NCBI RefSeq assembly: GCF_002899455.1
Contig: NZ_PPFB01000001.1
Location: forward strand, 2,882,501 to 2,946,500
Length of the DNA stretch: 64,000 nucleotides
Source: Streptomyces sp. DH-12
GTDB taxonomy: Bacteria > Actinomycetota > Actinomycetes > Streptomycetales > Streptomycetaceae
Direction: 5' to 3'
A model generated the notes under the pieces. That model made no database searches and was not told the DNA's origin. It worked only from the letters and a program-made list of their open reading frames with translations. Positions 1 to 64,000 of the stretch are shown one piece after another. Both the position numbers and the translations under genes were made by a program. The first letter of the stretch is position 1. Each line of letters opens with the position of its first letter.

Positions 1-86
1 ATCCCGTAGGGCGGGGTGCCCGACGGGTAGGCGGCTCCGCCGCGCCCGTCGGGCCCGGAGGACGGGGTGTCAGTTTCACGACTCAA
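1..86 (-). CDS. N-terminus of an unidentified protein (runs off left edge)
   Basis: Reading leftwards from a TTG at 84-86, an open frame runs to the window edge and encodes about 28 residues beginning MSRETDTPSSGPDG, followed by a Gly/Ala/Pro-rich stretch. A GGGAG-like ribosome site lies a few bases upstream. The Ser/Gly/Pro-rich N-terminus with Streptomyces codon use looks like the flexible start of a cytoplasmic or membrane protein, but no domain is visible. It follows the DUF6113-like gene on the same strand across a gap of about 190 bp, which probably holds its own promoter. Function cannot be assigned from this fragment. Confidence 0.45.
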   Translation of the reverse strand, partial: MSRETDTPSSGPDGRGGAAYPSGTPPYG

Positions 87-280
87 GGCAGGTTCTCCCG
101 GTTGGCTCCGCCGCCCGTCACGACCTCACGGTGGGGGTCCTCCCAGCTCGGGCGAGGCCGAGGGTGCGAAGGAGGCTCGGCGGCGCGCACCACCTTACTG
201 GCCATATCCGGCCGGTATCCCAGTACCGCCGGGGAAACCCACACCGGACCATCACGCCCTTGGCACGGCGAAGTGGTACG

Positions 281-694
281 TCACTTGCGAAGTCGGGCGG
301 GGTCCCCGTCCGGTTGCTTCCCGGGTCCGATGGTGGCGCAGATCACAGCCACGGCCATGCCGCCGAGCAGGAAGAGGTAGGAGCCGCCTCCCGCGGCGAA
401 CAGGAAGTCGCCTTCCGGACGGCTGGCCGTCAGCAGGATGACGGTGATCATCCAGCCGGCGGCGACGGCCACCCCGCCCGACCGGCTGCGGGTCACCCGT
501 GCCGCCCCGAGCACCAGTCCGGCCTCGCCGGCCAGGGCGAGCAGCAGCCCGCCGGGGAACCACGCGGGCTGGACCAGCGCCCCGGCGACGCCGACCACGG
601 CGCCGAGCACCAGCAGTCCGAGCAGGACCGCTGCGCGCCCGGGGGAGGGCGGACGCAGCGGCCGCGCCAGCGCGGGCACGTGGTCGCCGCTCAC
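281..694 (-). CDS. DUF6113-like small integral membrane protein
   Basis: A 137-aa protein starting at GTG 692-694, which overlaps the mshB stop codon by four bases (GTGA), so it is translationally coupled to mshB. After about 15 hydrophilic residues it is almost entirely hydrophobic, with roughly four membrane helices separated by short loops and a polar C-terminal tail rich in Asp, Arg and Lys. This matches the small actinobacterial membrane family found directly after mshB (DUF6113), whose function is unknown. Coupling to mshB suggests co-expression with mycothiol biosynthesis, but that link is inference. The start is better than longer upstream options because those overlap mshB deeply in another frame. 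Confidence 0.75.
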
Positions 695-1557
695 GACGCC
701 TCCTCCGTGCCGACGCCGGCGAACAGGTCGCCCTCCCGGCCCGCGGGCCGCTCGCCGCGCACCAGTTCGTAGTACTCGGTGGTGAACAGCGGCTGCGCGA
801 GCTCGTTGGACAGCACGAAGTACGGCTGGTCGGCGACGGTGATCTGGGTGGCGTGGGCGCGCATCGCGGCGGCCTTCGCGCCGGCGTACGCGGTGCCGTC
901 GACGGCGGTCGTGATCCGTTCGTCGTCCACCACGCCGGGGACGTCCCGCACCGAGGCGGACCTGTCGAAGGGCAGGGTGGGCAGGTCGCGCTCCAGTCGG
1001 GCGAAGGCCTCCTCGGCCACGGAGCGCGGTACGCGGTTCCAGTAGACCTTGGGCACGTCCCATCCGCGCTCGGCGGCCAGCTCGACGGCGCGCATGGCGA
1101 CGCGGTGGGCCTGGATGTGGTCGGGGTGCCCGTAGCCGCCGTTGTCGTCGTACGTGACCAGCACCTGCGGCCGTACTTCGAGGATCACCTCGGCGAGCAG
1201 CCCGGCGGCCTGGTCGACGTCGGCCCGCCAGAAGCAGGCGGGATCGTCGTTGTCGGGCAGGCCCATCATCCCGGAGTCGCAGTACCGCCCGGCCCCGCCG
1301 AGCAGCCGGAAGTCCGTGACGCCGAGCGCCGCCATCGCCTCCCGCAGCTCGCCGAGCCGGTGTCCGCCGAGGGCTGCGCCGCCGAGGTGCCGCAGCTCGG
1401 GCGGGATGACCTCGCCGCGCTCACCGAGGGTGCAGGTGACCAGCGTCACGTGGGCCCCCTCGGCCGCGTAGCGCGCCATGGTCGCGCCGTTGTTGATCGA
1501 CTCGTCGTCCGGGTGCGCGTGCACCAGCATCAGACGCCGCTCGGGCAGTTCCGTCAT
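691..1557 (-). CDS. mshB: N-acetyl-1-D-myo-inositol-2-amino-2-deoxy-alpha-D-glucopyranoside deacetylase (MshB)
   Basis: Zinc deacetylase of the LmbE/PIG-L family that removes the acetyl group from GlcNAc-inositol, the second step of mycothiol synthesis, in the cytoplasm. The 288-aa product has the N-terminal zinc motif AHPDDE (His15, Asp17, Asp18) and the downstream GHPDH motif near residue 148 that supplies the third metal ligand. Length matches the family (about 290-300 aa). The start at ATG 1555-1557 is supported by a TAGGGT box seven bases upstream with no Shine-Dalgarno, consistent with a leaderless transcript. The longer 340-aa reading has an Arg/Pro-rich extension that does not resemble the family. 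Its stop overlaps the start of the small membrane gene. Confidence 0.93.
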
Positions 1558-1564
1558 GGGTCCC

Positions 1565-1570
1565 ACCCTA
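1565..1570 (-). promoter_or_regulatory. Candidate -10 box (TAGGGT) for leaderless mshB
   Basis: On the minus strand TAGGGT ends seven bases before the mshB ATG, with no ribosome-binding sequence in between. In actinobacteria a TANNNT box at this distance typically gives transcripts starting at the start codon. Confidence 0.5.
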
Positions 1571-1730
1571 TTGGCGCGGGACGCTTCCGGCGGACCCGGC
1601 CGCACAGGGCGCGGGCCCGGGGGCGGGTCGAGCCGGAGGAGTCCCGGAGGGACCGGAAGCGTTTTCTGTCGCGCGACGGCCCGGGGAAGGCGCCGGGGGC
1701 CGGCTCGCCGCACCGGGGGTGCGACGAACC

Positions 1731-1794
1731 GGCCGACCGTGGCGGGCCGGCCGACCGTGGCGGGCCGGCCGACCGTGGCGGGACGGCCGACGGG
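1731..1794. repeat. 18-bp tandem repeat, about 3.5 copies
   Basis: The unit GGCCGACCGTGGCGGGCC is repeated at 1731-1748, 1749-1766 and 1767-1784 (last copy ends in AC), followed by a partial copy. It lies just after the CAP-domain gene stop on the minus strand. The GGCCGGCC junctions are self-complementary, so the RNA could fold and act as a terminator. Confidence 0.8.
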
Positions 1795-1801
1795 ACGCCG
1801 C

Positions 1802-2686
1802 TCAGTAGTCGATGTTGATGGCGGCGACGAGCCGGCCGGCGCCGTCGGTGACGATCGCCGCGCCCGCCTCGGTCGAACTCCCGTAGGTGAGCGCGGTCTT
1901 GTGCCCCGGGCTGTTGAACCAGGCCTCGATCATCGCCTCGGGGGTGTTGCCGCTGCCGCCCATGAAGAGGACCTCGTGGCCGCAGTGCGTGAGGGTTCCG
2001 TTCTGGAGGTTGCGCGCGGAGCACTCCTCGGCCTGGCCGGCCAGGCCGGCGCTCTCCGCGACGGGCGAGAGCCCCAGGGCGCGGCGGCGTTCGTTGAGCA
2101 GGGAGATGAGCCGGCGCTCGTTGGCGGACATGCCGGCGGAGGACGAGCCGCCGGACTGCGAACCGCCGGAAGCGGAGCCGCTGGGATTCGAGCCGCCGGA
2201 ATTCGAGCTGCCGGAAGCGGAGCCGCCGCTGCCCGAGGTGGCCGCGTCCGCGGCCTCCTTCTGTCGTTGCTTCGCCCGGGCGGCCTTCTCACGGGCCTCC
2301 TCCGCCGCGGCCTCGCTCTCGCGCTCGGCTTCCCGCTGGTTCTCGTGCGCCGTCTTCGCGGCGTGCGCGCGGGCCTTCTGCTCCTCCTCGCGTATCCGCC
2401 GCTCGGCCGTCTCCTCCGTCTCGCCCTCTGCCGCGTGCATCGCCTCGACACGCGTGTCGTCCGCCTCGGCGGCACGGTCGCCGGCGGACCGCTGCCCCTG
2501 CGGCTTCCCGGACGCCGCGGCGCCGGTGGCGTCCGGGTCGCTCTGCCACATCAGCGCGGCCGCTCCGCCCAGCGCGAGGAGGACGCCGGACGCCGCGAGG
2601 ATCCGGACGCGCGGGGTGCTGGTCCTCGCATGGGAACGGCCGGTCTTCGCGCGGGTCCTGCCGCGTGACGCACGGTGCTGAGACAT
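1802..2686 (-). CDS. CAP (SCP/PR-1) domain exoprotein with membrane anchor
   Basis: A 294-aa protein with a basic N-terminus (Arg/Lys/Ser-rich, residues 1-28), one hydrophobic segment (about 29-47) serving as signal or anchor, a long charged Glu/Ala/Arg-rich segment predicted to be helical (about 70-135), a Ser/Gly/Asn linker with repeated SGGS-type motifs (about 138-175), and a C-terminal CAP domain of about 115 residues. The CAP domain carries the [10 protein letters not shown] start, a C-x-H region (LTHCGHEV), and the AWFNSPGHK signature. CAP proteins are extracellular; some bind lipids or act in the cell wall, but the activity here is unknown. It appears monocistronic, with mshB downstream after a repeat-containing gap. 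Confidence 0.85.
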
Positions 2687-2761
2687 CAGGAAGGTCCAGT
2701 TCTCTCCGGGGAAGGGATCACCGGTGAGGAGTGGGCGACGCCCAACCCGTCCCGCTCCGTT

Positions 2762-2920
2762 ATGGCTTCGTTACCCCGGATCGCCGATCCGGTGCCGGGC
2801 GCCCGCCACCGCGGACGTGTGCGCCGCTCCCCAGGCGACGGCGATCAGCCCTTCGACCCCGTGAACACCGGGAAGGACAACGTCAGCCAGGCGCTCAAGC
2901 GAGCACCCCGAGAACAGTGA
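2762..2920 (+). CDS. Possible small gene or gene remnant
   Basis: An ATG at 2762 opens a 52-codon frame whose last 25 codons (ending in a segment read as NTGKDNVSQALKRAPREQ) have the codon bias and composition of a real Streptomyces protein. The first part is less convincing and contains a rare TTA leucine codon. No ribosome site is obvious. It lies between the divergent start of the CAP gene and the end of the amidase gene. It may be the 3-prime remnant of a decayed gene rather than an intact one; no function is proposed. Confidence 0.25.
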   Translation: MASLPRIADPVPGARHRGRVRRSPGDGDQPFDPVNTGKDNVSQALKRAPREQ

Positions 2921-2965
2921 GGGCCGAGATGCTCACGGTTTCGCCGGCGCCTCACCGGACCACCG

Positions 2966-4405
2966 TCAGTCGTCCTGGAGCCGCCGGAACGGCCGGTCCG
3001 CCTCCAGCTCGAACGCCAGCTCCAGGAGCGTCCGTTCCGCACCCGGGCGGCCCGAGAACATGACGCCGACGGGCAGGCCGTCCGGGGTCGCGTGCGTGGC
3101 CGGGAGGGAGATCGACGGGGTGCCGACGACGTTGTTGACCGGGGTGAACGCCACGTAGGCGAGGATGCGTTCGATCAGGGTGGCGTACGGGACGGACGGG
3201 CTGAGGTGGCCCAGCGGCGGGGTGGTGTGGGCGAGGACGGGGGACAGGATGACGTCCAGGCCCCGGAACGCCGCCGCGTACGCCTCCCGCGTCCGCTTCA
3301 GCCGCCGCAGCACCCCCGGTGTACGCCGCCAGTTGGCGACGTAGGTCGCGCGCAGACCGCGGCTGAGGCCGTCCATGCGGTGGCGGTCGAAGTCCGCGCC
3401 CATGGTCCGGCCCGTGGTGCCGATGAGGAACGACAGCATGCCCCAGTAGGTGAGGAAGTCCTCGGTGAAGTGCGGGTCGATGGCCAGCTCCACCGGGGTC
3501 ACCGTGTGGCCCAGCCCTTCCAGCCGCCGGGCCGTCCCGGTGACGGCCGCGCGGGTGTCCTCGTCGGTGCGGGCGCCGTTCGGGGAGTCCACCAGCAGAC
3601 CGATCCGCAGCCGGCGGTCCGCCGGGCCCTCGACCAGCCCGACAGCGGGCAGCCTCGGGTTGCGGCGGTGCAGTTCGGCCGCCGCGAGGAACGCCGCGCT
3701 GTCCCGGACCGTGCGGCTCACGATGCCGTCCACCACGATGTCGATGGGGAGCTGACGGCCTTGCGCGTTCGGCACGGTCCGGCCGCGGGTCGGCTTCAGG
3801 CCGACGAGTCCGCAGGCGGCGGCCGGGATGCGGATGGAGCCGCCGCCGTCGTTGGCGTGCGCGACCGGTACGGCGCCCGCGGCGACCAGGGCCGCGCTGC
3901 CGCCGGAGGAACCGCCCGCCGAGTGGCCGGTGTTCCAGGGATTGCGGACCGGCGGGCCCTCCTCGAACTCCGTGGTGGGGCTGAAGCCGAACTCGGGCAG
4001 CCGCGTCTTGCCGAGCACCGTGACGCCGGTGCTCAGCAGCTGGCGGGTGAACGCGGCGTGCCGACGGGCCGGACGGGGCACGAACGCGGCGCTGCCGTGG
4101 CCCGTGGGCAGACCCGCGAAGTCGGTGTTGTCCTTCACGAGGGTCGGCACCCCGGCGAACGCGCCGCCGTCGGCCGGGGGGCGGGCGGGGACGTCGAGGT
4201 GCACCTGGACAGCGTCGAGCCGGGCGTCGGCGTCCCGGACCCGGGCCGCCGCGTCCCGTGCGACCTCGGCGGCGCTCACCTCGCCCCGGCGGATCGCCGC
4301 GGCGAGGCCGACCGCGTCCAGGTCGCGCAGGGCGTCGTCACGGAAGACGTGGACCCTGGTCCGCGCCTCGCCGCGTCCCTGGCTCTGTTCCTCGGAAGTC
4401 GTCAC
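2966..4405 (-). CDS. Amidase signature family hydrolase
   Basis: A 479-aa amidase with the Ser-cisSer-Lys triad of the family: the catalytic Lys in PTLVKDNTD (near residue 90), the GSS-rich signature SAGGSSGGSAALVAAG with the first catalytic Ser, and GGGSIRIPAA with the nucleophile. It hydrolyses amide bonds, but the substrate cannot be read from sequence; relatives include 6-aminohexanoate-cyclic-dimer hydrolases and general aryl or peptide amidases. Full length for the family and no signal peptide, so cytoplasmic. Translation starts at GTG 4403-4405. An 8-bp inverted repeat lies 25-45 bp upstream of the start and may be a regulator site. Monocistronic; the next gene on the strand is a small membrane protein gene 88 bp upstream. 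Confidence 0.88.
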   Translation of the reverse strand: MTTSEEQSQGRGEARTRVHVFRDDALRDLDAVGLAAAIRRGEVSAAEVARDAAARVRDADARLDAVQVHLDVPARPPADGGAFAGVPTLVKDNTDFAGLPTGHGSAAFVPRPARRHAAFTRQLLSTGVTVLGKTRLPEFGFSPTTEFEEGPPVRNPWNTGHSAGGSSGGSAALVAAGAVPVAHANDGGGSIRIPAAACGLVGLKPTRGRTVPNAQGRQLPIDIVVDGIVSRTVRDSAAFLAAAELHRRNPRLPAVGLVEGPADRRLRIGLLVDSPNGARTDEDTRAAVTGTARRLEGLGHTVTPVELAIDPHFTEDFLTYWGMLSFLIGTTGRTMGADFDRHRMDGLSRGLRATYVANWRRTPGVLRRLKRTREAYAAAFRGLDVILSPVLAHTTPPLGHLSPSVPYATLIERILAYVAFTPVNNVVGTPSISLPATHATPDGLPVGVMFSGRPGAERTLLELAFELEADRPFRRLQDD

Positions 4406-4429
4406 CGTCGGCTCCGCCCTGCGTGCGTG

Positions 4430-4466
4430 AATGATGGCTCGCCCATCATTGCTTACCGACGGGTAA
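4430..4466. promoter_or_regulatory. Two adjacent inverted repeats upstream of the amidase gene
   Basis: AATGATGG and CCATCATT form perfect 8-bp arms around a 5-base spacer (4430-4450). Directly beside it TTACC-GACG-GGTAA forms a second, smaller inverted repeat (4453-4466). Both sit 25-60 bp before the amidase start and look like operator half-sites rather than a terminator, as no T-run follows. Confidence 0.5.
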
Positions 4467-4493
4467 CACGCGAGAGGCCGGCGGCGGCCGCGC

Positions 4494-4688
4494 TCAGAAG
4501 CTGAGGCTGCCGATCATCCCCGCGATGTTGGAGGTGACTTCGTTGATCGTGGGCGCGATCGTCGACGAGGCCAGGTAGAAGCCGAGCAGCATGCACACGA
4601 TCGCGTGCCCTGCCTTCAGTCCCGACTTCTTGATCAGCAGGAAGACGATGATCGCCAGCAGCACCACCGCCGAAATCGAGAGTGCCAC
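4494..4688 (-). CDS. Small two-helix membrane protein (64 aa)
   Basis: A 64-aa protein starting at GTG 4686-4688 with a strong GGAGGTGA ribosome site about nine bases upstream. Residues 3-20 form a hydrophobic helix, followed by KKSGLKAGH, a second helix (about 28-46) containing MLLGFYLASS, and a polar C-terminal tail. It resembles small membrane proteins conserved in Streptomyces chromosomes and also seen in integrative elements, none with a known role. It is transcribed divergently from the neighbouring S9 peptidase gene. No catalytic motif is present, so a structural or regulatory membrane role is the most that can be inferred. Confidence 0.75.
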   Translation of the reverse strand: MALSISAVVLLAIIVFLLIKKSGLKAGHAIVCMLLGFYLASSTIAPTINEVTSNIAGMIGSLSF

Positions 4689-4851
4689 GGCGGCTCACCT
4701 CCAAGGATCCCAGGGCGCGGGGGTCAGGAATATGGGGGCAGTACGTTCACACAGCGGGCAGCAGGTTCATACCCACTATGCGCTAACGATCATAACTATC
4801 CGTACGTGCGCATCGATCGGCGCACAGCCGCACAAGGGGGCGCATGGCCAA

Positions 4852-4857
4852 TATGGT
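4852..4857 (+). promoter_or_regulatory. Candidate -10 box (TATGGT) for the S9 peptidase gene
   Basis: TATGGT ends six bases before the ATG at 4864 and no Shine-Dalgarno sequence lies between, suggesting a leaderless mRNA. The surrounding 4740-4860 region is AT-rich for this genome and serves as a divergent promoter region. Confidence 0.45.
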
Positions 4858-4863
4858 CAGGGC

Positions 4864-7002
4864 ATGACGACCGAGACGGACTCCTTCCCCCGGCGGCACG
4901 CCCGCACCCTCCGCTTCACGCTCGGCGCGCCGCGTTCGTTCAGCGTGGCGCCCGACGGCTCACGTGTCGTGTTCCTCCGCTCAGGTTCCGGTTCGGACCG
5001 GGCCAACGCCCTGTGGGTGCTCGACGCGGACGAGGGCGGGGAGCGCGTGGCCGCCGACCCGCGCGCCCTGCTGAACGGCGCCTCCGAGCAGCTCTCCGCC
5101 GAGGAGCGCGCGCGGCGCGAACGCAGCCGTGAGGGAGGCGCCGGCATCGTCGGCTACGCCACCGACGCGGCCGTCGAGTTGGCGGCTTTCTCCTTGTCAG
5201 GGCGGCTTTTCACGGCGGAGCTGAGGGCCGGCACGGCGCGCGAACTGCCCACTCCGGGGCCGGTGATCGACCCCCGTCCGTCACCCGACGGACGGCACGT
5301 CGCGTACGTCGCCCAGGGCGCGCTGCGGGTGGTCTCGGCGGAGGGGGCGGACGACCGCGCGCTCACCACCCCCGAAGCGGAGGACGTCACGTACGGATTG
5401 GCCGAGTTCATCGCGGCCGAGGAGATGCACCGTTCGCGCGGCTTCTGGTGGGCCCCGGAATCGGACCGGCTGCTGGTGGCGCGGGTGGACGACACGCCGG
5501 TGCGGCGGTGGTGGATCTCCGACCCCGCCCACCCGGAACGTGAGCCGCGTCACGTCCGCTACCCGGCGGCCGGCACCCCGAACGCGGACGTACGGCTGTT
5601 CGTCGTGGACCTCGCGGGGGCGCGCACGGAGGTCTCCTGGGACCGGGCGCGCTACCCGTATCTGGCGCGAGTGCACTGGTCAGCGGCGGGTGCCCCGCTG
5701 TTGCTCGTCCAGGCGCGCGACCAGCGGGCGCAACTGATCCTGGCCGTCGACCCGGACACCGGGGCGACCCGGATGGTGCACGCCGACGAAGACCCGGATT
5801 GGCTGGAACTTTTCCCCGGCGTGCCGTGCTGGAGCCCCTCGGGACAGCTCGTCCGGATCGCCGACGAAGGGGGCGCCCGGCGCCTCGTCGTGGGGGAACG
5901 GCCGCTCACCGGACCGCAGTTGCACATCCGTGCGGTCCTCGACGTCTCGGACGACGACGTGCTGGTCTCGGCGTCGGCGGGCGCGGAGGCGGCCGATCCG
6001 GAGATCGGCGAGGTGCACGTCCACCGGGTGAACGAACTGGGCGTGGAGCGGGTCTCGGAGGAGCCCGGCGTGCACACCGCGGTGCGCTCCGGAGGGGTCA
6101 CGGTGCTCGTCTCGGCGACCCTGGACCGGCCAGGTTCGCGCGTGCGGGTGCTCCGTGACGGGAAACAGACGGCGGCTGTCCCCTCGTACGCCGAAGACCC
6201 GGGTTTGTCCCCTCGGGTGACGCTGACGCAGGGGGGCGCACGCCGTATTCCGTGCGCCGTGCTTATGCCTCGGGACTACGCCGGTGACACCCTTCTGCCG
6301 GTGCTCATGGACCCCTACGGTGGTCCGCACGGCCAGCGGGTGGTGGCCGCCCACAACCCGTACCTGGCCTCGCAGTGGTTCGCCGACCAGGGCTTCGCCG
6401 TGATCGTCGCCGACGGGCGCGGCACCCCCGGCCGCTCCCCCGCCTGGGAGAAGTCCGTCAAGGACGACATCGCGGCCGTCGTCCTCCAGGACCAGGTCGA
6501 CGCGCTCCGGGCGCTGGCCGGGGACTTCCCGCTCGACCTGGACCGGGTCGCGATCCGCGGCTGGTCCTTCGGCGGCTACCTGGCGGCCCTCGCGGCGCTG
6601 CGCCGCCCCGACGTGTTCCACGCGGCCGTGGTGGGCGCCCCGGTCACCGACCTGCGCCTGTACGACACCCACTACCAGGAGCGCTACGTGGGGCACCCGG
6701 ACGAGCGGCCGGAGCTCTACCGCCGCAACTCGCTGGTCGACGACGCCGGCCTGGTCGACGCGGCGGAGCCGCACCGGCCCATGATGATCATCCACGGGCT
6801 GGCGGACGACAACGTGGTCGTCGCCCACTCGCTGCGGCTGTCCTCCGCCCTGCTGGCGGCCGGCCGCCCGCACGAGGTGCTGCCGCTGTCCGGCGTCACG
6901 CACATGACGCCGCAGGAGGAGGTCGCCGAGAACCTGCTCCGTCTCCAGCTCGGCTTCCTCAAGCGGGCCCTGTCCCTCCCGGACGCACCCGCCACGCGTT
7001 GA
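4864..7002 (+). CDS. S9 family peptidase (dipeptidyl peptidase IV / prolyl oligopeptidase type)
   Basis: A 712-aa serine peptidase with an N-terminal beta-propeller (DPP IV N-terminal region, about residues 20-440) and a C-terminal alpha/beta-hydrolase domain (about 480-710). The catalytic triad is visible: Ser568 in GWSFGGY, Asp648 in HGLADDN and His680 in GVTHMT. The segment EEMHRSRGFWW contains the paired Glu motif that in DPP IV binds the substrate amino terminus, so release of N-terminal dipeptides or tripeptides, often after proline, is likely. No signal peptide is seen; it is probably cytoplasmic and may process peptides brought in by the neighbouring peptide importers (inference). The start at 4864 is chosen over an upstream extension because of the TATGGT box and poor coding upstream. 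Confidence 0.9.
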   Translation: MTTETDSFPRRHARTLRFTLGAPRSFSVAPDGSRVVFLRSGSGSDRANALWVLDADEGGERVAADPRALLNGASEQLSAEERARRERSREGGAGIVGYATDAAVELAAFSLSGRLFTAELRAGTARELPTPGPVIDPRPSPDGRHVAYVAQGALRVVSAEGADDRALTTPEAEDVTYGLAEFIAAEEMHRSRGFWWAPESDRLLVARVDDTPVRRWWISDPAHPEREPRHVRYPAAGTPNADVRLFVVDLAGARTEVSWDRARYPYLARVHWSAAGAPLLLVQARDQRAQLILAVDPDTGATRMVHADEDPDWLELFPGVPCWSPSGQLVRIADEGGARRLVVGERPLTGPQLHIRAVLDVSDDDVLVSASAGAEAADPEIGEVHVHRVNELGVERVSEEPGVHTAVRSGGVTVLVSATLDRPGSRVRVLRDGKQTAAVPSYAEDPGLSPRVTLTQGGARRIPCAVLMPRDYAGDTLLPVLMDPYGGPHGQRVVAAHNPYLASQWFADQGFAVIVADGRGTPGRSPAWEKSVKDDIAAVVLQDQVDALRALAGDFPLDLDRVAIRGWSFGGYLAALAALRRPDVFHAAVVGAPVTDLRLYDTHYQERYVGHPDERPELYRRNSLVDDAGLVDAAEPHRPMMIIHGLADDNVVVAHSLRLSSALLAAGRPHEVLPLSGVTHMTPQEEVAENLLRLQLGFLKRALSLPDAPATR

Positions 7003-7078
7003 CACCGGGGCAACCCCGCGGAAACGGCGCCGCCACACGGACCGGGGAGACTGGCCGGTGTACGGCCGTGCGGGTGCC

Positions 7079-7119
7079 GTGAGCGGGCCGGGGTGCGCCA
7101 TGTCGCCCCGGCCCGTCAC
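7079..7119. terminator. Bidirectional hairpin terminator
   Basis: CGGGCCGGGG (7084-7093) pairs perfectly with CCCCGGCCCG (7106-7115) around a 12-base loop, and flanking GTGA/TCAC extends the stem with one bulge. It lies between the convergent S9 peptidase and ABC ATPase genes and can serve both. Confidence 0.65.
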
Positions 7120-7142
7120 CCGCTCCGCCGGCCGGCGCCCCG

Positions 7143-8192
7143 TCAGCCGGGCCCCTCGCCCCGCTCCTCCGCCGGCACCACGTGCTTCTCCTCCGCGAAG
7201 TGGCACGCCGAGTCGTGCGCGGCCGGGCCTCCGGTCTCCGCGAACCAGGGCGGCACCGCCAGCGCCGGCACCTCCACCGCGCACCGCTCCCGCGCCTTCC
7301 AGCAGCGGGTGCGGAAGCGGCAGCCGGACGGGATGTCCGTCGGCGACGGCACGTCCCCGCTCAGCACGATCCGCTCCCGGTGCTCCCGCGCCCGGGGGTC
7401 CGGCACCGGCACCGCGGACAGCAGCGCCTGCGTGTACGGGTGCGTGGGGTGGTCGTAGATCTCGGTGTCCGTGCCGGTCTCCACGATCCGGCCGAGGTAC
7501 ATCACCCCGACCCGGTCGGAGATGTGCCGCACGATCGACAGGTCGTGCGCGATGAACACGTACGACAGGTCGAACTCGCTCTGCAGCCGGTCCATCAGGT
7601 TGATGACCTGGGCCTGCACCGACACGTCCAGCGCGGACACCGGCTCGTCGGCGACGATCACCTCGGGGCGCAGCGCGAGGCCCCGCGCGATGCCGATGCG
7701 CTGCCGCTGGCCGCCGGAGAACTGGTGCGGATAGCGGTTGATGTACTCCGGGTTCAGGCCCACCACGTCCAGCAGGTCCTGCACCCGGCGCAGCCGGTCC
7801 CCCTTCGGCGCCACCTCGGGATGGATGTCGTACGGCTCCCCGATGATGTCGCCCACCGTCATGCGGGGGTTGAGCGAGGTGTACGGGTCCTGGAAGACCA
7901 TCTGGATGTTGCGGCGCACCGCCTTGAGCGCCTTGCCGGACAGCCGGGTGACGTCCTCGCCCTTGTAGCGGATCGAACCGGCCGTCGGCCGCTCCAGGTT
8001 GACCAGCATCTTCGCGACCGTCGACTTGCCGCAGCCGGACTCCCCCACGATGCCCAGCGTCTCGCCCCGGTCCAGGCGGAAGTCCACGCCGTCGACCGCC
8101 TTCACGGCGCCGACCTGCTTGCGGAAGACGACGCCCCGGGTCAGCGGGTAGTGCTTGACCAGGCCGCTGACCTCCAGGACCGGCTCAGCCAT
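7143..8192 (-). CDS. Peptide ABC importer ATP-binding protein (OppF/DppF type)
   Basis: A 349-aa ABC ATPase with Walker A GESGCGKS (near residue 53), the [15 protein letters not shown] signature, Walker [13 protein letters not shown], and the C-terminal oligopeptide/dipeptide-transporter extension containing the GCRFRTRCW Cys motif. It is one of two ATPases that power uptake by the 7143-12691 importer. The start at ATG 8190-8192 has a GGAGGGAG ribosome site and overlaps the preceding oppD-like gene by eight bases. It is the last gene of a five-gene operon (binding protein, permease B, permease C, ATPase D, ATPase F). Substrate class (oligopeptides, dipeptides) is inferred from the family. Confidence 0.92.
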
Positions 8193-9159
8193 CCAGGCAC
8201 TCCCTCCAGAAGTGGCAGGCGCTCCCGCGCGTGCCGGAGACCTCGTACAGCGGCGGGTCGTCGGTCGTGCACACGTCCCGGGCCAGCGGGCAGCGCGGAT
8301 GGAAGGGACAGCCCGGCGGGATGCGGGTGAGGTTGGGCGGCAGGCCCTTGATGGCGTACAGCTCCCGGCCCTTGTGGTCCAGGCGCGGGATGGAGTCCAG
8401 CAGACCGCGGGTGTACGGGTGGGCCGGGGCCTTGTAGATGTCGTGCACCGGCGCCGACTCCACGATCCGGCCCGCGTACATCACCGCGATGCGGTCGGCG
8501 ACGTCGGCGACCACGCCCAGGTCGTGGGTGATGAGGATGAGCCCCATCCGGTACTCCCGCTGGAGATCCGCGAGCAGCTCCATCACCTGGGCCTGGACGG
8601 TGACGTCGAGGGCGGTGGTCGGCTCGTCGGCGATGATCAGGGCCGGTTCCAGGGCGATCGCCATCGCGATCATGATGCGCTGGCGCATGCCGCCGGAGAA
8701 CTGGTGCGGGTACTGCCGGACCCGTTCCCGCGCGGCCGGGATGCGCACCCGGTCCATCAGCTCGACCGCCTTGGCCCGCGCGTCCCTGCGGGACATGCCC
8801 CGGTGCACGGTGAACATCTCCGCGAGCTGGTCGCCGACGGTGAGCACGGGGTTCAGGGCGGACAGCGCGTCCTGGAAGATCATCGCCATCTCGGCGCCCC
8901 GGATCCGCCGTCGTTCCTCCTCCTTGAGCGTCAGCAGGTCCCGGCCCTGGAAGACCACCTCGCCGCCGGTGATCCGGCCGGGCGGGGTGTCGAGGATGCC
9001 CATGACCGCCTGCGCGGTCACCGACTTGCCGGAGCCGGACTCGCCCAGCACGGCCAGGGTCTCCCCCGCGTCCACGCCGTAGGTGACCCCGTTGACCGCC
9101 TTCGCCACACCGTCCCGGGTGCGGAACTCCACGTGCAGGTCGCGTACTTCCAGCAGCAC
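8185..9159 (-). CDS. Peptide ABC importer ATP-binding protein (OppD/DppD type)
   Basis: A 324-aa ABC ATPase with Walker A GESGSGKS (near residue 38), signature [16 protein letters not shown], Walker [13 protein letters not shown], and the oligopeptide-transporter C-terminal domain with GCPFHPRCP. It pairs with the OppF-type protein to form the nucleotide-binding dimer. The start is GTG 9157-9159, only six bases after the stop of the preceding permease gene. Its own stop overlaps the next gene by eight bases, so the operon is tightly coupled. Confidence 0.92.
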
Positions 9160-9165
9160 CGCGGC

Positions 9166-10146
9166 TCACCTCAGCTTCGGGTCGAGGGCGTCGCGCACCG
9201 CGTCGCCGAGCATGATGAACGCCAGCACCGTGATCGCCAGCGCCCCCGAGGGCCACAGCAGCGCGTGCGGGGCGTTGCGGATGTAGGGCGAGGCCGCGGA
9301 GATGTCGATGCCCCAGGAGACGCTGGGCGGCTTCAGCCCGACGCCGAGGTAGGACAGGGTCGCCTCCAGCGCGATGTACGTGCCCAGCGCGATGGTCGCG
9401 ACGACGATGACCGGGGCGACCGCGTTGGGCGCGATGTGGCGCAGCAGCAGCCGGGAGTGGGAGGCGCCGAGTGCCCGCGCGGCCTGCACGTAGTCGTTCT
9501 GTTTGGCGGTGATCACGGCGCCGCGCGCGATGCGGGAGATCTGCGGCCAGCCGAGCAGCACGATGAAGCCGATGACCGGCCAGACGGTGTTGCTGGTGAT
9601 GACGGAGAGCAGCACCAGACCGCCGAGGACGACCGGGATGGCGAAGAAGACGTCGGTGATCCGGGACAGGACGCTGTCCGCGACACCGCCGAAGAACCCG
9701 GCGAGCGCGCCCAGCACGCTGCCGAGGACCGCGACCCCGAGGGTGGCGAGCACCCCGACCGCGACGGAGGTGCGGGCGCCGTACACGGTGCGGGTGTAGA
9801 CGTCGCAGCCCTGCCCGTCGAAACCGAAGGGGTGGCCGGGCTGCGAACCCTCCTGCGCCTTGGACAGATCGCACTTCAGCGGGGAGCCGGAGGTGATGGC
9901 CGACGGCCACAGGGAGATGAAGACGAGGAACAGGATGACCAGCGCGGAGACGAGGAACACGGGGTTGCGGCGCAGGTCCCGCCAGGCGTCCGACCACAGG
10001 GAGCGGGGCCGTTCCTCCGGCCCGGCGCCGTCCGGTCCGGCCGGCTGCTTCTCCAGGGTCTCGGCCTCGTCGACGCCCAGGTCCATGGCGCCGCCCATGC
10101 CGGTCCCCGCGATGGCGGGGTCGCGTTCGTGATGACGGTCAGACAT
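9166..10146 (-). CDS. Peptide ABC importer permease (OppC/DppC type)
   Basis: A 326-aa inner-membrane permease. The first 55 residues are cytoplasmic and charged, then a membrane helix (about 60-80), an external loop with a conserved HPFGFDGQGCD region typical of DppC/OppC proteins, and five further helices. The EAA loop that contacts the ATPases is visible around YVQAARALGAS. The start overlaps the previous permease gene by eight bases. It forms the transmembrane pore with the OppB-type partner. Confidence 0.9.
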   Translation of the reverse strand: MSDRHHERDPAIAGTGMGGAMDLGVDEAETLEKQPAGPDGAGPEERPRSLWSDAWRDLRRNPVFLVSALVILFLVFISLWPSAITSGSPLKCDLSKAQEGSQPGHPFGFDGQGCDVYTRTVYGARTSVAVGVLATLGVAVLGSVLGALAGFFGGVADSVLSRITDVFFAIPVVLGGLVLLSVITSNTVWPVIGFIVLLGWPQISRIARGAVITAKQNDYVQAARALGASHSRLLLRHIAPNAVAPVIVVATIALGTYIALEATLSYLGVGLKPPSVSWGIDISAASPYIRNAPHALLWPSGALAITVLAFIMLGDAVRDALDPKLR

Positions 10147-11062
10147 AGCGGATCCTCGGGTCGAGCACGGCGTACAGGAGGTCGACGACGAGGTTGGCGA
10201 CGAGGAAGACCAGCACCAGGACGGTGACGAAGCCGACCACCGTCTGCGTGTTCTGCCGCAGGATGCCCTGGTAGAGCTGGTAGCCGACGCCGTGGATGTT
10301 GAAGATCCGCTCGGTGACGATCGCCCCGCCCATCAGGAAGCCGATGTCGGCGCCGATGAAGGTGACCACGGGGATCAGGGAGTTGCGCAGCAGGTGCCGG
10401 ACGACGACCCGGCGCCGGGGCAGGCCCTTGGCGATCGCGGTGCGGACGTAGTCGGAGCGGCGGTTCTCCGCGAGGGAGGTGCGGGTCAGCCGGGTGACGT
10501 AGGCGAGGGAGACCGACGCCAGCACCAGGCCGGGCAGGATCAGCTCGCCGAAGGGCGCCTCGGAGGACACCGAGGGCCGGATCCAGCCCCACTTCACGCC
10601 GAGCAGCAGCTGGAGCAGCAGACCGGTGACGAAGGTGGGCACGGAGATCACGACGAGGGTCAGCAGCAGCACCCCGGTGTCCACCGGCCGGCCCCGGCGC
10701 AGCCCGGTGACCACGCCGAGGGTGACGCCGACGGCGATCTCGAAGAGGATCGCGATCAGGGTGAGCCGGGCGGTGACGGGGAACGCCGTCGCCATCAGCT
10801 CGGTGACCTCCTGGCCGTTGAAGGCCGTGCCGAAGTCGCCGGTGAAGACGTTCCCCATGTACGTCAGGTATTGCTGCCAGACCGGCTTGTCGAGGCCGAA
10901 CTCCTGCTCCAGGCGGGCGGCCGTCGCCGGGTCGCACCGCCGCTCGCCGCAGAGTCCCGCGATGGGGTCGCCCATCACGTTGACCATGAGGAAGATCAGC
11001 AGCGTGGCCCCGACGAAGACCGGGATCATCTGGAGCAGCCGCCGGACGACGTAGCGCCCCAT
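10139..11062 (-). CDS. Peptide ABC importer permease (OppB/DppB type)
   Basis: A 307-aa permease beginning MGRYVVRRLLQMIPV, the standard N-terminus of OppB/DppB proteins, with six membrane helices and the EAA-type loop near YVRTAIAKGLP. It starts six bases after the binding-protein stop and overlaps the oppC-like gene by eight bases. It carries an external Cys pair (GLCGERRCD, about residues 37-45), also found at the equivalent place in the BldKC-like permease, which may form a disulfide. Confidence 0.9.
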   Translation of the reverse strand: MGRYVVRRLLQMIPVFVGATLLIFLMVNVMGDPIAGLCGERRCDPATAARLEQEFGLDKPVWQQYLTYMGNVFTGDFGTAFNGQEVTELMATAFPVTARLTLIAILFEIAVGVTLGVVTGLRRGRPVDTGVLLLTLVVISVPTFVTGLLLQLLLGVKWGWIRPSVSSEAPFGELILPGLVLASVSLAYVTRLTRTSLAENRRSDYVRTAIAKGLPRRRVVVRHLLRNSLIPVVTFIGADIGFLMGGAIVTERIFNIHGVGYQLYQGILRQNTQTVVGFVTVLVLVFLVANLVVDLLYAVLDPRIRYV

Positions 11063-11068
11063 GACCGC

Positions 11069-12691
11069 TCAGCTGACCTTGATCTCGTTGTAGACGGGGA
11101 CGCTGAAGGGGTTGAGCTCGACGTCGGAGAGCCGCTCGGACCAGCCGGCGCTGCCGTTCTGGTACCAGAGCGGGATCGCGGCCATGTTGTCGCGGACCAC
11201 TTCCTCCGCCTGCTGGAACAGGCCGACGGCCTCGGCGGTGTCGGTCTCCTGGTTGGCGCGGTCCACCAGGTCGTCGAACTCCTCGTTCGACCACTGGCCG
11301 TCGTTGGACGAGGCGTTGGTGTAGTACAGCGGCTGGAGGAAGTTCTGGATGAGCGGGTAGTCCATCTGCCAGCCGGCCCGGAACGGCCCGGTCATCTTCC
11401 GGTCGGTGATCTCGTTGCGGAAGTCCGCGAAGGTGCCGACCGGGTTGGCGGTGCAGGCGCGCTCGTCGTCCAGCGCGTTGTTGATGGAGTTGCAGACGGC
11501 GTTGACCCACTCGCGGTGGGAGCCGGTGTCGGCGTTGAAGGTGATGGTCACCCCGCCGCCGGGCAGTCCGCCGCCCTCCTCGATCAGCTTCTTCGCCTCG
11601 TCGGGCTTGAACTCGCAGTACTCGCCGCACAGTCCCTCCTGGAAGCCGCCGTCCTCGCCGAGCACCGGGGAGGTCCAGTCGGTGGCGGGGGTGCGGGTCT
11701 TCTGGAAGATCGTGTCGGTGATCTGCTCGCGGTCGATCGCCATGGACAGGCCCTGGCGGACCTTCGTCGCGCCCTCGGTGTTCCAGGCGTCGTCGTAGAA
11801 CGGGAAGGCGAGGGTCTGGATGATGCCGGCGGGGGTGTTGAGGTAGCGGTCGCCCAGGTCGTTCCTCACGTTCTTCAGCTGCGCGGCCGGCACGTCGTCG
11901 ACCAGGTCGAGGTTGCCGGCCAGCAGGTCGGTGTAGGCGGTGTTGTTGTCGGTGTAGACCTTCAGGTCGACGCCGCCGTTCTGCGCCTTGTCGTCGCCCG
12001 GGTAGTCGTCCCACGCGCGCAGCGACATCTGCGAACCGCGGGTGTAGGACTCGACCAGATAGGGCCCGTTGCCGACGGGCTTGCGCACCCAGGCGTCGTG
12101 GTCGTCGAAGAACGCCCGGGGCAGCGGGGCGAACGCCGCGTAGCCGAGGGTGTCGGGGAACGTGGAGAACTTCTGGCTGAGCCTGACGGTGAAGGTGCGC
12201 TCGCCGGTCACCCTCAGCCCGGACAGGGTGTCCGCCGTCTGCTCGCCCTCCTCCGGGTGCACCTGGTCGTAGCCCTCGATGTAGCTGAAGAAGTACGCGT
12301 TGCGCTGGTTGTTGCGCAGGCTCGCGCCGTAGTTCCAGGCGTCCACGAAGGACTGGGCGGTGACCTTCTCGCCGTTGCTGAAGGTCCAGCCGTCCTTGAC
12401 GGTGACGGTGAAGTTCTGCGAGTCCGAGGTCTCGATCCTCTCGGCGAGCATGTCCTGCGCCTCGCCGGTCTCCGGGTCGTACCGCTTCAGGCCCCGGAAG
12501 ATCATGTCGAGGACCTTGCCGCCCTGCACCTCGTTGGTGTTCGACGGCTCCAGCGGGTTCTGCGGATCGCCCCAGGAGGCGCTCAGCACGGCACTGGAGT
12601 CGCCGCTGCCGCCCCCGCCGCCGCACCCCGCCGCGGCGAGGACGAGCGCCATCGCGCAGACGGCCCGTCCGGCGTGCGTGGTGGTGCGCAT
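11069..12691 (-). CDS. Peptide-binding lipoprotein of an ABC importer (SBP family 5)
   Basis: A 540-aa extracellular solute-binding lipoprotein. The signal peptide has a lipobox ending AAGC with lipidated Cys23, followed by a Gly/Ser linker and a family 5 (oligopeptide/dipeptide/nickel) binding domain, with the NPLEPSNTNEV and TGEAQDMLAE regions near its start. Start ATG 12689-12691 is preceded by a GAGGAGG ribosome site; the longer reading adds 75 residues of Arg/Pro-rich non-coding translation. First gene of the five-gene importer operon. Here the binding protein leads, unlike the adjacent BldK-type operon, where it is second. The ligand is unknown; family members bind oligopeptides. Confidence 0.9.
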   Translation of the reverse strand: MRTTTHAGRAVCAMALVLAAAGCGGGGGSGDSSAVLSASWGDPQNPLEPSNTNEVQGGKVLDMIFRGLKRYDPETGEAQDMLAERIETSDSQNFTVTVKDGWTFSNGEKVTAQSFVDAWNYGASLRNNQRNAYFFSYIEGYDQVHPEEGEQTADTLSGLRVTGERTFTVRLSQKFSTFPDTLGYAAFAPLPRAFFDDHDAWVRKPVGNGPYLVESYTRGSQMSLRAWDDYPGDDKAQNGGVDLKVYTDNNTAYTDLLAGNLDLVDDVPAAQLKNVRNDLGDRYLNTPAGIIQTLAFPFYDDAWNTEGATKVRQGLSMAIDREQITDTIFQKTRTPATDWTSPVLGEDGGFQEGLCGEYCEFKPDEAKKLIEEGGGLPGGGVTITFNADTGSHREWVNAVCNSINNALDDERACTANPVGTFADFRNEITDRKMTGPFRAGWQMDYPLIQNFLQPLYYTNASSNDGQWSNEEFDDLVDRANQETDTAEAVGLFQQAEEVVRDNMAAIPLWYQNGSAGWSERLSDVELNPFSVPVYNEIKVS

Positions 12692-13030
12692 GGGTGCCTC
12701 CTCGTGCCCGGGTCCCTTACCGGGCCAGCCTGGGAGCGGACGCCCCGGCGTGCACGCCCGCCGGGGCCGTACGGGTACGGGGGTCGTCCGGACGGGCCAG
12801 CGCGGAGCCGTGAGCCGTACGCCCCGCAGCCTCGGGCGGGCGCGGGGAGCAGCCGGCCGAACCCGCGTGGCCTCCGCGTCACGGACACGGTGCGCGAGGG
12901 CCGGGCGGGCGCGCACGAGGCCACCGGGCGGCTCCGGGGGCGGCGGGCTCCGGACCGGGCACGCGAAAGGACCGGGGGCGGGAGGGTGTCCTCCCGCCCC
13001 CGGTCCTTTCAGGGGCCTGCGGTGAAGGGG
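12692..13030. other. Intergenic region between the two peptide importer operons
   Basis: 339 bp without a credible gene. It must contain the promoter of the downstream importer operon and holds the terminator of the BldK-type operon at 12965-13010. Nothing else distinctive was seen. Confidence 0.6.
12965..13010 (-). terminator. Perfect 21-bp hairpin terminator of the BldK-type operon
   Basis: 12965-12985 and 12990-13010 are perfect reverse complements (21 bp) around a GTGT loop, located 20 bp after the stop of the last BldK-type gene. The stem starts GAAAGG and ends CCTTTC. There is no T-run, as is common for Streptomyces terminators. Confidence 0.85.
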
Positions 13031-14155
13031 TCAGTCCTTGGCGGCGTCCCCGTCCTTCTCCAGCGCCTTCAGGGCCGGGTCCAGTACGACGTCCTCGCCA
13101 CGCGCCTCGACGGTGGGCTCCTCCGGGAAGTGGCACGCCGTCAGGTGGCCCTCGGTGTTGCCCTCGATCCGCACCAGCGGCGGCTCCTCGGTGGCGCACT
13201 TGTCCTGCGCCTTCCAGCAGCGCGTGCGGAACCGGCAGCCGGACGGCGGCGAGATCGGCGAGGGGACGTCACCGGCGAGGCGGATGCGCTCGCGGTTCTC
13301 CGCCTCGTCGTCCATGGCCACCTCGGGCACGGCCGACAGCAGGGCGTGGGTGTAGGGGTGCCGCGGGCGGTTGTAGATGGAGTCGCGGTCGCCGACCTCG
13401 ACCACCTTGCCCAGGTACATCACGGCCACGCGCTGCGAGAAGTGCCGCACGACGGCCAGGTCGTGGGCGATGAAGAGAAAGGCGATGCCCATCTCTTCCT
13501 GCACCTTCTGCAGCAGGTTGACGACCTGCGCCTGGATCGACACGTCGAGCGCGGAGACCGGCTCGTCCGCCACGATCAGCTTCGGGTTGAGCGCGAGCGC
13601 CCGGGCGACGCCGATGCGCTGGCGCTGGCCGCCGGAGAACTCGTGCGGGAAGCGGTTGTAGTGCTCGGGGTTCAGGCCGACGAGCTCGAGCAGCTCGCGG
13701 ACCCGCTTCTCCCGGCCGCCCGCGGGGTCGATCCCGTTGACCTCCATCGGCGACTTGATGATCGTGCCGACGGTCTGCCGCGGGTTCAGCGAGGAGTACG
13801 GGTCCTGGAAGATCATCTGGATCTCGGACCGGACCGGCGCCAGCTGCCTGCGCTTGGCGTGCGTGATGTCCTGGCCCGCGTACTCGATCTTCCCGCCGGT
13901 CGGCTCCAGGAGCCGGGTGATGAGCCGGCCCGTGGTCGACTTGCCGCAGCCCGACTCACCCACCAGGCCGACGCTCTCGCCGACGCCGACGGTCAGGTCG
14001 ACGTTGTCGACGGCCTGCACGGCACCGACCTTCCGCTTGATCGGAAAGCCGCCGTAGATCGGGAAGTGCTTGGTCAGGCCCTCCACCTTCAGCAGCGCCT
14101 CGGTCGACGCGCCGGTGGAGCCCTGCTGTGCGGGGAGGGTGAGGTTGTCGCTCAT
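13031..14155 (-). CDS. bldKE: BldKE-like peptide importer ATP-binding protein
   Basis: A 374-aa ABC ATPase with Walker A GESGCGKS (near residue 60), signature [16 protein letters not shown], Walker [13 protein letters not shown], and the oligopeptide C-terminal extension with GCRFRTRCW. Fifth and last gene of an operon whose order (permease C-type, lipoprotein, permease B-type, ATPase, ATPase) matches bldKA-bldKE of S. coelicolor. There BldK imports an extracellular peptide signal needed to start aerial growth. Gap to the preceding ATPase is 13 bp. The C-terminal tail after about residue 335 is acidic and variable. The name rests on gene order and family, not on alignment. Confidence 0.85.
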   Translation of the reverse strand: MSDNLTLPAQQGSTGASTEALLKVEGLTKHFPIYGGFPIKRKVGAVQAVDNVDLTVGVGESVGLVGESGCGKSTTGRLITRLLEPTGGKIEYAGQDITHAKRRQLAPVRSEIQMIFQDPYSSLNPRQTVGTIIKSPMEVNGIDPAGGREKRVRELLELVGLNPEHYNRFPHEFSGGQRQRIGVARALALNPKLIVADEPVSALDVSIQAQVVNLLQKVQEEMGIAFLFIAHDLAVVRHFSQRVAVMYLGKVVEVGDRDSIYNRPRHPYTHALLSAVPEVAMDDEAENRERIRLAGDVPSPISPPSGCRFRTRCWKAQDKCATEEPPLVRIEGNTEGHLTACHFPEEPTVEARGEDVVLDPALKALEKDGDAAKD

Positions 14156-14168
14156 GTCTCGGATCTCC

Positions 14169-15230
14169 CTAGCGCAGCCGGGGCTGGATCTTGTCGATGA
14201 AGATGGTCTGCTTCTGCTCTGCCGTCAGGTGGCAGGCAGCGGCGCGGCCTTCGCCCAGCAAGGGCCGCTCGGTGCTGCAGCGGTCGCCCGACACCTTGTC
14301 CGTGAACGTGCAGCGCGGGTGGAACGGGCAGCCGGACGGCGGGTTCAGCAGGCTGGGCGGCGAGCCGGGGATCGGCATGAGGGGCTGCGAGGTGCTCCCG
14401 CCGAGGCGCGGCATCGAGCTGAGCAGACCCCAGGTGTAGGGGTGCCGCGGCTCGCGCAGCACCTCGCGGACGCTGCCGCGCTCCACGGCCCGGCCGGAGT
14501 ACATCACCAGCAGGTCGTCGGCCATGTCGGAGATGACGCCGAGGTCGTGGGTGATGAAGATGATCGCCGACCCGAACTCCTGCTGGAGGTCCTTGAGCAG
14601 GTCGAGGATCTGGGCCTGGACGGTCACGTCGAGGGCGGTGGTCGGCTCGTCCGCGATCAGCAGGTCGGGGTCGCAGACCAGCGCCATGGCGATCATGGCG
14701 CGCTGGCGCATACCGCCGGAGAACTGGTGCGGGTAGTCGTCCACGCGGGTCTTGGGCTGCGGGATGCCGACCTTGGCCAGCATCTCGATCGCCCGCTCCC
14801 GCGCCTCCTTCTTGGAGGCGCCGGTGTGCTTCATGAACGGCTCGGCGATCTGCCGGCCCACCGTGTAGTACGGCGAGAGCGCCGTCAGCGGGTCCTGGAA
14901 GATCATCGCGACCTTGTTGCCGCGGAGCTTCTCCATCTCCTTCTCAGGAGTGGTCACCAGGTCCTGGCCCTCGAGGAGGATCTCGCCCTCGACCGTGGTG
15001 GTCTTGGGGTTGTGCAGCCCGAGCACGGTCAGGTTGGTCACGGACTTGCCGGAACCCGACTCGCCCACGATGCCCAGGGTCTTGCCGCGCTCGACGTCGA
15101 AGGACAGCCCGTCGACCGCCTTGACGATGCCGTCCTCGGTGGAGAACCGCACCCGCAGGTCGCGGACCGAGAGGAAGGACTCGGGCCCGGTCGGGGCCTT
15201 CTCGCCTTCGGTCTTGGTCAGTGTGGTCAC
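14169..15230 (-). CDS. bldKD: BldKD-like peptide importer ATP-binding protein
   Basis: A 353-aa ABC ATPase with Walker A GESGSGKS (near residue 56), signature [16 protein letters not shown], Walker [13 protein letters not shown], and the C-terminal Cys motif [10 protein letters not shown]. It starts at GTG 15228-15230, ten bases after the permease stop, and is the fourth gene of the BldK-type operon. It forms a heterodimer with the BldKE-like ATPase on the cytoplasmic side. Length and domain order are normal for the OppD group. Confidence 0.85.
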
Positions 15231-15240
15231 GGTGTTTCTC

Positions 15241-16218
15241 CTAGCTGAGCCGTACGCGCGGGTCGATGAAGGCGTAGGCGAGGTCGACGAGGATGTTCAG
15301 GAGCAGGATGAAGAACGCTCCGAACAGCATGACACCCATGGTCACCGGCAGGTCCTTCGTCAGTGACGAATCGACCGCGAGACGGCCGATGCCGGCCAGG
15401 TCGAAGGTGAACTCGGTGACCACCGCGCCGGACAGCAGGGCGCTGAGGTCCATGCCGAGGATGGTGACGATGGGGATCAGGGAGCCGCGCCAGGCGTAGC
15501 GGAAGAAGACGTAGCTCCGGCGCATGCCCTTGGCGCGCGCGGTGCGGACGTGCTCCTCCTGCAGCTGCTCGATCATCGTCGAGCGGGACATACGGGTGTA
15601 CTGCGCGGTGAAGATGGTGGCCATGACCACCCAGGGGATGAGCATCCCCAGGAACCAGGCCCCGGGCTCATCGGTGAAGTTGTAGTACTTCGGGAACTCC
15701 ATGATGCCCGTGCTGTAGACCAGCAGGCCGAGGACGATCGGGCCGAGCAGGTAGATCTGGAAGGAGCTGAGCACGATCGAGGCGCCGCTGACGATCTTGT
15801 CGACCACGGTGCCGCGCTTCCAGGCGGCCAGCAGACCCGAGCCGAGGCCCAGGATCAGGAAGATCACGAGACCGCCGACGGTCAGCGACAGCGTCAGCGG
15901 GAAGCGGTCGATGATGGAGTCCCAGACGAACTCGCCGCTGTCGAAGGAGACACCCAGGCACGGCGCGGAGCAGTGCCCCTGCGGGAAGTCGCGGCCGGCC
16001 ACGATGCCCGTCATGAACTCCCAGAACTGGGTGGTGATGGGCTTGTCCAGGCCCAGGTTCTCGCGGATCACCGCGAGGTTCTCGGGCGAGCAGTTCTTGC
16101 CGCAGGACAGCGCAGCGAAGTCCTGAGGAACTGTATAGAACAGGAAGAACGTGAAGGCGCCGATCAGGAACATGATGACGACGGCGCCGGTCAGCCTGCG
16201 GATGAGGAACTGAAGCAT
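15241..16218 (-). CDS. bldKC: BldKC-like peptide importer permease (OppB type)
   Basis: A 325-aa permease beginning MLQFLIRRLTGAVV with six predicted membrane helices and an EAA-type loop near VRTARAKGMR. The first external loop contains two Cys pairs (SCGKNCS and HCSAPC), which are unusual and may form disulfides outside the membrane. It pairs with the OppC-type BldKA-like permease encoded first in the operon. It is separated from the upstream lipoprotein gene by a 104-bp spacer that holds a strong hairpin. Confidence 0.85.
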   Translation of the reverse strand: MLQFLIRRLTGAVVIMFLIGAFTFFLFYTVPQDFAALSCGKNCSPENLAVIRENLGLDKPITTQFWEFMTGIVAGRDFPQGHCSAPCLGVSFDSGEFVWDSIIDRFPLTLSLTVGGLVIFLILGLGSGLLAAWKRGTVVDKIVSGASIVLSSFQIYLLGPIVLGLLVYSTGIMEFPKYYNFTDEPGAWFLGMLIPWVVMATIFTAQYTRMSRSTMIEQLQEEHVRTARAKGMRRSYVFFRYAWRGSLIPIVTILGMDLSALLSGAVVTEFTFDLAGIGRLAVDSSLTKDLPVTMGVMLFGAFFILLLNILVDLAYAFIDPRVRLS

Positions 16219-16267
16219 GGCGGGTGGATGCTCTCTTCGAAACGCGGCGGCAGGTAGGGGGTACCGT

Positions 16268-16305
16268 CCGCGGGGGTGTGCTCCGCCTGGCGCACACCCC
16301 CGCGG
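16268..16305 (-). promoter_or_regulatory. Intercistronic hairpin between bldKB-like and bldKC-like genes
   Basis: CCGCGGGGGTGTGC (16268-16281) and its exact reverse complement (16292-16305) form a 14-bp stem with a 10-base loop between the lipoprotein and permease genes. A structure like this in a binding-protein operon can attenuate transcription or protect the upstream mRNA from 3-prime decay, raising lipoprotein levels above the membrane proteins. Confidence 0.7.
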
Positions 16306-16322
16306 TCAGCCGAACCGAGGGC

Positions 16323-18125
16323 TTACGGCTGCTTCAGGTACAGGTCGGTGATGTTGATGTAGCTCGACTCGGTGCTGTACCTGGCGCCACCGATGTTCGA
16401 TCCGTAGAGCTGGATCTGCTTCGAGTAGTAGACCGGTGCGGCCGGGTTGACCTCCTCGACGATGCGGTGGTGCGCCTGCTCCCAGGTCTTCGCCGCCTCC
16501 TCGGGCTCCTGCTTCAGGGCCTTCTGGATGAGCGCGTTGACCTGCTTGTCGTTCATGTGCGAGTAGTTGGACGCGCCGTCGGCGACCAGCTCACCGTCGT
16601 AGACGGGGGTGATGACCGTGGACGGGGACGGCCAGTCCTGGCCCCAGCCGGTCATGTAGATGTCGTACGGGTTGTTCAGCTTGCCGATCTGCTCGTAGAA
16701 GCTGGCCCGGTCGATCTCCTTGGCCTGGACGTCGAAGCCGATCTTCTCCAGCGCGTCCTTGATGATGACCTGCTGGGCCTGGCCGCGCGGCGTGTTGGAG
16801 TAGGCGTAGGTGAGCTTCGTGCCCTCCTTGACACCCGCCTCCTTCAGCAGCTCCTTGGCCTTCTCCGGGTCGCCGTTGGGCTTCTTCAGCTTGCCGAACG
16901 GGTCGTACGTCGCGTCGAAGCCCGGCAGGGTCGGGGCGAGCAGACCGCCGGCGACCTCACCGCCGTAGCGGCCGCCGTCCGCCTGGACCATGGACTGGTT
17001 CGGGATCGCGTAGGTGATCGCGTCGCGGACCTTCTTGTCCTTCAGGCGGTCCATGTTGAAGGTGAGCTGCCACACGTAGGGCTGGTAGCCCTGGATGGTC
17101 CGCTTCTTGGTCTCCGGGTTGGTGACCACGTCGGACATCTGGGCCGGGTCCACCGAGTCGGTGAACTGGATGGCGTTCTTCGCCTCGCCCTGGTCGGAGA
17201 TCAGGCGCTTGGTCTGGCTGGGCTGGGAGACCGTGTTGGTGAAGTTGAAGCCGTCGACGTACTGGTGGCGCACGGCGTCGGTCTTCGGGTCCCACTGGTC
17301 GTTCTTGACCAGCTTCATGGACTTGCCCGGCTTGTACTCGGCGATCTTGTACGGGCCGAGGGCCGCGGGCGCCTTGTCGTACTTCTCCTTCGTGTCCTGC
17401 TTGGCGGGCACGATGGAGTAGCCGGCCATGGCCAGGGCCTGCGGCAGGTCCGGACGCGGCTGGTCGAACTTGAAGACGACGGTCTTGTCGTCCGGCGTCT
17501 CGAGGACGGTGTCCGGCAGGTGCTTGCCCTTGTAGGGGCCGTCCGGCAGCGCCTTGCGGTAGTCGTTGCCCGAGAGCCAGGTCTGGATGTAGGTCGGACC
17601 GTCGAAGATGACCTTCGAGTACATGCGCTCGATGGTGTGGCGGACGTCGGCCGAGGTGATCTCGTTGCCGTCCTCGTCCTTGATGCCGTCCTTGAGCTTG
17701 TACGTCCAGACCTTGCCGCCCTCGGAGGACTGGCCGGAGTCGGTGGCGATGTCGCCGACGACGGTCAGGTTGCCCTGCTCGTCCTCCTGGAAGTTGGTCA
17801 GACCGCGGTGGATCAGGTTGGAGAACTGGCCGGCGTCGCTGACGTAGATCTGGCCCGGGTCCATGTGGGACAGGTCCGACTGCATGTAGACGTTGATGAA
17901 GCCGCCGGACTTGGCGCCCTGGACGTCCTTCGCCGGGCCGGTCGACGCGGCGGCGTCACCGTAGGCGACAGGGTCCTGCTGCTCGGCGGCGTCCTTCTGG
18001 GACTTCGCGTCGCTCTTGCCCTTGCCGCCGCCGTTGTCGTTGCTGGAGCAGCCGGTGAGGGCCAGCGAGCCTGCCACGATGGCCACGGCTATGGCGCGCG
18101 CGGTACGCGTTCTGATGGGCTTCAT
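16323..18125 (-). CDS. bldKB: BldKB-like oligopeptide-binding lipoprotein
   Basis: A 600-aa family 5 solute-binding lipoprotein. The signal peptide ends in the lipobox LTGC with Cys26, followed by a Ser/Asn/Gly/Lys linker and then the binding domain with conserved regions such as YMQSDLSHMDP and GYSIVPAK. Start ATG 18123-18125 is chosen because it gives a proper signal peptide; the extra 29 residues of the longer frame do not. In S. coelicolor BldKB is the extracellular receptor for the signalling peptide of the bld cascade and is needed for aerial mycelium formation. Size and operon position match. Lysine content is higher than in neighbouring proteins. Confidence 0.87.
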   Translation of the reverse strand: MKPIRTRTARAIAVAIVAGSLALTGCSSNDNGGGKGKSDAKSQKDAAEQQDPVAYGDAAASTGPAKDVQGAKSGGFINVYMQSDLSHMDPGQIYVSDAGQFSNLIHRGLTNFQEDEQGNLTVVGDIATDSGQSSEGGKVWTYKLKDGIKDEDGNEITSADVRHTIERMYSKVIFDGPTYIQTWLSGNDYRKALPDGPYKGKHLPDTVLETPDDKTVVFKFDQPRPDLPQALAMAGYSIVPAKQDTKEKYDKAPAALGPYKIAEYKPGKSMKLVKNDQWDPKTDAVRHQYVDGFNFTNTVSQPSQTKRLISDQGEAKNAIQFTDSVDPAQMSDVVTNPETKKRTIQGYQPYVWQLTFNMDRLKDKKVRDAITYAIPNQSMVQADGGRYGGEVAGGLLAPTLPGFDATYDPFGKLKKPNGDPEKAKELLKEAGVKEGTKLTYAYSNTPRGQAQQVIIKDALEKIGFDVQAKEIDRASFYEQIGKLNNPYDIYMTGWGQDWPSPSTVITPVYDGELVADGASNYSHMNDKQVNALIQKALKQEPEEAAKTWEQAHHRIVEEVNPAAPVYYSKQIQLYGSNIGGARYSTESSYINITDLYLKQP

Positions 18126-18226
18126 GATGCCGATGCACCTACCTGTCGATAGTTGTCCACGAGTTGCTGCCTGACAGTCCGGTAGCCCGGCCGGGGGCGG
18201 CAGCTCCCCCACCCACCAATGGACGT

Positions 18227-19267
18227 TCAGCGTCCGGTCTTGGGGTCGAATGCGTCCCGGACGGAGTCTCCGAGAAGGTTGAAGGCAAGAACGAAGATCA
18301 CCAGCGCCGCTCCCGGGAAGAGCAGGAACATCGGGTCCTGCTCGTACACCTCGGTGCCGACCTTGAACATGCGGCCCCAGTCCGGGGTCGGCTCGACGAA
18401 GCCGACGCCGATGAACGAGAGGAAGGCGATGGTGAGGATCGTGCTCGGCAGGATGTAGGTCGCCTGCACCAGGATCGGGGTGACGATGTTCGGCAGGATC
18501 TCCTTGCGCACGATGCGCCCGGGAGGGGCGCCGGACACCTTGGCCGCCTCGACGAACTCACGGTCCCTCAGCGACAGCACGGAGCTGCGCACCAGACGGG
18601 ACAGACCCATCCAGCCGAGGAACCACATCACGAGGATGATCGCCACGGCCCGCAGGTAGGTGGGGGTCTCGTCCTGCGGATCGACGAACATCGCGGTGAC
18701 GACGGGCATGAAGGCGATGAAGAACAGCTGCTGGGGGAAGCCCAGGAAGAAGTCCGTCACCCGGCCGAGCCAGTAGTCGACGCGGCCGCCGAAGTAACCG
18801 CCGATCATGCCGATGATCACGCCCGTGATCACGCTGAGCAGCGTGACGACCACGGCCATGTACAGCGACGTCCGCATGCCGTACAGCAGCATCGTGAACA
18901 CGTCGCGGCCCAGCTTGGGCTCGACGCCGAACCAGAACTCGCCCGACATGCCGCCGAAGGAACCGTTCGGCATGGCGAAGTCGTCGAGGAGGAAGGGGTA
19001 GTCGGGCTCCTGGGCGTACAGCGTGTAGGGGTCCTTGCCGTACAGCTTGGAGATCACCGGCGCCAGCGCGGCCACCACGAAGAAGAAAATGACCACGCAC
19101 GCGGAGACGACTCCGGTACGGTCACGCTTGAAGCGCTGCCACATCAACTGGCCGGGGGAACGGCCCTCGGGCTGCTTCTCGCCCTGGGCGACATCGTTGG
19201 TCGCCGTGAGCTCGGGGTCCAAGACAGCCGCGGACCCGGAGTCCTCGGCCTTAGTTGGACTGGTCAT
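18227..19267 (-). CDS. bldKA: BldKA-like peptide importer permease (OppC type)
   Basis: A 346-aa permease with a 50-residue cytoplasmic N-terminus (MTSPTKAEDSG...), a membrane helix (about 55-78), an external loop including KLGRDVFTMLLYG, and five further helices with the EAA loop near FVEAAKVSGAPP. First gene of the BldK-type operon, 101 bp ahead of the lipoprotein gene. It starts at ATG 19265-19267 with a GGGGG ribosome site nine bases upstream. OppC-type length is normal. Placing a permease gene before the binding-protein gene matches the bldK operon and distinguishes this cluster from the neighbouring importer. Confidence 0.87.
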   Translation of the reverse strand: MTSPTKAEDSGSAAVLDPELTATNDVAQGEKQPEGRSPGQLMWQRFKRDRTGVVSACVVIFFFVVAALAPVISKLYGKDPYTLYAQEPDYPFLLDDFAMPNGSFGGMSGEFWFGVEPKLGRDVFTMLLYGMRTSLYMAVVVTLLSVITGVIIGMIGGYFGGRVDYWLGRVTDFFLGFPQQLFFIAFMPVVTAMFVDPQDETPTYLRAVAIILVMWFLGWMGLSRLVRSSVLSLRDREFVEAAKVSGAPPGRIVRKEILPNIVTPILVQATYILPSTILTIAFLSFIGVGFVEPTPDWGRMFKVGTEVYEQDPMFLLFPGAALVIFVLAFNLLGDSVRDAFDPKTGR

Positions 19268-19757
19268 CGTGTTCGTCCCCCGGGGGGTTGGAGAGTTGAG
19301 CGCAGCACAGATACCGGCAGGTTCTGCGGTTTGGGGGAACTTTCGCCAAGAGAGTCAACGCGCGTCAAGGGCGTACGGCATAGGGATCTCCCTACCGTCG
19401 TTTTTTTGAGGAAATATTGCAGAGATCGACACCTGCGCGCGCTTGACACCTCTGAACCGAATTCGGCAATTCGGACATTCGGTGCGCATTTTTGGTTTAC
19501 ATGTCCGAAACCCGCGTGCGTGATCACCGATATGCGAACGAGATGTTGCGTTTGCCGGAAGCACGTGCGACCGCCCGGAGACGTCCGCCCCTCCGGACGC
19601 CGGCCCTCCCGGCCCCGGGCCCTCCGGCACGCGCGGGCGGTGCGGGTGGCGGCCCCGTACCATGGAGGAAGGCCGAGGCGTGTCCAGCCCGGCAGTGCCC
19701 TCGCACCACAGACGTCTGCGGCGGGCGACCTTCACCACCCCCGGGAGTACGCCTTTC
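19268..19757. other. Divergent regulatory region between bldKA-like gene and typA
   Basis: 490 bp without a gene. It is noticeably AT-rich from about 19390 to 19540, including a run of seven T (a run of A on the bldK strand) near 19400. It must contain the bldK promoter (minus strand) and the typA promoter with a fairly long leader (plus strand). Candidate -35-like TTGAC sequences occur on the bldK strand near 19355-19372, but no clear pair was identified. Confidence 0.6.
19457..19482. promoter_or_regulatory. Phased ATTCGG array and CCGAATTCGG palindrome
   Basis: The hexamer ATTCGG occurs three times exactly eight bases apart (starts 19461, 19469, 19477); the first belongs to a perfect 10-bp palindrome CCGAATTCGG (19457-19466). 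It lies about 190-215 bp upstream of the bldKA-like start and about 275 bp upstream of typA. It is a good candidate for a multi-subunit regulator site. Confidence 0.55.
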
Positions 19758-21674
<1,917 letters not shown>

Positions 21675-21692
21675 TCACCGCACCGCGAACGT

Positions 21693-21732
21693 GACGCGGC
21701 CCGGCGCCCCGGTGGGGGCGCCGGGCCGCGTC
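21693..21732. terminator. Bidirectional 18-bp hairpin terminator after typA
   Basis: 21693-21710 pairs perfectly with 21715-21732 around a GGTG loop. It lies between the convergent typA and solute-binding lipoprotein genes, 18 bp after the typA stop. Confidence 0.85.
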
Positions 21733-21752
21733 GCGGTTCCCGGCCGGTCCGG

Positions 21753-24047
21753 TCAGCTCCCGGAGGAGGACGCGCTGTTCCTCGCCCCCGGCGACCCCTC
21801 GGCCCCCTGTGCCGACTTCTTCAGGAAGCCCATGTCCTCGTAGACCGGTGCGGCGAAGCCGAAGGCGCCGGCGTTGGCGAGGTCCTTGCGGGCCGCGACG
21901 AGCTGCGGGCGCTGGTAGAGGGGGATGGAGCCGGCCGCCGCCCAGATCCGGGAGTCGGCCTTGCGGATCAGGTCGCGCCGCTCGGCGTCGTCGAGGGTGG
22001 CGATGGCCTGGTCGAAGAGCTGGTCCACCTGGTCGGTCCCGACGCGGGTCCAGTTCTGCTCCACGTTCAGCGAGCCGTCGGCGGCCGGGACCGGCTTGGA
22101 GTAGACGGGGCGGGCGTCGGTGGCGGGGAAGGCGGTCGCGGGCCAGGAGTACAGGGCCAGGTCGAAGTCGCCGGACGCGATGTGGTCCTTGAAGTAGCTG
22201 TCGTCGTCGACCTTGGAGATGTCGGTGCGGATGCCGATCCTCTCCAGCATCGTCGCGATCCGGCCGGCCACGGTCTCCAGCGTCTGCGAGCCGGGCCCCG
22301 ACGGCAGCACGAACCGCAGCACGAGCGCCTTGCCGTCCTTGGCGACCGGGGCCGTGTCCGCGCGGGCCGGGGCCGCGGTGCCCTGGGGGGCGTAGGCGCC
22401 GGCGGGGGCGCCGCCGCTCTGCTTCAGCGTGCCGGCGCCGGTGTCCGGGTCGTGCGGGGCCTTGCCGTCGCCGTGGTTCTTCCCGTCGTCCTCGCCGACG
22501 ATGTACGTGCCGTCGTCACCGTCCCCGTCGCCGGACTCCCCGGAGCCGTCCGAGTCCCCGGAGTCTCCGGAGCCGCCCGCCTCGTCCTCGTCCGCCTCGG
22601 AGCCGGCCGCCTCGGAGCCGGCCGCCTTCTCCCCCGCGTCCTTCTTCTCCCCGTCCTTCTTCTCGTCCTCGTCCTTCTCCTTCTCCTCCTTCACCGGACC
22701 GCCCGGCACCCATCCGGCGTCCGAGAGCAGAGCCCTGGCCTCCTTGGCGTCCGGCGTGCCGAGGGCGCCGCTGCCGTCGGCGTAGGCGGCCTGGCCGGGC
22801 AGCGCCAGGTGGCTGCCGACGGGCTCGGCGGGCAGGCCGAGCGGCTTCAGCACGGCCCCGGCGATGTCCTCGCGGTCCAGGGCTCGAGCCACGGCCCGGC
22901 GGACCCGCTCGTCGGAGAGGGGTCCCTCGGCGCCGTTGAGGGCGAGCTGGGTGTAGGCGGGCTCCAGTGACGCGCGCACCTCGAAGCCGCCGAGCGCCTT
23001 CTGCTGCCGGGCGTACTTCTCGGCCTTCTTGCGCAGCTTCTCGCGGGCGGAGATCTCCTCGTCGGCGGCGTCCTCGTCGGAGCCGTGGGCGACCGCCCAG
23101 GAGCGCAGCGCGTCCGCGGCGGAGCGGTCGGCCTCGGGACCCATCAGGGGCGCGTCGCCGTCCTGCGGCAGGGCGGCGACCGTGATGCGGCGGGCGGCCT
23201 CGGGGCCGACCTCGGCCAGGTCGAGGGTGCCGTCGCTGAGCGCGGAGACGCGCTCGTCGTGCGGCACGGCGCGCAGCACGATCTTCTTCAGCTTGGCCGG
23301 GCTGCCCCACCAGCGCGGATTGCGGGCGAGGACGACCTCGTCCCCCTCGGTGTCCACCTCGTCCACCGTGAACGGCCCGGCGGTGACCTTCAGCTTCTTG
23401 CGCGCCCCGTCGTTGAAGGAGTCCGGGGTGCCCATGACCTCCTTGGGGTAGAGCGGGGTGAACAGCGACTTCCAGTCGGCGTAGCGGCGGCTGAAGGTGA
23501 CCTTGACCTCGAGGTCGTTCGCGCCGCGCTCGACCTTCTCGATGCGGTCGTAGCCGGCGTTGCGGGCGGTCCAGTAGGCGGTGTCCTTGCCGGACAGGGC
23601 GCGCCACTGTGCGGCGAAGTCGGCGGCGCCGATCTCCCGGCCGTCGCTCCAGACGGCCTGCTGGGCGAGCCGGTAGACGACCACCTGCCTGGGCTCGGTG
23701 TCGACGACCTCGGCGGAGGCCAGGTAGTCGGCGTTGCGCACGGCCCGGCCCCGGCCGTCCGTGCGGTACATCGACGGCAGTACGGCCTCGGCGATCCGGG
23801 CGGTGGTGGTGTCGGCGTCGGCCTGGAAGGTGTTCAAGGTGTCCGGGACGGTGTCCACGGCCCAGCGCAGGGTCCCGCCGTCGGCGATGTCGGACCGGTC
23901 CGCGCCCGCGACGTCCGCGCCCGCGAGCGGCTTGCCCGCGGGGTCCTCGGAACCGCACCCGGTGAGGGCGGGCACGGTGAGCACGCCGGCGGTGAGGAAG
24001 GCGACCGAACGCAGGACCGCGCGCGGTCCGATGCCGTCGTGGGACAT
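21753..24047 (-). CDS. Orphan family 5 solute-binding lipoprotein with acidic insertion
   Basis: A 764-aa peptide-binding-type lipoprotein. The lipobox is ALTGC (Cys31), followed by a family 5 binding domain with DGGTLRWAVDTVPDTLN at its start. The domain is interrupted at about residues 453-560 by a low-complexity insert rich in Glu, Lys, Asp, Gly and Ser. Binding-domain sequence resumes at LVLRFVLPSG and ends near QRPQLVAARKDL. No permease or ATPase genes adjoin it, so it either serves a remote importer, shares the neighbouring peptide importers, or has a sensing role. Start ATG 24045-24047 has a GGAGG ribosome site nine bases upstream. The insertion makes it much longer than typical members (500-600 aa). 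Confidence 0.85.
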   Translation of the reverse strand: MSHDGIGPRAVLRSVAFLTAGVLTVPALTGCGSEDPAGKPLAGADVAGADRSDIADGGTLRWAVDTVPDTLNTFQADADTTTARIAEAVLPSMYRTDGRGRAVRNADYLASAEVVDTEPRQVVVYRLAQQAVWSDGREIGAADFAAQWRALSGKDTAYWTARNAGYDRIEKVERGANDLEVKVTFSRRYADWKSLFTPLYPKEVMGTPDSFNDGARKKLKVTAGPFTVDEVDTEGDEVVLARNPRWWGSPAKLKKIVLRAVPHDERVSALSDGTLDLAEVGPEAARRITVAALPQDGDAPLMGPEADRSAADALRSWAVAHGSDEDAADEEISAREKLRKKAEKYARQQKALGGFEVRASLEPAYTQLALNGAEGPLSDERVRRAVARALDREDIAGAVLKPLGLPAEPVGSHLALPGQAAYADGSGALGTPDAKEARALLSDAGWVPGGPVKEEKEKDEDEKKDGEKKDAGEKAAGSEAAGSEADEDEAGGSGDSGDSDGSGESGDGDGDDGTYIVGEDDGKNHGDGKAPHDPDTGAGTLKQSGGAPAGAYAPQGTAAPARADTAPVAKDGKALVLRFVLPSGPGSQTLETVAGRIATMLERIGIRTDISKVDDDSYFKDHIASGDFDLALYSWPATAFPATDARPVYSKPVPAADGSLNVEQNWTRVGTDQVDQLFDQAIATLDDAERRDLIRKADSRIWAAAGSIPLYQRPQLVAARKDLANAGAFGFAAPVYEDMGFLKKSAQGAEGSPGARNSASSSGS

Positions 24048-24357
24048 CTCTGGATACCTCCGGAAAGCCGCGGGCACGGTGATCACACGTGATATGGGGT
24101 GTTCATCCGATGTATGCGGCCCACTGAAGAGGAAAGGGTTCTGCATTCCCGGGCGACACGGCGGCCGGGGACGGCGTGCCACCCGTGCGGCGCAACGCAC
24201 CCGGCGGGACACGGCCGCGCACCGGACGATGCACCCATGGGCCTCGGCCAATCGATGCACATCCCTTCACAGCGCAAGGTGTGACGCGCAACACTCTCAG
24301 GCGCATGACCGTTGCACCGCCTTGGGCCTGAAGGACCCGTGGAAGTGAGGTCACGTC
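24048..24357. other. Divergent promoter region, binding-protein gene and sdh-linked small gene
   Basis: 310 bp with no credible gene. It should hold divergent promoters for the lipoprotein gene (minus) and the small coiled-coil gene (plus). No strong inverted repeat or clear -35/-10 pair was recognised. Confidence 0.5.
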
Positions 24358-24651
24358 ATGTCCGTGCACGATGAACTGACGACCGTCCAGCGCTGCCTCG
24401 ACGACCTGGTCAGGTCGGTGGGGCGGCTGGAGAAGCAGCTGGGCGGCGGCGGTCTGGAGATCCGTCGCGTCCGCTCCGACACCAACCACCTGCGCGAGAG
24501 CCTCGCGCTGCTCCGGGAGACCGCCGTCGCCACGGCGGGCCCGGCCGAGCGGCTCGACCTCGTGACCATCTCCGACACCCCCTACGACCCGTCGCTGTGG
24601 GTGGACACCGACGACGAGGGTCTCGGCGCCCGCGACCGCCGCGCCCCCTGA
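24358..24651 (+). CDS. Conserved small protein with coiled coil, upstream of succinate dehydrogenase
   Basis: A 97-aa protein. Residues 1-60 have heptad-like hydrophobic spacing (VHDELTTVQRCLDDLVRSV, then LEKQL and LRESLALL), predicting a helical coiled coil. The C-terminal third is acidic and contains ISDTPYDPSLWVDTDDEG. No membrane segment or signal peptide. A GAGG ribosome site precedes the ATG. It lies 63 bp ahead of the succinate dehydrogenase anchor gene on the same strand and is probably in the same transcript. Function is unknown; an assembly or regulatory role for the dehydrogenase is only a suggestion from position. Confidence 0.75.
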   Translation: MSVHDELTTVQRCLDDLVRSVGRLEKQLGGGGLEIRRVRSDTNHLRESLALLRETAVATAGPAERLDLVTISDTPYDPSLWVDTDDEGLGARDRRAP

Positions 24652-24714
24652 CCCCGCCCGGCCTCCGCCCCCCCCGCCGACCCGGCGCCCCCGACCCCTA
24701 CCGGAGTGGACGAC

Positions 24715-25548
24715 GTGGCCACTGGTACGGAACCCCCCGCGACCGAACCCGAGCGCCGCGGCGGCGTGAGATCCGGCACGCGCGCCGCGATCTCCGCCCC
24801 GCACCTGCGGACCGACCGCTGGTGGCTGGCCCCGGCCGCCACCGCGGCCGGGCTGCTCGCCTTCGTCGTCTACTCGACCTGGCGGGCGCTCTCCAACGCC
24901 GACTACTACGCGGCGCCGTACGTGTCGCCGTTCTACTCACCGTGCCTCGCGGAGAACTGCGAGCCGATGCGCGGCGGCCCGAACTGGGAGCTGTTCGGCG
25001 GCTGGTGGGGCCTCTCGCCGGCGATCATCATCCTGATCTTCCCGCTCGGCTTCCGGCTGACCTGCTACTACTACCGCAAGGCCTACTACCGCAGCTTCTG
25101 GGCGTCCCCGCCGGCCTGCGCGGTCGCCGAGCCGCACACGAAGTACACCGGCGAGACCCGCTTCCCGCTGATCCTGCAGAACGTCCACCGGTACTTCTTC
25201 TACGCGGCGCTGCTGGTCGCGCTCGTCCTGACCTACGACACGGTGCTGGCCTTCCGGGACGAGGACTACGCCTGGGGTCACATGGGCCTCGGCACGCTCG
25301 TCCTCCTGGTCAACATCGTGCTGATCTGGCTGTACACGATCTCCTGCCACTCCTGCCGGCACATCGTCGGCGGGAAGCTCAAGCACTTCTCGAAGCATCC
25401 GGTGCGCTACCGGATGTGGCAGTGGGTGAGCCGGCTGAACGCCCGGCACATGCAGCTCGCCTGGGCGTCGCTGGTCAGCGTGGCGCTCGCCGACCTCTAC
25501 GTCTATCTCGTCGCGTCCGGTGTCTTCGACGATCCGCGCTTCTTCTAG
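24715..25548 (+). CDS. sdhC: Succinate dehydrogenase membrane anchor subunit (Sdh1-type SdhC)
   Basis: A 277-aa membrane protein with about five helices and conserved histidines in NVHRYFFYAALL and ISCHSCRHIVGG that are candidates for haem or quinone binding. Size and operon order (anchor, flavoprotein, iron-sulfur) match mycobacterial Sdh1 (anchor about 273 aa). It anchors SdhAB and passes electrons to menaquinone. Two GTG starts are possible; GTG 24715 is preferred because the GGAG at 24703-24706 is correctly spaced for it and overlaps the other (24706). The 2-cysteine CLAENC loop outside the membrane may be structural. Confidence 0.85.
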   Translation: MATGTEPPATEPERRGGVRSGTRAAISAPHLRTDRWWLAPAATAAGLLAFVVYSTWRALSNADYYAAPYVSPFYSPCLAENCEPMRGGPNWELFGGWWGLSPAIIILIFPLGFRLTCYYYRKAYYRSFWASPPACAVAEPHTKYTGETRFPLILQNVHRYFFYAALLVALVLTYDTVLAFRDEDYAWGHMGLGTLVLLVNIVLIWLYTISCHSCRHIVGGKLKHFSKHPVRYRMWQWVSRLNARHMQLAWASLVSVALADLYVYLVASGVFDDPRFF

Positions 25549-25563
25549 CTGGGGGCCTTGCCT

Positions 25564-27501
25564 ATGTCCGTGGTGGACCGACAGGAGTGGGACGTCGTCG
25601 TGGTCGGGGCCGGCGGCGCGGGCCTGCGCGCCGCGATCGAGGCGCGCGAGCGGGGCGCCCGTACCGCCGTGATCTGCAAGTCGCTGTTCGGCAAGGCGCA
25701 CACCGTGATGGCCGAGGGCGGCATCGCGGCGGCGATGGGCAACGTCAACTCCGGCGACAACTGGCAGGTGCACTTCCGCGACACCATGCGCGGCGGGAAG
25801 TTCCTCAACCAGTGGCGGATGGCGGAGCTGCACGCCCAGGAGGCGCCCGCGCGGGTGTGGGAGCTGGAGACCTGGGGCGCGCTGTTCGACCGGACCGAGG
25901 ACGGGCGGATCTCCCAGCGCAACTTCGGCGGCCACGAGTACCCGCGCCTGGCGCACGTCGGCGACCGCACCGGCCTGGAACTGATCCGCACCCTCCAGCA
26001 GAAGGTCGTCGCGCTCCAGCAGGAGGATTTCGCCGAGACCGGTGACCACGAGTCCCGGCTGAAGGTCTTCCAGGAGTGCACGGTCACCCGGGTGCTGAAG
26101 GACGGCGACCAGGTCAGCGGCGTCTTCGGTTACGCACGCGAGTCCGGCCGCTTCTTCGTCCTCCAGGCGCCCGCGGTGGTGATCGCCACCGGCGGCATCG
26201 GCAAGTCCTTCAAGGTCACGTCGAACTCGTGGGAGTACACCGGCGACGGGCACGCGCTGGCGCTGCTCGCGGGCGCGCCGCTGCTGAACATGGAGTTCGT
26301 GCAGTTCCACCCGACGGGGATGGTCTGGCCGCCGTCGGTGAAGGGCATCCTGGTCACCGAGTCGGTGCGCGGCGACGGCGGGGTGCTGCGCAACTCCGAG
26401 GGCAAGCGGTTCATGTTCGACTACGTCCCGGACGTCTTCAAGGACAAGTACGCGGAGTCCGAGGAGGAGGCCGACCGCTGGTACGACGACCCGGACCACC
26501 ACCGCCGCCCGCCCGAGCTGCTCCCCCGCGACGAGGTGGCCCGCGCCATCAACGCCGAGGTCAAGGCGGGCCGCGGCTCCCCGCACGGCGGGGTCTTCCT
26601 GGACGTGTCCAGCCGGATGCCCGCGGAGGTGATCAAACGCCGGCTGCCGTCGATGTACCACCAGTTCAAGGAGCTGGCGGACGTCGACATCACGGCCGGA
26701 CCGATGGAGGTCGGGCCGACCTGCCACTACGTGATGGGCGGCATCGCCGTCGACTCCGACTCGGCGGCGGCGCGCGGGGTGCCGGGGCTGTTCGCGGCCG
26801 GTGAGGTCGCGGGCGGCATGCACGGCTCCAACCGGCTCGGCGGCAACTCGCTGTCCGACCTGCTGGTCTTCGGCCGCCGGGCCGGCCGGTACGCGGCGGA
26901 CCACGCGAGCGCCAGGGCCGGGGCGCGGCCCCGCGCGGACGACGCCCAGGTGGACGCGGCGGCGGCCGAGGCGCTGCGGCCCTTCTCGGCGGAGGGCGGG
27001 GAGGCGGTGGCCGACGGCCCGCCCGAGAACCCGTACACGCTGCACCAGGAACTCCAGCAGACGATGAACGACCTGGTCGGCATCATCCGCCGGGAGCACG
27101 AGATGCGGCAGGCGCTGGAGAAGCTCGCCGAGCTGCGGGCACGGGCCCGTCGCGCGGGCGTGGAGGGCCACCGGCAGTTCAACCCGGGCTGGCACCTGGC
27201 GCTGGACCTGCGGAACATGCTGCTGGTCAGCGAGTGCGTGGCCCGGGCGGCGCTGGAGCGCACCGAGTCGCGCGGCGGCCACACCCGGGAGGATCACGCC
27301 GCCATGGACCGCGCCTGGCGCAACGTGAATCTGCTGTGCACGCTGACCGACCCCACGGGCGGGCTCGCCGCCACCGACGCGGTACGCGGGCAGATCACCC
27401 TCACCCGCGAGACCACCGAACCCATCCGCCCCGACCTGCTCGCCCTCTTCGAGAAGGACGAGCTGGTCAAGTACCTGGCCGAAGAGGAGCTCTACGAGTG
27501 A
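25564..27501 (+). CDS. sdhA: Succinate dehydrogenase flavoprotein subunit
   Basis: A 645-aa FAD subunit. The Rossmann motif VVVGAGGAGLRAA is at 13-24, His46 in KAHTVMAEGG lies where the FAD is covalently attached, and the catalytic region includes QFHPTGM. MGGIAVD and NRLGGNSLSDLLVFGR occur near residues 390-440. It oxidises succinate to fumarate on the cytoplasmic side. ATG 25564 is chosen over the TTG at 25558 because a GGGGG ribosome site lies at 25551-25555. Length equals mycobacterial Sdh1 SdhA (about 646 aa). The stop overlaps the sdhB start by four bases. Confidence 0.95.
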   Translation: MSVVDRQEWDVVVVGAGGAGLRAAIEARERGARTAVICKSLFGKAHTVMAEGGIAAAMGNVNSGDNWQVHFRDTMRGGKFLNQWRMAELHAQEAPARVWELETWGALFDRTEDGRISQRNFGGHEYPRLAHVGDRTGLELIRTLQQKVVALQQEDFAETGDHESRLKVFQECTVTRVLKDGDQVSGVFGYARESGRFFVLQAPAVVIATGGIGKSFKVTSNSWEYTGDGHALALLAGAPLLNMEFVQFHPTGMVWPPSVKGILVTESVRGDGGVLRNSEGKRFMFDYVPDVFKDKYAESEEEADRWYDDPDHHRRPPELLPRDEVARAINAEVKAGRGSPHGGVFLDVSSRMPAEVIKRRLPSMYHQFKELADVDITAGPMEVGPTCHYVMGGIAVDSDSAAARGVPGLFAAGEVAGGMHGSNRLGGNSLSDLLVFGRRAGRYAADHASARAGARPRADDAQVDAAAAEALRPFSAEGGEAVADGPPENPYTLHQELQQTMNDLVGIIRREHEMRQALEKLAELRARARRAGVEGHRQFNPGWHLALDLRNMLLVSECVARAALERTESRGGHTREDHAAMDRAWRNVNLLCTLTDPTGGLAATDAVRGQITLTRETTEPIRPDLLALFEKDELVKYLAEEELYE

Positions 27502-28265
27502 GCAGCTACGAGGCCCGCTTCGAGGTGTGGCGGGGGGACGTCGACGGAGGCGGCCTGGAGGACTTCCGGGTCGAGGTGAACGACGGCGAGGTGGTCCTCG
27601 ACATCATCCACCGCCTCCAGGCCACCCAGGCCCCCGACCTCGCCGTGCGCTGGAACTGCAAGGCCGGGAAGTGCGGTTCGTGCTCGGCGGAGATCAACGG
27701 GCGTCCCCGGCTGCTGTGCATGACCCGCATGTCGGTGTTCGGCCGGGACGAGACGGTCACCGTGACGCCGCTGCGGGCGTTCCCGGTGATCCGGGACCTG
27801 GTGACGGACGTCGGCTTCAACTACACCAAGGCGCGGCAGATCCCGGCGTTCGTGCCGCCGGCCGGGGTCGGTCCGGGCGAGTACCGGATGAAGCAGGAGG
27901 ACGTGGACCGCCCGCAGGAGTTCCGCAAGTGCATCGAGTGCTTCCTGTGCCAGGACACCTGCCACGTCGTCCGCGACCACGAGGAGAACAAGCGGGCGTT
28001 CGCCGGTCCCCGTTTCCTGATGCGGGTGGCGGAGCTGGACATGCACCCGCTGGACGCGGCCGAGGAGTCCGGCCTGGACCGCGGGCGCACGGCCCAGGAC
28101 GAACACGGCCTCGGCTACTGCAACATCACCAAGTGCTGCACGGAGGTCTGCCCCGAGGGCATCAAGATCACGGACAACGCGCTGATCCCGCTGAAGGAAC
28201 GGGCGGTGGACCGCAAGTACGACCCGCTCGTGTGGCTGGGCGACAGGATCCGCCGCCGGTCCTAG
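27498..28265 (+). CDS. sdhB: Succinate dehydrogenase iron-sulfur subunit
   Basis: A 255-aa protein. A plant-type [2Fe-2S] domain has Cys54, Cys59, Cys62 and Cys74; the C-terminal ferredoxin-like domain has CIECFLCQDTC and CCTEVCPEG motifs for [4Fe-4S] and [3Fe-4S] centres. It relays electrons from SdhA to the anchor. The start is GTG 27498-27500, in the GTGA overlap with the sdhA stop. Its stop is only three bases from the stop of the convergent GH18-like gene, so no separate terminator separates the two. Confidence 0.94.
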   Translation: MSSYEARFEVWRGDVDGGGLEDFRVEVNDGEVVLDIIHRLQATQAPDLAVRWNCKAGKCGSCSAEINGRPRLLCMTRMSVFGRDETVTVTPLRAFPVIRDLVTDVGFNYTKARQIPAFVPPAGVGPGEYRMKQEDVDRPQEFRKCIECFLCQDTCHVVRDHEENKRAFAGPRFLMRVAELDMHPLDAAEESGLDRGRTAQDEHGLGYCNITKCCTEVCPEGIKITDNALIPLKERAVDRKYDPLVWLGDRIRRRS

Positions 28266-28268
28266 GGG

Positions 28269-29378
28269 TCAGCGGACCCAGCCGTCCTCGAACTCCTTCC
28301 AGTTGGTCTCCGTCGCCGCGAAGTCGATGTAGGGGGAGAGGCCGAAGAGCTCGCGGTCGGGGTCCGTGCGGGACAGGCCGAGGCGGGCGCCCCGGACGGC
28401 GGCGGCGACGGTCTCGGCGTGGCCCCAGTGGCTGGGGTTGCTCTCGTAGTAGAAGGGCAGGCCCATCAGCAGATGGGTGGTGGGCGGGGTGACCTCCAAG
28501 GCGAGCGAGGTCTGCTGGGCCACGTACCCGCCGTAGGTGCTCTCGAAGGGGCGCGCGGTGTCGTACGACATCACGGCGATCTGGTCGACGCGCCGGGCCA
28601 CCTGGCCGAAGAACTTCTGCGACCACCACTTGGGGTGGTCGGCGAGGAATCCGGCGACGGTGTGCAGGTGCGGGAGCGGGTCGATCTGGTGCGCGGCCAC
28701 GGACAGCGCCGCGTCCCGGTCCTGGGTGAGTCTCCGCAGGTCGTCCAGCAGATCCAGGTAGTCCTGGTCGTCGGAGTGCAGCGGCTCCAGGTCGAGGTGG
28801 ACGCCCTCGTAGCCGGCGTCGAGGACCTGGCCGGCGCTGCGCACCACCTCGGCGCGGGTGGCGGCGTCGCTCAGCTCCAGGCCGTCGGGGCCGCCGTTGG
28901 CGAGGACATCCCCGAGGAACGCCTGGACCCGGACGCCGGGCAGTTCCCGGTGCACCGCGCCGATGAACCAACGGGCGCGCGGATACGCCGACTCCGGCAG
29001 CGTGCCGTCGTGCTCCAGCGGACCGGAGTGGACGTACAGGTCCCGGATGCCGGTGTCCTTCAGACGGCGGGCGAGGCCGGCGACGTCGGCGTCCTTCTTG
29101 CGTCCGTCGACCCAGGCGTGGCCGAGCCACATGGCGTCCCGGTTCCGGGTGTAGGTGCCGTCCGCCGGGTCGCCCATGTAGTTGACCCGCAGCGCGGTCT
29201 CGATGGCGAGGAGCGGCACGATCAGCACCAGGGCGAGCACCAGGGCGGTGCGTCCGGCCCGCCGCGCCCAGGGCCTGCGGCGGCGTTTCCCCTCGGGTTC
29301 GGACTCGGGAGCGGTCTCGGGCACGGACTCCGTGTCGCTCTCGCCGGGTGTACCGTCCCGCGACTCCGTGTGTTCCAT
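28269..29378 (-). CDS. Membrane-anchored GH18-like glycosyl hydrolase family protein
   Basis: A 369-aa protein with an acidic/basic cytoplasmic N-terminus (about 1-40), one membrane helix (about 45-65), and an extracytoplasmic TIM-barrel-like domain. The strand GVHLDLEPL (about 188-196) resembles the DxxDxDxE chitinase motif of GH18 with the acid/base Glu kept, and QIAVMSYDTA resembles the later GH18 motif. It may act on peptidoglycan or another amino-sugar polymer, but catalysis is unproven because the motif is degenerate. It ends three bases from sdhB (convergent) and is followed upstream by the SpoIIE phosphatase gene on the same strand. Confidence 0.7.
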   Translation of the reverse strand: MEHTESRDGTPGESDTESVPETAPESEPEGKRRRRPWARRAGRTALVLALVLIVPLLAIETALRVNYMGDPADGTYTRNRDAMWLGHAWVDGRKKDADVAGLARRLKDTGIRDLYVHSGPLEHDGTLPESAYPRARWFIGAVHRELPGVRVQAFLGDVLANGGPDGLELSDAATRAEVVRSAGQVLDAGYEGVHLDLEPLHSDDQDYLDLLDDLRRLTQDRDAALSVAAHQIDPLPHLHTVAGFLADHPKWWSQKFFGQVARRVDQIAVMSYDTARPFESTYGGYVAQQTSLALEVTPPTTHLLMGLPFYYESNPSHWGHAETVAAAVRGARLGLSRTDPDRELFGLSPYIDFAATETNWKEFEDGWVR

Positions 29379-29489
29379 GCCGCCGTTCCCCTCGTCGTCG
29401 GATGTTGCGGGTGAGGACGAGGGGAACGGGTGTTCCGGTTGCGGTCACGGCGCATGATCACGAAGGGTCACCGTCGGGTCGACGGGGCG

Positions 29490-32129
29490 TCAGAAGAGGC
29501 TGAGCAGCGCCTCCGCCGGATCGGTGAGGCCGGTATCGGACCCGGGCAGCGGCAGTTCGAACCACACCGTCTTGCCCCGGGGGGTACGCCGTGAGCCCCA
29601 GGCGGCGCTCAGCAGGCCGACGAGCTGGAGGCCGCGGCCGCCCTCGTCGGTGTCGCGGGCGCGCCGCCTGCGCGGCTGGACCAGGCCGGAGTCCCAGACC
29701 TCGCAGACCAGGGTGCGGTCGAGCAGCAGCCGGAGCCTGATCTCCCCCTCGCCGTACCGCAGGGCGTTGGTGACGAGCTCGCTGACCAGCAGCTCCGTGG
29801 TGTCGACCAGGGGCTCCATGTCCCAGGCGAGGAGCTGGGCACGGGCGTGCTCGCGGGCCCGGCCCACGCTGCGCGGCTCGCGCGGCAGCGTCCAGTCGCC
29901 CACGGAGTCGGCGGGCAGGCCCTGTACACGTGCCATCAGCAGCGCGATGTCGTCCTCGCCGTGACGGGTGTCGAGCGTGTTGAGGACGTGGTCGCAGACG
30001 TCCTCCAGCGGGGCGGAGGGGTCGGTGAGCGTGCCCACGAACGCCTGGAGTCCCTCGTCGAGGGGGTGATCGCGGCTTTCGACCAGTCCGTCCGTGTAGA
30101 GCGCGAGCAGGGCGCCCTCGGGCAGCTCGACCTCCACCTCCTCGAAGGGCTCCCCGCCGACGCCGAGCGGCATGCCGGGCGGCACGTCGAGCATGAGCGC
30201 GTTCTCGCCGGGCTCGACCAGAACGGGCGGCAGGTGGCCCGCGTTGGCGAAGGTGCAGCGGCGGGTGACGGAGTCGTAGACGGCGTAGACGCAGGTGGCC
30301 AGGTACACCTCGGAGAGGTCCGCCTCGCGCGGGCGGCGGGCGGCTCTGGTCGCCTGCTGGACGCCTCCGGCGAACGCCTGGGAGGGCCCGCCGGGCGCGC
30401 CGAGACCGCGGGCGATCTCGTCGAGCTGGGCGAGCACCTCGGCCGGTTCGAGGTCGAGCTGCGCCAGGGTCCGTACGGCCGTGCGCAGTTCGCCCATCGC
30501 GACGGCGGCGCGCAGGCCGCGGCCCATGACGTCGCCGACGACCAGCGCGGTGCGGTGGCCGGGCAGCTCGATGACGTCGAACCAGTCGCCGCCGACCTCG
30601 CCGGCCCGTCCGGTCGCCGCGTTGCCGGGCAGGTAGCGGCAGGCGATGTCCAGGCCGGACGCCTCCGGGTCGCCGGGCGGGAGCAGGGACCGCTGGAGTA
30701 TCAGCGCGCGTTCGTGCTCGCGCCGGTAGAGGCGGGCGTTGTCGATGCAGACGGCGGCACGCGCGGCCAGTTCGACGGCGAGGTCGCGGTCGCGGTCGCC
30801 GAACGGTTCGCTGCCCTTGGTGCGGGCGAACTGGACGAGGCCCACCACGGTGTCGTGGGCGACCATCGGCACCGCGAGCGTGGACTGCACCAGGCCGCCG
30901 TCCTCGCCGGGCACGGTCTGCGGGCGGGCGGTGCGCAGGGCCCCCGCACAGGGCGAGTTGAACGGGTAGTGGTGGACGGCGCCCAGCTTCACCGGCTCCC
31001 CGGTGCCGCTGATGGGGCCGTCGGACACGGCGCTGGCGAAGGCGACCCGGCGCACCTCGGCGCTGCCGTCGGCAAGACCCGGCGGGGTCTCGTCGCCGGC
31101 CAGCAGCCCCTGGTAGAGGTCGACGGTGGCCAGGTCGCAGAAGCCGGGCACGACCACGTCGAGCAGTTCGCGCGCGGTGGTCTCCAGGTCGAGGGAGTTG
31201 CCGATGCGCGCGCCGGCCTCGTTGAGGAGGGCAAGATTGCGCCGCGCGGCGGCGGCCTCGCGGGCGGCGGCGCGCCGGGCGGTGATGTCGGTGCCCAGCC
31301 AGGCGATGCCGATGGGGCGGCCGCTGCCGCTGTGCACCCGGTAGAGGTTGACGGACCAGTGACGGCGCTCGTCGGAGCCGGGGACGGACCCGGTGACGTG
31401 CATGTCCGTGATCGACTCGCCGGTCTCCAGCACCCTCCGCAGGGTCGCCGCGACCCGCTCGGCCTCCCCGCGCGGGAGGTAGTCGTGGACGCCCTTCCCG
31501 CGGTGGTCGTCGGGCGTCCCGCCGAAGGTGGACGCGAACCGCTCATTGGCCCGGCGGACCCGCAGGTCGGGGTCGATCAGCAGGAAGCCGAAGGGAGATT
31601 GGCCGAATATGGCCTGCGAGGCGGCCAGATCCGTCTCGATACGGCGCAGGGTGCGGACGTCGACGACGATGCAGACGGCGGCCTTCTCGCCCTCCTCGGT
31701 CCGCGTCGGCATGACGTAGACCTCGGCGACGCCCTCCCGGTCGCGCTCGTCCGCCGCCAGGTCGGCGGGCAGCCGGAACGGCACGACCCCGGTCCACTCC
31801 CGGCCGTCGAGGATCTCGGCCATCTTGCGCTGGCCGCGCTCCCTGCGGACGGGCTCGAGGAACGCCTCGATCGGGTCCATGCCGACGGCGCGCTCCGCGG
31901 GGATGCCGAAGATCTGCTCGGCGCGCAGGCTCCACTGGTCGACCAGCCCGTCGGGGCCGATGGAGAAGGACGCGACCTTGATGTAGTCGTACATGGAGCC
32001 GGGCGGGGCGGTCTGCCACATCGCGTCGCCGGACGGAGCATCGCCGGATACGAGGCCGTCGGCGGCCTCGCCCCTCGGGCCGCCCGACGAGTCCTCGGAC
32101 TCCGTGGCCTTCGCTGGTATCTCGCTCAC
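29490..32129 (-). CDS. PAS-PAS-GAF-SpoIIE phosphatase-HATPase regulator
   Basis: An 879-aa multidomain signalling protein: two PAS domains (about 50-165 and 170-290), a GAF domain (about 300-460), a PP2C-type SpoIIE phosphatase (about 490-720) with metal motifs GGDWFDV, VVGDVMGRG, FANAGHLPPV and LYTDGLVESR, and a C-terminal anti-sigma-type HATPase (about 750-865) with LLVSELVTNALRYG and DEGGRGLQLV. It probably dephosphorylates an anti-anti-sigma factor while its kinase-like domain acts in partner switching. The start is GTG 32127-32129 with a GGAGGGG site nine bases upstream. Residues about 615-645 carry an Arg/Ala/Gly-rich insert within the phosphatase. Target unknown. Confidence 0.87.
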   Translation of the reverse strand: MSEIPAKATESEDSSGGPRGEAADGLVSGDAPSGDAMWQTAPPGSMYDYIKVASFSIGPDGLVDQWSLRAEQIFGIPAERAVGMDPIEAFLEPVRRERGQRKMAEILDGREWTGVVPFRLPADLAADERDREGVAEVYVMPTRTEEGEKAAVCIVVDVRTLRRIETDLAASQAIFGQSPFGFLLIDPDLRVRRANERFASTFGGTPDDHRGKGVHDYLPRGEAERVAATLRRVLETGESITDMHVTGSVPGSDERRHWSVNLYRVHSGSGRPIGIAWLGTDITARRAAAREAAAARRNLALLNEAGARIGNSLDLETTARELLDVVVPGFCDLATVDLYQGLLAGDETPPGLADGSAEVRRVAFASAVSDGPISGTGEPVKLGAVHHYPFNSPCAGALRTARPQTVPGEDGGLVQSTLAVPMVAHDTVVGLVQFARTKGSEPFGDRDRDLAVELAARAAVCIDNARLYRREHERALILQRSLLPPGDPEASGLDIACRYLPGNAATGRAGEVGGDWFDVIELPGHRTALVVGDVMGRGLRAAVAMGELRTAVRTLAQLDLEPAEVLAQLDEIARGLGAPGGPSQAFAGGVQQATRAARRPREADLSEVYLATCVYAVYDSVTRRCTFANAGHLPPVLVEPGENALMLDVPPGMPLGVGGEPFEEVEVELPEGALLALYTDGLVESRDHPLDEGLQAFVGTLTDPSAPLEDVCDHVLNTLDTRHGEDDIALLMARVQGLPADSVGDWTLPREPRSVGRAREHARAQLLAWDMEPLVDTTELLVSELVTNALRYGEGEIRLRLLLDRTLVCEVWDSGLVQPRRRRARDTDEGGRGLQLVGLLSAAWGSRRTPRGKTVWFELPLPGSDTGLTDPAEALLSLF

Positions 32130-32394
32130 GCGAACCGTCCCCTCCAGCTCACCGCGTCCGGCACCGGTCACCGGGGGCGGCTGCCCGCAGTATCCAGCAC
32201 TACGGCGCCGCACAACACGGTGTTCACGATCACAGCACGGTCCCGATGCTTTTCGGTCCGCGCCGTGAGAACACTCCCAGTCTTCTAACCAGCGGACACG
32301 CCGTCGAACCCCCGGTTCGACAACCGTCACGAAAGGGGACCGGTCACACGGGCGACGCGAACACGCCCACACCCGCGAACGGCCGTACGGGACC

Positions 32395-32862
32395 TCACCG
32401 GGGGACCACGAGTTCGCACCACACCGTCTTGCCGTGCGGACCGGACCGGTGCCCCCAGCGGCGGGAGGAGCGGGCCAGCAGCTGGAGACCGCGCCCGCCC
32501 TCGTCCTCGGGCCGGGCGACGCGTTCGTGCGGCGGCTCGGGGACCGGGTCGGACACCTCGACCAGCAGCACCCCGGACCGTCCCGCGGGCCGGGTCAGGC
32601 AGACGCCGACGGGTCCGGCGGCGTGCCGCAGGGCGTTGGTGACGAGTTCGCTGACCAGCAGCACCGCGAGATCGGCGACGCCGTCGAGCTCCCACCGGCC
32701 GAGCTGTTCGCGCACAGCGCGACGGGCGGCACGCACCGCGTCCGGATCCGCGGCGAGGGTCCACGTGACCCGGTCGCCGTCGGTGTCGGTCACGCGGATC
32801 ACCTCCCCGCCGAGCGAGTCAGGCAGTCCGGCCGTGTCCGGTTTCATATGGTCAATAGCCAC
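32395..32862 (-). CDS. Stand-alone anti-sigma-factor-like ATP-binding protein (HATPase_c_2)
   Basis: A 155-aa single-domain GHKL ATPase. The N box is LLVSELVTNALRHA, followed by the G boxes DEGGRGLQLLA and GKTVWCELVV. It resembles RsbW/SpoIIAB-type kinases, which bind sigma or anti-anti-sigma factors, though Streptomyces encodes dozens of such proteins with unknown partners. Start is uncertain: GTG 32862 or ATG 32847; neither has a clear ribosome site. It lies upstream of the large SpoIIE gene on the same strand (265-bp gap), so the two may not share a transcript. The HATPase domain of the neighbour is closely similar, suggesting a functional or evolutionary link. Confidence 0.82.
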   Translation of the reverse strand: MAIDHMKPDTAGLPDSLGGEVIRVTDTDGDRVTWTLAADPDAVRAARRAVREQLGRWELDGVADLAVLLVSELVTNALRHAAGPVGVCLTRPAGRSGVLLVEVSDPVPEPPHERVARPEDEGGRGLQLLARSSRRWGHRSGPHGKTVWCELVVPR

Positions 32863-32983
32863 ATACCCGATATCCCGGACGGAGTACCGCGCACAACGGC
32901 GCGAGCCGCCGGCCGCCCGCGCGGGACGATGCCCACGGCGCGCTCATACGCCGTCACTCCCGCGCGGGTGCGCCGGAATCGCG

Positions 32984-33397
32984 TCATACGCCGTCGCGTG
33001 ATCCGAAGTGGGTGAGGGTGTCCCGCACGGCGGGCACGTCGTGCTCGATCCAGTCGACGTCCCAGACACGGTCGGGGGCGAGCCATCGCAGCTCGTCGTG
33101 GTCCTGGAGGGGGCGCGGGGCGGCGGACCCGGGGCGCAGACGCGCGGTCCACACCTGCATGACGTACGGCGTCCGCAGCGGCCACTGGCCCGGGACGCGC
33201 TCCCCGGCCTCGGCGTCGACGCCGAGTTCCTCGCGCAGCTCCCGGACGACGGCAGCGTCCGGGGCCTCCCCCGGTTCGACCTTGCCGCCGGGCAGCTCCC
33301 AGAGCCCGGCCAGTTCGGCGGGCGCGCTCCTGCGGGCGGCGAGGAGCCGTCCCCCGTGCCACAGGGCGGCTCCGACCACCACGATCCGCTCGCTCAT
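32984..33397 (-). CDS. NUDIX hydrolase (MutT-like)
   Basis: A 137-aa NUDIX protein with the box GGKVEPGEAPDAAVVRELRE followed by ELGV (about residues 33-56), fitting Gx5Ex7REUxEExGU. The LAARRSAPAELAGLWELPGG start is typical of MutT/CTP-pyrophosphohydrolase members that clean up 8-oxo-dGTP or other nucleotides. Cytoplasmic. ATG 33395-33397 is chosen because TAGGCT lies seven bases upstream (leaderless type); the alternative ATG 33430 would add 11 Arg/Pro-rich residues. Substrate not defined by sequence. Confidence 0.85.
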   Translation of the reverse strand: MSERIVVVGAALWHGGRLLAARRSAPAELAGLWELPGGKVEPGEAPDAAVVRELREELGVDAEAGERVPGQWPLRTPYVMQVWTARLRPGSAAPRPLQDHDELRWLAPDRVWDVDWIEHDVPAVRDTLTHFGSRDGV

Positions 33398-33404
33398 GCG
33401 CCGG

Positions 33405-33410
33405 AGCCTA
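33405..33410 (-). promoter_or_regulatory. Candidate -10 box (TAGGCT) for leaderless NUDIX gene
   Basis: TAGGCT on the minus strand ends seven bases before the ATG at 33397, with no ribosome-binding sequence. Confidence 0.45.
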
Positions 33411-33445
33411 CGGGAGGGACGGGCCATCACCCGCCGGGGGCCGGG

Positions 33446-33634
33446 TCAGCTGACGGTGCGGCCGTTCTGGCCGATGCGCTCGACCCAGTAGAGCTGTTTG
33501 TGGCCACGGCCGTCGAGACTGTCCGCGATCTTCTCCGCCTCGGCGCGTGTCGCGTAACGGCCCACCCGGTAGCGGTTGCCGTTGTCGTCCTGACGCACGA
33601 CGAGCCAGGGAAGAGTCACCGTGCCGTCGCTCAT
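33446..33634 (-). CDS. Small SPOR-like protein (62 aa)
   Basis: A 62-aa protein without signal peptide or membrane helix. The pattern RYRVGRYATRAEAEKIADSL, followed by a closing strand LYWVERI, fits a short SPOR-type fold (beta-alpha-beta) that elsewhere binds denuded peptidoglycan. A GGAGGGG ribosome site precedes ATG 33632-33634. It is common in Streptomyces as a free-standing small protein of unknown role. The lack of export signal makes peptidoglycan binding doubtful. It lies upstream of the NUDIX gene on the same strand, 48 bp away. Confidence 0.75.
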   Translation of the reverse strand: MSDGTVTLPWLVVRQDDNGNRYRVGRYATRAEAEKIADSLDGRGHKQLYWVERIGQNGRTVS

Positions 33635-33781
33635 CGCTCCCCTCCACTTGCCTTCCGCGGCCTGTGCCGCGCCCCGCCCGGTAAGGAAACCGCAGTCCGC
33701 ATATGCCCGAGCCTACGCCTTACCTTCACTGAGCGAATACGCCTTTTCACGAACAGGCACGCAACCGGCCAGCGCGAAGGG

Positions 33782-33810
33782 GGCGCACGGCGGTGGATGC
33801 GCCGTGCGCC
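33782..33810. other. Isolated perfect hairpin
   Basis: GGCGCACGGCG (33782-33792) and its exact reverse complement (33800-33810) with a 7-base loop. It is about 520 bp beyond the GntR gene end and 150 bp upstream of the SPOR-like gene; it may be a terminator of an unannotated RNA or of read-through from the GntR gene. Confidence 0.5.
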
Positions 33811-34005
33811 GGGGGCGACATGTCCGGTCAGCGGCGTATGGCCGTCCTCGCCCGGCCACTGGAGCGACCTGCGAAAACGGCCAAATCGCTTCGGCTGCGG
33901 GGCCGGTGCGGCACGCGTGGCGCGCCGGAGCGGAAGCGGGGTCCGGGGCGCGGAGGGGAGCACAAGGGGGTGATGGGGCGGATGGGGAGGCGCGGATGCC
34001 CTTGG

Positions 34006-34037
34006 GCGAGTCGCGGAGAGGGCGAGTCGCGGAGAGG
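34006..34037. repeat. 16-bp direct tandem repeat (two copies)
   Basis: GCGAGTCGCGGAGAGG occurs at 34006-34021 and immediately again at 34022-34037 within the non-coding region. Confidence 0.8.
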
Positions 34038-34333
34038 GCGGACCGAGGCGTGGGCGGGCTGCAGCACCGGCGGGCGGGCAGGGGCGGGTGGGCCGGGCGC
34101 CCGGGTGCGGCCCGCACACGCGCCGCGACGATCGGCGGGCGGTCGCCGGGAGCCCTGCGGCCTCGGGCCACCCGCCACTCCACACGCCGCACGTCCGGGG
34201 CGGGGCCCCGCTCCCGGCCCCGTGCCACGCTCGGCGCGAAGACCGGGCCAGGCAGAGGCGGGAGCCCTCGACGCCGGTCCCCCACGCGCCCCCGCCCGTG
34301 GCGGCCGACCCCCGCGCGGGCCGCCCGGAACCC

Positions 34334-35086
34334 CTACTTCACCGGCAGGTGGTACGCCGCCCTGTAGCGGTCCGCCGGGATGACGACATCCGCCGTCTCC
34401 ACCGGGCGGCCCGACGCGAAGTACGTGCGCTGGATGACCAGGACGACGTGGCCGGGGACGCCCCCGAGCAGCAGCAGCTCCTCCGCGAGGCCGGGACGCG
34501 CGCCGACCTCCTCCGTGACGTTGTCCACGATGACGTCGATCGCGCGCATGCGCTCGACGACGCCCATACCGCCCAGGGGGCCCTCCTCGGGCAGCATCAC
34601 GGGCGTGCGCCCGGTGAGGGCGAGCGGCTCCCAGGACGTGGAGAGCATCATCGGCTCGCCGGCCTCCCGGAAGAGGTACTTCGTGCGCATCACGCGGTCC
34701 CCCGCGTCGATGCCCAGCCGCTGGGCGATCGACGCGCTGGCGTCCGTCTGCTCGCTGCTGGACTCCCAGGTGCCGCGCACGCCGACGTCGGCCTGCTCCT
34801 GCCGGAACGGCGTCGCCCCGCGCTCCGGGCGGAACCCGGACCGGGCGACCCGCCGCGGCACGGGCCGCTCCCGCACGTACGTCCCCGAGCCCGAGCGGCC
34901 CTCGACGAGCCCCTCGGCCATCAGCACCTTGCGCGCCTCCAGCGCGACCGTGTCCGAGACGCCGTACTCCTCGCGGATGCGGGCCTGGGAGGGGAGCCGG
35001 GTGTGGGGCGGCAGCTGACCGTCGACGATCTTCTTGCGGAGATCACCCGCGACGCGCAGGTACGCCGGCTGCTCACCGAATGTCAC
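34334..35086 (-). CDS. GntR family transcriptional regulator (HutC/UTRA type)
   Basis: A 250-aa regulator with an N-terminal winged-helix GntR domain (residues about 5-75; RLPSQARIREEYGVS and GLVEGRSGSGTYV) and a C-terminal UTRA ligand-binding domain (about 90-245; IQRTYFASGRPVETADVVIP near the end). The ligand is unknown; UTRA domains bind sugars, amino acids or other small effectors. GTG 35084-35086 is chosen because it gives the usual N-terminus and has a GGGGAG ribosome site; the longer frame adds 21 atypical residues. An inverted repeat 33-48 bp upstream may be its own operator. Confidence 0.88.
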   Translation of the reverse strand: MTFGEQPAYLRVAGDLRKKIVDGQLPPHTRLPSQARIREEYGVSDTVALEARKVLMAEGLVEGRSGSGTYVRERPVPRRVARSGFRPERGATPFRQEQADVGVRGTWESSSEQTDASASIAQRLGIDAGDRVMRTKYLFREAGEPMMLSTSWEPLALTGRTPVMLPEEGPLGGMGVVERMRAIDVIVDNVTEEVGARPGLAEELLLLGGVPGHVVLVIQRTYFASGRPVETADVVIPADRYRAAYHLPVK

Positions 35087-35118
35087 TGGCCGCTCCCCTC
35101 GGGTTGTACAGACAGCAA

Positions 35119-35134
35119 CAGAGTGGCAACTCTG
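35119..35134. promoter_or_regulatory. Inverted repeat upstream of the GntR gene
   Basis: CAGAGT-GGCA-ACTCTG, with CAAC and GTTG flanking the outside, lies in the 5-prime region of the GntR gene. Position and symmetry fit an autoregulatory operator. Confidence 0.4.
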
Positions 35135-35233
35135 GGTTGTCCGAAGCAAGCGAAGGCCAGAGAATCACTCGAAGTGATGATTTCTGTCGCGAGAGGGCTT
35201 CACGCAGGCACTTTCTCCCCGCTACGGGAGTTC

Positions 35234-36388
35234 TCACACCTGCATCTCACCGGCTTCCGGCTCCTGCTCGCCCCCCTCGTCGTACGCGGGCGGTGAGGTG
35301 GCCAACCCCAAGGCTTCGCGCACGGTGACGGAAAGGGACGGATCGGTCGCGTCCCAGGCCTCCTCCTCGTGGATCCAGTAGGAGTCCGGGTCGGTGGCGC
35401 TCGCCGCCCGCCCCCAGGCGACCCGCGCCTTGCCCAGGTCCACGATCAGCTCGTCCACCGGTCCCCGCGCCTCCTTCGGCCACTCGTGCGCGCGCAGCAG
35501 CCGCGCCTGCTCCGCGACGGCCTCCTCGACCCGCCCGGCCCACTCCCGGTCGTCGCTCACGTCGTCGTCGGGGTGGTCGGACCCCGGCACCTCGTCCAGC
35601 GCGGCGTTGAGCACCTCGGCCGCCTCCAGGTAGGTGAGCTGATGGGCGTCGAGAGTGGTCTCGTCGCTGCGCAGCGACCCGGTGAGGCGGGTCCCGTCCT
35701 CGCGGCCGAGCACACAGGCGATGGAGCGGTCGCCGTACCTCCAGCTCTGCCGGGACGGGACGAAGTAGTAGACGCCGACCTCCTCCGGCAGCGACCAGGC
35801 GTCCATGACGTAGGCGGCCCGCAGTGCGTAGCAGCGGTCCTCGCCCAGCTCGACGAGGCTGTCGTCGCCGGGGAAGTCGCTCCCGGGGACGGTGACGAGG
35901 GCGAAGACCTCGCCGTCGTGCTCGTCGGCGCAGGGCACCCGGGCGGCCTCGGTGGTCCAGCCCTCCAGCCCGCCGGGCGAGGTGAAGCAGTCGCCCTTGC
36001 GCAGGGACAGGACGCTGTCGGCGCGTGCCCCGTCCTTGAAGCCCTCCCAGACGTCCGCCGCGACCCCGGTGGCGAGCGACACCGTCCACAGCGCCAGCCC
36101 GAGCGAGGACAGCGCGACGCCGGCGACCGCCATCCCCCGCCCGCGCTCCCCCCGCCGTTTGATCTGCCGCAGCGCGATCAGCCCCAGCACCAGCCCCACG
36201 GCGGGCAGGAAGCACAGCACTCCGAGGACCAGGGCCGCGATGGCGACCCCGTTGACGGGGACGGGCGGCCGGGGCCCGTACGGCCCGTAGAGGAAGTACG
36301 GGGCGGGACCGGGCGTGCCCTGGTGGGGGAGGTGCGGCGGCTGGGCGCCGCCTTCGTGCTGCGGCCCGGCGGGCGGATGTATCGACAC
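35234..36388 (-). CDS. DUF4190 plus septum-formation-domain membrane protein
   Basis: A 384-aa protein with a Pro/Gly-rich N-terminus (about 1-45), two membrane helices (about 48-70 and 83-105) of the DUF4190 type including the short loop ALRQIKRRGERGRG, and an extracytoplasmic domain containing LRKGDCF and VPCADEHDGEVFALV. These resemble the septum-formation (Septum_form) family with paired cysteines. The C-terminal 130 residues are acidic and helical. The start is placed at GTG 36386-36388 because TACGAT lies seven bases upstream; that box overlaps the alternative ATG (36397), which therefore is unlikely. A direct role in septation is not shown. Confidence 0.78.
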   Translation of the reverse strand: MSIHPPAGPQHEGGAQPPHLPHQGTPGPAPYFLYGPYGPRPPVPVNGVAIAALVLGVLCFLPAVGLVLGLIALRQIKRRGERGRGMAVAGVALSSLGLALWTVSLATGVAADVWEGFKDGARADSVLSLRKGDCFTSPGGLEGWTTEAARVPCADEHDGEVFALVTVPGSDFPGDDSLVELGEDRCYALRAAYVMDAWSLPEEVGVYYFVPSRQSWRYGDRSIACVLGREDGTRLTGSLRSDETTLDAHQLTYLEAAEVLNAALDEVPGSDHPDDDVSDDREWAGRVEEAVAEQARLLRAHEWPKEARGPVDELIVDLGKARVAWGRAASATDPDSYWIHEEEAWDATDPSLSVTVREALGLATSPPAYDEGGEQEPEAGEMQV

Positions 36389-36395
36389 GACGCGC

Positions 36396-36401
36396 ATCGT
36401 A
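36396..36401 (-). promoter_or_regulatory. Candidate -10 box (TACGAT) overlapping the alternative ATG
   Basis: TACGAT on the minus strand ends seven bases before GTG 36388. It includes the first two bases of the ATG at 36397, so transcription from this box would start downstream of that ATG. Confidence 0.5.
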
Positions 36402-36518
36402 AGCGGACGGTGACGGGCCCCGCCCCGGGGGATGCCCCCGGGGCGGGGCGCCGGTCCGCCGGTCCGGCCGGTGTCCGTACCTCGGCGGGTGCGCTCAGCG
36501 CGTACGGAGCGGGTGCGC

Positions 36519-37730
<1,212 letters not shown>

Positions 37731-38207
37731 GGAGGGTTCCTCCTCAATCGGTGGTGCGCGTTCATGTGGGGGATGGTGCGGGGGTGGTGCGGCGACGCAC
37801 GGGTGCGCACGTGCCGGAACACACCTGTATGTCAGGGCCATGACAAGGCGGGCCGTCGTGTCCATGCGCGTCAGCCGAAAGATTGAGGGTTCTACAGGAA
37901 TTGCACAAGGGTGCCTCGACGACCTACGGACCCCGCCGTTCCGATCCGGACACCGGGCGCCCGGCACAGATGCGGCGCAACCACCCGGCACGGATGTGGC
38001 ACAACCGCCCGGCACAGCCGCGACACAGCCGCGGCACAGCTGACCCATGGACTCCCCGCCCACCCCCGTTAACATGTTCGAGCTCACGACGGATGTCCTC
38101 GTTCACCGGCTGTCCACCGGAAGTCCCAGCCCACCCGGCCCTTCGGCGCATACGCGCCACGTGCCCGTGACGCCACCTGCCCACAACCGAATCACCAGGC
38201 GAACCAG
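37731..38207. other. Divergent intergenic region, protease and PAP2 genes
   Basis: 477 bp without a credible gene. It contains a comparatively AT-rich part (37850-37920) likely to include the protease promoter, a 24-bp degenerate tandem repeat at 37960-38031, and the promoter of the PAP2 gene. Confidence 0.55.
37960..38031. repeat. Degenerate 24-bp tandem repeat, three copies
   Basis: Copies at 37960-37983, 37984-38007 and 38008-38031 each begin CCCGGCAC and diverge in the middle. Read on the minus strand they encode an 8-residue repeat, but that frame lies before the true protease start. Confidence 0.7.
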
Positions 38208-39683
38208 TTGAGAATCGAACCCACTCGAATACCGCCGCGGGACGACCGCGGGACGCAGCCCGCCGCGTGGCGCCGGCCCCGCGTGGTCCTGTGGACCGCG
38301 GCGGGTGCGGCGACCCTGGGCTTCCTCGTCGCGCTGGAGATCGTGGCGCGCGGCTACGGCTTCTCGGGGCCGATCACCGAACAGTCGCGGGAGGTGGTCT
38401 TCGCCCCCGAGTCGGGTCCGCTGCTCTACGGCGGTCTGGCCCTGACGATGGTGGTGCTCACCTGGCGGCAGCGGCTGATCGCGCTGGGCGTCGCCGCCGC
38501 CGTGGACGTCGTCTTCTTCCTGGTCCGGTGGGCACTCGACGCCGAGATGAACTTCGGCAACGGCGCGCTGTGGGTGGTGCTCGGCTGTGCGGTCCTCGGC
38601 CTCACGCGCCGCACCGGGCAGGAACGGATGCTGCTGCTGAAGGGCACCGGTCTGGGCCTGCTGCTGGTGGCCGGCCACAAGACCGGTGACACCTGGCTGC
38701 TGATCACGTCGGAGACCCGGCCGACCGTCCTCGACGCCTACGTGGCGGCCGCGGACCACGCCCTGGCCGACCCGTCGTGGCTGGCCGGCCGCCTCGTGGA
38801 CGCCACCGCGCCGGTCAGCACGGGCGTCCTGCACGTGGTCTACGGCCAACTCCCGCTGGCCGCCGCCCTCGTCGGCCTCTACCAGCTGCGCCGGGTCGCG
38901 GTGGAGCGCCGCTTCCCCGCCCACCACCTGGTGCGCACGTTCCTGGTGATCGGCCTGCTCGGCCCCGCGATCTACATGATCTTCCCGGTGGTCGGTCCGA
39001 TCTTCGCGTACGGCACGGACGGCGGCGCCTGGGCGACGGCGAACCTCTGGCCGGAAACCCTGCCGCCGGCGACCGACCCGCAGCCGATCCCGTTCGACGG
39101 CGTCACCCCACGCAACTGCATGCCGAGCCTGCACACCGCGTGGGCGGTCACCCTGTTCGTCCACACCCGCGACGGCTCCCGGGCGGTGCGCTGGGCGGGC
39201 GCCTTCTGGCTGGCCGGCACCCTCGCCGCGACCCTGGGCTTCGGCTACCACTACGGCGCCGACCTGCTCGCCGGCGTGGTCTTCGCCCTGACGATCGAGA
39301 CGGCGGTGCGGTGCTCCGCGCACGGCTGGGACCGCGCGAGCGTCCGCCTGGTCGCCCTCGGCACGAGCGTCTTCGCCGCGCTGCTGTCGGCGTACCGCTG
39401 GCTGCCGGTGGAAATGGCCGCCCGGCCCTGGCTGTTCGGCCCTCTCCTGCTGCTGGTGACGGGCGGGGTGATCCACGCGTACGTGCGGACGGCGCGGGGA
39501 CGGGACGCGAAGGTGTCCATTCCCGGGCCTCGGTCCGCACCGGAGGCGGCGGGATCCCGGGAGGCGGCGGGGCCGGCCGAGCCGGTGAAGCCGGCGGAGA
39601 CGGCCGAGTCACAGGAGACGGCCGGCTCCCCGAAGTCGCCTGAATCGCCCGAGTCGCCGGACGCACGGCCGGAACTGGTCTGA
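38208..39683 (+). CDS. PAP2-superfamily integral membrane protein (Aur1/Ipt1-like)
   Basis: A 491-aa membrane protein with roughly ten helices. The PAP2 catalytic motifs are in the last third of the membrane part: PRNCMPSLHTAWA (about residue 305) and GFGYHYGADLLAG (about 350). This pair, rather than PSGH/SRxxxxxHxxxD, is the inositolphosphotransferase (Aur1/Ipt1) subtype, suggesting transfer of phosphate-linked head groups or dephosphorylation of isoprenoid/lipid phosphates. The C-terminal 70 residues are a Pro/Glu/Ser-rich tail with SPESPESP-like repeats. Only a TTG (38208) fits the full frame, with no clear ribosome site, so the true start may be an internal GTG near 38283. Confidence 0.78.
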   Translation: MRIEPTRIPPRDDRGTQPAAWRRPRVVLWTAAGAATLGFLVALEIVARGYGFSGPITEQSREVVFAPESGPLLYGGLALTMVVLTWRQRLIALGVAAAVDVVFFLVRWALDAEMNFGNGALWVVLGCAVLGLTRRTGQERMLLLKGTGLGLLLVAGHKTGDTWLLITSETRPTVLDAYVAAADHALADPSWLAGRLVDATAPVSTGVLHVVYGQLPLAAALVGLYQLRRVAVERRFPAHHLVRTFLVIGLLGPAIYMIFPVVGPIFAYGTDGGAWATANLWPETLPPATDPQPIPFDGVTPRNCMPSLHTAWAVTLFVHTRDGSRAVRWAGAFWLAGTLAATLGFGYHYGADLLAGVVFALTIETAVRCSAHGWDRASVRLVALGTSVFAALLSAYRWLPVEMAARPWLFGPLLLLVTGGVIHAYVRTARGRDAKVSIPGPRSAPEAAGSREAAGPAEPVKPAETAESQETAGSPKSPESPESPDARPELV

Positions 39684-40303
39684 CGCCTGGGACGGATCAC
39701 GGCCGGAACTCGCACCGCCCCGGTTCGAGCAGAGGCTCGGCCGACGCCCCGCCGTGCTCGTCCGAGGGGTGCACCGACCAGGGACAGCGTCAGGGGCCGC
39801 CCGGCCCCCGACGCGTGCCGGTGCCGACCAGCCACGCCCGCACCGACGCCACCTGTTCCGTCCCGGCCGGGAGGACCGGCTCAGTGACGACGACGCGGAA
39901 AGAGAGCCTTGCGGGCTTCGCTCGCAGTTACGGACACGACCTGCCTCTCTCCGGTCAGTGGTACCGAATAACGCACCACTCCCACTGCTCATGGACAGAG
40001 CAGACACCCGACGAAGGGGCCGGCTCTCGAAGAGACCAGCCCCGACCGCCCGCGGACTTGACGAAACCCTCAGCGCACGACGAAGAACCGCTTACACATG
40101 GAAGCGGAACGCATCCAGCCCGACCCTGACCTGCGGCGGAGCTCAGCCCAGGGCCCTGACCGGCGCTTTCACCGTTTGGTTGCGTCGGCCGCCGATGAGC
40201 GGTTGCGACCGTACTGCGGCCTGTCTGCGGACCGGGCAACCTCCCCCGTGCGGCCCCGGCCATCCACACCCACAGAGTTACGACCACCGGTAGGATCGGC
40301 ACC
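39684..40303. other. 620-bp atypical intergenic region before the toxin-antitoxin pair
   Basis: No credible gene was found. Base composition is lower in G+C than the surroundings in 39880-40110. Together with the following toxin-antitoxin pair and transposase remnant it looks like acquired or decayed DNA. No insertion-sequence ends or attachment-site repeats were recognised. Confidence 0.5.
40291..40296 (+). promoter_or_regulatory. Candidate -10 box (TAGGAT) for leaderless antitoxin mRNA
   Basis: TAGGAT ends seven bases before the antitoxin ATG, with no Shine-Dalgarno in the gap. Confidence 0.5.
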
Positions 40304-40555
40304 ATGAGCGGTAGCAAAAAGTACTCCATCAGCCTGCCCGAGGACCTTGCCGAGGCCGTACGCGCCCATGTCGGACCCGGCGGCTTCTCCGCCTATGTCG
40401 CCGAAGCCCTCGAACAACGGGTCGCCATGGACAAGCTTCGGGAGCTCGTCGCCGACTTCGAGACCGACAACGAGGAGCTCACCCGCGAGGAGATCGAGGC
40501 CGCCCGCACACTGCTGCGCCATGACCACCGGCAGGTCGGCGGTGCCGCCGCCTGA
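40304..40555 (+). CDS. Ribbon-helix-helix antitoxin (VapB/CopG-like)
   Basis: An 83-aa protein. Residues 5-45 follow the ribbon-helix-helix pattern: strand KKYSISLPEDLAEAV, then helices through GGFSAYVAEALEQRVAMDKL. The C-terminal half is acidic and helical (FETDNEELTREEIEAA), as in antitoxins that wrap round a PIN toxin. The stop codon overlaps the start of the PIN-domain gene by one base (TGATG). It should bind the toxin and repress the operon. It appears leaderless. Confidence 0.85.
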   Translation: MSGSKKYSISLPEDLAEAVRAHVGPGGFSAYVAEALEQRVAMDKLRELVADFETDNEELTREEIEAARTLLRHDHRQVGGAAA

Positions 40556-40947
40556 TGCCCGGAACCCTGCTGCTCGACAGCGAAGGACTCTCCAAGCTCT
40601 ACCGCAAGGACCGCACCGTCGTGGCTCTGGTCCAGGCGGCATCGGAGGAGGGCATCCGCGTGGCCACCAGCGCCATGACCACCCTTGAGGCCGATTACGA
40701 GCGGATCCACCCGGCCCGCATCAAGTGGGTTCTCTCCCGCATCGACGTTCACGACGTCACCAGGGAGGTCACCGACGAGGCCGCCGCCCTCCTTCGCACC
40801 CATCATCTCCACGGTCATAAATACGCCATCGACGCCGCCCTCGCCGTCATCGCCCGCGACGCGCCCCCGCCGGTCACCGTCCTCACTTCCGACCCCGAGG
40901 ACCTGACGCTCCTCTGCGGTCCTGCCGTAGAGATCGTCAAGGTCTGA
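40555..40947 (+). CDS. PIN-domain ribonuclease toxin (VapC-like)
   Basis: A 130-aa PIN domain. The acidic catalytic residues are in place: Asp8 (LLLDSE), Glu45 (TTLEADY), Asp93 (YAIDAAL) and Asp113/Asp116 (TSDPEDL). VapC-type toxins cut tRNA or rRNA when freed from the antitoxin. ATG 40555 overlaps the antitoxin stop, giving strict coupling. The pair lies between a low-coding 620-bp region and a transposase remnant, suggesting acquisition by transfer. RNA target unknown. Confidence 0.85.
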   Translation: MPGTLLLDSEGLSKLYRKDRTVVALVQAASEEGIRVATSAMTTLEADYERIHPARIKWVLSRIDVHDVTREVTDEAAALLRTHHLHGHKYAIDAALAVIARDAPPPVTVLTSDPEDLTLLCGPAVEIVKV

Positions 40948-41198
40948 AACACCGGCCCCGGTCACGCCGCCCTGCCCCACGGCCGGCGCCACAGCGCCCT
41001 GCGGGACCGGGGCTCCCGGAAGAGTCCGGGCGGTGCCACGGCTCGCGCGGGACGAGACCGGACCCCGATTCGGCCTGTACGTGTCCGTGGCCGGTGCCGG
41101 CCGCTGGTCGCCCCTGGGCGGGCCGGTGGTGGACGGCTCCCGGCCGGGCTGGTGAGGCCCACAGCAGCCGGCCAGCCGGAACGGCACGACCATCATGC
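40948..41198. other. Non-coding stretch between toxin gene and transposase remnant
   Basis: No gene on either strand. Reading frames are Pro/Arg/Gly-rich. It may include scrambled downstream sequence of the transposase remnant, but no recognisable fragment was identified. Confidence 0.45.
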
Positions 41199-41438
41199 TC
41201 ACAGCCGGAGCAGAGGGGACGGTCCGCGGCGATGTCCCCCAGCCGATGGACGGAATCCAGCCGCGAGCTGAGCGTACGGGTGGCCGTTGCGAAGGTGGGC
41301 GAGGGTGAGCAGGGCCTGTCGGCCTGGGCTCAGACGTCGCCACCGGGCGCCGAGCTCCCGACGGTGCCGGCGGAGCTTGGCGGACAGGAAGCGCGGGGCG
41401 GAGCTGGACAGGCCGACGCCCGACGGGTGGACAAGCAC
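41199..41438 (-). pseudogene. Transposase N-terminal remnant (IS5-type, Streptomyces HTH-DDE family)
   Basis: The first about 60 residues, starting at GTG 41436-41438 and read as LVHPSGVGLSSSAPRFL, then RWRRLSPGRQALLTLAHLR and YAQLAAGF, match the N-terminal helix-turn-helix region of a common Streptomyces transposase family. After AAGF the sequence no longer matches and the frame ends at 41199, well short of the usual 250-290 residues; the DDE catalytic region is missing. No terminal inverted repeats or target duplications were recognised. It is a decayed insertion-sequence fragment next to the toxin-antitoxin pair. Confidence 0.7.
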
Positions 41439-41667
41439 ACGAAGCCTCTGGTGGAGACGTATTTCTTGGTCGAAAACCTACCCACCAGGGGCTTCACTTG
41501 TGTGTCAGCCCAACTGGCTTGCCCGGCCGCCGGGCTGGAAAGGACTCACTCCCCGGAAAAGGCCGGGACCAGGCGGAGAAAAAGGAAGGGCCAGACCGTG
41601 CGATCCGGCCCCTTACCTGGGGTTTCTCTCCTATGACCTGCGGTTCGACAGATCAAGGGATCAGGCA
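41439..41667. other. Non-coding spacer after transposase remnant
   Basis: Relatively A+T-rich, with no gene. It contains the ychF terminator (41579-41614). Confidence 0.5.
41579..41614 (-). terminator. Rho-independent-like terminator of ychF
   Basis: Read on the minus strand, AAGGGGCCGGA pairs with TCTGGCCCTT (one bulge, one mismatch) around a short loop and is followed by CCTTTTT. It is about 55 bp after the ychF stop. A classical stem plus T-run, rarer in this genome than the plain hairpins. Confidence 0.75.
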
Positions 41668-42756
<1,089 letters not shown>

Positions 42757-42925
42757 GTTGCGACTTCCCGTACGTGAGGAGGGGGGCGAGGGCCGGCCGT
42801 GGGGCCGACGTGGACCGATCCACCAGTCTACGGCGTGCCCGCGGCCGGCCGGCGGCTGTGTCGAACGCCCGGCCGATGGCCGGATACCGGCGTGTCCGAC
42901 GGGCCGCCGGACACATAAAACGACC

Positions 42926-42931
42926 TAAGTT
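42926..42931 (+). promoter_or_regulatory. Candidate -10 box (TAAGTT) for leaderless DUF6542-like gene
   Basis: TAAGTT ends six bases before GTG 42938; no ribosome site is present between them. Confidence 0.4.
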
Positions 42932-42937
42932 GGTCCA

Positions 42938-43558
42938 GTGGAGCAACACAGGACGCGACCCGCCCAGCACGGACCGCGAGGCGAGCCGGCGCCGAGCCCG
43001 TCGGCGGCCCCCCGCACGTCACGGCCGCCCGGGCCTCCGCTGCCCCCGCAGGCGGGGCGGACGACGGGCGGCGGGGCCGCCCGGTCCCCGCGCGCCCAGC
43101 GGCCCCCGCGACGCCGGCCCGCTCCCCCGCCCGCCGCGCGGCGCGTGCCCGGCCCCCGGCTCACCGGGCTGGGGGGCGGACTGTTCTGCGGGGCCGTGAT
43201 GCTGGTGCTCGGGCTGCTCACGGAGGTGTTGTTCGGCGCCTCGCTGACCGTGTACGGGGTGCTGTTCCTGCCGGTGTGCGTGTTGACCGCGCTGTGGGTG
43301 CGCGACGGGGACCTGCTCATCGCGCCCGTGGTGGTGCCGATCGCCTTCGCCGTGGGGCTGGTGCCGGTCGCCGACGAGGGCGGCGGGAGCACGCCGGACC
43401 GGCTGATGGGCATGGTGACCGGCCTCGCCACCCAGGCCGGGTGGCTCTACGGCGGGACGCTGGTCGCGGGTGTGCTGGTGATCGCCCGCCGGGTGCGGCG
43501 GGTCCGCACGGCCAACCGGCGCCTCGCACAGGAGCGGGCAGGCAAGGCGGCCTCCTGA
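42938..43558 (+). CDS. DUF6542-like membrane protein
   Basis: A 206-aa protein with a long Pro/Arg/Ala-rich cytoplasmic N-terminus (1-75) and about four membrane helices (about 80-185), including SLTVYGVLFLPVCVLTALW and a short loop with VADEGGGSTPDRL. It matches the actinobacterial DUF6542 family of unknown function. Start is GTG 42938. Divergent from ychF across about 180 bp. No catalytic motif is visible. The C-terminal tail is basic and cytoplasmic. Confidence 0.78.
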   Translation: MEQHRTRPAQHGPRGEPAPSPSAAPRTSRPPGPPLPPQAGRTTGGGAARSPRAQRPPRRRPAPPPAARRVPGPRLTGLGGGLFCGAVMLVLGLLTEVLFGASLTVYGVLFLPVCVLTALWVRDGDLLIAPVVVPIAFAVGLVPVADEGGGSTPDRLMGMVTGLATQAGWLYGGTLVAGVLVIARRVRRVRTANRRLAQERAGKAAS

Positions 43559-43583
43559 CGACGCCCGCCCGGCCATCGCCTTC

Positions 43584-43680
43584 GGGCCCGACGCGACGCC
43601 CGCCCCGCACGACCGCCCCCGAGCCCGACGCGACGCCCGCCCCGCACGACCGCCCCCGGGCCCGACGCGACACCCGCCCG
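43584..43680. repeat. 37-bp tandem repeat, about 2.6 copies
   Basis: Copies at 43584-43620 and 43621-43657 differ at one position; a partial third copy runs 43658-43680. It lies in the spacer between the DUF6542-like gene and ppgK (convergent genes). Each unit contains CCCGACGCGACGCCCGCC. Confidence 0.8.
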
Positions 43681-43758
43681 CGCGCCCCTCGGACCCGGCA
43701 CGAGACCCGCCCGGCCACAAGCCCCGACGCCCGCATGGGCCCGGCCGCCTGGACCGGC

Positions 43759-44505
<747 letters not shown>

Positions 44506-44511
44506 GGCACC

Positions 44512-44517
44512 ACGGTA
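44512..44517 (-). promoter_or_regulatory. Candidate -10 box (TACCGT) for leaderless ppgK
   Basis: TACCGT on the minus strand ends six bases before the ppgK ATG, with no ribosome-binding sequence between. Confidence 0.4.
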
Positions 44518-44597
44518 CGACGACCGGGGGACGGCCACGGGGTCGAACGCCGTGATCGCGACCGCCCCCGGGGGAGCACGCGGGGGGACGCGGGGGG

Positions 44598-45602
44598 CTA
44601 GCCCTCGCTGCCGGCGCCGCCGCGCTCGGCCGCCAGCGCGGCGGCCTCCTCGCGCAGGTCGCGGCGGAGCTCCTTGGGCAGGGAGAAGGTGATGGACTCC
44701 TCGGCCGCCTTGACGATCTCCACGTCCTCGAAGCCGCGCTGCGACAGCCACTCCAGGACCTGCTCGACCAGCACCTCCGGCACCGAGGCGCCCGAGGTGA
44801 CGCCGACCGTGGAGACGCCCTCCAGCCAGGCCTCGTCGATCTCGTCGGCGAAGTCCACCAGGTAGGCCTCGCGGGCGCCGGCCAGCTTGGCGACCTCGAC
44901 CAGCCGCTTGGAGTTGGAGGAGTTGCGGGAGCCGACCACGATGACCAGGTCGGCCTCGGCGCCCATCTGCTTCACCGCGAGCTGGCGGTTCTGCGTGGCG
45001 TAGCAGATGTCGTCGCTCGGCGGGGAGAGGAGCTGGGGGAACTTCTCCTTCAGGGCGTCGACGGTCTCCATGGTCTCGTCGACGCTGAGCGTGGTCTGGG
45101 AGAGCCAGACGACCTTCGACGGGTCGCGGACCTCGACCTTCTCCACGTCGCCGGGGCCGTCGACCAGCTGGATGTGGTCGGGGGCCTCGCCGGAGGTGCC
45201 GATGACCTCCTCGTGGCCCTCGTGCCCGATCAGGAGGATGTCGTAGTTCTCGTTGGCGAAGCGGACCGCTTCCTTGTGGACCTTGGTGACCAGCGGGCAG
45301 GTGGCGTCGATGGTGGCGAGCCGGCCGCGCTGGGCCTCCTCGTGGACGACCGGGGCGACGCCGTGCGCGGAGAACATCACGATGTTGCCCGGGGGCACCT
45401 CCTCCGTCCGCTCGACGAAGATCGCGCCCTTCTTCTCCAGGGTCTGCACGACGTACTTGTTGTGCACGATCTCGTGCCGGACGTAGACGGGAGCCCCGTA
45501 CTGCTCCAGGGCCTTCTCGACGGCGATCACGGCGCGGTCCACCCCCGCGCAGTAGCCCCGGGGGGCGGCGAGCAGGACACGGCGGCCAGTCGAAGCGGTC
45601 AT
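44598..45602 (-). CDS. ispH: 4-hydroxy-3-methylbut-2-enyl diphosphate reductase (IspH/LytB)
   Basis: A 334-aa iron-sulfur enzyme making IPP and DMAPP, the last step of the MEP isoprenoid pathway. The three [4Fe-4S] cysteines are visible: Cys18 in [10 protein letters not shown], one in [11 protein letters not shown] and one in [20 protein letters not shown] and the SSNS substrate motif are present. Start is ATG 45600-45602, with TACGAT seven bases upstream; the in-frame ATG at 45609-45611 lies between that box and the start and would be upstream of the predicted transcript. Divergent from xseA. Confidence 0.96.
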
Positions 45603-45609
45603 GCGTCCC

Positions 45610-45615
45610 ATCGTA
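45610..45615 (-). promoter_or_regulatory. Candidate -10 box (TACGAT) for leaderless ispH
   Basis: TACGAT on the minus strand ends seven bases before the ATG at 45602. A mirror arrangement exists for xseA on the other strand. Confidence 0.5.
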
Positions 45616-45685
45616 CGGGCCGTGCGCGCGGGGTCCGGGCGCGGTGCTCCGTCGGTGGCGGCGCACCGGTGTCGGCGGAGCGCAC

Positions 45686-45691
45686 TACGCT
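45686..45691 (+). promoter_or_regulatory. Candidate -10 box (TACGCT) for leaderless xseA
   Basis: TACGCT ends seven bases before ATG 45699; no ribosome site is present between them. Confidence 0.5.
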
Positions 45692-45698
45692 CGCGGGC

Positions 45699-46907
45699 AT
45701 GGCTGTGAACACGTCCGCGGACGCCCCCCTGCCGGTGGGAGAGGTGTCGCGGCTCATCGGCGGGTGGATCGACCGGCTCGGCGCGGTGTGGGTGGAGGGG
45801 CAGATCACCCAGCTGTCGCGGCGGCCGGGCGCGGGGGTGGTGTTCCTGACGCTGCGCGACCCCTCGTACGACGTCTCGGTGGGGGTGACCTGCTACCGGC
45901 AGGTGTTCGACGCCGTCGCGGACGTCGTGAGCGAGGGCGCGCGGGTGGTGGTCCACTGCAAGCCGGAGTGGTACGCGCCCCGGGGGCAGCTGTCGCTGCG
46001 GGCCGCCGAGATCCGGCCGGTGGGGGTCGGGGAGCTGCTGGCGCGGCTGGAGCAGCTGAAGAAGTCGCTGGCGCGCGAGGGACTGTTCGCGCCGGAGCGC
46101 AAGAAGCCGCTGCCGTTCCTGCCGCGGCTGGTCGGGCTGGTGTGCGGGCGCGCGTCGGCGGCCGAGCGGGACGTGCTGGAGAACGCGCGGCACCGCTGGC
46201 CGGCGGTCCGCTTCGAGGTGCGGAACGTCGCGGTGCAGGGGGTGCACGCGGTGCCGCAGGTGGTCCAGGCCGTGCGGGAGCTGGACGCGCTCGACGAGGT
46301 GGACGTGATCGTCGTGGCGCGGGGCGGGGGCAGCGTGGAGGACCTGCTGCCGTTCTCCGACGAGCAGCTGGTGCGGGCGGTGGCGGCCTGCCGTACGCCG
46401 GTCGTCTCGGCGATCGGGCACGAGCCGGACAGCCCGCTGCTGGACCTGGTCGCCGATCTGCGCGCCTCCACGCCGACCGACGCCGCCAAGAAGGTGGTGC
46501 CGGACGTGGGCGAGGAGTACGAGCGGGTGCGGATGCTGCGGGACCGCGCGCGCCGCTGTGTGGGCGCCCTGCTGGAGCGGGAGGAGCGGGGGCTGGCGCA
46601 GGCGCTGGCCCGGCCGTCGCTCCAGGATCCGCACCGGATGGTCGACGCGCGGGCCGAGGAGGTCACGATGCTGCTGGACCGGGGCCGGCGGGCGCTGCGC
46701 CACCAGCTGGACCGGGCCGACTCCGAGCTGACGCACACGCACGCGCGCGTGGTGGCCCTCTCCCCCGCCGCCACGCTGAAGCGCGGGTACGCGGTGCTGC
46801 AGCGGGAGGACGGGCAGGCGGTGCGCGCTCCCGGTGAGGTGGAGGCGGGCGAGGTGCTGCGGGCGCGGGTGTCCGCGGGTGAGTTCACGGTACGGGTCGA
46901 TGCATGA
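45699..46907 (+). CDS. xseA: Exodeoxyribonuclease VII large subunit
   Basis: A 402-aa protein with an N-terminal OB-fold (about 15-105; [15 protein letters not shown]), the catalytic core with [17 protein letters not shown] and [14 protein letters not shown] (about 205-220), [15 protein letters not shown] (about 245), and a long coiled coil, ending with the conserved LKRGYAVL region. It degrades single-stranded DNA with many copies of XseB. Start at ATG 45699 fits a leaderless transcript. Length is normal. Confidence 0.95.
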
Positions 46908-46917
46908 GGTGGGCGGA

Positions 46918-47163
46918 ATGACCGGGAAGACGGAGCAGACGGCGGCGGCCGAGGCGCTCGGCTACGAGCAGGCGCGGGACGAGCTGATCGAGGTCGTACG
47001 CCGTCTGGAGGCGGGCGGTACGACGCTGGAGGAGTCGCTCGCGCTCTGGGAGCGGGGCGAGGAGCTGGCCAAGGTGTGCCGGCGCCGGCTGGACGGGGCG
47101 CGGGCCCGGCTGGACGCGGCGCTCGCGGAGGAGGAGCAGGCCGGGGCCGCCGAGGAGAACTGA
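46918..47163 (+). CDS. xseB: Exodeoxyribonuclease VII small subunit
   Basis: An 81-aa helical protein with the family core [36 protein letters not shown] and the coiled-coil helix that wraps round XseA. ATG 46918 is preferred because GAGGTGGG lies just upstream; an ATG at 46900 would overlap xseA by eight bases. The C-terminus is Glu/Ala-rich. Operon with xseA (11-bp gap). Confidence 0.9.
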
Positions 47164-47170
47164 CTTTCGG

Positions 47171-47199
47171 TTGAACGTTGAACTTCATAGGGGTACGCT
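47171..47199 (+). promoter_or_regulatory. Candidate promoter of the nitroreductase gene
   Basis: TTGAAC (47171-47176), a 17-base spacer and TACGCT (47194-47199) fit a housekeeping-sigma promoter. A second TTGAAC starts seven bases after the first (47178), making a direct repeat that could be a regulator site. The leader would be about 60 nt. Confidence 0.5.
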
Positions 47200-47266
47200 C
47201 GCCCCGTAAACCGGACCGCGGTCCGCTAATTCCGTACGGGCCGTCGCACATCCCATGAGGTCACGC

Positions 47267-47857
47267 ATGTCTCTCCTTCTCGACCCCGCCGCCCAGGACC
47301 TGCTGTTCCGCGAGGCGCGCACCGCCAACACGTTCACCGACGAGCCGGTGACCGACGAGCAGGTCCGGGCGGTCTACGACCTGATCAAGTACGGCCCCAC
47401 GTCCATGAACCAGTCGCCGCTGCGCATCACGCTGGTCCGCTCCCCCGAGGCCCGCGAGCGCCTGGTGCGGCACATGGCCGAGGGCAACCGGGCCAAGACG
47501 GCCACCGCGCCGCTCGTCGCGATCCTCTCCGCGGACAACGAGTTCCACGAGGAGATGCCGCACCTCTTCCCGCACTTCCCGCAGGCCAAGGACGCCGTCT
47601 TCGGCGAGCGTCCGGTCCGGGAGGCCTCCGCCGCGCTGAACGCCGCCCTCCAGGCCGCGTACTTCATCATCGGCGTCCGGGCCGCCGGTCTGGCCGCCGG
47701 CCCGATGACCGGCCTCGACTTCGAGGGCGTGCGCAAGGAGTTCCTGGACGACGACCACACCCCGCTGATGGTCGTGAACATCGGCCGCCCCGGCCCCGAC
47801 GCCTGGTTCCCGCGCAGCCCGCGCCTGGAGTACGAGCAGGTCGTCACCACCGTCTGA
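47267..47857 (+). CDS. Nitroreductase-family protein (RutE/malonic semialdehyde reductase type)
   Basis: A 196-aa FMN-dependent reductase of the HadB/RutE subgroup. It has DLIKYGPTSMNQSPLR (about residues 36-51; flavin/substrate region), ASAALNAALQAAYFIIGVRA and GLAAGPMTGLDFEGV. Members reduce malonic semialdehyde or nitro compounds with NADPH. ATG 47267 is preferred because GAGG precedes it by six bases; ATG 47255 would add four residues. It ends at a strong bidirectional hairpin. Confidence 0.88.
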   Translation: MSLLLDPAAQDLLFREARTANTFTDEPVTDEQVRAVYDLIKYGPTSMNQSPLRITLVRSPEARERLVRHMAEGNRAKTATAPLVAILSADNEFHEEMPHLFPHFPQAKDAVFGERPVREASAALNAALQAAYFIIGVRAAGLAAGPMTGLDFEGVRKEFLDDDHTPLMVVNIGRPGPDAWFPRSPRLEYEQVVTTV

Positions 47858-47879
47858 GCCCCGGGCGGAACGGCGGAAA

Positions 47880-47918
47880 GGGGCGGGGCCCCGGATCGGC
47901 GATCCGGGGCCCCGCCCC
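47880..47918. terminator. Bidirectional 18-bp hairpin terminator
   Basis: 47880-47897 pairs perfectly with 47901-47918 around a GGC loop, between the convergent nitroreductase and DUF4245-like genes. Confidence 0.88.
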
Positions 47919-47935
47919 TGGTGCGTGCGCGCCGG

Positions 47936-48460
47936 TCACTCCGCGCGCAGCGCCTCCGCCATCTTCGTCAGCTCCCCGAAGGACGCCGTGCCGGTCACCA
48001 CGGTCGTCGAGCCCGGGGTGTCCTCCAGCACCAGGGCGTCGTAGCGCTCGCCCTCGTAGCGCGTCCAGGTCTTGCCGTCGATCCGCTGGGTCGCCCCGGT
48101 CGGCTCGGCCCGCTGCGTCTTGTCCTCGATGAACGCCGTGCGCTTGCCGACGGACTGCTCGACCGCCGCGTACTCGCCGTCGGGGGTGCGGAAGCCCAGG
48201 TGCCAGGACTCGTCCTCGGCCGCGCGGTAGCGCACGGAGGTGGGCTTCCACGCCTTGGGCAGCCCCTCGGGGGCGACCACCGGGTAGGAGGCGGCCCGGC
48301 GGGCGGTCAGCAGATCGATGCGGTAGTCGACGCGCTTGACCTCGGGCTCACCGCCCGTGCGCGGGAGGAACAGCCACACCACTCCCGCCGCGAGCACGAT
48401 GAGCGCCAGGGACAGGACCATGTCCCTGGCCGACTTCTGCATGCTGTTCGTTCCTGCCAC
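47936..48460 (-). CDS. DUF4245-like membrane-anchored protein
   Basis: A 174-aa protein with one N-terminal membrane helix (about 13-33; [19 protein letters not shown]) and an extracytoplasmic domain with [19 protein letters not shown] and [17 protein letters not shown], typical of the DUF4245 family. Function unknown. The GTG 48460 start has GGAGG only one base upstream, so ATG 48442 may be the real start, giving MQKSARDM. Divergent from glpX across about 125 bp. Confidence 0.82.
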
Positions 48461-48585
48461 GCCTCCTATCGTCGCAGGTGCCCGCGGCGCTCATCCGTGG
48501 GGTCCCCTGCTCATTTTGTCTGCCTGGCGATAGAGTCATGGCCATACCCTCAACCGGCCGTCGTCGTACAGAAAGGTGCGCTCCG

Positions 48586-49620
48586 ATGACCGAACACCAC
48601 CATCTGCCGTCCGAGCTCGATGTCCCCTCCGAGGCCCCCGACCGCAACCTCGCCCTGGAGCTCGTACGGGTCACCGAGGCGGCCGCGATGGCCGCGGGCC
48701 GCTGGGTAGGGCGCGGCGACAAGAACGGCGCCGACGGCGCCGCGGTACGCGCCATGCGCACCCTGGTCTCCACCGTCTCGATGAACGGCGTCGTCGTCAT
48801 CGGCGAGGGCGAGAAGGACGAGGCCCCGATGCTCTTCAACGGGGAGCGCGTGGGCGACGGCACCGGCCCGGAGTGCGACATCGCGGTCGACCCGATCGAC
48901 GGCACGACGCTGACGGCCAAGGGCATGACCAACGCCATCGCGGTGCTGGCGGCGGCCGAGCGCGGCTCGATGTTCGACCCGTCGGCAGTGTTCTACATGG
49001 ACAAGCTGGTCACCGGTCCGGAGGCGGCCGACTTCGTCGACATCAACGCCCCGGTGAGCGTGAACATCCGCCGGGTCGCCAAGGCGAAGCGGGCCACCCC
49101 CGAGGACGTCACCGTGGTGATCCTGGACCGGCCGCGGCACGAGGGCATCATCAAGGAGATCCGGGAGACCGGGGCGCGCATCAAGCTGATCTCCGACGGT
49201 GACGTGGCCGGCTCGATCCTGGCGCTGCGCGAGGGCACCGGCATCGACCTGCTGCTGGGCATCGGCGGCACCCCCGAGGGCATCATCTCGGCCTGCGCGG
49301 TGAAGTGCCTGGGCGGCACCATCCAGGGCAAGCTGTGGCCGAAGGACGACGAGGAGCGGCAGCGGGCGATGGACGCGGGGCACGACCTGGACCGGGTGCT
49401 GACCACGGAGGACCTGGTCACCGGCGACAACGTGTTCTTCGTGGCGACCGGCATCACCGACGGCGAGCTGCTGCGGGGCGTGCGCTACCGCTCGGAGACG
49501 GCGACGACCGACTCGATCGTGATGCGGTCCAAGTCGGGGACGGTACGGCGCATCGACTCCGAGCACCGGCTCAGCAAGCTGCGGGCCTACAGCGCGATCG
49601 ACTTCGACCGGGCCAAGTGA
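48586..49620 (+). CDS. glpX: Class II fructose-1,6-bisphosphatase
   Basis: A 344-aa GlpX-type enzyme that dephosphorylates fructose-1,6-bisphosphate in gluconeogenesis. The Li-sensitive phosphatase motifs are [11 protein letters not shown] (about residues 70-80) and DPIDGTTL (about 103-110), with [20 protein letters not shown] further on. ATG 48586 gives the usual N-terminus; longer in-frame ATGs (48478, 48538) lie in promoter-like sequence (TAGAGT at 48531-48536). It ends with a hairpin shared with the convergent whiB-like gene. Confidence 0.95.
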
Positions 49621-49640
49621 CCCTGGAGCCACCGGAAGAA

Positions 49641-49670
49641 GAGGCGTCCTCTGTGCGGAGAGGGCGCCTC
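49641..49670. terminator. Bidirectional hairpin between glpX and the whiB-like gene
   Basis: GAGGCGTCCTCT (49641-49652) pairs with AGAGGGCGCCTC (49659-49670), one mismatch, 6-base loop, 20 bp after the glpX stop. Confidence 0.75.
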
Positions 49671-49689
49671 CTTCCGTCGGGTGCGGGGA

Positions 49690-50064
49690 TCAGCCCGCGG
49701 CGGCTATGCGGTTCTGCCGGGCGGCCTTCTTCAGCTCCATCTCGCGGCGCCTGCGGCGGGCCAGGACGACGCGGCGCTCCGCCGCGGTCAGGCCGCCCCA
49801 GACGCCGTAGGGCTCGGGCTGGAGCAGGGCGTGCTCGCGGCACTCCACCATGACCGGGCAGCGGGCGCAGACCCGCTTGGCCGCCTCCTCGCGGGACAGC
49901 CGCGCGGCGGTCGGCTCCTTCGACGGTGCGAAGAACAGGCCCGCCTCGTCGCGCCGGCACACCGCCTCGGTGTGCCAGGGGGCGTCCTGGTCCCTGTCCC
50001 GCGCTGCCACTCGCTGGGCCGGAACGGCGGCTACCTGCAGGGACGAATGCGGCGGTTGCAGCAC
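49690..50064 (-). CDS. WhiB-like iron-sulfur transcription factor
   Basis: A 124-aa Wbl protein with four cluster-binding cysteines, Cys36, Cys66, Cys69 and Cys75 (C-x29-C-x2-C-x5-C), the beta-turn YGVWGGL (about 86-92) and a basic C-terminal tail (RRVVLARRRRREME) for DNA contact. Wbl proteins bind a [4Fe-4S] cluster and usually region 4 of the principal sigma factor, acting as redox- or NO-sensitive regulators. GTG 50062-50064 has AGGAG six bases upstream. Its longer N-terminus than WblE suggests a different paralogue; which one cannot be settled here. Confidence 0.92.
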   Translation of the reverse strand: MLQPPHSSLQVAAVPAQRVAARDRDQDAPWHTEAVCRRDEAGLFFAPSKEPTAARLSREEAAKRVCARCPVMVECREHALLQPEPYGVWGGLTAAERRVVLARRRRREMELKKAARQNRIAAAG

Positions 50065-50230
50065 GGTCTACTCCTGACGACGGCTTCGCGAGCTGGCGAG
50101 TGCCGTGGATGCACGTGGGACGGCCCGGCGTGAATCCCTGGCGCCCTCCAAGGAGACGATGCGTCAAGGCTTACCCGATGTGCGCGCGCCTATGCACAGA
50201 GTTCCCGACAGGCCTCGGCCCGCGCCGTGT

Positions 50231-50926
50231 TCAGTGCCCCAGGTGCTTGCGCATGCTGCGGTCGACCGTGCGCTGCACGCGGTCGAGGATGTCCTTCACG
50301 AGCTTGCCGCGCTTCGGGCGGGCCTCGACGCTGCCCAGGACCGCCCAGCCGTCGACGTAGACCACCGGGGCGTTGTCGTCGGGCGAGTCCTGCGGGACCA
50401 CCTCGAAGGCGCCGAGCACGCCGCCGCCGGTGCCGCGCAGCGACACGTTCTCCGGGACGCGTATCTCGACGCTGCCGAAGACGGAGAACGCCTTGATCAT
50501 CACCTGCTGGTGGTCGAACAGCGCTTCGCTGAGGTCTATCTCCACACTGCCGAAGACCGCGTACGCGTGGATGCGGCGGCCGGTGCGCCAGCGGCCCTTG
50601 CGGGCGGCGGCGCTGAACACCGCGACCACGTTGTCGTCGGGGTCCACCGGGAAGACGCCCGCGGCGGGGCGGCCGGGCGCGGAGACGGGGGCCGCGTGCC
50701 GCCGGTGGGCGGCGGGCAGGTCCTGGATGAACCCCTCCAGCTCGCCCAGCGTCTTGGCGGACAGCACGCCCTCGACACGCTCGGCGTGCTCGTCGGCGGT
50801 CAGCCGGCCCTCGGCGTGCGCCTCGTGCAGGAGTTCGGCGATACGGTCACGGTCGGCGTCGGAGGCGCGCAGCTCGGTGCTCCGCGGCGCCGGATCCGGC
50901 TGCTGGGCGTGCTTCTGAAGGTCCAC
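50231..50926 (-). CDS. DUF1707 and LiaF-like domain protein
   Basis: A 231-aa cytoplasmic protein. Its N-terminal DUF1707 domain (about 18-70; LRASDADRDRIAELLHEAH, GRLTADEHAERVEGV) is followed by a beta-helical C-terminal domain of the cell-wall-active-antibiotics response type (about 115-210) with three repeats of the form FGSVEI: YAVFGSVEIDL, FSVFGSVEIRV and WAVLGSVEA. A role in sensing envelope stress is suggested by relatives but not shown. No membrane helix. GTG 50924-50926 with TACGCT six bases upstream suggests a leaderless mRNA. Confidence 0.85.
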   Translation of the reverse strand: MDLQKHAQQPDPAPRSTELRASDADRDRIAELLHEAHAEGRLTADEHAERVEGVLSAKTLGELEGFIQDLPAAHRRHAAPVSAPGRPAAGVFPVDPDDNVVAVFSAAARKGRWRTGRRIHAYAVFGSVEIDLSEALFDHQQVMIKAFSVFGSVEIRVPENVSLRGTGGGVLGAFEVVPQDSPDDNAPVVYVDGWAVLGSVEARPKRGKLVKDILDRVQRTVDRSMRKHLGH

Positions 50927-50932
50927 GACAGC

Positions 50933-50938
50933 AGCGTA
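50933..50938 (-). promoter_or_regulatory. Candidate -10 box (TACGCT) for leaderless DUF1707 gene
   Basis: TACGCT on the minus strand ends six bases before GTG 50926, with no ribosome site. Confidence 0.45.
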
Positions 50939-51031
50939 CCCAAACGCGATAGATCGCGACTACCCCGCGGGGCGGACGACTGAGGACGACCTCACGGGAC
51001 CGGTGTCCGGGGCAGGTCCTAGGCTGGGAAG

Positions 51032-51051
51032 GCCCGCCGACGGAGGCGGGC
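51032..51051 (+). promoter_or_regulatory. Leader hairpin of the class I fumarase gene
   Basis: GCCCGCC-GACGGA-GGCGGGC forms a 7-bp stem in the leader. TAGGCT at 51020-51025 would place the transcript start at the base of the hairpin, which could stabilise the mRNA 5-prime end. Confidence 0.4.
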
Positions 51052-51080
51052 GGTCTTCCGTCGAGTGAGGAATGGGCGAG

Positions 51081-52748
<1,668 letters not shown>

Positions 52749-52775
52749 GCCTTCGTCGGCCCTTGCGGGCCTCGT

Positions 52776-52845
52776 CCTCGGACGCCGGAGGGGCCGCGCG
52801 CGGCCCCTCCGGCGTCCGAGGAGCGGGGTCCGGGGCGGAGCCCCG
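52776..52845. terminator. 46-bp perfect palindrome and GGGGCGGAGCCCC element (dispersed Streptomyces repeat)
   Basis: 52776-52821 is a perfect 46-bp palindrome centred on GCGCGC. It is followed by GCGGGGTCCGGGGCGGAGCCCCG, a short hairpin. From experience, sequences of this kind occur in many copies between Streptomyces genes. Here it can terminate the fumarase transcript. Confidence 0.8.
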
Positions 52846-52907
52846 TGTCCGCATAGCGGATTTCCTGTGCCGCTTTCGGACAACCTGGCCCCGCCCGGTC
52901 CGACGCC

Positions 52908-52972
52908 GTTGACCCGATCAACAACTTGCTGTGACTCTTCCTGGCAGCCCGGCATGCACATGCCATGCCGGG
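52908..52972 (+). promoter_or_regulatory. Inverted repeats in the leader of the secreted aminopeptidase gene
   Basis: GTTGA-CCCGA-TCAAC (52908-52922) includes a TTGACC that could be a -35 element. CCCGGCATG (52948-52956) and CATGCCGGG (52964-52972) form a perfect 9-bp stem with a 7-base loop, 45 bp before the start codon. Confidence 0.45.
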
Positions 52973-53016
52973 TCCCTCGCGTGGCGACCCCACAGCCACC
53001 GTCCGGAGGAGTCCAG

Positions 53017-54444
53017 GTGAAACGAAGATTCGCCCTGGCGGGCACCCTGCTCGCCCTCGTGCTCGGCTTCGGCACACTCCCCGCCGCGGCCACCCCGTCC
53101 GGCACGTCCCCCGCCTCCACCACCACCGCCCTCGCCGCCCCCGACATCAGCGTCACCGCGGTACGGGCCCACCTCGAGGAACTCAGCGCCGTCGCCGCCC
53201 GCAACGGCGGCAACCGCCGGTCCACGACCCAGGGTTACCGCGACTCCGTCGCCTACGTGAAGGGCAGGCTGCAGGCCGCCGGCTACACCGTCACCGAGCA
53301 GCCCTGCACCTCCGGCTGCACCAGCGGCGCCGGACCCAACCTGATCGCCGAGTGGCCCCGGGGCGACGCCGACAACGTGTACATGTTCGGCGCCCACCTC
53401 GACGGCGTCTCCGCCGGACCCGGCATGAACGACAACGCCTCCGGCTCCGCCGCCCTGCTGGAGAACGCCCTGGCGCTCGCCCGGGAGAACCCGGACCTGC
53501 GCAACCGGGTCCGCTTCGCCTGGTGGACCGACGAGGAGCAGGGCCTCAACGGCAGCTACTTCTACGTCCGTTCGCTGTCGTCGGCGGAACGCTCCCGGAT
53601 CAAGGCGTACTACAACTTCGACATGATCGCCTCGGTCAACGGCGGCTACTTCATCAACCACATCACCTCCGCGGCCGCCGCTCCGATGAAGGCGTACTGG
53701 GACTCCCTCGGCCTCCGGCCCGAGGAGAACACCGAGGGCGCCGGCCGCAGCGACGACTACTCCTTCGAGCGGTACGGCATCCCCACGTCCGGCTACGCGA
53801 TGGGGGCGAGCGCCCGGAAGACCGCCGCGCAGGCCGCCAAGTGGGGCGGCACCTCCGGCGCGTCGTACGACCCCTGCTACCACCGGGCGTGCGACACCCT
53901 CTCCAACATCAACACCACCGGCCTCGACCGCGCGGCCGACGGCATCGCGTACACCGTGTGGCAGCAGGCCGCCGGCACCGGCGGCGGCGTCTGCGACACC
54001 GCCGGCGTCATCGGCAACGGCGGGTTCGAGAGCGGGACCGCGCCGTGGACCGGGACCACCGCGGCCATCGCCGCCCACACGGGCCGGCCCGCGCACGGCG
54101 GCACCCGCTTCGCCTGGCTCGGCGGCAACGGCTCCGCCGGCACCGAGTCGATCAGCCAGACGGTGACCGTGCCGGCCGGCTGCACGGGCGCGTCGCTGGG
54201 CTTCTGGCTGCGCGTCGAGACCGCCGAGTCCGGCACCCGGGCGTACGACACGTTCACCGTCCGGGTGAACGGCACCACGCTCGCCACCTGGTCCAACGTG
54301 CACGCGGGCGGCGGCTGGACGCAGCGCTCGGCCGACCTGTCCGCGTACGCCGGGCAGACGGTGACCGTGGCGTTCACCGCCACCGAGGACCGCAGCCTGC
54401 AGACCGGCTTCCTGCTGGACGACGTGAGTCTGCAGAGCGACTGA
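53017..54444 (+). CDS. Secreted M28 zinc aminopeptidase (S. griseus aminopeptidase-like)
   Basis: A 475-aa exoenzyme. Signal peptide (1-26, ending PAAA), short pro-region, then an M28 catalytic domain with two-zinc ligands: His127 in GAHLDGV, Asp in MNDNASG, Glu-Glu in TDEEQG, Asp in NFDMIAS and His in [10 protein letters not shown]. The region after residue 330 ([11 protein letters not shown]...) is a beta-sandwich accessory domain that may bind substrate or cell wall. Extracellular removal of hydrophobic N-terminal residues is expected. GTG 53017 has a GGAGG ribosome site eight bases upstream. It lies between two fumarase genes without obvious metabolic link. Confidence 0.92.
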
Positions 54445-54555
54445 CGCCCCCCACGGGTGCTCCGCCCCGCCGCGTGCCGTCGCGGCGGGGCGGACGGCCT
54501 TTCCGGGGAATACGCTCGTCCGACACCGCTGCTGTGCTCCACGGAGGTACACACG

Positions 54556-55959
54556 ATGACGACCACGGACGACGCCCGGAACCACCGCATCGAGCACGAC
54601 TCCATGGGGGAGGTGCGAGTCCCCGCCGACGCCAAGTGGCGGGCGCAGACCCAACGGGCGGTGGAGAACTTCCCGGTCTCCGGGCAGCGCCTGGAGCGCG
54701 CCCACATCGAGGCGCTGGCCCGCGTCAAGGCCGCCGCCGCCAAGGTGAACGCCCGGCTCGGGGTGCTGGACGAGGACATCGCCGAGGCGATCCAGGAGGC
54801 GGCCGCGGAGGTCGCCGAGGGCCGGTGGGACGAGCACTTCCCGGTGGACGTGTTCCAGACCGGGTCCGGGACCTCGTCCAACATGAACGCCAACGAGGTC
54901 ATCGCCACCCTCGCCACCGAGCGGCTGGGCCGGGACGTGCACCCCAACGACCACGTCAACGCCTCCCAGTCGTCCAACGACGTCTTCCCCTCGTCGCTGC
55001 ACATCGCCGCCACCGCCGCGGTCACCCGGGACCTGATCCCGGCCCTGGAGCACCTCGCCGCCGCCCTGGAGCGCAAGGCGGAGGAGTTCGCCGACGTGGT
55101 GAAGTCCGGACGCACCCACCTGATGGACGCCACGCCCGTCACCCTGGGCCAGGAGTTCGGCGGGTACGCCGCCCAGGTGCGGTACGGCGTGGAGCGGCTG
55201 CACGCCTCCCTGCCCCGGCTGGCCGAGCTGCCGCTGGGCGGCACCGCCGTCGGCACCGGCATCAACACCCCGCCCGGGTTCTCCGCCGCCGTGATCGAGG
55301 AGGTGGCGCGGGCGACCGGGCTGCCGCTGACCGAGGCGCGGGACCACTTCGAGGCGCAGGGCGCCCGGGACGGCGTGGTGGAGACCAGCGGGCAGCTGCG
55401 CACCGTCGCCGTCGGCCTGACGAAGATCGCCAACGATCTGCGGTGGATGGCGTCGGGGCCGCGCACCGGCCTCGCCGAGATCGTCCTGCCCGACCTCCAG
55501 CCCGGCTCCTCGATCATGCCCGGCAAGGTCAACCCGGTGATCCCGGAGGCCGTGCTGATGGTGTGCGCCCAGGTCATGGGCAACGACGCGACCGTCGCCG
55601 TGGCCGGCGCGTCCGGCAATTTCGAGCTCAACGTGATGCTGCCGGTGATCGCCAAGAACGTGCTGGAGTCGGTGCGGCTGCTCGCCAACGTCTCCCGGCT
55701 GCTCGCCGACCGCACGGTCGACGGGATCGTCGCCGACCGGGAGCGGGCCCGCGAGTACGCCGAGTCCTCGCCGTCCGTGGTCACCCCGCTGAACAAGTAC
55801 ATCGGCTACGAGGAGGCCGCGAAGGTCGCCAAGAAGTCCCTCGAGGAACGCAAGACCATCCGGCAGGTGGTGCTGGAGAACGGCTACGTCGAGCGCGGCG
55901 ACCTGACCGTGGAACAGCTGGACGAGGCGCTGGACGTCCTGCGGATGACACGCCCGTAG
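54556..55959 (+). CDS. fumC: Class II fumarate hydratase
   Basis: A 467-aa aspartase/fumarase superfamily enzyme. Substrate motifs: [13 protein letters not shown] (about 107), [14 protein letters not shown], the [17 protein letters not shown] region with the catalytic His, and the signature [16 protein letters not shown] (about 316-331) with the mobile S-loop Ser. Iron-independent, heat-stable fumarase of the TCA cycle. ATG 54556 has a GGAGG ribosome site eight bases upstream. The N-terminus [14 protein letters not shown] is typical. It gives the cell a second, oxygen-tolerant fumarase beside the class I enzyme. Confidence 0.96.
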
Positions 55960-56019
55960 GGCCCGGCGCGCCGGGGGTGGACCGTGACCGGGGCCGCAGC
56001 GTCGCGTGGCCGGGCCACC

Positions 56020-56025
56020 TAATAT
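56020..56025 (+). promoter_or_regulatory. Candidate -10 box (TAATAT) for leaderless DUF402 gene
   Basis: TAATAT ends six bases before ATG 56032, with no ribosome-binding sequence between. Confidence 0.5.
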
Positions 56026-56031
56026 CTGCGC

Positions 56032-56724
56032 ATGACAGAGGGTGGAACCACGACGCACGGCCGCGCGGACGGGGCGGCCCGCCACTGGGAGCCCGGGACG
56101 CAGATCCTGTGGCGGTACCGGGAGAACGGCGGCGCGCGCATCCACATCGCGCGCCCCGTCACGGTCGTGCGCGACGACCCGGAGCTGCTGGCCGTGTGGA
56201 TGGCGCCCGGCACCGAGTGCGTGAGACCCGTCCTCGCCGACGGCACCCCGGTCCACCGGGAACCCCTCGCCACCCGCTACACCAAGCCGCGCACGGTGCA
56301 GCGGGACCGCTGGTTCGGCACCGGCGTGCTGAAGCTGGCCCGGCCCGGCGAGCCCTGGTCGGTGTGGCTGTTCTGGGAGCCGGGCTGGCGGTTCAAGAAC
56401 TGGTACGTGAACCTGGAGGAGCCGCTCGCCCGCTGGGCGGGCGGGGTGGACTCCGAGGACCACTTCCTGGACATCTCCGTGCGGCCGGACCGCGGCTGGC
56501 ACTGGCGGGACGAGGACGAGTTCGCGCAGGCCCAGCGGGACGGCCTGATGGACTCCGCGCTGGCCCGGCGGGTGCGCGCGGCCGGGCGCGCCGCGGTCGC
56601 GGTGATCGACGCCTGGGGGCCGCCGTTCTCGGACGGCTGGGAGAACTGGCGTCCGGATCCGGCGTGGACGGTACCGTCACTGCCACAGGACTGGGACCGC
56701 ACACCGGCGCACGCGTCCTCGTGA
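56032..56724 (+). CDS. DUF402 (FomD-like) phosphohydrolase
   Basis: A 230-aa DUF402 protein. The barrel-forming core includes WRYRENGGARIHIARPV, WSVWLFWEPGWRFKNWYVNLE and DSEDHFLDISVRPD, with acidic residues (DSEDHFLD, WRDEDEF) that bind divalent metal in FomD-type nucleotide phosphohydrolases. FomD hydrolyses a CMP-phosphonate in fosfomycin biosynthesis; other members act on nucleoside diphosphates. No biosynthetic cluster surrounds this copy, so a housekeeping nucleotide role is more likely. Separate transcript from fumC judging by its own -10 box. Confidence 0.87.
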   Translation: MTEGGTTTHGRADGAARHWEPGTQILWRYRENGGARIHIARPVTVVRDDPELLAVWMAPGTECVRPVLADGTPVHREPLATRYTKPRTVQRDRWFGTGVLKLARPGEPWSVWLFWEPGWRFKNWYVNLEEPLARWAGGVDSEDHFLDISVRPDRGWHWRDEDEFAQAQRDGLMDSALARRVRAAGRAAVAVIDAWGPPFSDGWENWRPDPAWTVPSLPQDWDRTPAHASS

Positions 56725-56998
56725 GACCCTTGCTGCGCCCCCGGGCGGAAAACGTAGGATCGTCGTCCGCAAGGGCGCGGAGCAGCAACCACCGGAGCGC
56801 GCGCGAGGCTTGACCGGACGTCACCGAGGGGCGGCAGGACGTGAGCGAGGGGTACGGAAACACCGGTACGGGCCGAGGACGGCCGGCCGGCGTCGCAGGA
56901 ACAACCTCTGACCACACGCGGAATCCGTTCCGGGGGCACCTGTTCCGGGTATCGGAGTTCCGGCGGAGCGAACCGCGCGCACGGCGTGCGCCGGACGG

Positions 56999-59110
56999 AT
57001 GGACTCGACACGCGTGACGGAGCAGCCGATCTCCTTCGAGCGCCCCCAGCCGGGCGTGGACCCCGCGGATCCCCGCGGGGCGTTCCCGCGTTCCCCGGCC
57101 CCGGAGCGGACGGCCGGCACCGGGGCCGCCTTACCGGCACAGGGCCGCTCCGGCGGTGAGCCGCCCGCGCCCGGCACGGTCGCGTCCGGCGGCTCCGGCT
57201 CCGACGCGGCGGACGGTCCCGCCTCCGAGCACTCCCAGCCGGGCGCCGGCCCGGACGCGGAGCCGGACGCCCACCGTCCGCGGCCCGCACCGGACGGCAT
57301 CCCGGTGCAGCCCGCCGACGGGCAGGACCGGGTGGCCCAGCCCCCGGGCGGCACCGAGCGCCGCACGGGCCAGGTGGCACGGCCGGGCCGTCCCACGCCG
57401 ATGCGGCGGGACGGGGACCGGCTGCGCTTCGTCGGCGCGGCCACCCGGCGGATCGCCCGCGGCATCGACCTGGACGAGATCGTGATGGGGCTGTGCCGGG
57501 CGACCGTGCCCACCTTCTCCGACGCGATCCTGGTGTACCTCCGGGACCCGCTGCCGGTCGGCGACGAGCGGCCGACGGGCCCGCTGGTGCTGCGGCTGCG
57601 CCGCACCGACCGGATCCCGGCGGAGCGGGACACCGAGGGCGGCGGGTTCATGCCGATCGCGCCGCCGGAGCCGTCCGAGCTGGACGCGGTCGGCGAGGAG
57701 CTGTGCACGGTGCGGCCCGGCAGCGCGCTCGCCGAGGTGCTGCGCGGGGTCCGCCCGGTGTTCACGGACGCCCCCGCCGCGCGGGCGGCGCTGCCCGAAC
57801 TCCTCGGCGAGGAGGGCGCGGCGGCGGTCCCGGACGGCCAGCGGGCCGTCCTCGCGCCGCTGCGCGGCCGCCGCCGGGTGATCGGCGCGGCGCTGTTCCT
57901 GCGCCGCCCCGAGCGCATCCCGTTCGAGGCCGACGACCTGCTGGTGGCGGCGCAGCTCGCCACGCACAGCGCCCTCGGCATCGACAAGGCCGTGCTGTAC
58001 GGGCGCGAGGCGTACATCGCGGACGAGCTGCAGCGCACGATGCTGCCGGAGACCCTGCCGCGCTGCACCGGCGTACGGCTGGCGTCGCGGTATCTGCCGG
58101 CCGCGGAGACCGCCCGGGTGGGCGGTGACTGGTACGACGCGATCCCGCTGCCCGGCAGCCGGGTGGCGCTGGTGGTCGGCGACGTGATGGGGCACTCCAT
58201 GACGTCGGCGGCGATCATGGGCCAGCTGCGCACCACCGCCCAGACGCTCGCCGGGCTCGACCTGCCGCCGCAGGAGGTGCTGCACCACCTCGACGAGCAG
58301 GCGCAGCGGCTCGGCGTGGACCGCATGGCGACCTGCCTGTACGCGGTGTACGACCCGGTCGCGCACCGCATCACCATCGCCAACGCCGGCCATCCGCCGC
58401 CCGTGCTGCTGCACCTGGGCGGGCGCGCGGAGGTGCTGCGGGTGCCCGCGGGCGCCCCGATCGGCGTGGGCGGGGTGGACTTCGAGGCCGTGGAGCTGGA
58501 GGCGCCCGCCGGGGCGACCCTGCTGCTCTACACCGACGGCCTGGTGGAGTCCCGGCTGCGGGACGTGTGGACCGGCATCGAGCAGCTGCGCGAGAAGCTC
58601 GCCGCGACCGCGCAGCTCACCGGCCCGGACCATCCGCCGCCGCTGGAGGCGCTGTGCGACGAGGTGCTCGACATGCTCGGCCCGGGCGACCGGGACGACG
58701 ACATCGCGCTGCTCGCCGCCCGCTTCGACGGGATCGCGCCGAGCGACGTGGCGTACTGGTTCCTGGAGCCGGAGGACGCCGCGCCCGGCCGGGCCCGCCG
58801 GCTGGCCCGGCGGCAGCTGTCCCGCTGGGGCATGGAGGAGCTGAGCGACTCGGTGGAGCTGCTGGTCAGCGAGGTCGTGACCAACGCCGTGCGGTACGCG
58901 TCCCGGCCGGTGACGCTGCGGCTGCTGCGCACCGGCGTGCTGCGCTGCGAGGTCGGCGACGACGTGCCGCAGCTGCCGCGGCTGCGGCAGGCGCGCGCCA
59001 CGGACGAGGGCGGGCGCGGGCTGTACCTGGTGAACCGGCTGGCCCGGCGCTGGGGAGCGACCCGGCTGAGCACCGGCAAGGTGGTGTGGTTCGAGCTGAA
59101 CCACGGCTGA
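56999..59110 (+). CDS. GAF-SpoIIE phosphatase-HATPase regulator
   Basis: A 703-aa protein. Residues 1-130 are a disordered Pro/Gly/Ala-rich tail; a GAF domain follows (about 140-325), then a SpoIIE PP2C domain (about 340-560) with GGDWYDAI, VVGDVMGHSM, IANAGHPPPV and LYTDGLVESR, and an anti-sigma-type HATPase (about 590-700) with LLVSEVVTNAVRYA and DEGGRGLYLV. Same architecture as the larger phosphatase at 29490-32129 but without PAS domains. Probably part of a partner-switching circuit controlling a sigma factor or a development signal. Start ATG 56999; GTG 57014 is possible. Target unknown. Confidence 0.87.
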   Translation: MDSTRVTEQPISFERPQPGVDPADPRGAFPRSPAPERTAGTGAALPAQGRSGGEPPAPGTVASGGSGSDAADGPASEHSQPGAGPDAEPDAHRPRPAPDGIPVQPADGQDRVAQPPGGTERRTGQVARPGRPTPMRRDGDRLRFVGAATRRIARGIDLDEIVMGLCRATVPTFSDAILVYLRDPLPVGDERPTGPLVLRLRRTDRIPAERDTEGGGFMPIAPPEPSELDAVGEELCTVRPGSALAEVLRGVRPVFTDAPAARAALPELLGEEGAAAVPDGQRAVLAPLRGRRRVIGAALFLRRPERIPFEADDLLVAAQLATHSALGIDKAVLYGREAYIADELQRTMLPETLPRCTGVRLASRYLPAAETARVGGDWYDAIPLPGSRVALVVGDVMGHSMTSAAIMGQLRTTAQTLAGLDLPPQEVLHHLDEQAQRLGVDRMATCLYAVYDPVAHRITIANAGHPPPVLLHLGGRAEVLRVPAGAPIGVGGVDFEAVELEAPAGATLLLYTDGLVESRLRDVWTGIEQLREKLAATAQLTGPDHPPPLEALCDEVLDMLGPGDRDDDIALLAARFDGIAPSDVAYWFLEPEDAAPGRARRLARRQLSRWGMEELSDSVELLVSEVVTNAVRYASRPVTLRLLRTGVLRCEVGDDVPQLPRLRQARATDEGGRGLYLVNRLARRWGATRLSTGKVVWFELNHG

Positions 59111-59203
59111 GCGTACGCGGGGGCGCCTGCGCCGTTCTCCCTCCGTGAGCACGGCCCGCCCCGCCGCGGGGGTTCCGGCCTGGGCCGGGCGCGGCGGGTC
59201 GTG

Positions 59204-59245
59204 GGCTGCTCGCGCAGTGCCCCGCGCCCCTCGGGGGCGCGGGGC
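59204..59245. terminator. Hairpin with a dispersed Streptomyces intergenic repeat
   Basis: GCCCCGCGCCCC (59219-59230) pairs perfectly with 59234-59245 around TCG. It is preceded by GGGCTGCTCGCGCAGTGC, a sequence I recognise as extremely frequent in Streptomyces intergenic regions. It lies between convergent phosphatase and penicillin-binding protein genes and can terminate both. Confidence 0.8.
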
Positions 59246-59253
59246 GCGGCGGC

Positions 59254-61542
59254 CTACTCGCGATCGTCGAGCGGGTCCTCCGGGCCGTCCGGCAGGTCGA
59301 AGGTCGGCGGCGGGGAGGTCGTCGTCGTCTCGGACGGCGACGGGCTCGTCGGCGTCTGCGTCGGCGGCTCCGTCGTCGGCGGCGCGGTCGTGGTGGTGGA
59401 CGGCGGCGCCGAGGTGGTCGGCTCCTCCGTCGTCGGCTCCTGGCTCGGGGTCCGCGACGGCGTCTCGGACCGCGACGGGCTCGGAGGGGGCGTCACGGCC
59501 GCGCCCTGCTCGGTCTCCAGGTCGAACTCGGAGACCTCGTCCGTCACGCCGAAGGTGTACGCGGCCCAGATCTCGGCGGGGAAGCCACCGCCGTTGACGC
59601 GGTGGTCGACACCGCCCGCCCCGTACATCGGGACCTGCTTGCCGTTCTGCGGGTCCTCGCCGAACAGACCGACGGAGGTGACCAGTTCGGGCGTGTAGCC
59701 GGTGAACCAGGCCGACTTGTTGTCGTCGGAGGTACCCGTCTTGCCCGCCACCTGCTGGCCGTCGCGCAGCGGGTTGTCGCGCACGGAGGCGCGGGCGGTG
59801 CCGTCGTCGACCACCCCGGTGAGCACCGAGGTGACCGTGTCGGCGGCCCGGCGGCTGATGACCGACTGGCCCACCGGGTCGGGCATCTCGACGGTGCGGT
59901 CCTTGTGCTCGACCGACTTCACGATCGACGGCGTGACCTGCTTGCCGTGGTTGGCGAGGGTGGCGTAGACGCCGGCCATCTGCAGGGGGCTGGCGCCCAT
60001 GGTGCCCAGGGTCTGTGCGGGGAACGGGTCCAGGTCCTCGCTCATGCCGAGCGCGGTCGCGGTCTCCATCACGTCCGTCATGCCGACGTCGACGCCCATC
60101 TGCGCGAAGACGGAGTTGACGGACTTGTTCATCGCCTCCTGGACGGTGATGTCGCCGTAGTCCTTGTCGTCCTCGTTGGGCGGGGCGAAGCCGACCTCCT
60201 CGCCGCCGTCGACGACGGGGCGCTCGCTGTCGCCGTCGTAGACGGTGTCGGCCGTGATCGGCTCGCCGTCCTGGGTCTCGGCGCCCCGTTCGACGGCCGC
60301 GGCGAGGATCACCGGCTTGAAGGTGGAGGCCGGCTGGTAGTCCTGGCGGGTGGCGTTGTTGGTGTAGTGCTTCACGTAGTCCACGCCGCCGTACATCGCC
60401 ACGACCTTGCCGGTCTTCGGGTTCACGGAGACGGCGCCGGCCTGGACGTCGGCGTCGACGTCCCGCTTCTCGGGGTCGAGCTTGCTGGTGAGCCGCTCCT
60501 CGACCGCTTTCTCCAGCGCCTTCTGCTTCTTCTTGTCGATGTTCAGCGTGATGGTGTAGCCGCCGCGGTCCAGCAGCGCCTTGGCCTGTTCCAGGTCCTC
60601 GGCGGCGCCCTGCTCGACGAGCTGCTTCTTGACCGCCGCGTTGGCCGCCTCGACCAGGTAACCGGTCTGGCCCTCCATGCCGGGGGCGGCCTTGGGCTCC
60701 TTCGGCACCGGGAACCTCATGCCGGCCCGCTCGCCGGCGTCCAGCCACTTCTGCTCGACCATGTTGTCCAGGACGTAGTCCCAGCGCTCCCGGACGAGCT
60801 TCTTGCCGGTGTCGCCGGCGATCGCCCAGTCGTACTGGTTGGGCGCCTGGAGCAGCGCGGCGAGGTAGGCGCCCTGTTCGACGGTGAGGTCCTCGGCGTC
60901 GACGCGGTAGTAGGCCTGGGCGGCGGCCTGGATGCCGTAGGCGCCGCGGCCGTAGTAGCTGGTGTTGATGTACCCGGCGAGGATGTAGTCCTTGGACTTC
61001 TCCCGGTCCAGCTTCAGGGAGATGACCAGCTCCTTGAGCTTGCGGGAGACGGTCTGCTCCTGCGTCAGGTAGTAGTTCTTGACGTACTGCTGGGTGATCG
61101 TCGAGCCGCCCTGCGCGCCCTTGCCGGACAGGGTGTTGAGGACACCGCGGGCGGTGCCCTTCAGGTCGACGCCGGCGTCCTTGTAGAACGTCTTGTTCTC
61201 GGCGGCGACGAACGTGCGCTGCACGGGCTTGGGGACCCGGGCCAGGTCGACGATCTCGCGGTTGCGGTCGCCGTCGCGGGCCAGCAGGCTGCCGTCGCTG
61301 TACTCGTAGACGTTGCTCTGCAGCTCGGCGTCGGCGTTGCCCTCCGGGATGTCGATCACCATGTACAGCACGATGAAGGCGCCCATGCCGAGCAGGCACA
61401 GGCCCATGAAGGTCCCGGCGATCCTCTTCAAGGTGAAGAGGCGGCGTATGCCGGTGCGGCCGCCCGCACCGGCGGCGCGGCCCTTGGGTGCCGCACGGCG
61501 CCCGCCGCGCTGCCGTGCGCGTCTTTCTTCCGCTCGTCCCAT
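59254..61542 (-). CDS. Class A penicillin-binding protein (transglycosylase/transpeptidase)
   Basis: A 762-aa bifunctional peptidoglycan synthase with a basic cytoplasmic N-terminus (1-40), one membrane helix (about 42-65), a GT51 glycosyltransferase domain (about 85-260; AAENKTFYKDAG with the catalytic Glu, and GGSTITQQYVKN), and a transpeptidase domain with SxxK in ASTFK, SxN in KSVNS and KTG in GKTGTSDD. The last 90 residues are a Pro/Ser/Thr/Glu-rich extracellular tail, common in actinobacterial class A PBPs. Start ATG 61540-61542. Convergent with the phosphatase gene. Confidence 0.94.
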   Translation of the reverse strand: MGRAEERRARQRGGRRAAPKGRAAGAGGRTGIRRLFTLKRIAGTFMGLCLLGMGAFIVLYMVIDIPEGNADAELQSNVYEYSDGSLLARDGDRNREIVDLARVPKPVQRTFVAAENKTFYKDAGVDLKGTARGVLNTLSGKGAQGGSTITQQYVKNYYLTQEQTVSRKLKELVISLKLDREKSKDYILAGYINTSYYGRGAYGIQAAAQAYYRVDAEDLTVEQGAYLAALLQAPNQYDWAIAGDTGKKLVRERWDYVLDNMVEQKWLDAGERAGMRFPVPKEPKAAPGMEGQTGYLVEAANAAVKKQLVEQGAAEDLEQAKALLDRGGYTITLNIDKKKQKALEKAVEERLTSKLDPEKRDVDADVQAGAVSVNPKTGKVVAMYGGVDYVKHYTNNATRQDYQPASTFKPVILAAAVERGAETQDGEPITADTVYDGDSERPVVDGGEEVGFAPPNEDDKDYGDITVQEAMNKSVNSVFAQMGVDVGMTDVMETATALGMSEDLDPFPAQTLGTMGASPLQMAGVYATLANHGKQVTPSIVKSVEHKDRTVEMPDPVGQSVISRRAADTVTSVLTGVVDDGTARASVRDNPLRDGQQVAGKTGTSDDNKSAWFTGYTPELVTSVGLFGEDPQNGKQVPMYGAGGVDHRVNGGGFPAEIWAAYTFGVTDEVSEFDLETEQGAAVTPPPSPSRSETPSRTPSQEPTTEEPTTSAPPSTTTTAPPTTEPPTQTPTSPSPSETTTTSPPPTFDLPDGPEDPLDDRE

Positions 61543-61737
61543 ACGCCTGTTCCGCTCCGCTTCGTATCTGCGTGCCCAGGTGGCACACGAGTTCGCCGCT
61601 CAGGTCAGCTCAGCAAGCTAACACCGGGAGCTATGACAAAGGGCCGCCGATCCGGTCTTTACGGACGTGACAATCAGCACCCGCCCCAACGGAACCGACG
61701 TACGAGAGGGGCCTGAGGTTGCCGCGAACCGATAATG

Positions 61738-61765
61738 TGATATCACTTAGCTAGGAAAGAGCTAG
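61738..61765. promoter_or_regulatory. Palindromes upstream of the SPFH gene
   Basis: GTGATATCAC (61738-61747) is a perfect palindrome, immediately followed by TAGCT-AGGAAAG-AGCTA (61749-61765). They lie 47-74 bp before the SPFH start in an AT-rich patch, a good operator position. Confidence 0.55.
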
Positions 61766-61811
61766 ACGATCGGACGCCGTGCGAGACGCACGGGGAATCG
61801 GGGGAGCACCC

Positions 61812-62747
61812 ATGACCACACACGACCCGCAGATCACGGCCGACGTGCCCGAGATGCCGGCCCCGCGCGTCCGGGAGATCCCGGCGCACAGCATCGGCGG
61901 CGGGCTGGCACTGCTGCTCGGACTGCTCGGGCTGCTGGCCGGCGCGGTGATGATCGTCACCGCCACGGCGGTGGACGGCACCGGCGCCAAGGCCGGGCTC
62001 ATCGCCGGCGGCGTCGTCGTCGCGCTCGCCGCGTTCATCGCGATGTGCGGGCTGAACATGGTCGCGCCGGGCGAGGCCCGGGTGGTGCAGCTCTTCGGCC
62101 GTTACCGGGGCACCCTCCGCCAGGACGGCCTGCGCTGGGTGAACCCCTTCACCTCCCGCACCAAGATCTCCACCCGGGTGCGCAACCACGAGACCGCGGT
62201 GCTGAAGGTGAACGACGCCTACGGCAACCCGATCGAGCTGGCCGCGGTCGTGGTGTGGCGGGTCGAGGACACCGCGCAGGCCACCTTCGAGGTGGACGAC
62301 TACGTCGAGTTCGTCTCCACCCAGACCGAGGCGGCCGTGCGGCACATCGCCATCGAGTACCCCTACGACGCCCACGACGAGGGCGGCCTGTCGCTGCGCG
62401 GCAACGCGGAGGAGATCACCGAGAAGCTGGCGGTCGAGCTGCACGCGCGCGTCGAGGCGGCCGGCGTGCAGATCATCGAGTCCCGCTTCACGCATCTCGC
62501 CTACGCCCCCGAGATCGCCTCGGCGATGCTCCAGCGGCAGCAGGCGGGCGCGGTCGTCGCGGCGCGGCAGCTGATCGTGGAGGGCGCCGTGGGCATGGTC
62601 GAGACGGCCCTGGCCCGGATCCAGGAGCAGGACATCGTGGACCTCGACCCGGAGCGCAAGGCGGCCATGGTGTCCAACCTGATGGTCGTGCTGTGCGGTG
62701 ACCGCTCGGCGCAGCCGGTCCTCAACACCGGGACGCTCTACCAGTGA
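61812..62747 (+). CDS. SPFH/prohibitin-domain membrane protein
   Basis: A 311-aa protein with two membrane helices near the N-terminus (about 28-52 and 60-82) followed by an SPFH (band 7) domain (about 85-260), with [20 protein letters not shown] and [22 protein letters not shown]. The C-terminal helix is rich in Gln, Ala and Glu, as in oligomerising SPFH proteins. Such proteins form membrane microdomain scaffolds. ATG 61812 has GGGGAG five bases upstream. Its stop overlaps the next start by four bases, so it is coupled to a ribbon-helix-helix gene. Confidence 0.9.
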
Positions 62748-63121
62748 CCGCGCCGTCCGGGGACCCGGCCCCGCAGCGCCGGCCGCAGCGCAAGCAGGTG
62801 CTGCTGCGGCTGGACCCGGCGGTGTACGAGGCACTGGCCCGCTGGGCGGGCGACGAACTGCGCTCGGCGAACGCGCAGATCGAGTTCCTGCTCCGCCGGG
62901 CCCTGGCGGAAGCCGGCCGCCTCCCCGGCGAGACGGGGCCCCTTCCCCGGCGGGGGCGGCCCCCCGGCTCCGGCACGACGGCGGGCGGCGGGCGCCCGGG
63001 ACCGGCACGGCCCCCGGGGCCGGGTCCGGCCCCGGGCCCCGGCCCGGCCTCCGCGCCTCCGGCTCCCCCCGACGGACCGCCCCCGGGCGGCGCCTCGCCC
63101 CCCGGACGCTCCGGGGACTGA
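62744..63121 (+). CDS. Ribbon-helix-helix-like protein with Pro-rich tail
   Basis: A 125-aa protein. Residues 15-60 fit an Arc/CopG-type ribbon-helix-helix: strand RKQVLLRLDPAVYEALARW, then helix A, the turn, and helix B in SANAQIEFLLRRALAEAG. Residues 65-125 are a low-complexity Pro/Gly tail with repeats like GPGPAPGPGP. The start is GTG 62744, in the GTGA overlap with the SPFH stop. It probably binds DNA as a dimer and may autoregulate the pair through the palindromes upstream (inference). No toxin-like partner other than the SPFH protein. Confidence 0.78.
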   Translation: MTAPSGDPAPQRRPQRKQVLLRLDPAVYEALARWAGDELRSANAQIEFLLRRALAEAGRLPGETGPLPRRGRPPGSGTTAGGGRPGPARPPGPGPAPGPGPASAPPAPPDGPPPGGASPPGRSGD

Positions 63122-63248
63122 ACCGGCCCCCGCCGCCACCCGGGCGAGGGCCGCACGCATGCCCGCGGCAGGTCGGGGCCGGTGACACAACCGTGACAAT
63201 GGCCCCTCACCAGGGGCGTTCCCCTCTCCCGAACGAACTCTGCACCAC

Positions 63249-63271
63249 GTGTATACATACCGCGTATACAC
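63249..63271. promoter_or_regulatory. PadR operator candidate
   Basis: GTGTATAC (63249-63256) and GTATACAC (63264-63271) are exact inverted 8-bp arms with a 7-base spacer, 20-42 bp upstream of the PadR start. The position overlapping the promoter fits autorepression. Confidence 0.65.
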
Positions 63272-63290
63272 GGTGTGTAGAGTGCTCCGC

Positions 63291-63815
63291 ATGTCCATCG
63301 GTCACACCCTCCTGGGGCTCCTGGAGTCGGGACCGCGTCATGGTTACGACCTGAAGCGGGCCTTCGACGAGAAGTTCGGTCACCACCGGCCACTGCACTA
63401 CGGCCAGGTCTATTCGACGATGTCCCGGCTGTTGAAGAACGGCCTCGTCGAGGTCGACGGCATCGAGGCCGGCGGCGGGCCCGAGCGCAAGCGGTACGCC
63501 ATCACCGAGGCCGGCGTCACCGACGTCGCCCAGTGGCTCGCCACGCCGGAGAAGCCCGAGCCGTACCTCCAGTCGACGCTCTACACCAAGGTCGTCCTCG
63601 CCCTCCTCACCGAGCGCGACGCCGCCGACGTCCTCGACACCCAGCGCTCGGAACACCTGCGCAGCATGCGCATCCTCACCGACCGCAAACGCAAGGGCGA
63701 CCTCGCCGACCAGCTCATCTGCGACCACGCGCTCTTCCACCTCGAGGCCGACCTGCGCTGGCTGGAGCTGACCGCCGCACGCCTCGACAAACTCCGTGAG
63801 GCGGTGGCCCGATGA
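63291..63815 (+). CDS. PadR family transcriptional regulator
   Basis: A 174-aa regulator: a winged-helix PadR domain (about 1-85; [21 protein letters not shown] and [19 protein letters not shown]) and a C-terminal helical dimerisation domain of the Vir/AphA type (about 90-170). ATG 63291 is chosen because an inverted repeat and promoter-like sequence occupy the upstream part of the longer frame. The stop overlaps the start of an ABC ATPase gene by four bases (ATGA). PadR-ABC pairs commonly control drug or peptide efflux systems. Confidence 0.9.
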
Positions 63816-64000
63816 CCACGTCCGCACCCGCCGGTTCCCTGCTCGCCGCGAGGGACCTGCAGAAGGCCTACGGCCCGACCAAGGCCCTCGACGGGGCCGC
63901 GTTCTCGATCCACCCGGGCGAGGTCGTCGCCGTGATGGGTCCTTCCGGCTCCGGCAAGTCCACCCTGCTGCACTGCCTCGCCGGCATCGTCACCCCCGAC
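63812..64000 (+). CDS. ABC transporter ATP-binding protein (partial, runs off right edge)
   Basis: The first 63 residues of an ABC ATPase, with Walker [10 protein letters not shown] (about residues 43-51) and the start [18 protein letters not shown]. The [20 protein letters not shown] region and [10 protein letters not shown] point to the MacB/LolD-like (salY) group that pairs with FtsX-type permeases. Coupled to the PadR gene by an ATGA overlap, so the transporter is probably repressed by PadR. The remainder lies outside the window. Confidence 0.88.

Follow-up and report, generated by a model that had tools for sequence, protein, structure and literature searches.

The spacer between bldKB and bldKC in the bldK operon of Streptomyces sp. 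DH-12 carries a well-conserved hairpin that adds a new case to a known type, that of the hairpins found after binding-protein genes, and its constant loop is an extra feature. The hairpin lies on the minus strand at positions 16268 to 16305 of the window, by which we mean the whole 64,000-nucleotide stretch of contig NZ_PPFB01000001.1 that was analyzed. It probably acts as a U-less partial terminator or as a 3'-end stabilizer, giving an excess of the binding protein over the rest of the transporter.

Identity of the operon and its neighbors

The five genes of the operon lie on the minus strand in the order permease, binding protein, permease, ATPase, ATPase, which is the BldK order as given for SCO5112-5116 of S. 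coelicolor (PMC3924187). The first gene, bldKA (18227 to 19267), codes for a DppC-type permease with PF00528 and PF12911 domains. It is followed by bldKB (16323 to 18125), which codes for a 600-residue lipoprotein of the extracellular solute-binding protein family 5 (PF00496, 233 bits), by bldKC (15241 to 16218), coding for a DppB-type permease (PF19300 and PF00528), and by the ATPase genes bldKD (14169 to 15230) and bldKE (13031 to 14155), the last of the operon, whose products both have PF00005 and PF08352.

S. coelicolor harbors a second, similar operon, SCO5476-5480 (PMC3924187). We took the Lys425 region of S. coelicolor BldKB from the primers printed in PMC11303876 and found this site in 8 of 246 Streptomyces genomes, always in a protein 59 to 61% identical to the binding protein of the window. 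Six of these eight genomes were searched whole, and in each the Lys425-site protein was the best match, the next one being only 32 to 35% identical. The typA gene adjoins the operon in 72 of 80 loci. The window's binding protein is most likely, on these comparisons, the BldKB ortholog and not the SCO5476-5480 paralog, an assignment made through the Lys425-site proteins of relatives. The description of the locus as a BldK-type operon in the original prediction was therefore right, as judged by gene order, Pfam domains and orthology to the Lys425-site proteins.

Other features of the neighborhood were recorded. In the window and in 16 of the 72 typA-bearing loci, the operon and typA are divergent; in the other 56 they run in the same direction, indicating that part of the genus carries a local inversion (18227 to 21674). 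In loci L053 to L082, L078 apart, BldKB is 60 to 68% and BldKC about 65 to 73% identical to the proteins of the window, as against 82 to 96% for TypA in seven loci. By these values, the receptor part of the BldK signal importer appears to evolve fast among Streptomyces lineages. Beyond bldKE and the hairpin at the end of the operon (12965 to 13010) lies a second peptide-transporter binding-protein gene. On the other side, the family-5 binding-protein gene at 21753 to 24260 has in its middle a long insert that is acidic and rich in Gly and Ser.

The bldKB-bldKC hairpin

Read directly from the sequence, the hairpin has 14 perfect pairs, formed by arms at 16268 to 16281 and 16292 to 16305. They enclose a 10-nt loop at 16282 to 16291 (minus strand, GCCAGGCGGA), in which motif counts in relatives identified the last six bases, GGCGGA, as the constant part. 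The structure is carried by the coding strand, 17 nt 3' of the bldKB stop codon (TAA, 16323 to 16325) and 49 nt 5' of the bldKC start codon (ATG, beginning at 16218 on the minus strand). RNAfold recovered the 14-bp stem from the minus strand, and a 121-nt stretch containing it had a z score of -2.31 relative to dinucleotide shuffles, 7 of 200 of which folded equally well or better. The strong, perfect 14-bp stem that had been predicted between the lipoprotein and permease genes was confirmed at exactly 16268 to 16305, and fold, conservation and covariation concur with the reading of the sequence.

The stem is not followed by a U tract, as only one U is present in the eight bases 3' of it. It thus does not have the U-rich tract of a canonical intrinsic terminator, and a terminator scan of positions 10000 to 22000 listed none at the hairpin. 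This lack of U argues against plain intrinsic termination. A search of the same stretch with the Rfam covariance models gave nothing overlapping 16268 to 16305 up to an E value of 1; the only matches were to microRNA models, all of them below the gathering scores and located elsewhere in the stretch. The spacer is not a repeat of the genome either, since at an E value of 0.001 or less its sole other match was the hairpin's own opposite strand.

Long stems are frequent in this genome. In 2.064 Mb, 141 stems had 14 or more perfect pairs and a loop of 3 to 12 nt, whereas two resamplings under a first-order Markov model had 1.0 on average; base composition therefore does not explain them. An initial sample of 1.264 Mb contained 90 stems with at least 14 pairs, and 60 of them were outside genes and near a gene 3' end, meaning from 15 nt inside the gene to 80 nt past its end. 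Hairpins like that at 16268 to 16305 are an ordinary class, the gene-end hairpins that a high-G+C genome usually has. Close to the operon, an 18-pair hairpin at 21693 to 21732 separates typA from a third family-5 binding-protein gene, the two genes being convergent, and probably serves as a gene-end hairpin in both directions.

Stems of at least 14 pairs are uncommon in same-strand spacers of 60 to 150 nt (15 of 211, a set based on crude gene calls in which some gene pairs may be separate units). Perfect stems of at least 12 pairs occur in 26 of these 211 spacers, compared with three of the six junctions, bldK included, at which a binding-protein gene precedes a permease gene with a gap of at least 60 nt in the same genome, the permeases in this survey being recognized by eye. 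The three are bldK, L249 and L250, while L233 has 10 pairs, L087 an imperfect stem only and L231 none. Junctions of this type with gaps under 60 nt mostly have no such stem.

Conservation of the hairpin in related loci

We then examined the best 80 of 165 related loci, all titled Streptomyces and leaning to close relatives, and called the hairpin at a fixed gapless score of 10. It exceeded this threshold in 79 of the 80, and in the remaining locus, L047, the stem forms only with a bulge. Family- and order-wide samples provided 53 further loci, of which 49 were scored; four relatives among the 53 have spacers of 3 to 6 nt, too short for a hairpin. Over all sources, including the window and the eight Lys425-site loci, 129 of 138 scored rows passed. 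The window is present twice among these rows, as itself and as L175, and genomes may recur among sources, which makes distinct spacers the better count. Of those, 114 of 123 passed, namely 84 of the 87 at a binding-protein identity of at least 58% and 30 of the 36 below that value.

The nine spacers under the threshold belong to the distant loci L191, L196, L201, L203, L219 and L220 and to the nearer loci L047, L205 and L260, the last being the single failure among the eight Lys425-site loci. These failures and the very short spacers indicate that some lineages manage without the hairpin. Where it is present, its place is similar, with medians over the 114 distinct spacers of 16 nt after the stop codon (range, 5 to 43) and 49.5 nt before the start codon, and 107 of the 114 have at most two U residues in the eight bases after the stem. 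The locus thus has a stable stem-loop right after the binding-protein gene and ahead of the translocator genes, the arrangement that characterizes the stoichiometry hairpins of ABC operons.

Compensatory changes in the stem

Covariation was determined in two alignments, separated by loop length, which together contain 43 of the 44 distinct hairpins with the loop motif, one with a 9-nt loop being left out. Among the 20 hairpins with 8-nt loops, 11 of the 14 pairs have changed on both sides, 92.5% of the cells are paired, and covariation was 0.435, compared with 0.161 in shuffled alignments. The 23 hairpins with 10-nt loops gave 6 of 14 pairs changed on both sides, 96.3% of cells paired, and 0.204 compared with 0.133. 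In neither set did any of 500 shuffles reach the observed value, although the shuffles ignore relatedness and the excision of rows around the hairpin favors pairing, though not double changes. Sliding the partners reduced covariation to at most 0.106 (8-nt loops) and 0.073 (10-nt loops). A single alignment of the 44 hairpins, mixing 8- and 10-nt loops, was discarded, as it misplaced pairs: 82.6% of the cells were paired, and covariation after a slide of +2 (0.252) was higher than in register (0.174).

The compensatory changes identify the hairpin as an RNA structure, and the pattern of substitutions shows that 16268 to 16305 is constrained at the RNA level.

Transcript levels and proposed mechanism

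The original prediction proposed that the hairpin might keep the binding protein at a higher level than the transporter, or might control read-through, and that a step down in RNA-seq coverage across it would support this. The predicted drop is present in gene-level values for the orthologous pair of a relative, S. lividans: BldKB has 168 and BldKC 43 TPM in the reference strain, and in a producer strain the values are 314 and 125 TPM, respectively (PMC6302529). From these values, we computed bldKB:bldKC ratios of 3.9 and 2.5, respectively; the comparison covers the bldKB and bldKC genes. This step, the conservation of the structure with compensatory change, and precedents in other bacteria (PMC9045158, PMC5927463) together support a binding protein level above that of the transporter.

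We infer that the hairpin causes the drop between the bldKB and bldKC transcripts. It would act in the RNA of the operon, forming just past the bldKB stop codon once RNA polymerase has transcribed bldKA and bldKB, and a fraction of the transcripts would end there. They might do so by either of two routes. RNA polymerase might be released at the hairpin, which would then be a U-less, partial terminator, or a longer transcript might be cut downstream and trimmed from its 3' end until the stem halts the exonuclease. By both routes, a stable message would stop after bldKB and a minority of transcripts would go on into bldKC, bldKD and bldKE, so that more binding protein would be made than membrane and ATPase components. 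The step in S. lividans could have another cause, such as an internal promoter.

A bldKB complementation clone of S. coelicolor, which restored the wild-type phenotype (PMC11303876), counts against the preferred reading. The reverse primer used for it has 15 gene-matching bases, and when these are placed on the near relative L258, they stop at the opening bases of the 5' arm. By this match, the S. coelicolor clone apparently ends inside the 5' arm and should be devoid of the hairpin. Complementation by an apparently hairpin-less clone suggests that the full hairpin is not needed for the production of enough BldKB in that setting. Its role may be more in limiting the downstream genes, which were outside the reach of the clone. 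Separately, bldKA (SCO5112) is tabulated in a study of RNase III-binding mRNAs and antisense transcripts (PMC5775266), and RNase III could also act on the bldK operon.

The constant loop and alternative explanations

At binding-protein identities of at least 58%, 80 of the 87 distinct spacers have a loop with GGCGGA (77) or one of the one-base variants TGCGGA and GGCGAA (3). The motif was found in none of the 36 distinct spacers below 58%, in which the hairpin is retained with other loops. On the binding-protein gene tree, it is present in 92 of 101 taxa, and two Fitch changes account for this distribution. Within the 92 taxa, which were picked for the presence of the motif so that the 101-taxon count is the fairer figure, the six loop sites have undergone two changes in total, compared with 0 to 11 at each stem site and a mean of 10.7 at 53 fourfold-degenerate sites. 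The hairpin at the end of the operon, after bldKE (12965 to 13010, minus strand; read from the sequence as 21 pairs with the loop acac), was used as an internal control. Of 78 related loci, two of the 80 being unreadable, 40 have it with at least 10 perfect pairs, and by eye its loops vary freely, with no constant one among them. The constant loop of the bldKB-bldKC hairpin is a feature that the known stoichiometry mechanism does not need, and it hints at an added contact.

Such a contact might be made by an RNA-binding protein or a small RNA that lands on the hairpin and reads the GGCGGA loop, making the step between bldKB and bldKC adjustable. We consider this tentative and on balance unlikely. 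A loop that stays constant while its stem is rewritten, a motif whose presence changed just twice over 101 taxa, and the free variation at the operon-end hairpin speak for this explanation, and the difference between the S. lividans strains in the bldKB:bldKC ratio (PMC6302529) is a weak hint in the same direction. However, the 92-taxon count rests on taxa selected for the motif, the hairpins of distant relatives carry other loops, and there is no known factor. Moreover, GGCGGA is rare in other loops of the same genome: of 294 hairpins with 11 or more pairs in 2.064 Mb, 3 others have it (expected, 0.7), which does not imply a widespread factor. A pattern search of the genome for the loop and its neighbors with up to two mismatches was uninformative, since the two strands gave 172 and 187 matches and the reversed control gave more (271 and 291). 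Similarly unlikely is a regulated switch, in which a lineage-specific RNA-binding protein or small RNA would use the GGCGGA-capped hairpin to set the amount of the developmental peptide transporter BldK per binding protein according to growth stage.

The hairpin might alternatively be a complete terminator, with bldKC to bldKE transcribed from a promoter of their own. Its strong stem is located at the usual distance past a stop codon, as are the gene-end hairpins elsewhere in this genome. Nevertheless, of the 50 sites 5' of the bldKC start, the outermost 22 changed 11 to 26 times each in the 92 taxa and the next 11 changed 3 to 13 times, and the outer spacer thus has no conserved promoter-like block. 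This suggests that bldKC depends on read-through from bldKB. In addition, a simple scan of positions 10000 to 22000 found no sigma-70-like site, a weak test for Streptomyces, and bldKB and bldKC increase together in the S. lividans data (PMC6302529). Complete termination is therefore improbable. Closer to bldKC, a constant GAGAGC (16230 to 16235, minus strand), with about one change per site at positions -17 to -11 in the 92 taxa, is the probable ribosome-binding stretch; at 11 nt 5' of the start codon it is rather distant for such a site, and few positions in the spacer are as constant.

About as improbable is a pseudoknot in which the loop pairs with a CCGCC ahead of the bldKC ribosome-binding site and limits translation of the permease. 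CCGCC occurs downstream of the hairpin in 75 of the 80 distinct spacers with the motif, but it is also found in 19 of 35 distant spacers without it. For three of seven loop variants, representing six spacers, the match is better to leaders from the variant's own group than to leaders from other groups; L071, for instance, has 7 bp, and in L256 and L258 CTGCGG is opposite CCGCAG. The other four variants show no preference for their own leaders, and by eye a mismatch is retained in some loci with variant leaders (L257, L260). The 5-bp match of the window was no better than in shuffles (P = 0.705), and P values of 0.05 or less were obtained for only 7 of the 80 spacers. Pairing between loop and leader was thus unsupported for the window and is a weak lead for other lineages. 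Finally, the site might be a DNA palindrome bound by a regulator, its length being sufficient for a dimer; this is hardly credible given that the arms change yet stay complementary, that the center is the most constant part, and that the site is between genes and not at the start of the operon.

Comparison with known systems and significance

The preferred reading, a partial terminator or 3'-end stabilizer, has counterparts elsewhere. In ABC operons of Ruminiclostridium cellulolyticum, stem-loops after binding-protein genes are described as internal terminators (PMC9045158). They share with the bldK hairpin a position right after the binding-protein gene, a long G+C-rich stem and less U than in canonical terminators. 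In those operons the binding-protein transcript exceeds the translocator transcript (PMC9045158), and the S. lividans values run the same way for bldKB and bldKC (PMC6302529). The R. cellulolyticum terminators differ in retaining some U-rich tract, of which the bldK hairpin has almost none, and a constant loop is not among the features described for them in that report (PMC9045158).

For the second route, the malE-malF intercistronic structure of Escherichia coli was reportedly described by Newbury in 1987. It consists of repetitive palindromes that recur genome-wide, whereas the bldK spacer occurs once. This structure, after the binding-protein gene, shields the message from 3'-to-5' decay, and the message of the downstream permease decays faster (PMC5927463). 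The same source reports 3'-protecting structures in E. coli more broadly, with the binding-protein gene being the one stabilized in five ABC systems. Within Streptomyces, 353 of 1,427 mapped 3' ends of S. clavuligerus were assigned to a highly structured, U-lacking class, HS-U-lack (PMC8269248). The bldK hairpin resembles it in having a strong stem without a U tract in a Streptomyces genome; that class is defined by mapped 3' ends, whereas the bldK hairpin is known from sequence.

In the literature on bldK, Streptomyces terminators and binding-protein stem-loops, we found no title or abstract opening that describes a bldKB-bldKC hairpin, and the name bldK is absent from the main text of three Streptomyces transcriptome papers (PMC6742748, PMC4681348, PMC8780764). 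Beyond the earlier observation of the stem, this analysis adds the deep conservation of the hairpin and its constant loop. With this case, the range of binding-protein stoichiometry hairpins comes to include a high-G+C actinobacterial operon. In Streptomyces, aerial growth and antibiotic production are started by the signal that BldK imports (PMC11303876), and a conserved RNA element governing how much receptor-like binding protein there is relative to the pore would be a post-transcriptional layer in the BldK pathway.
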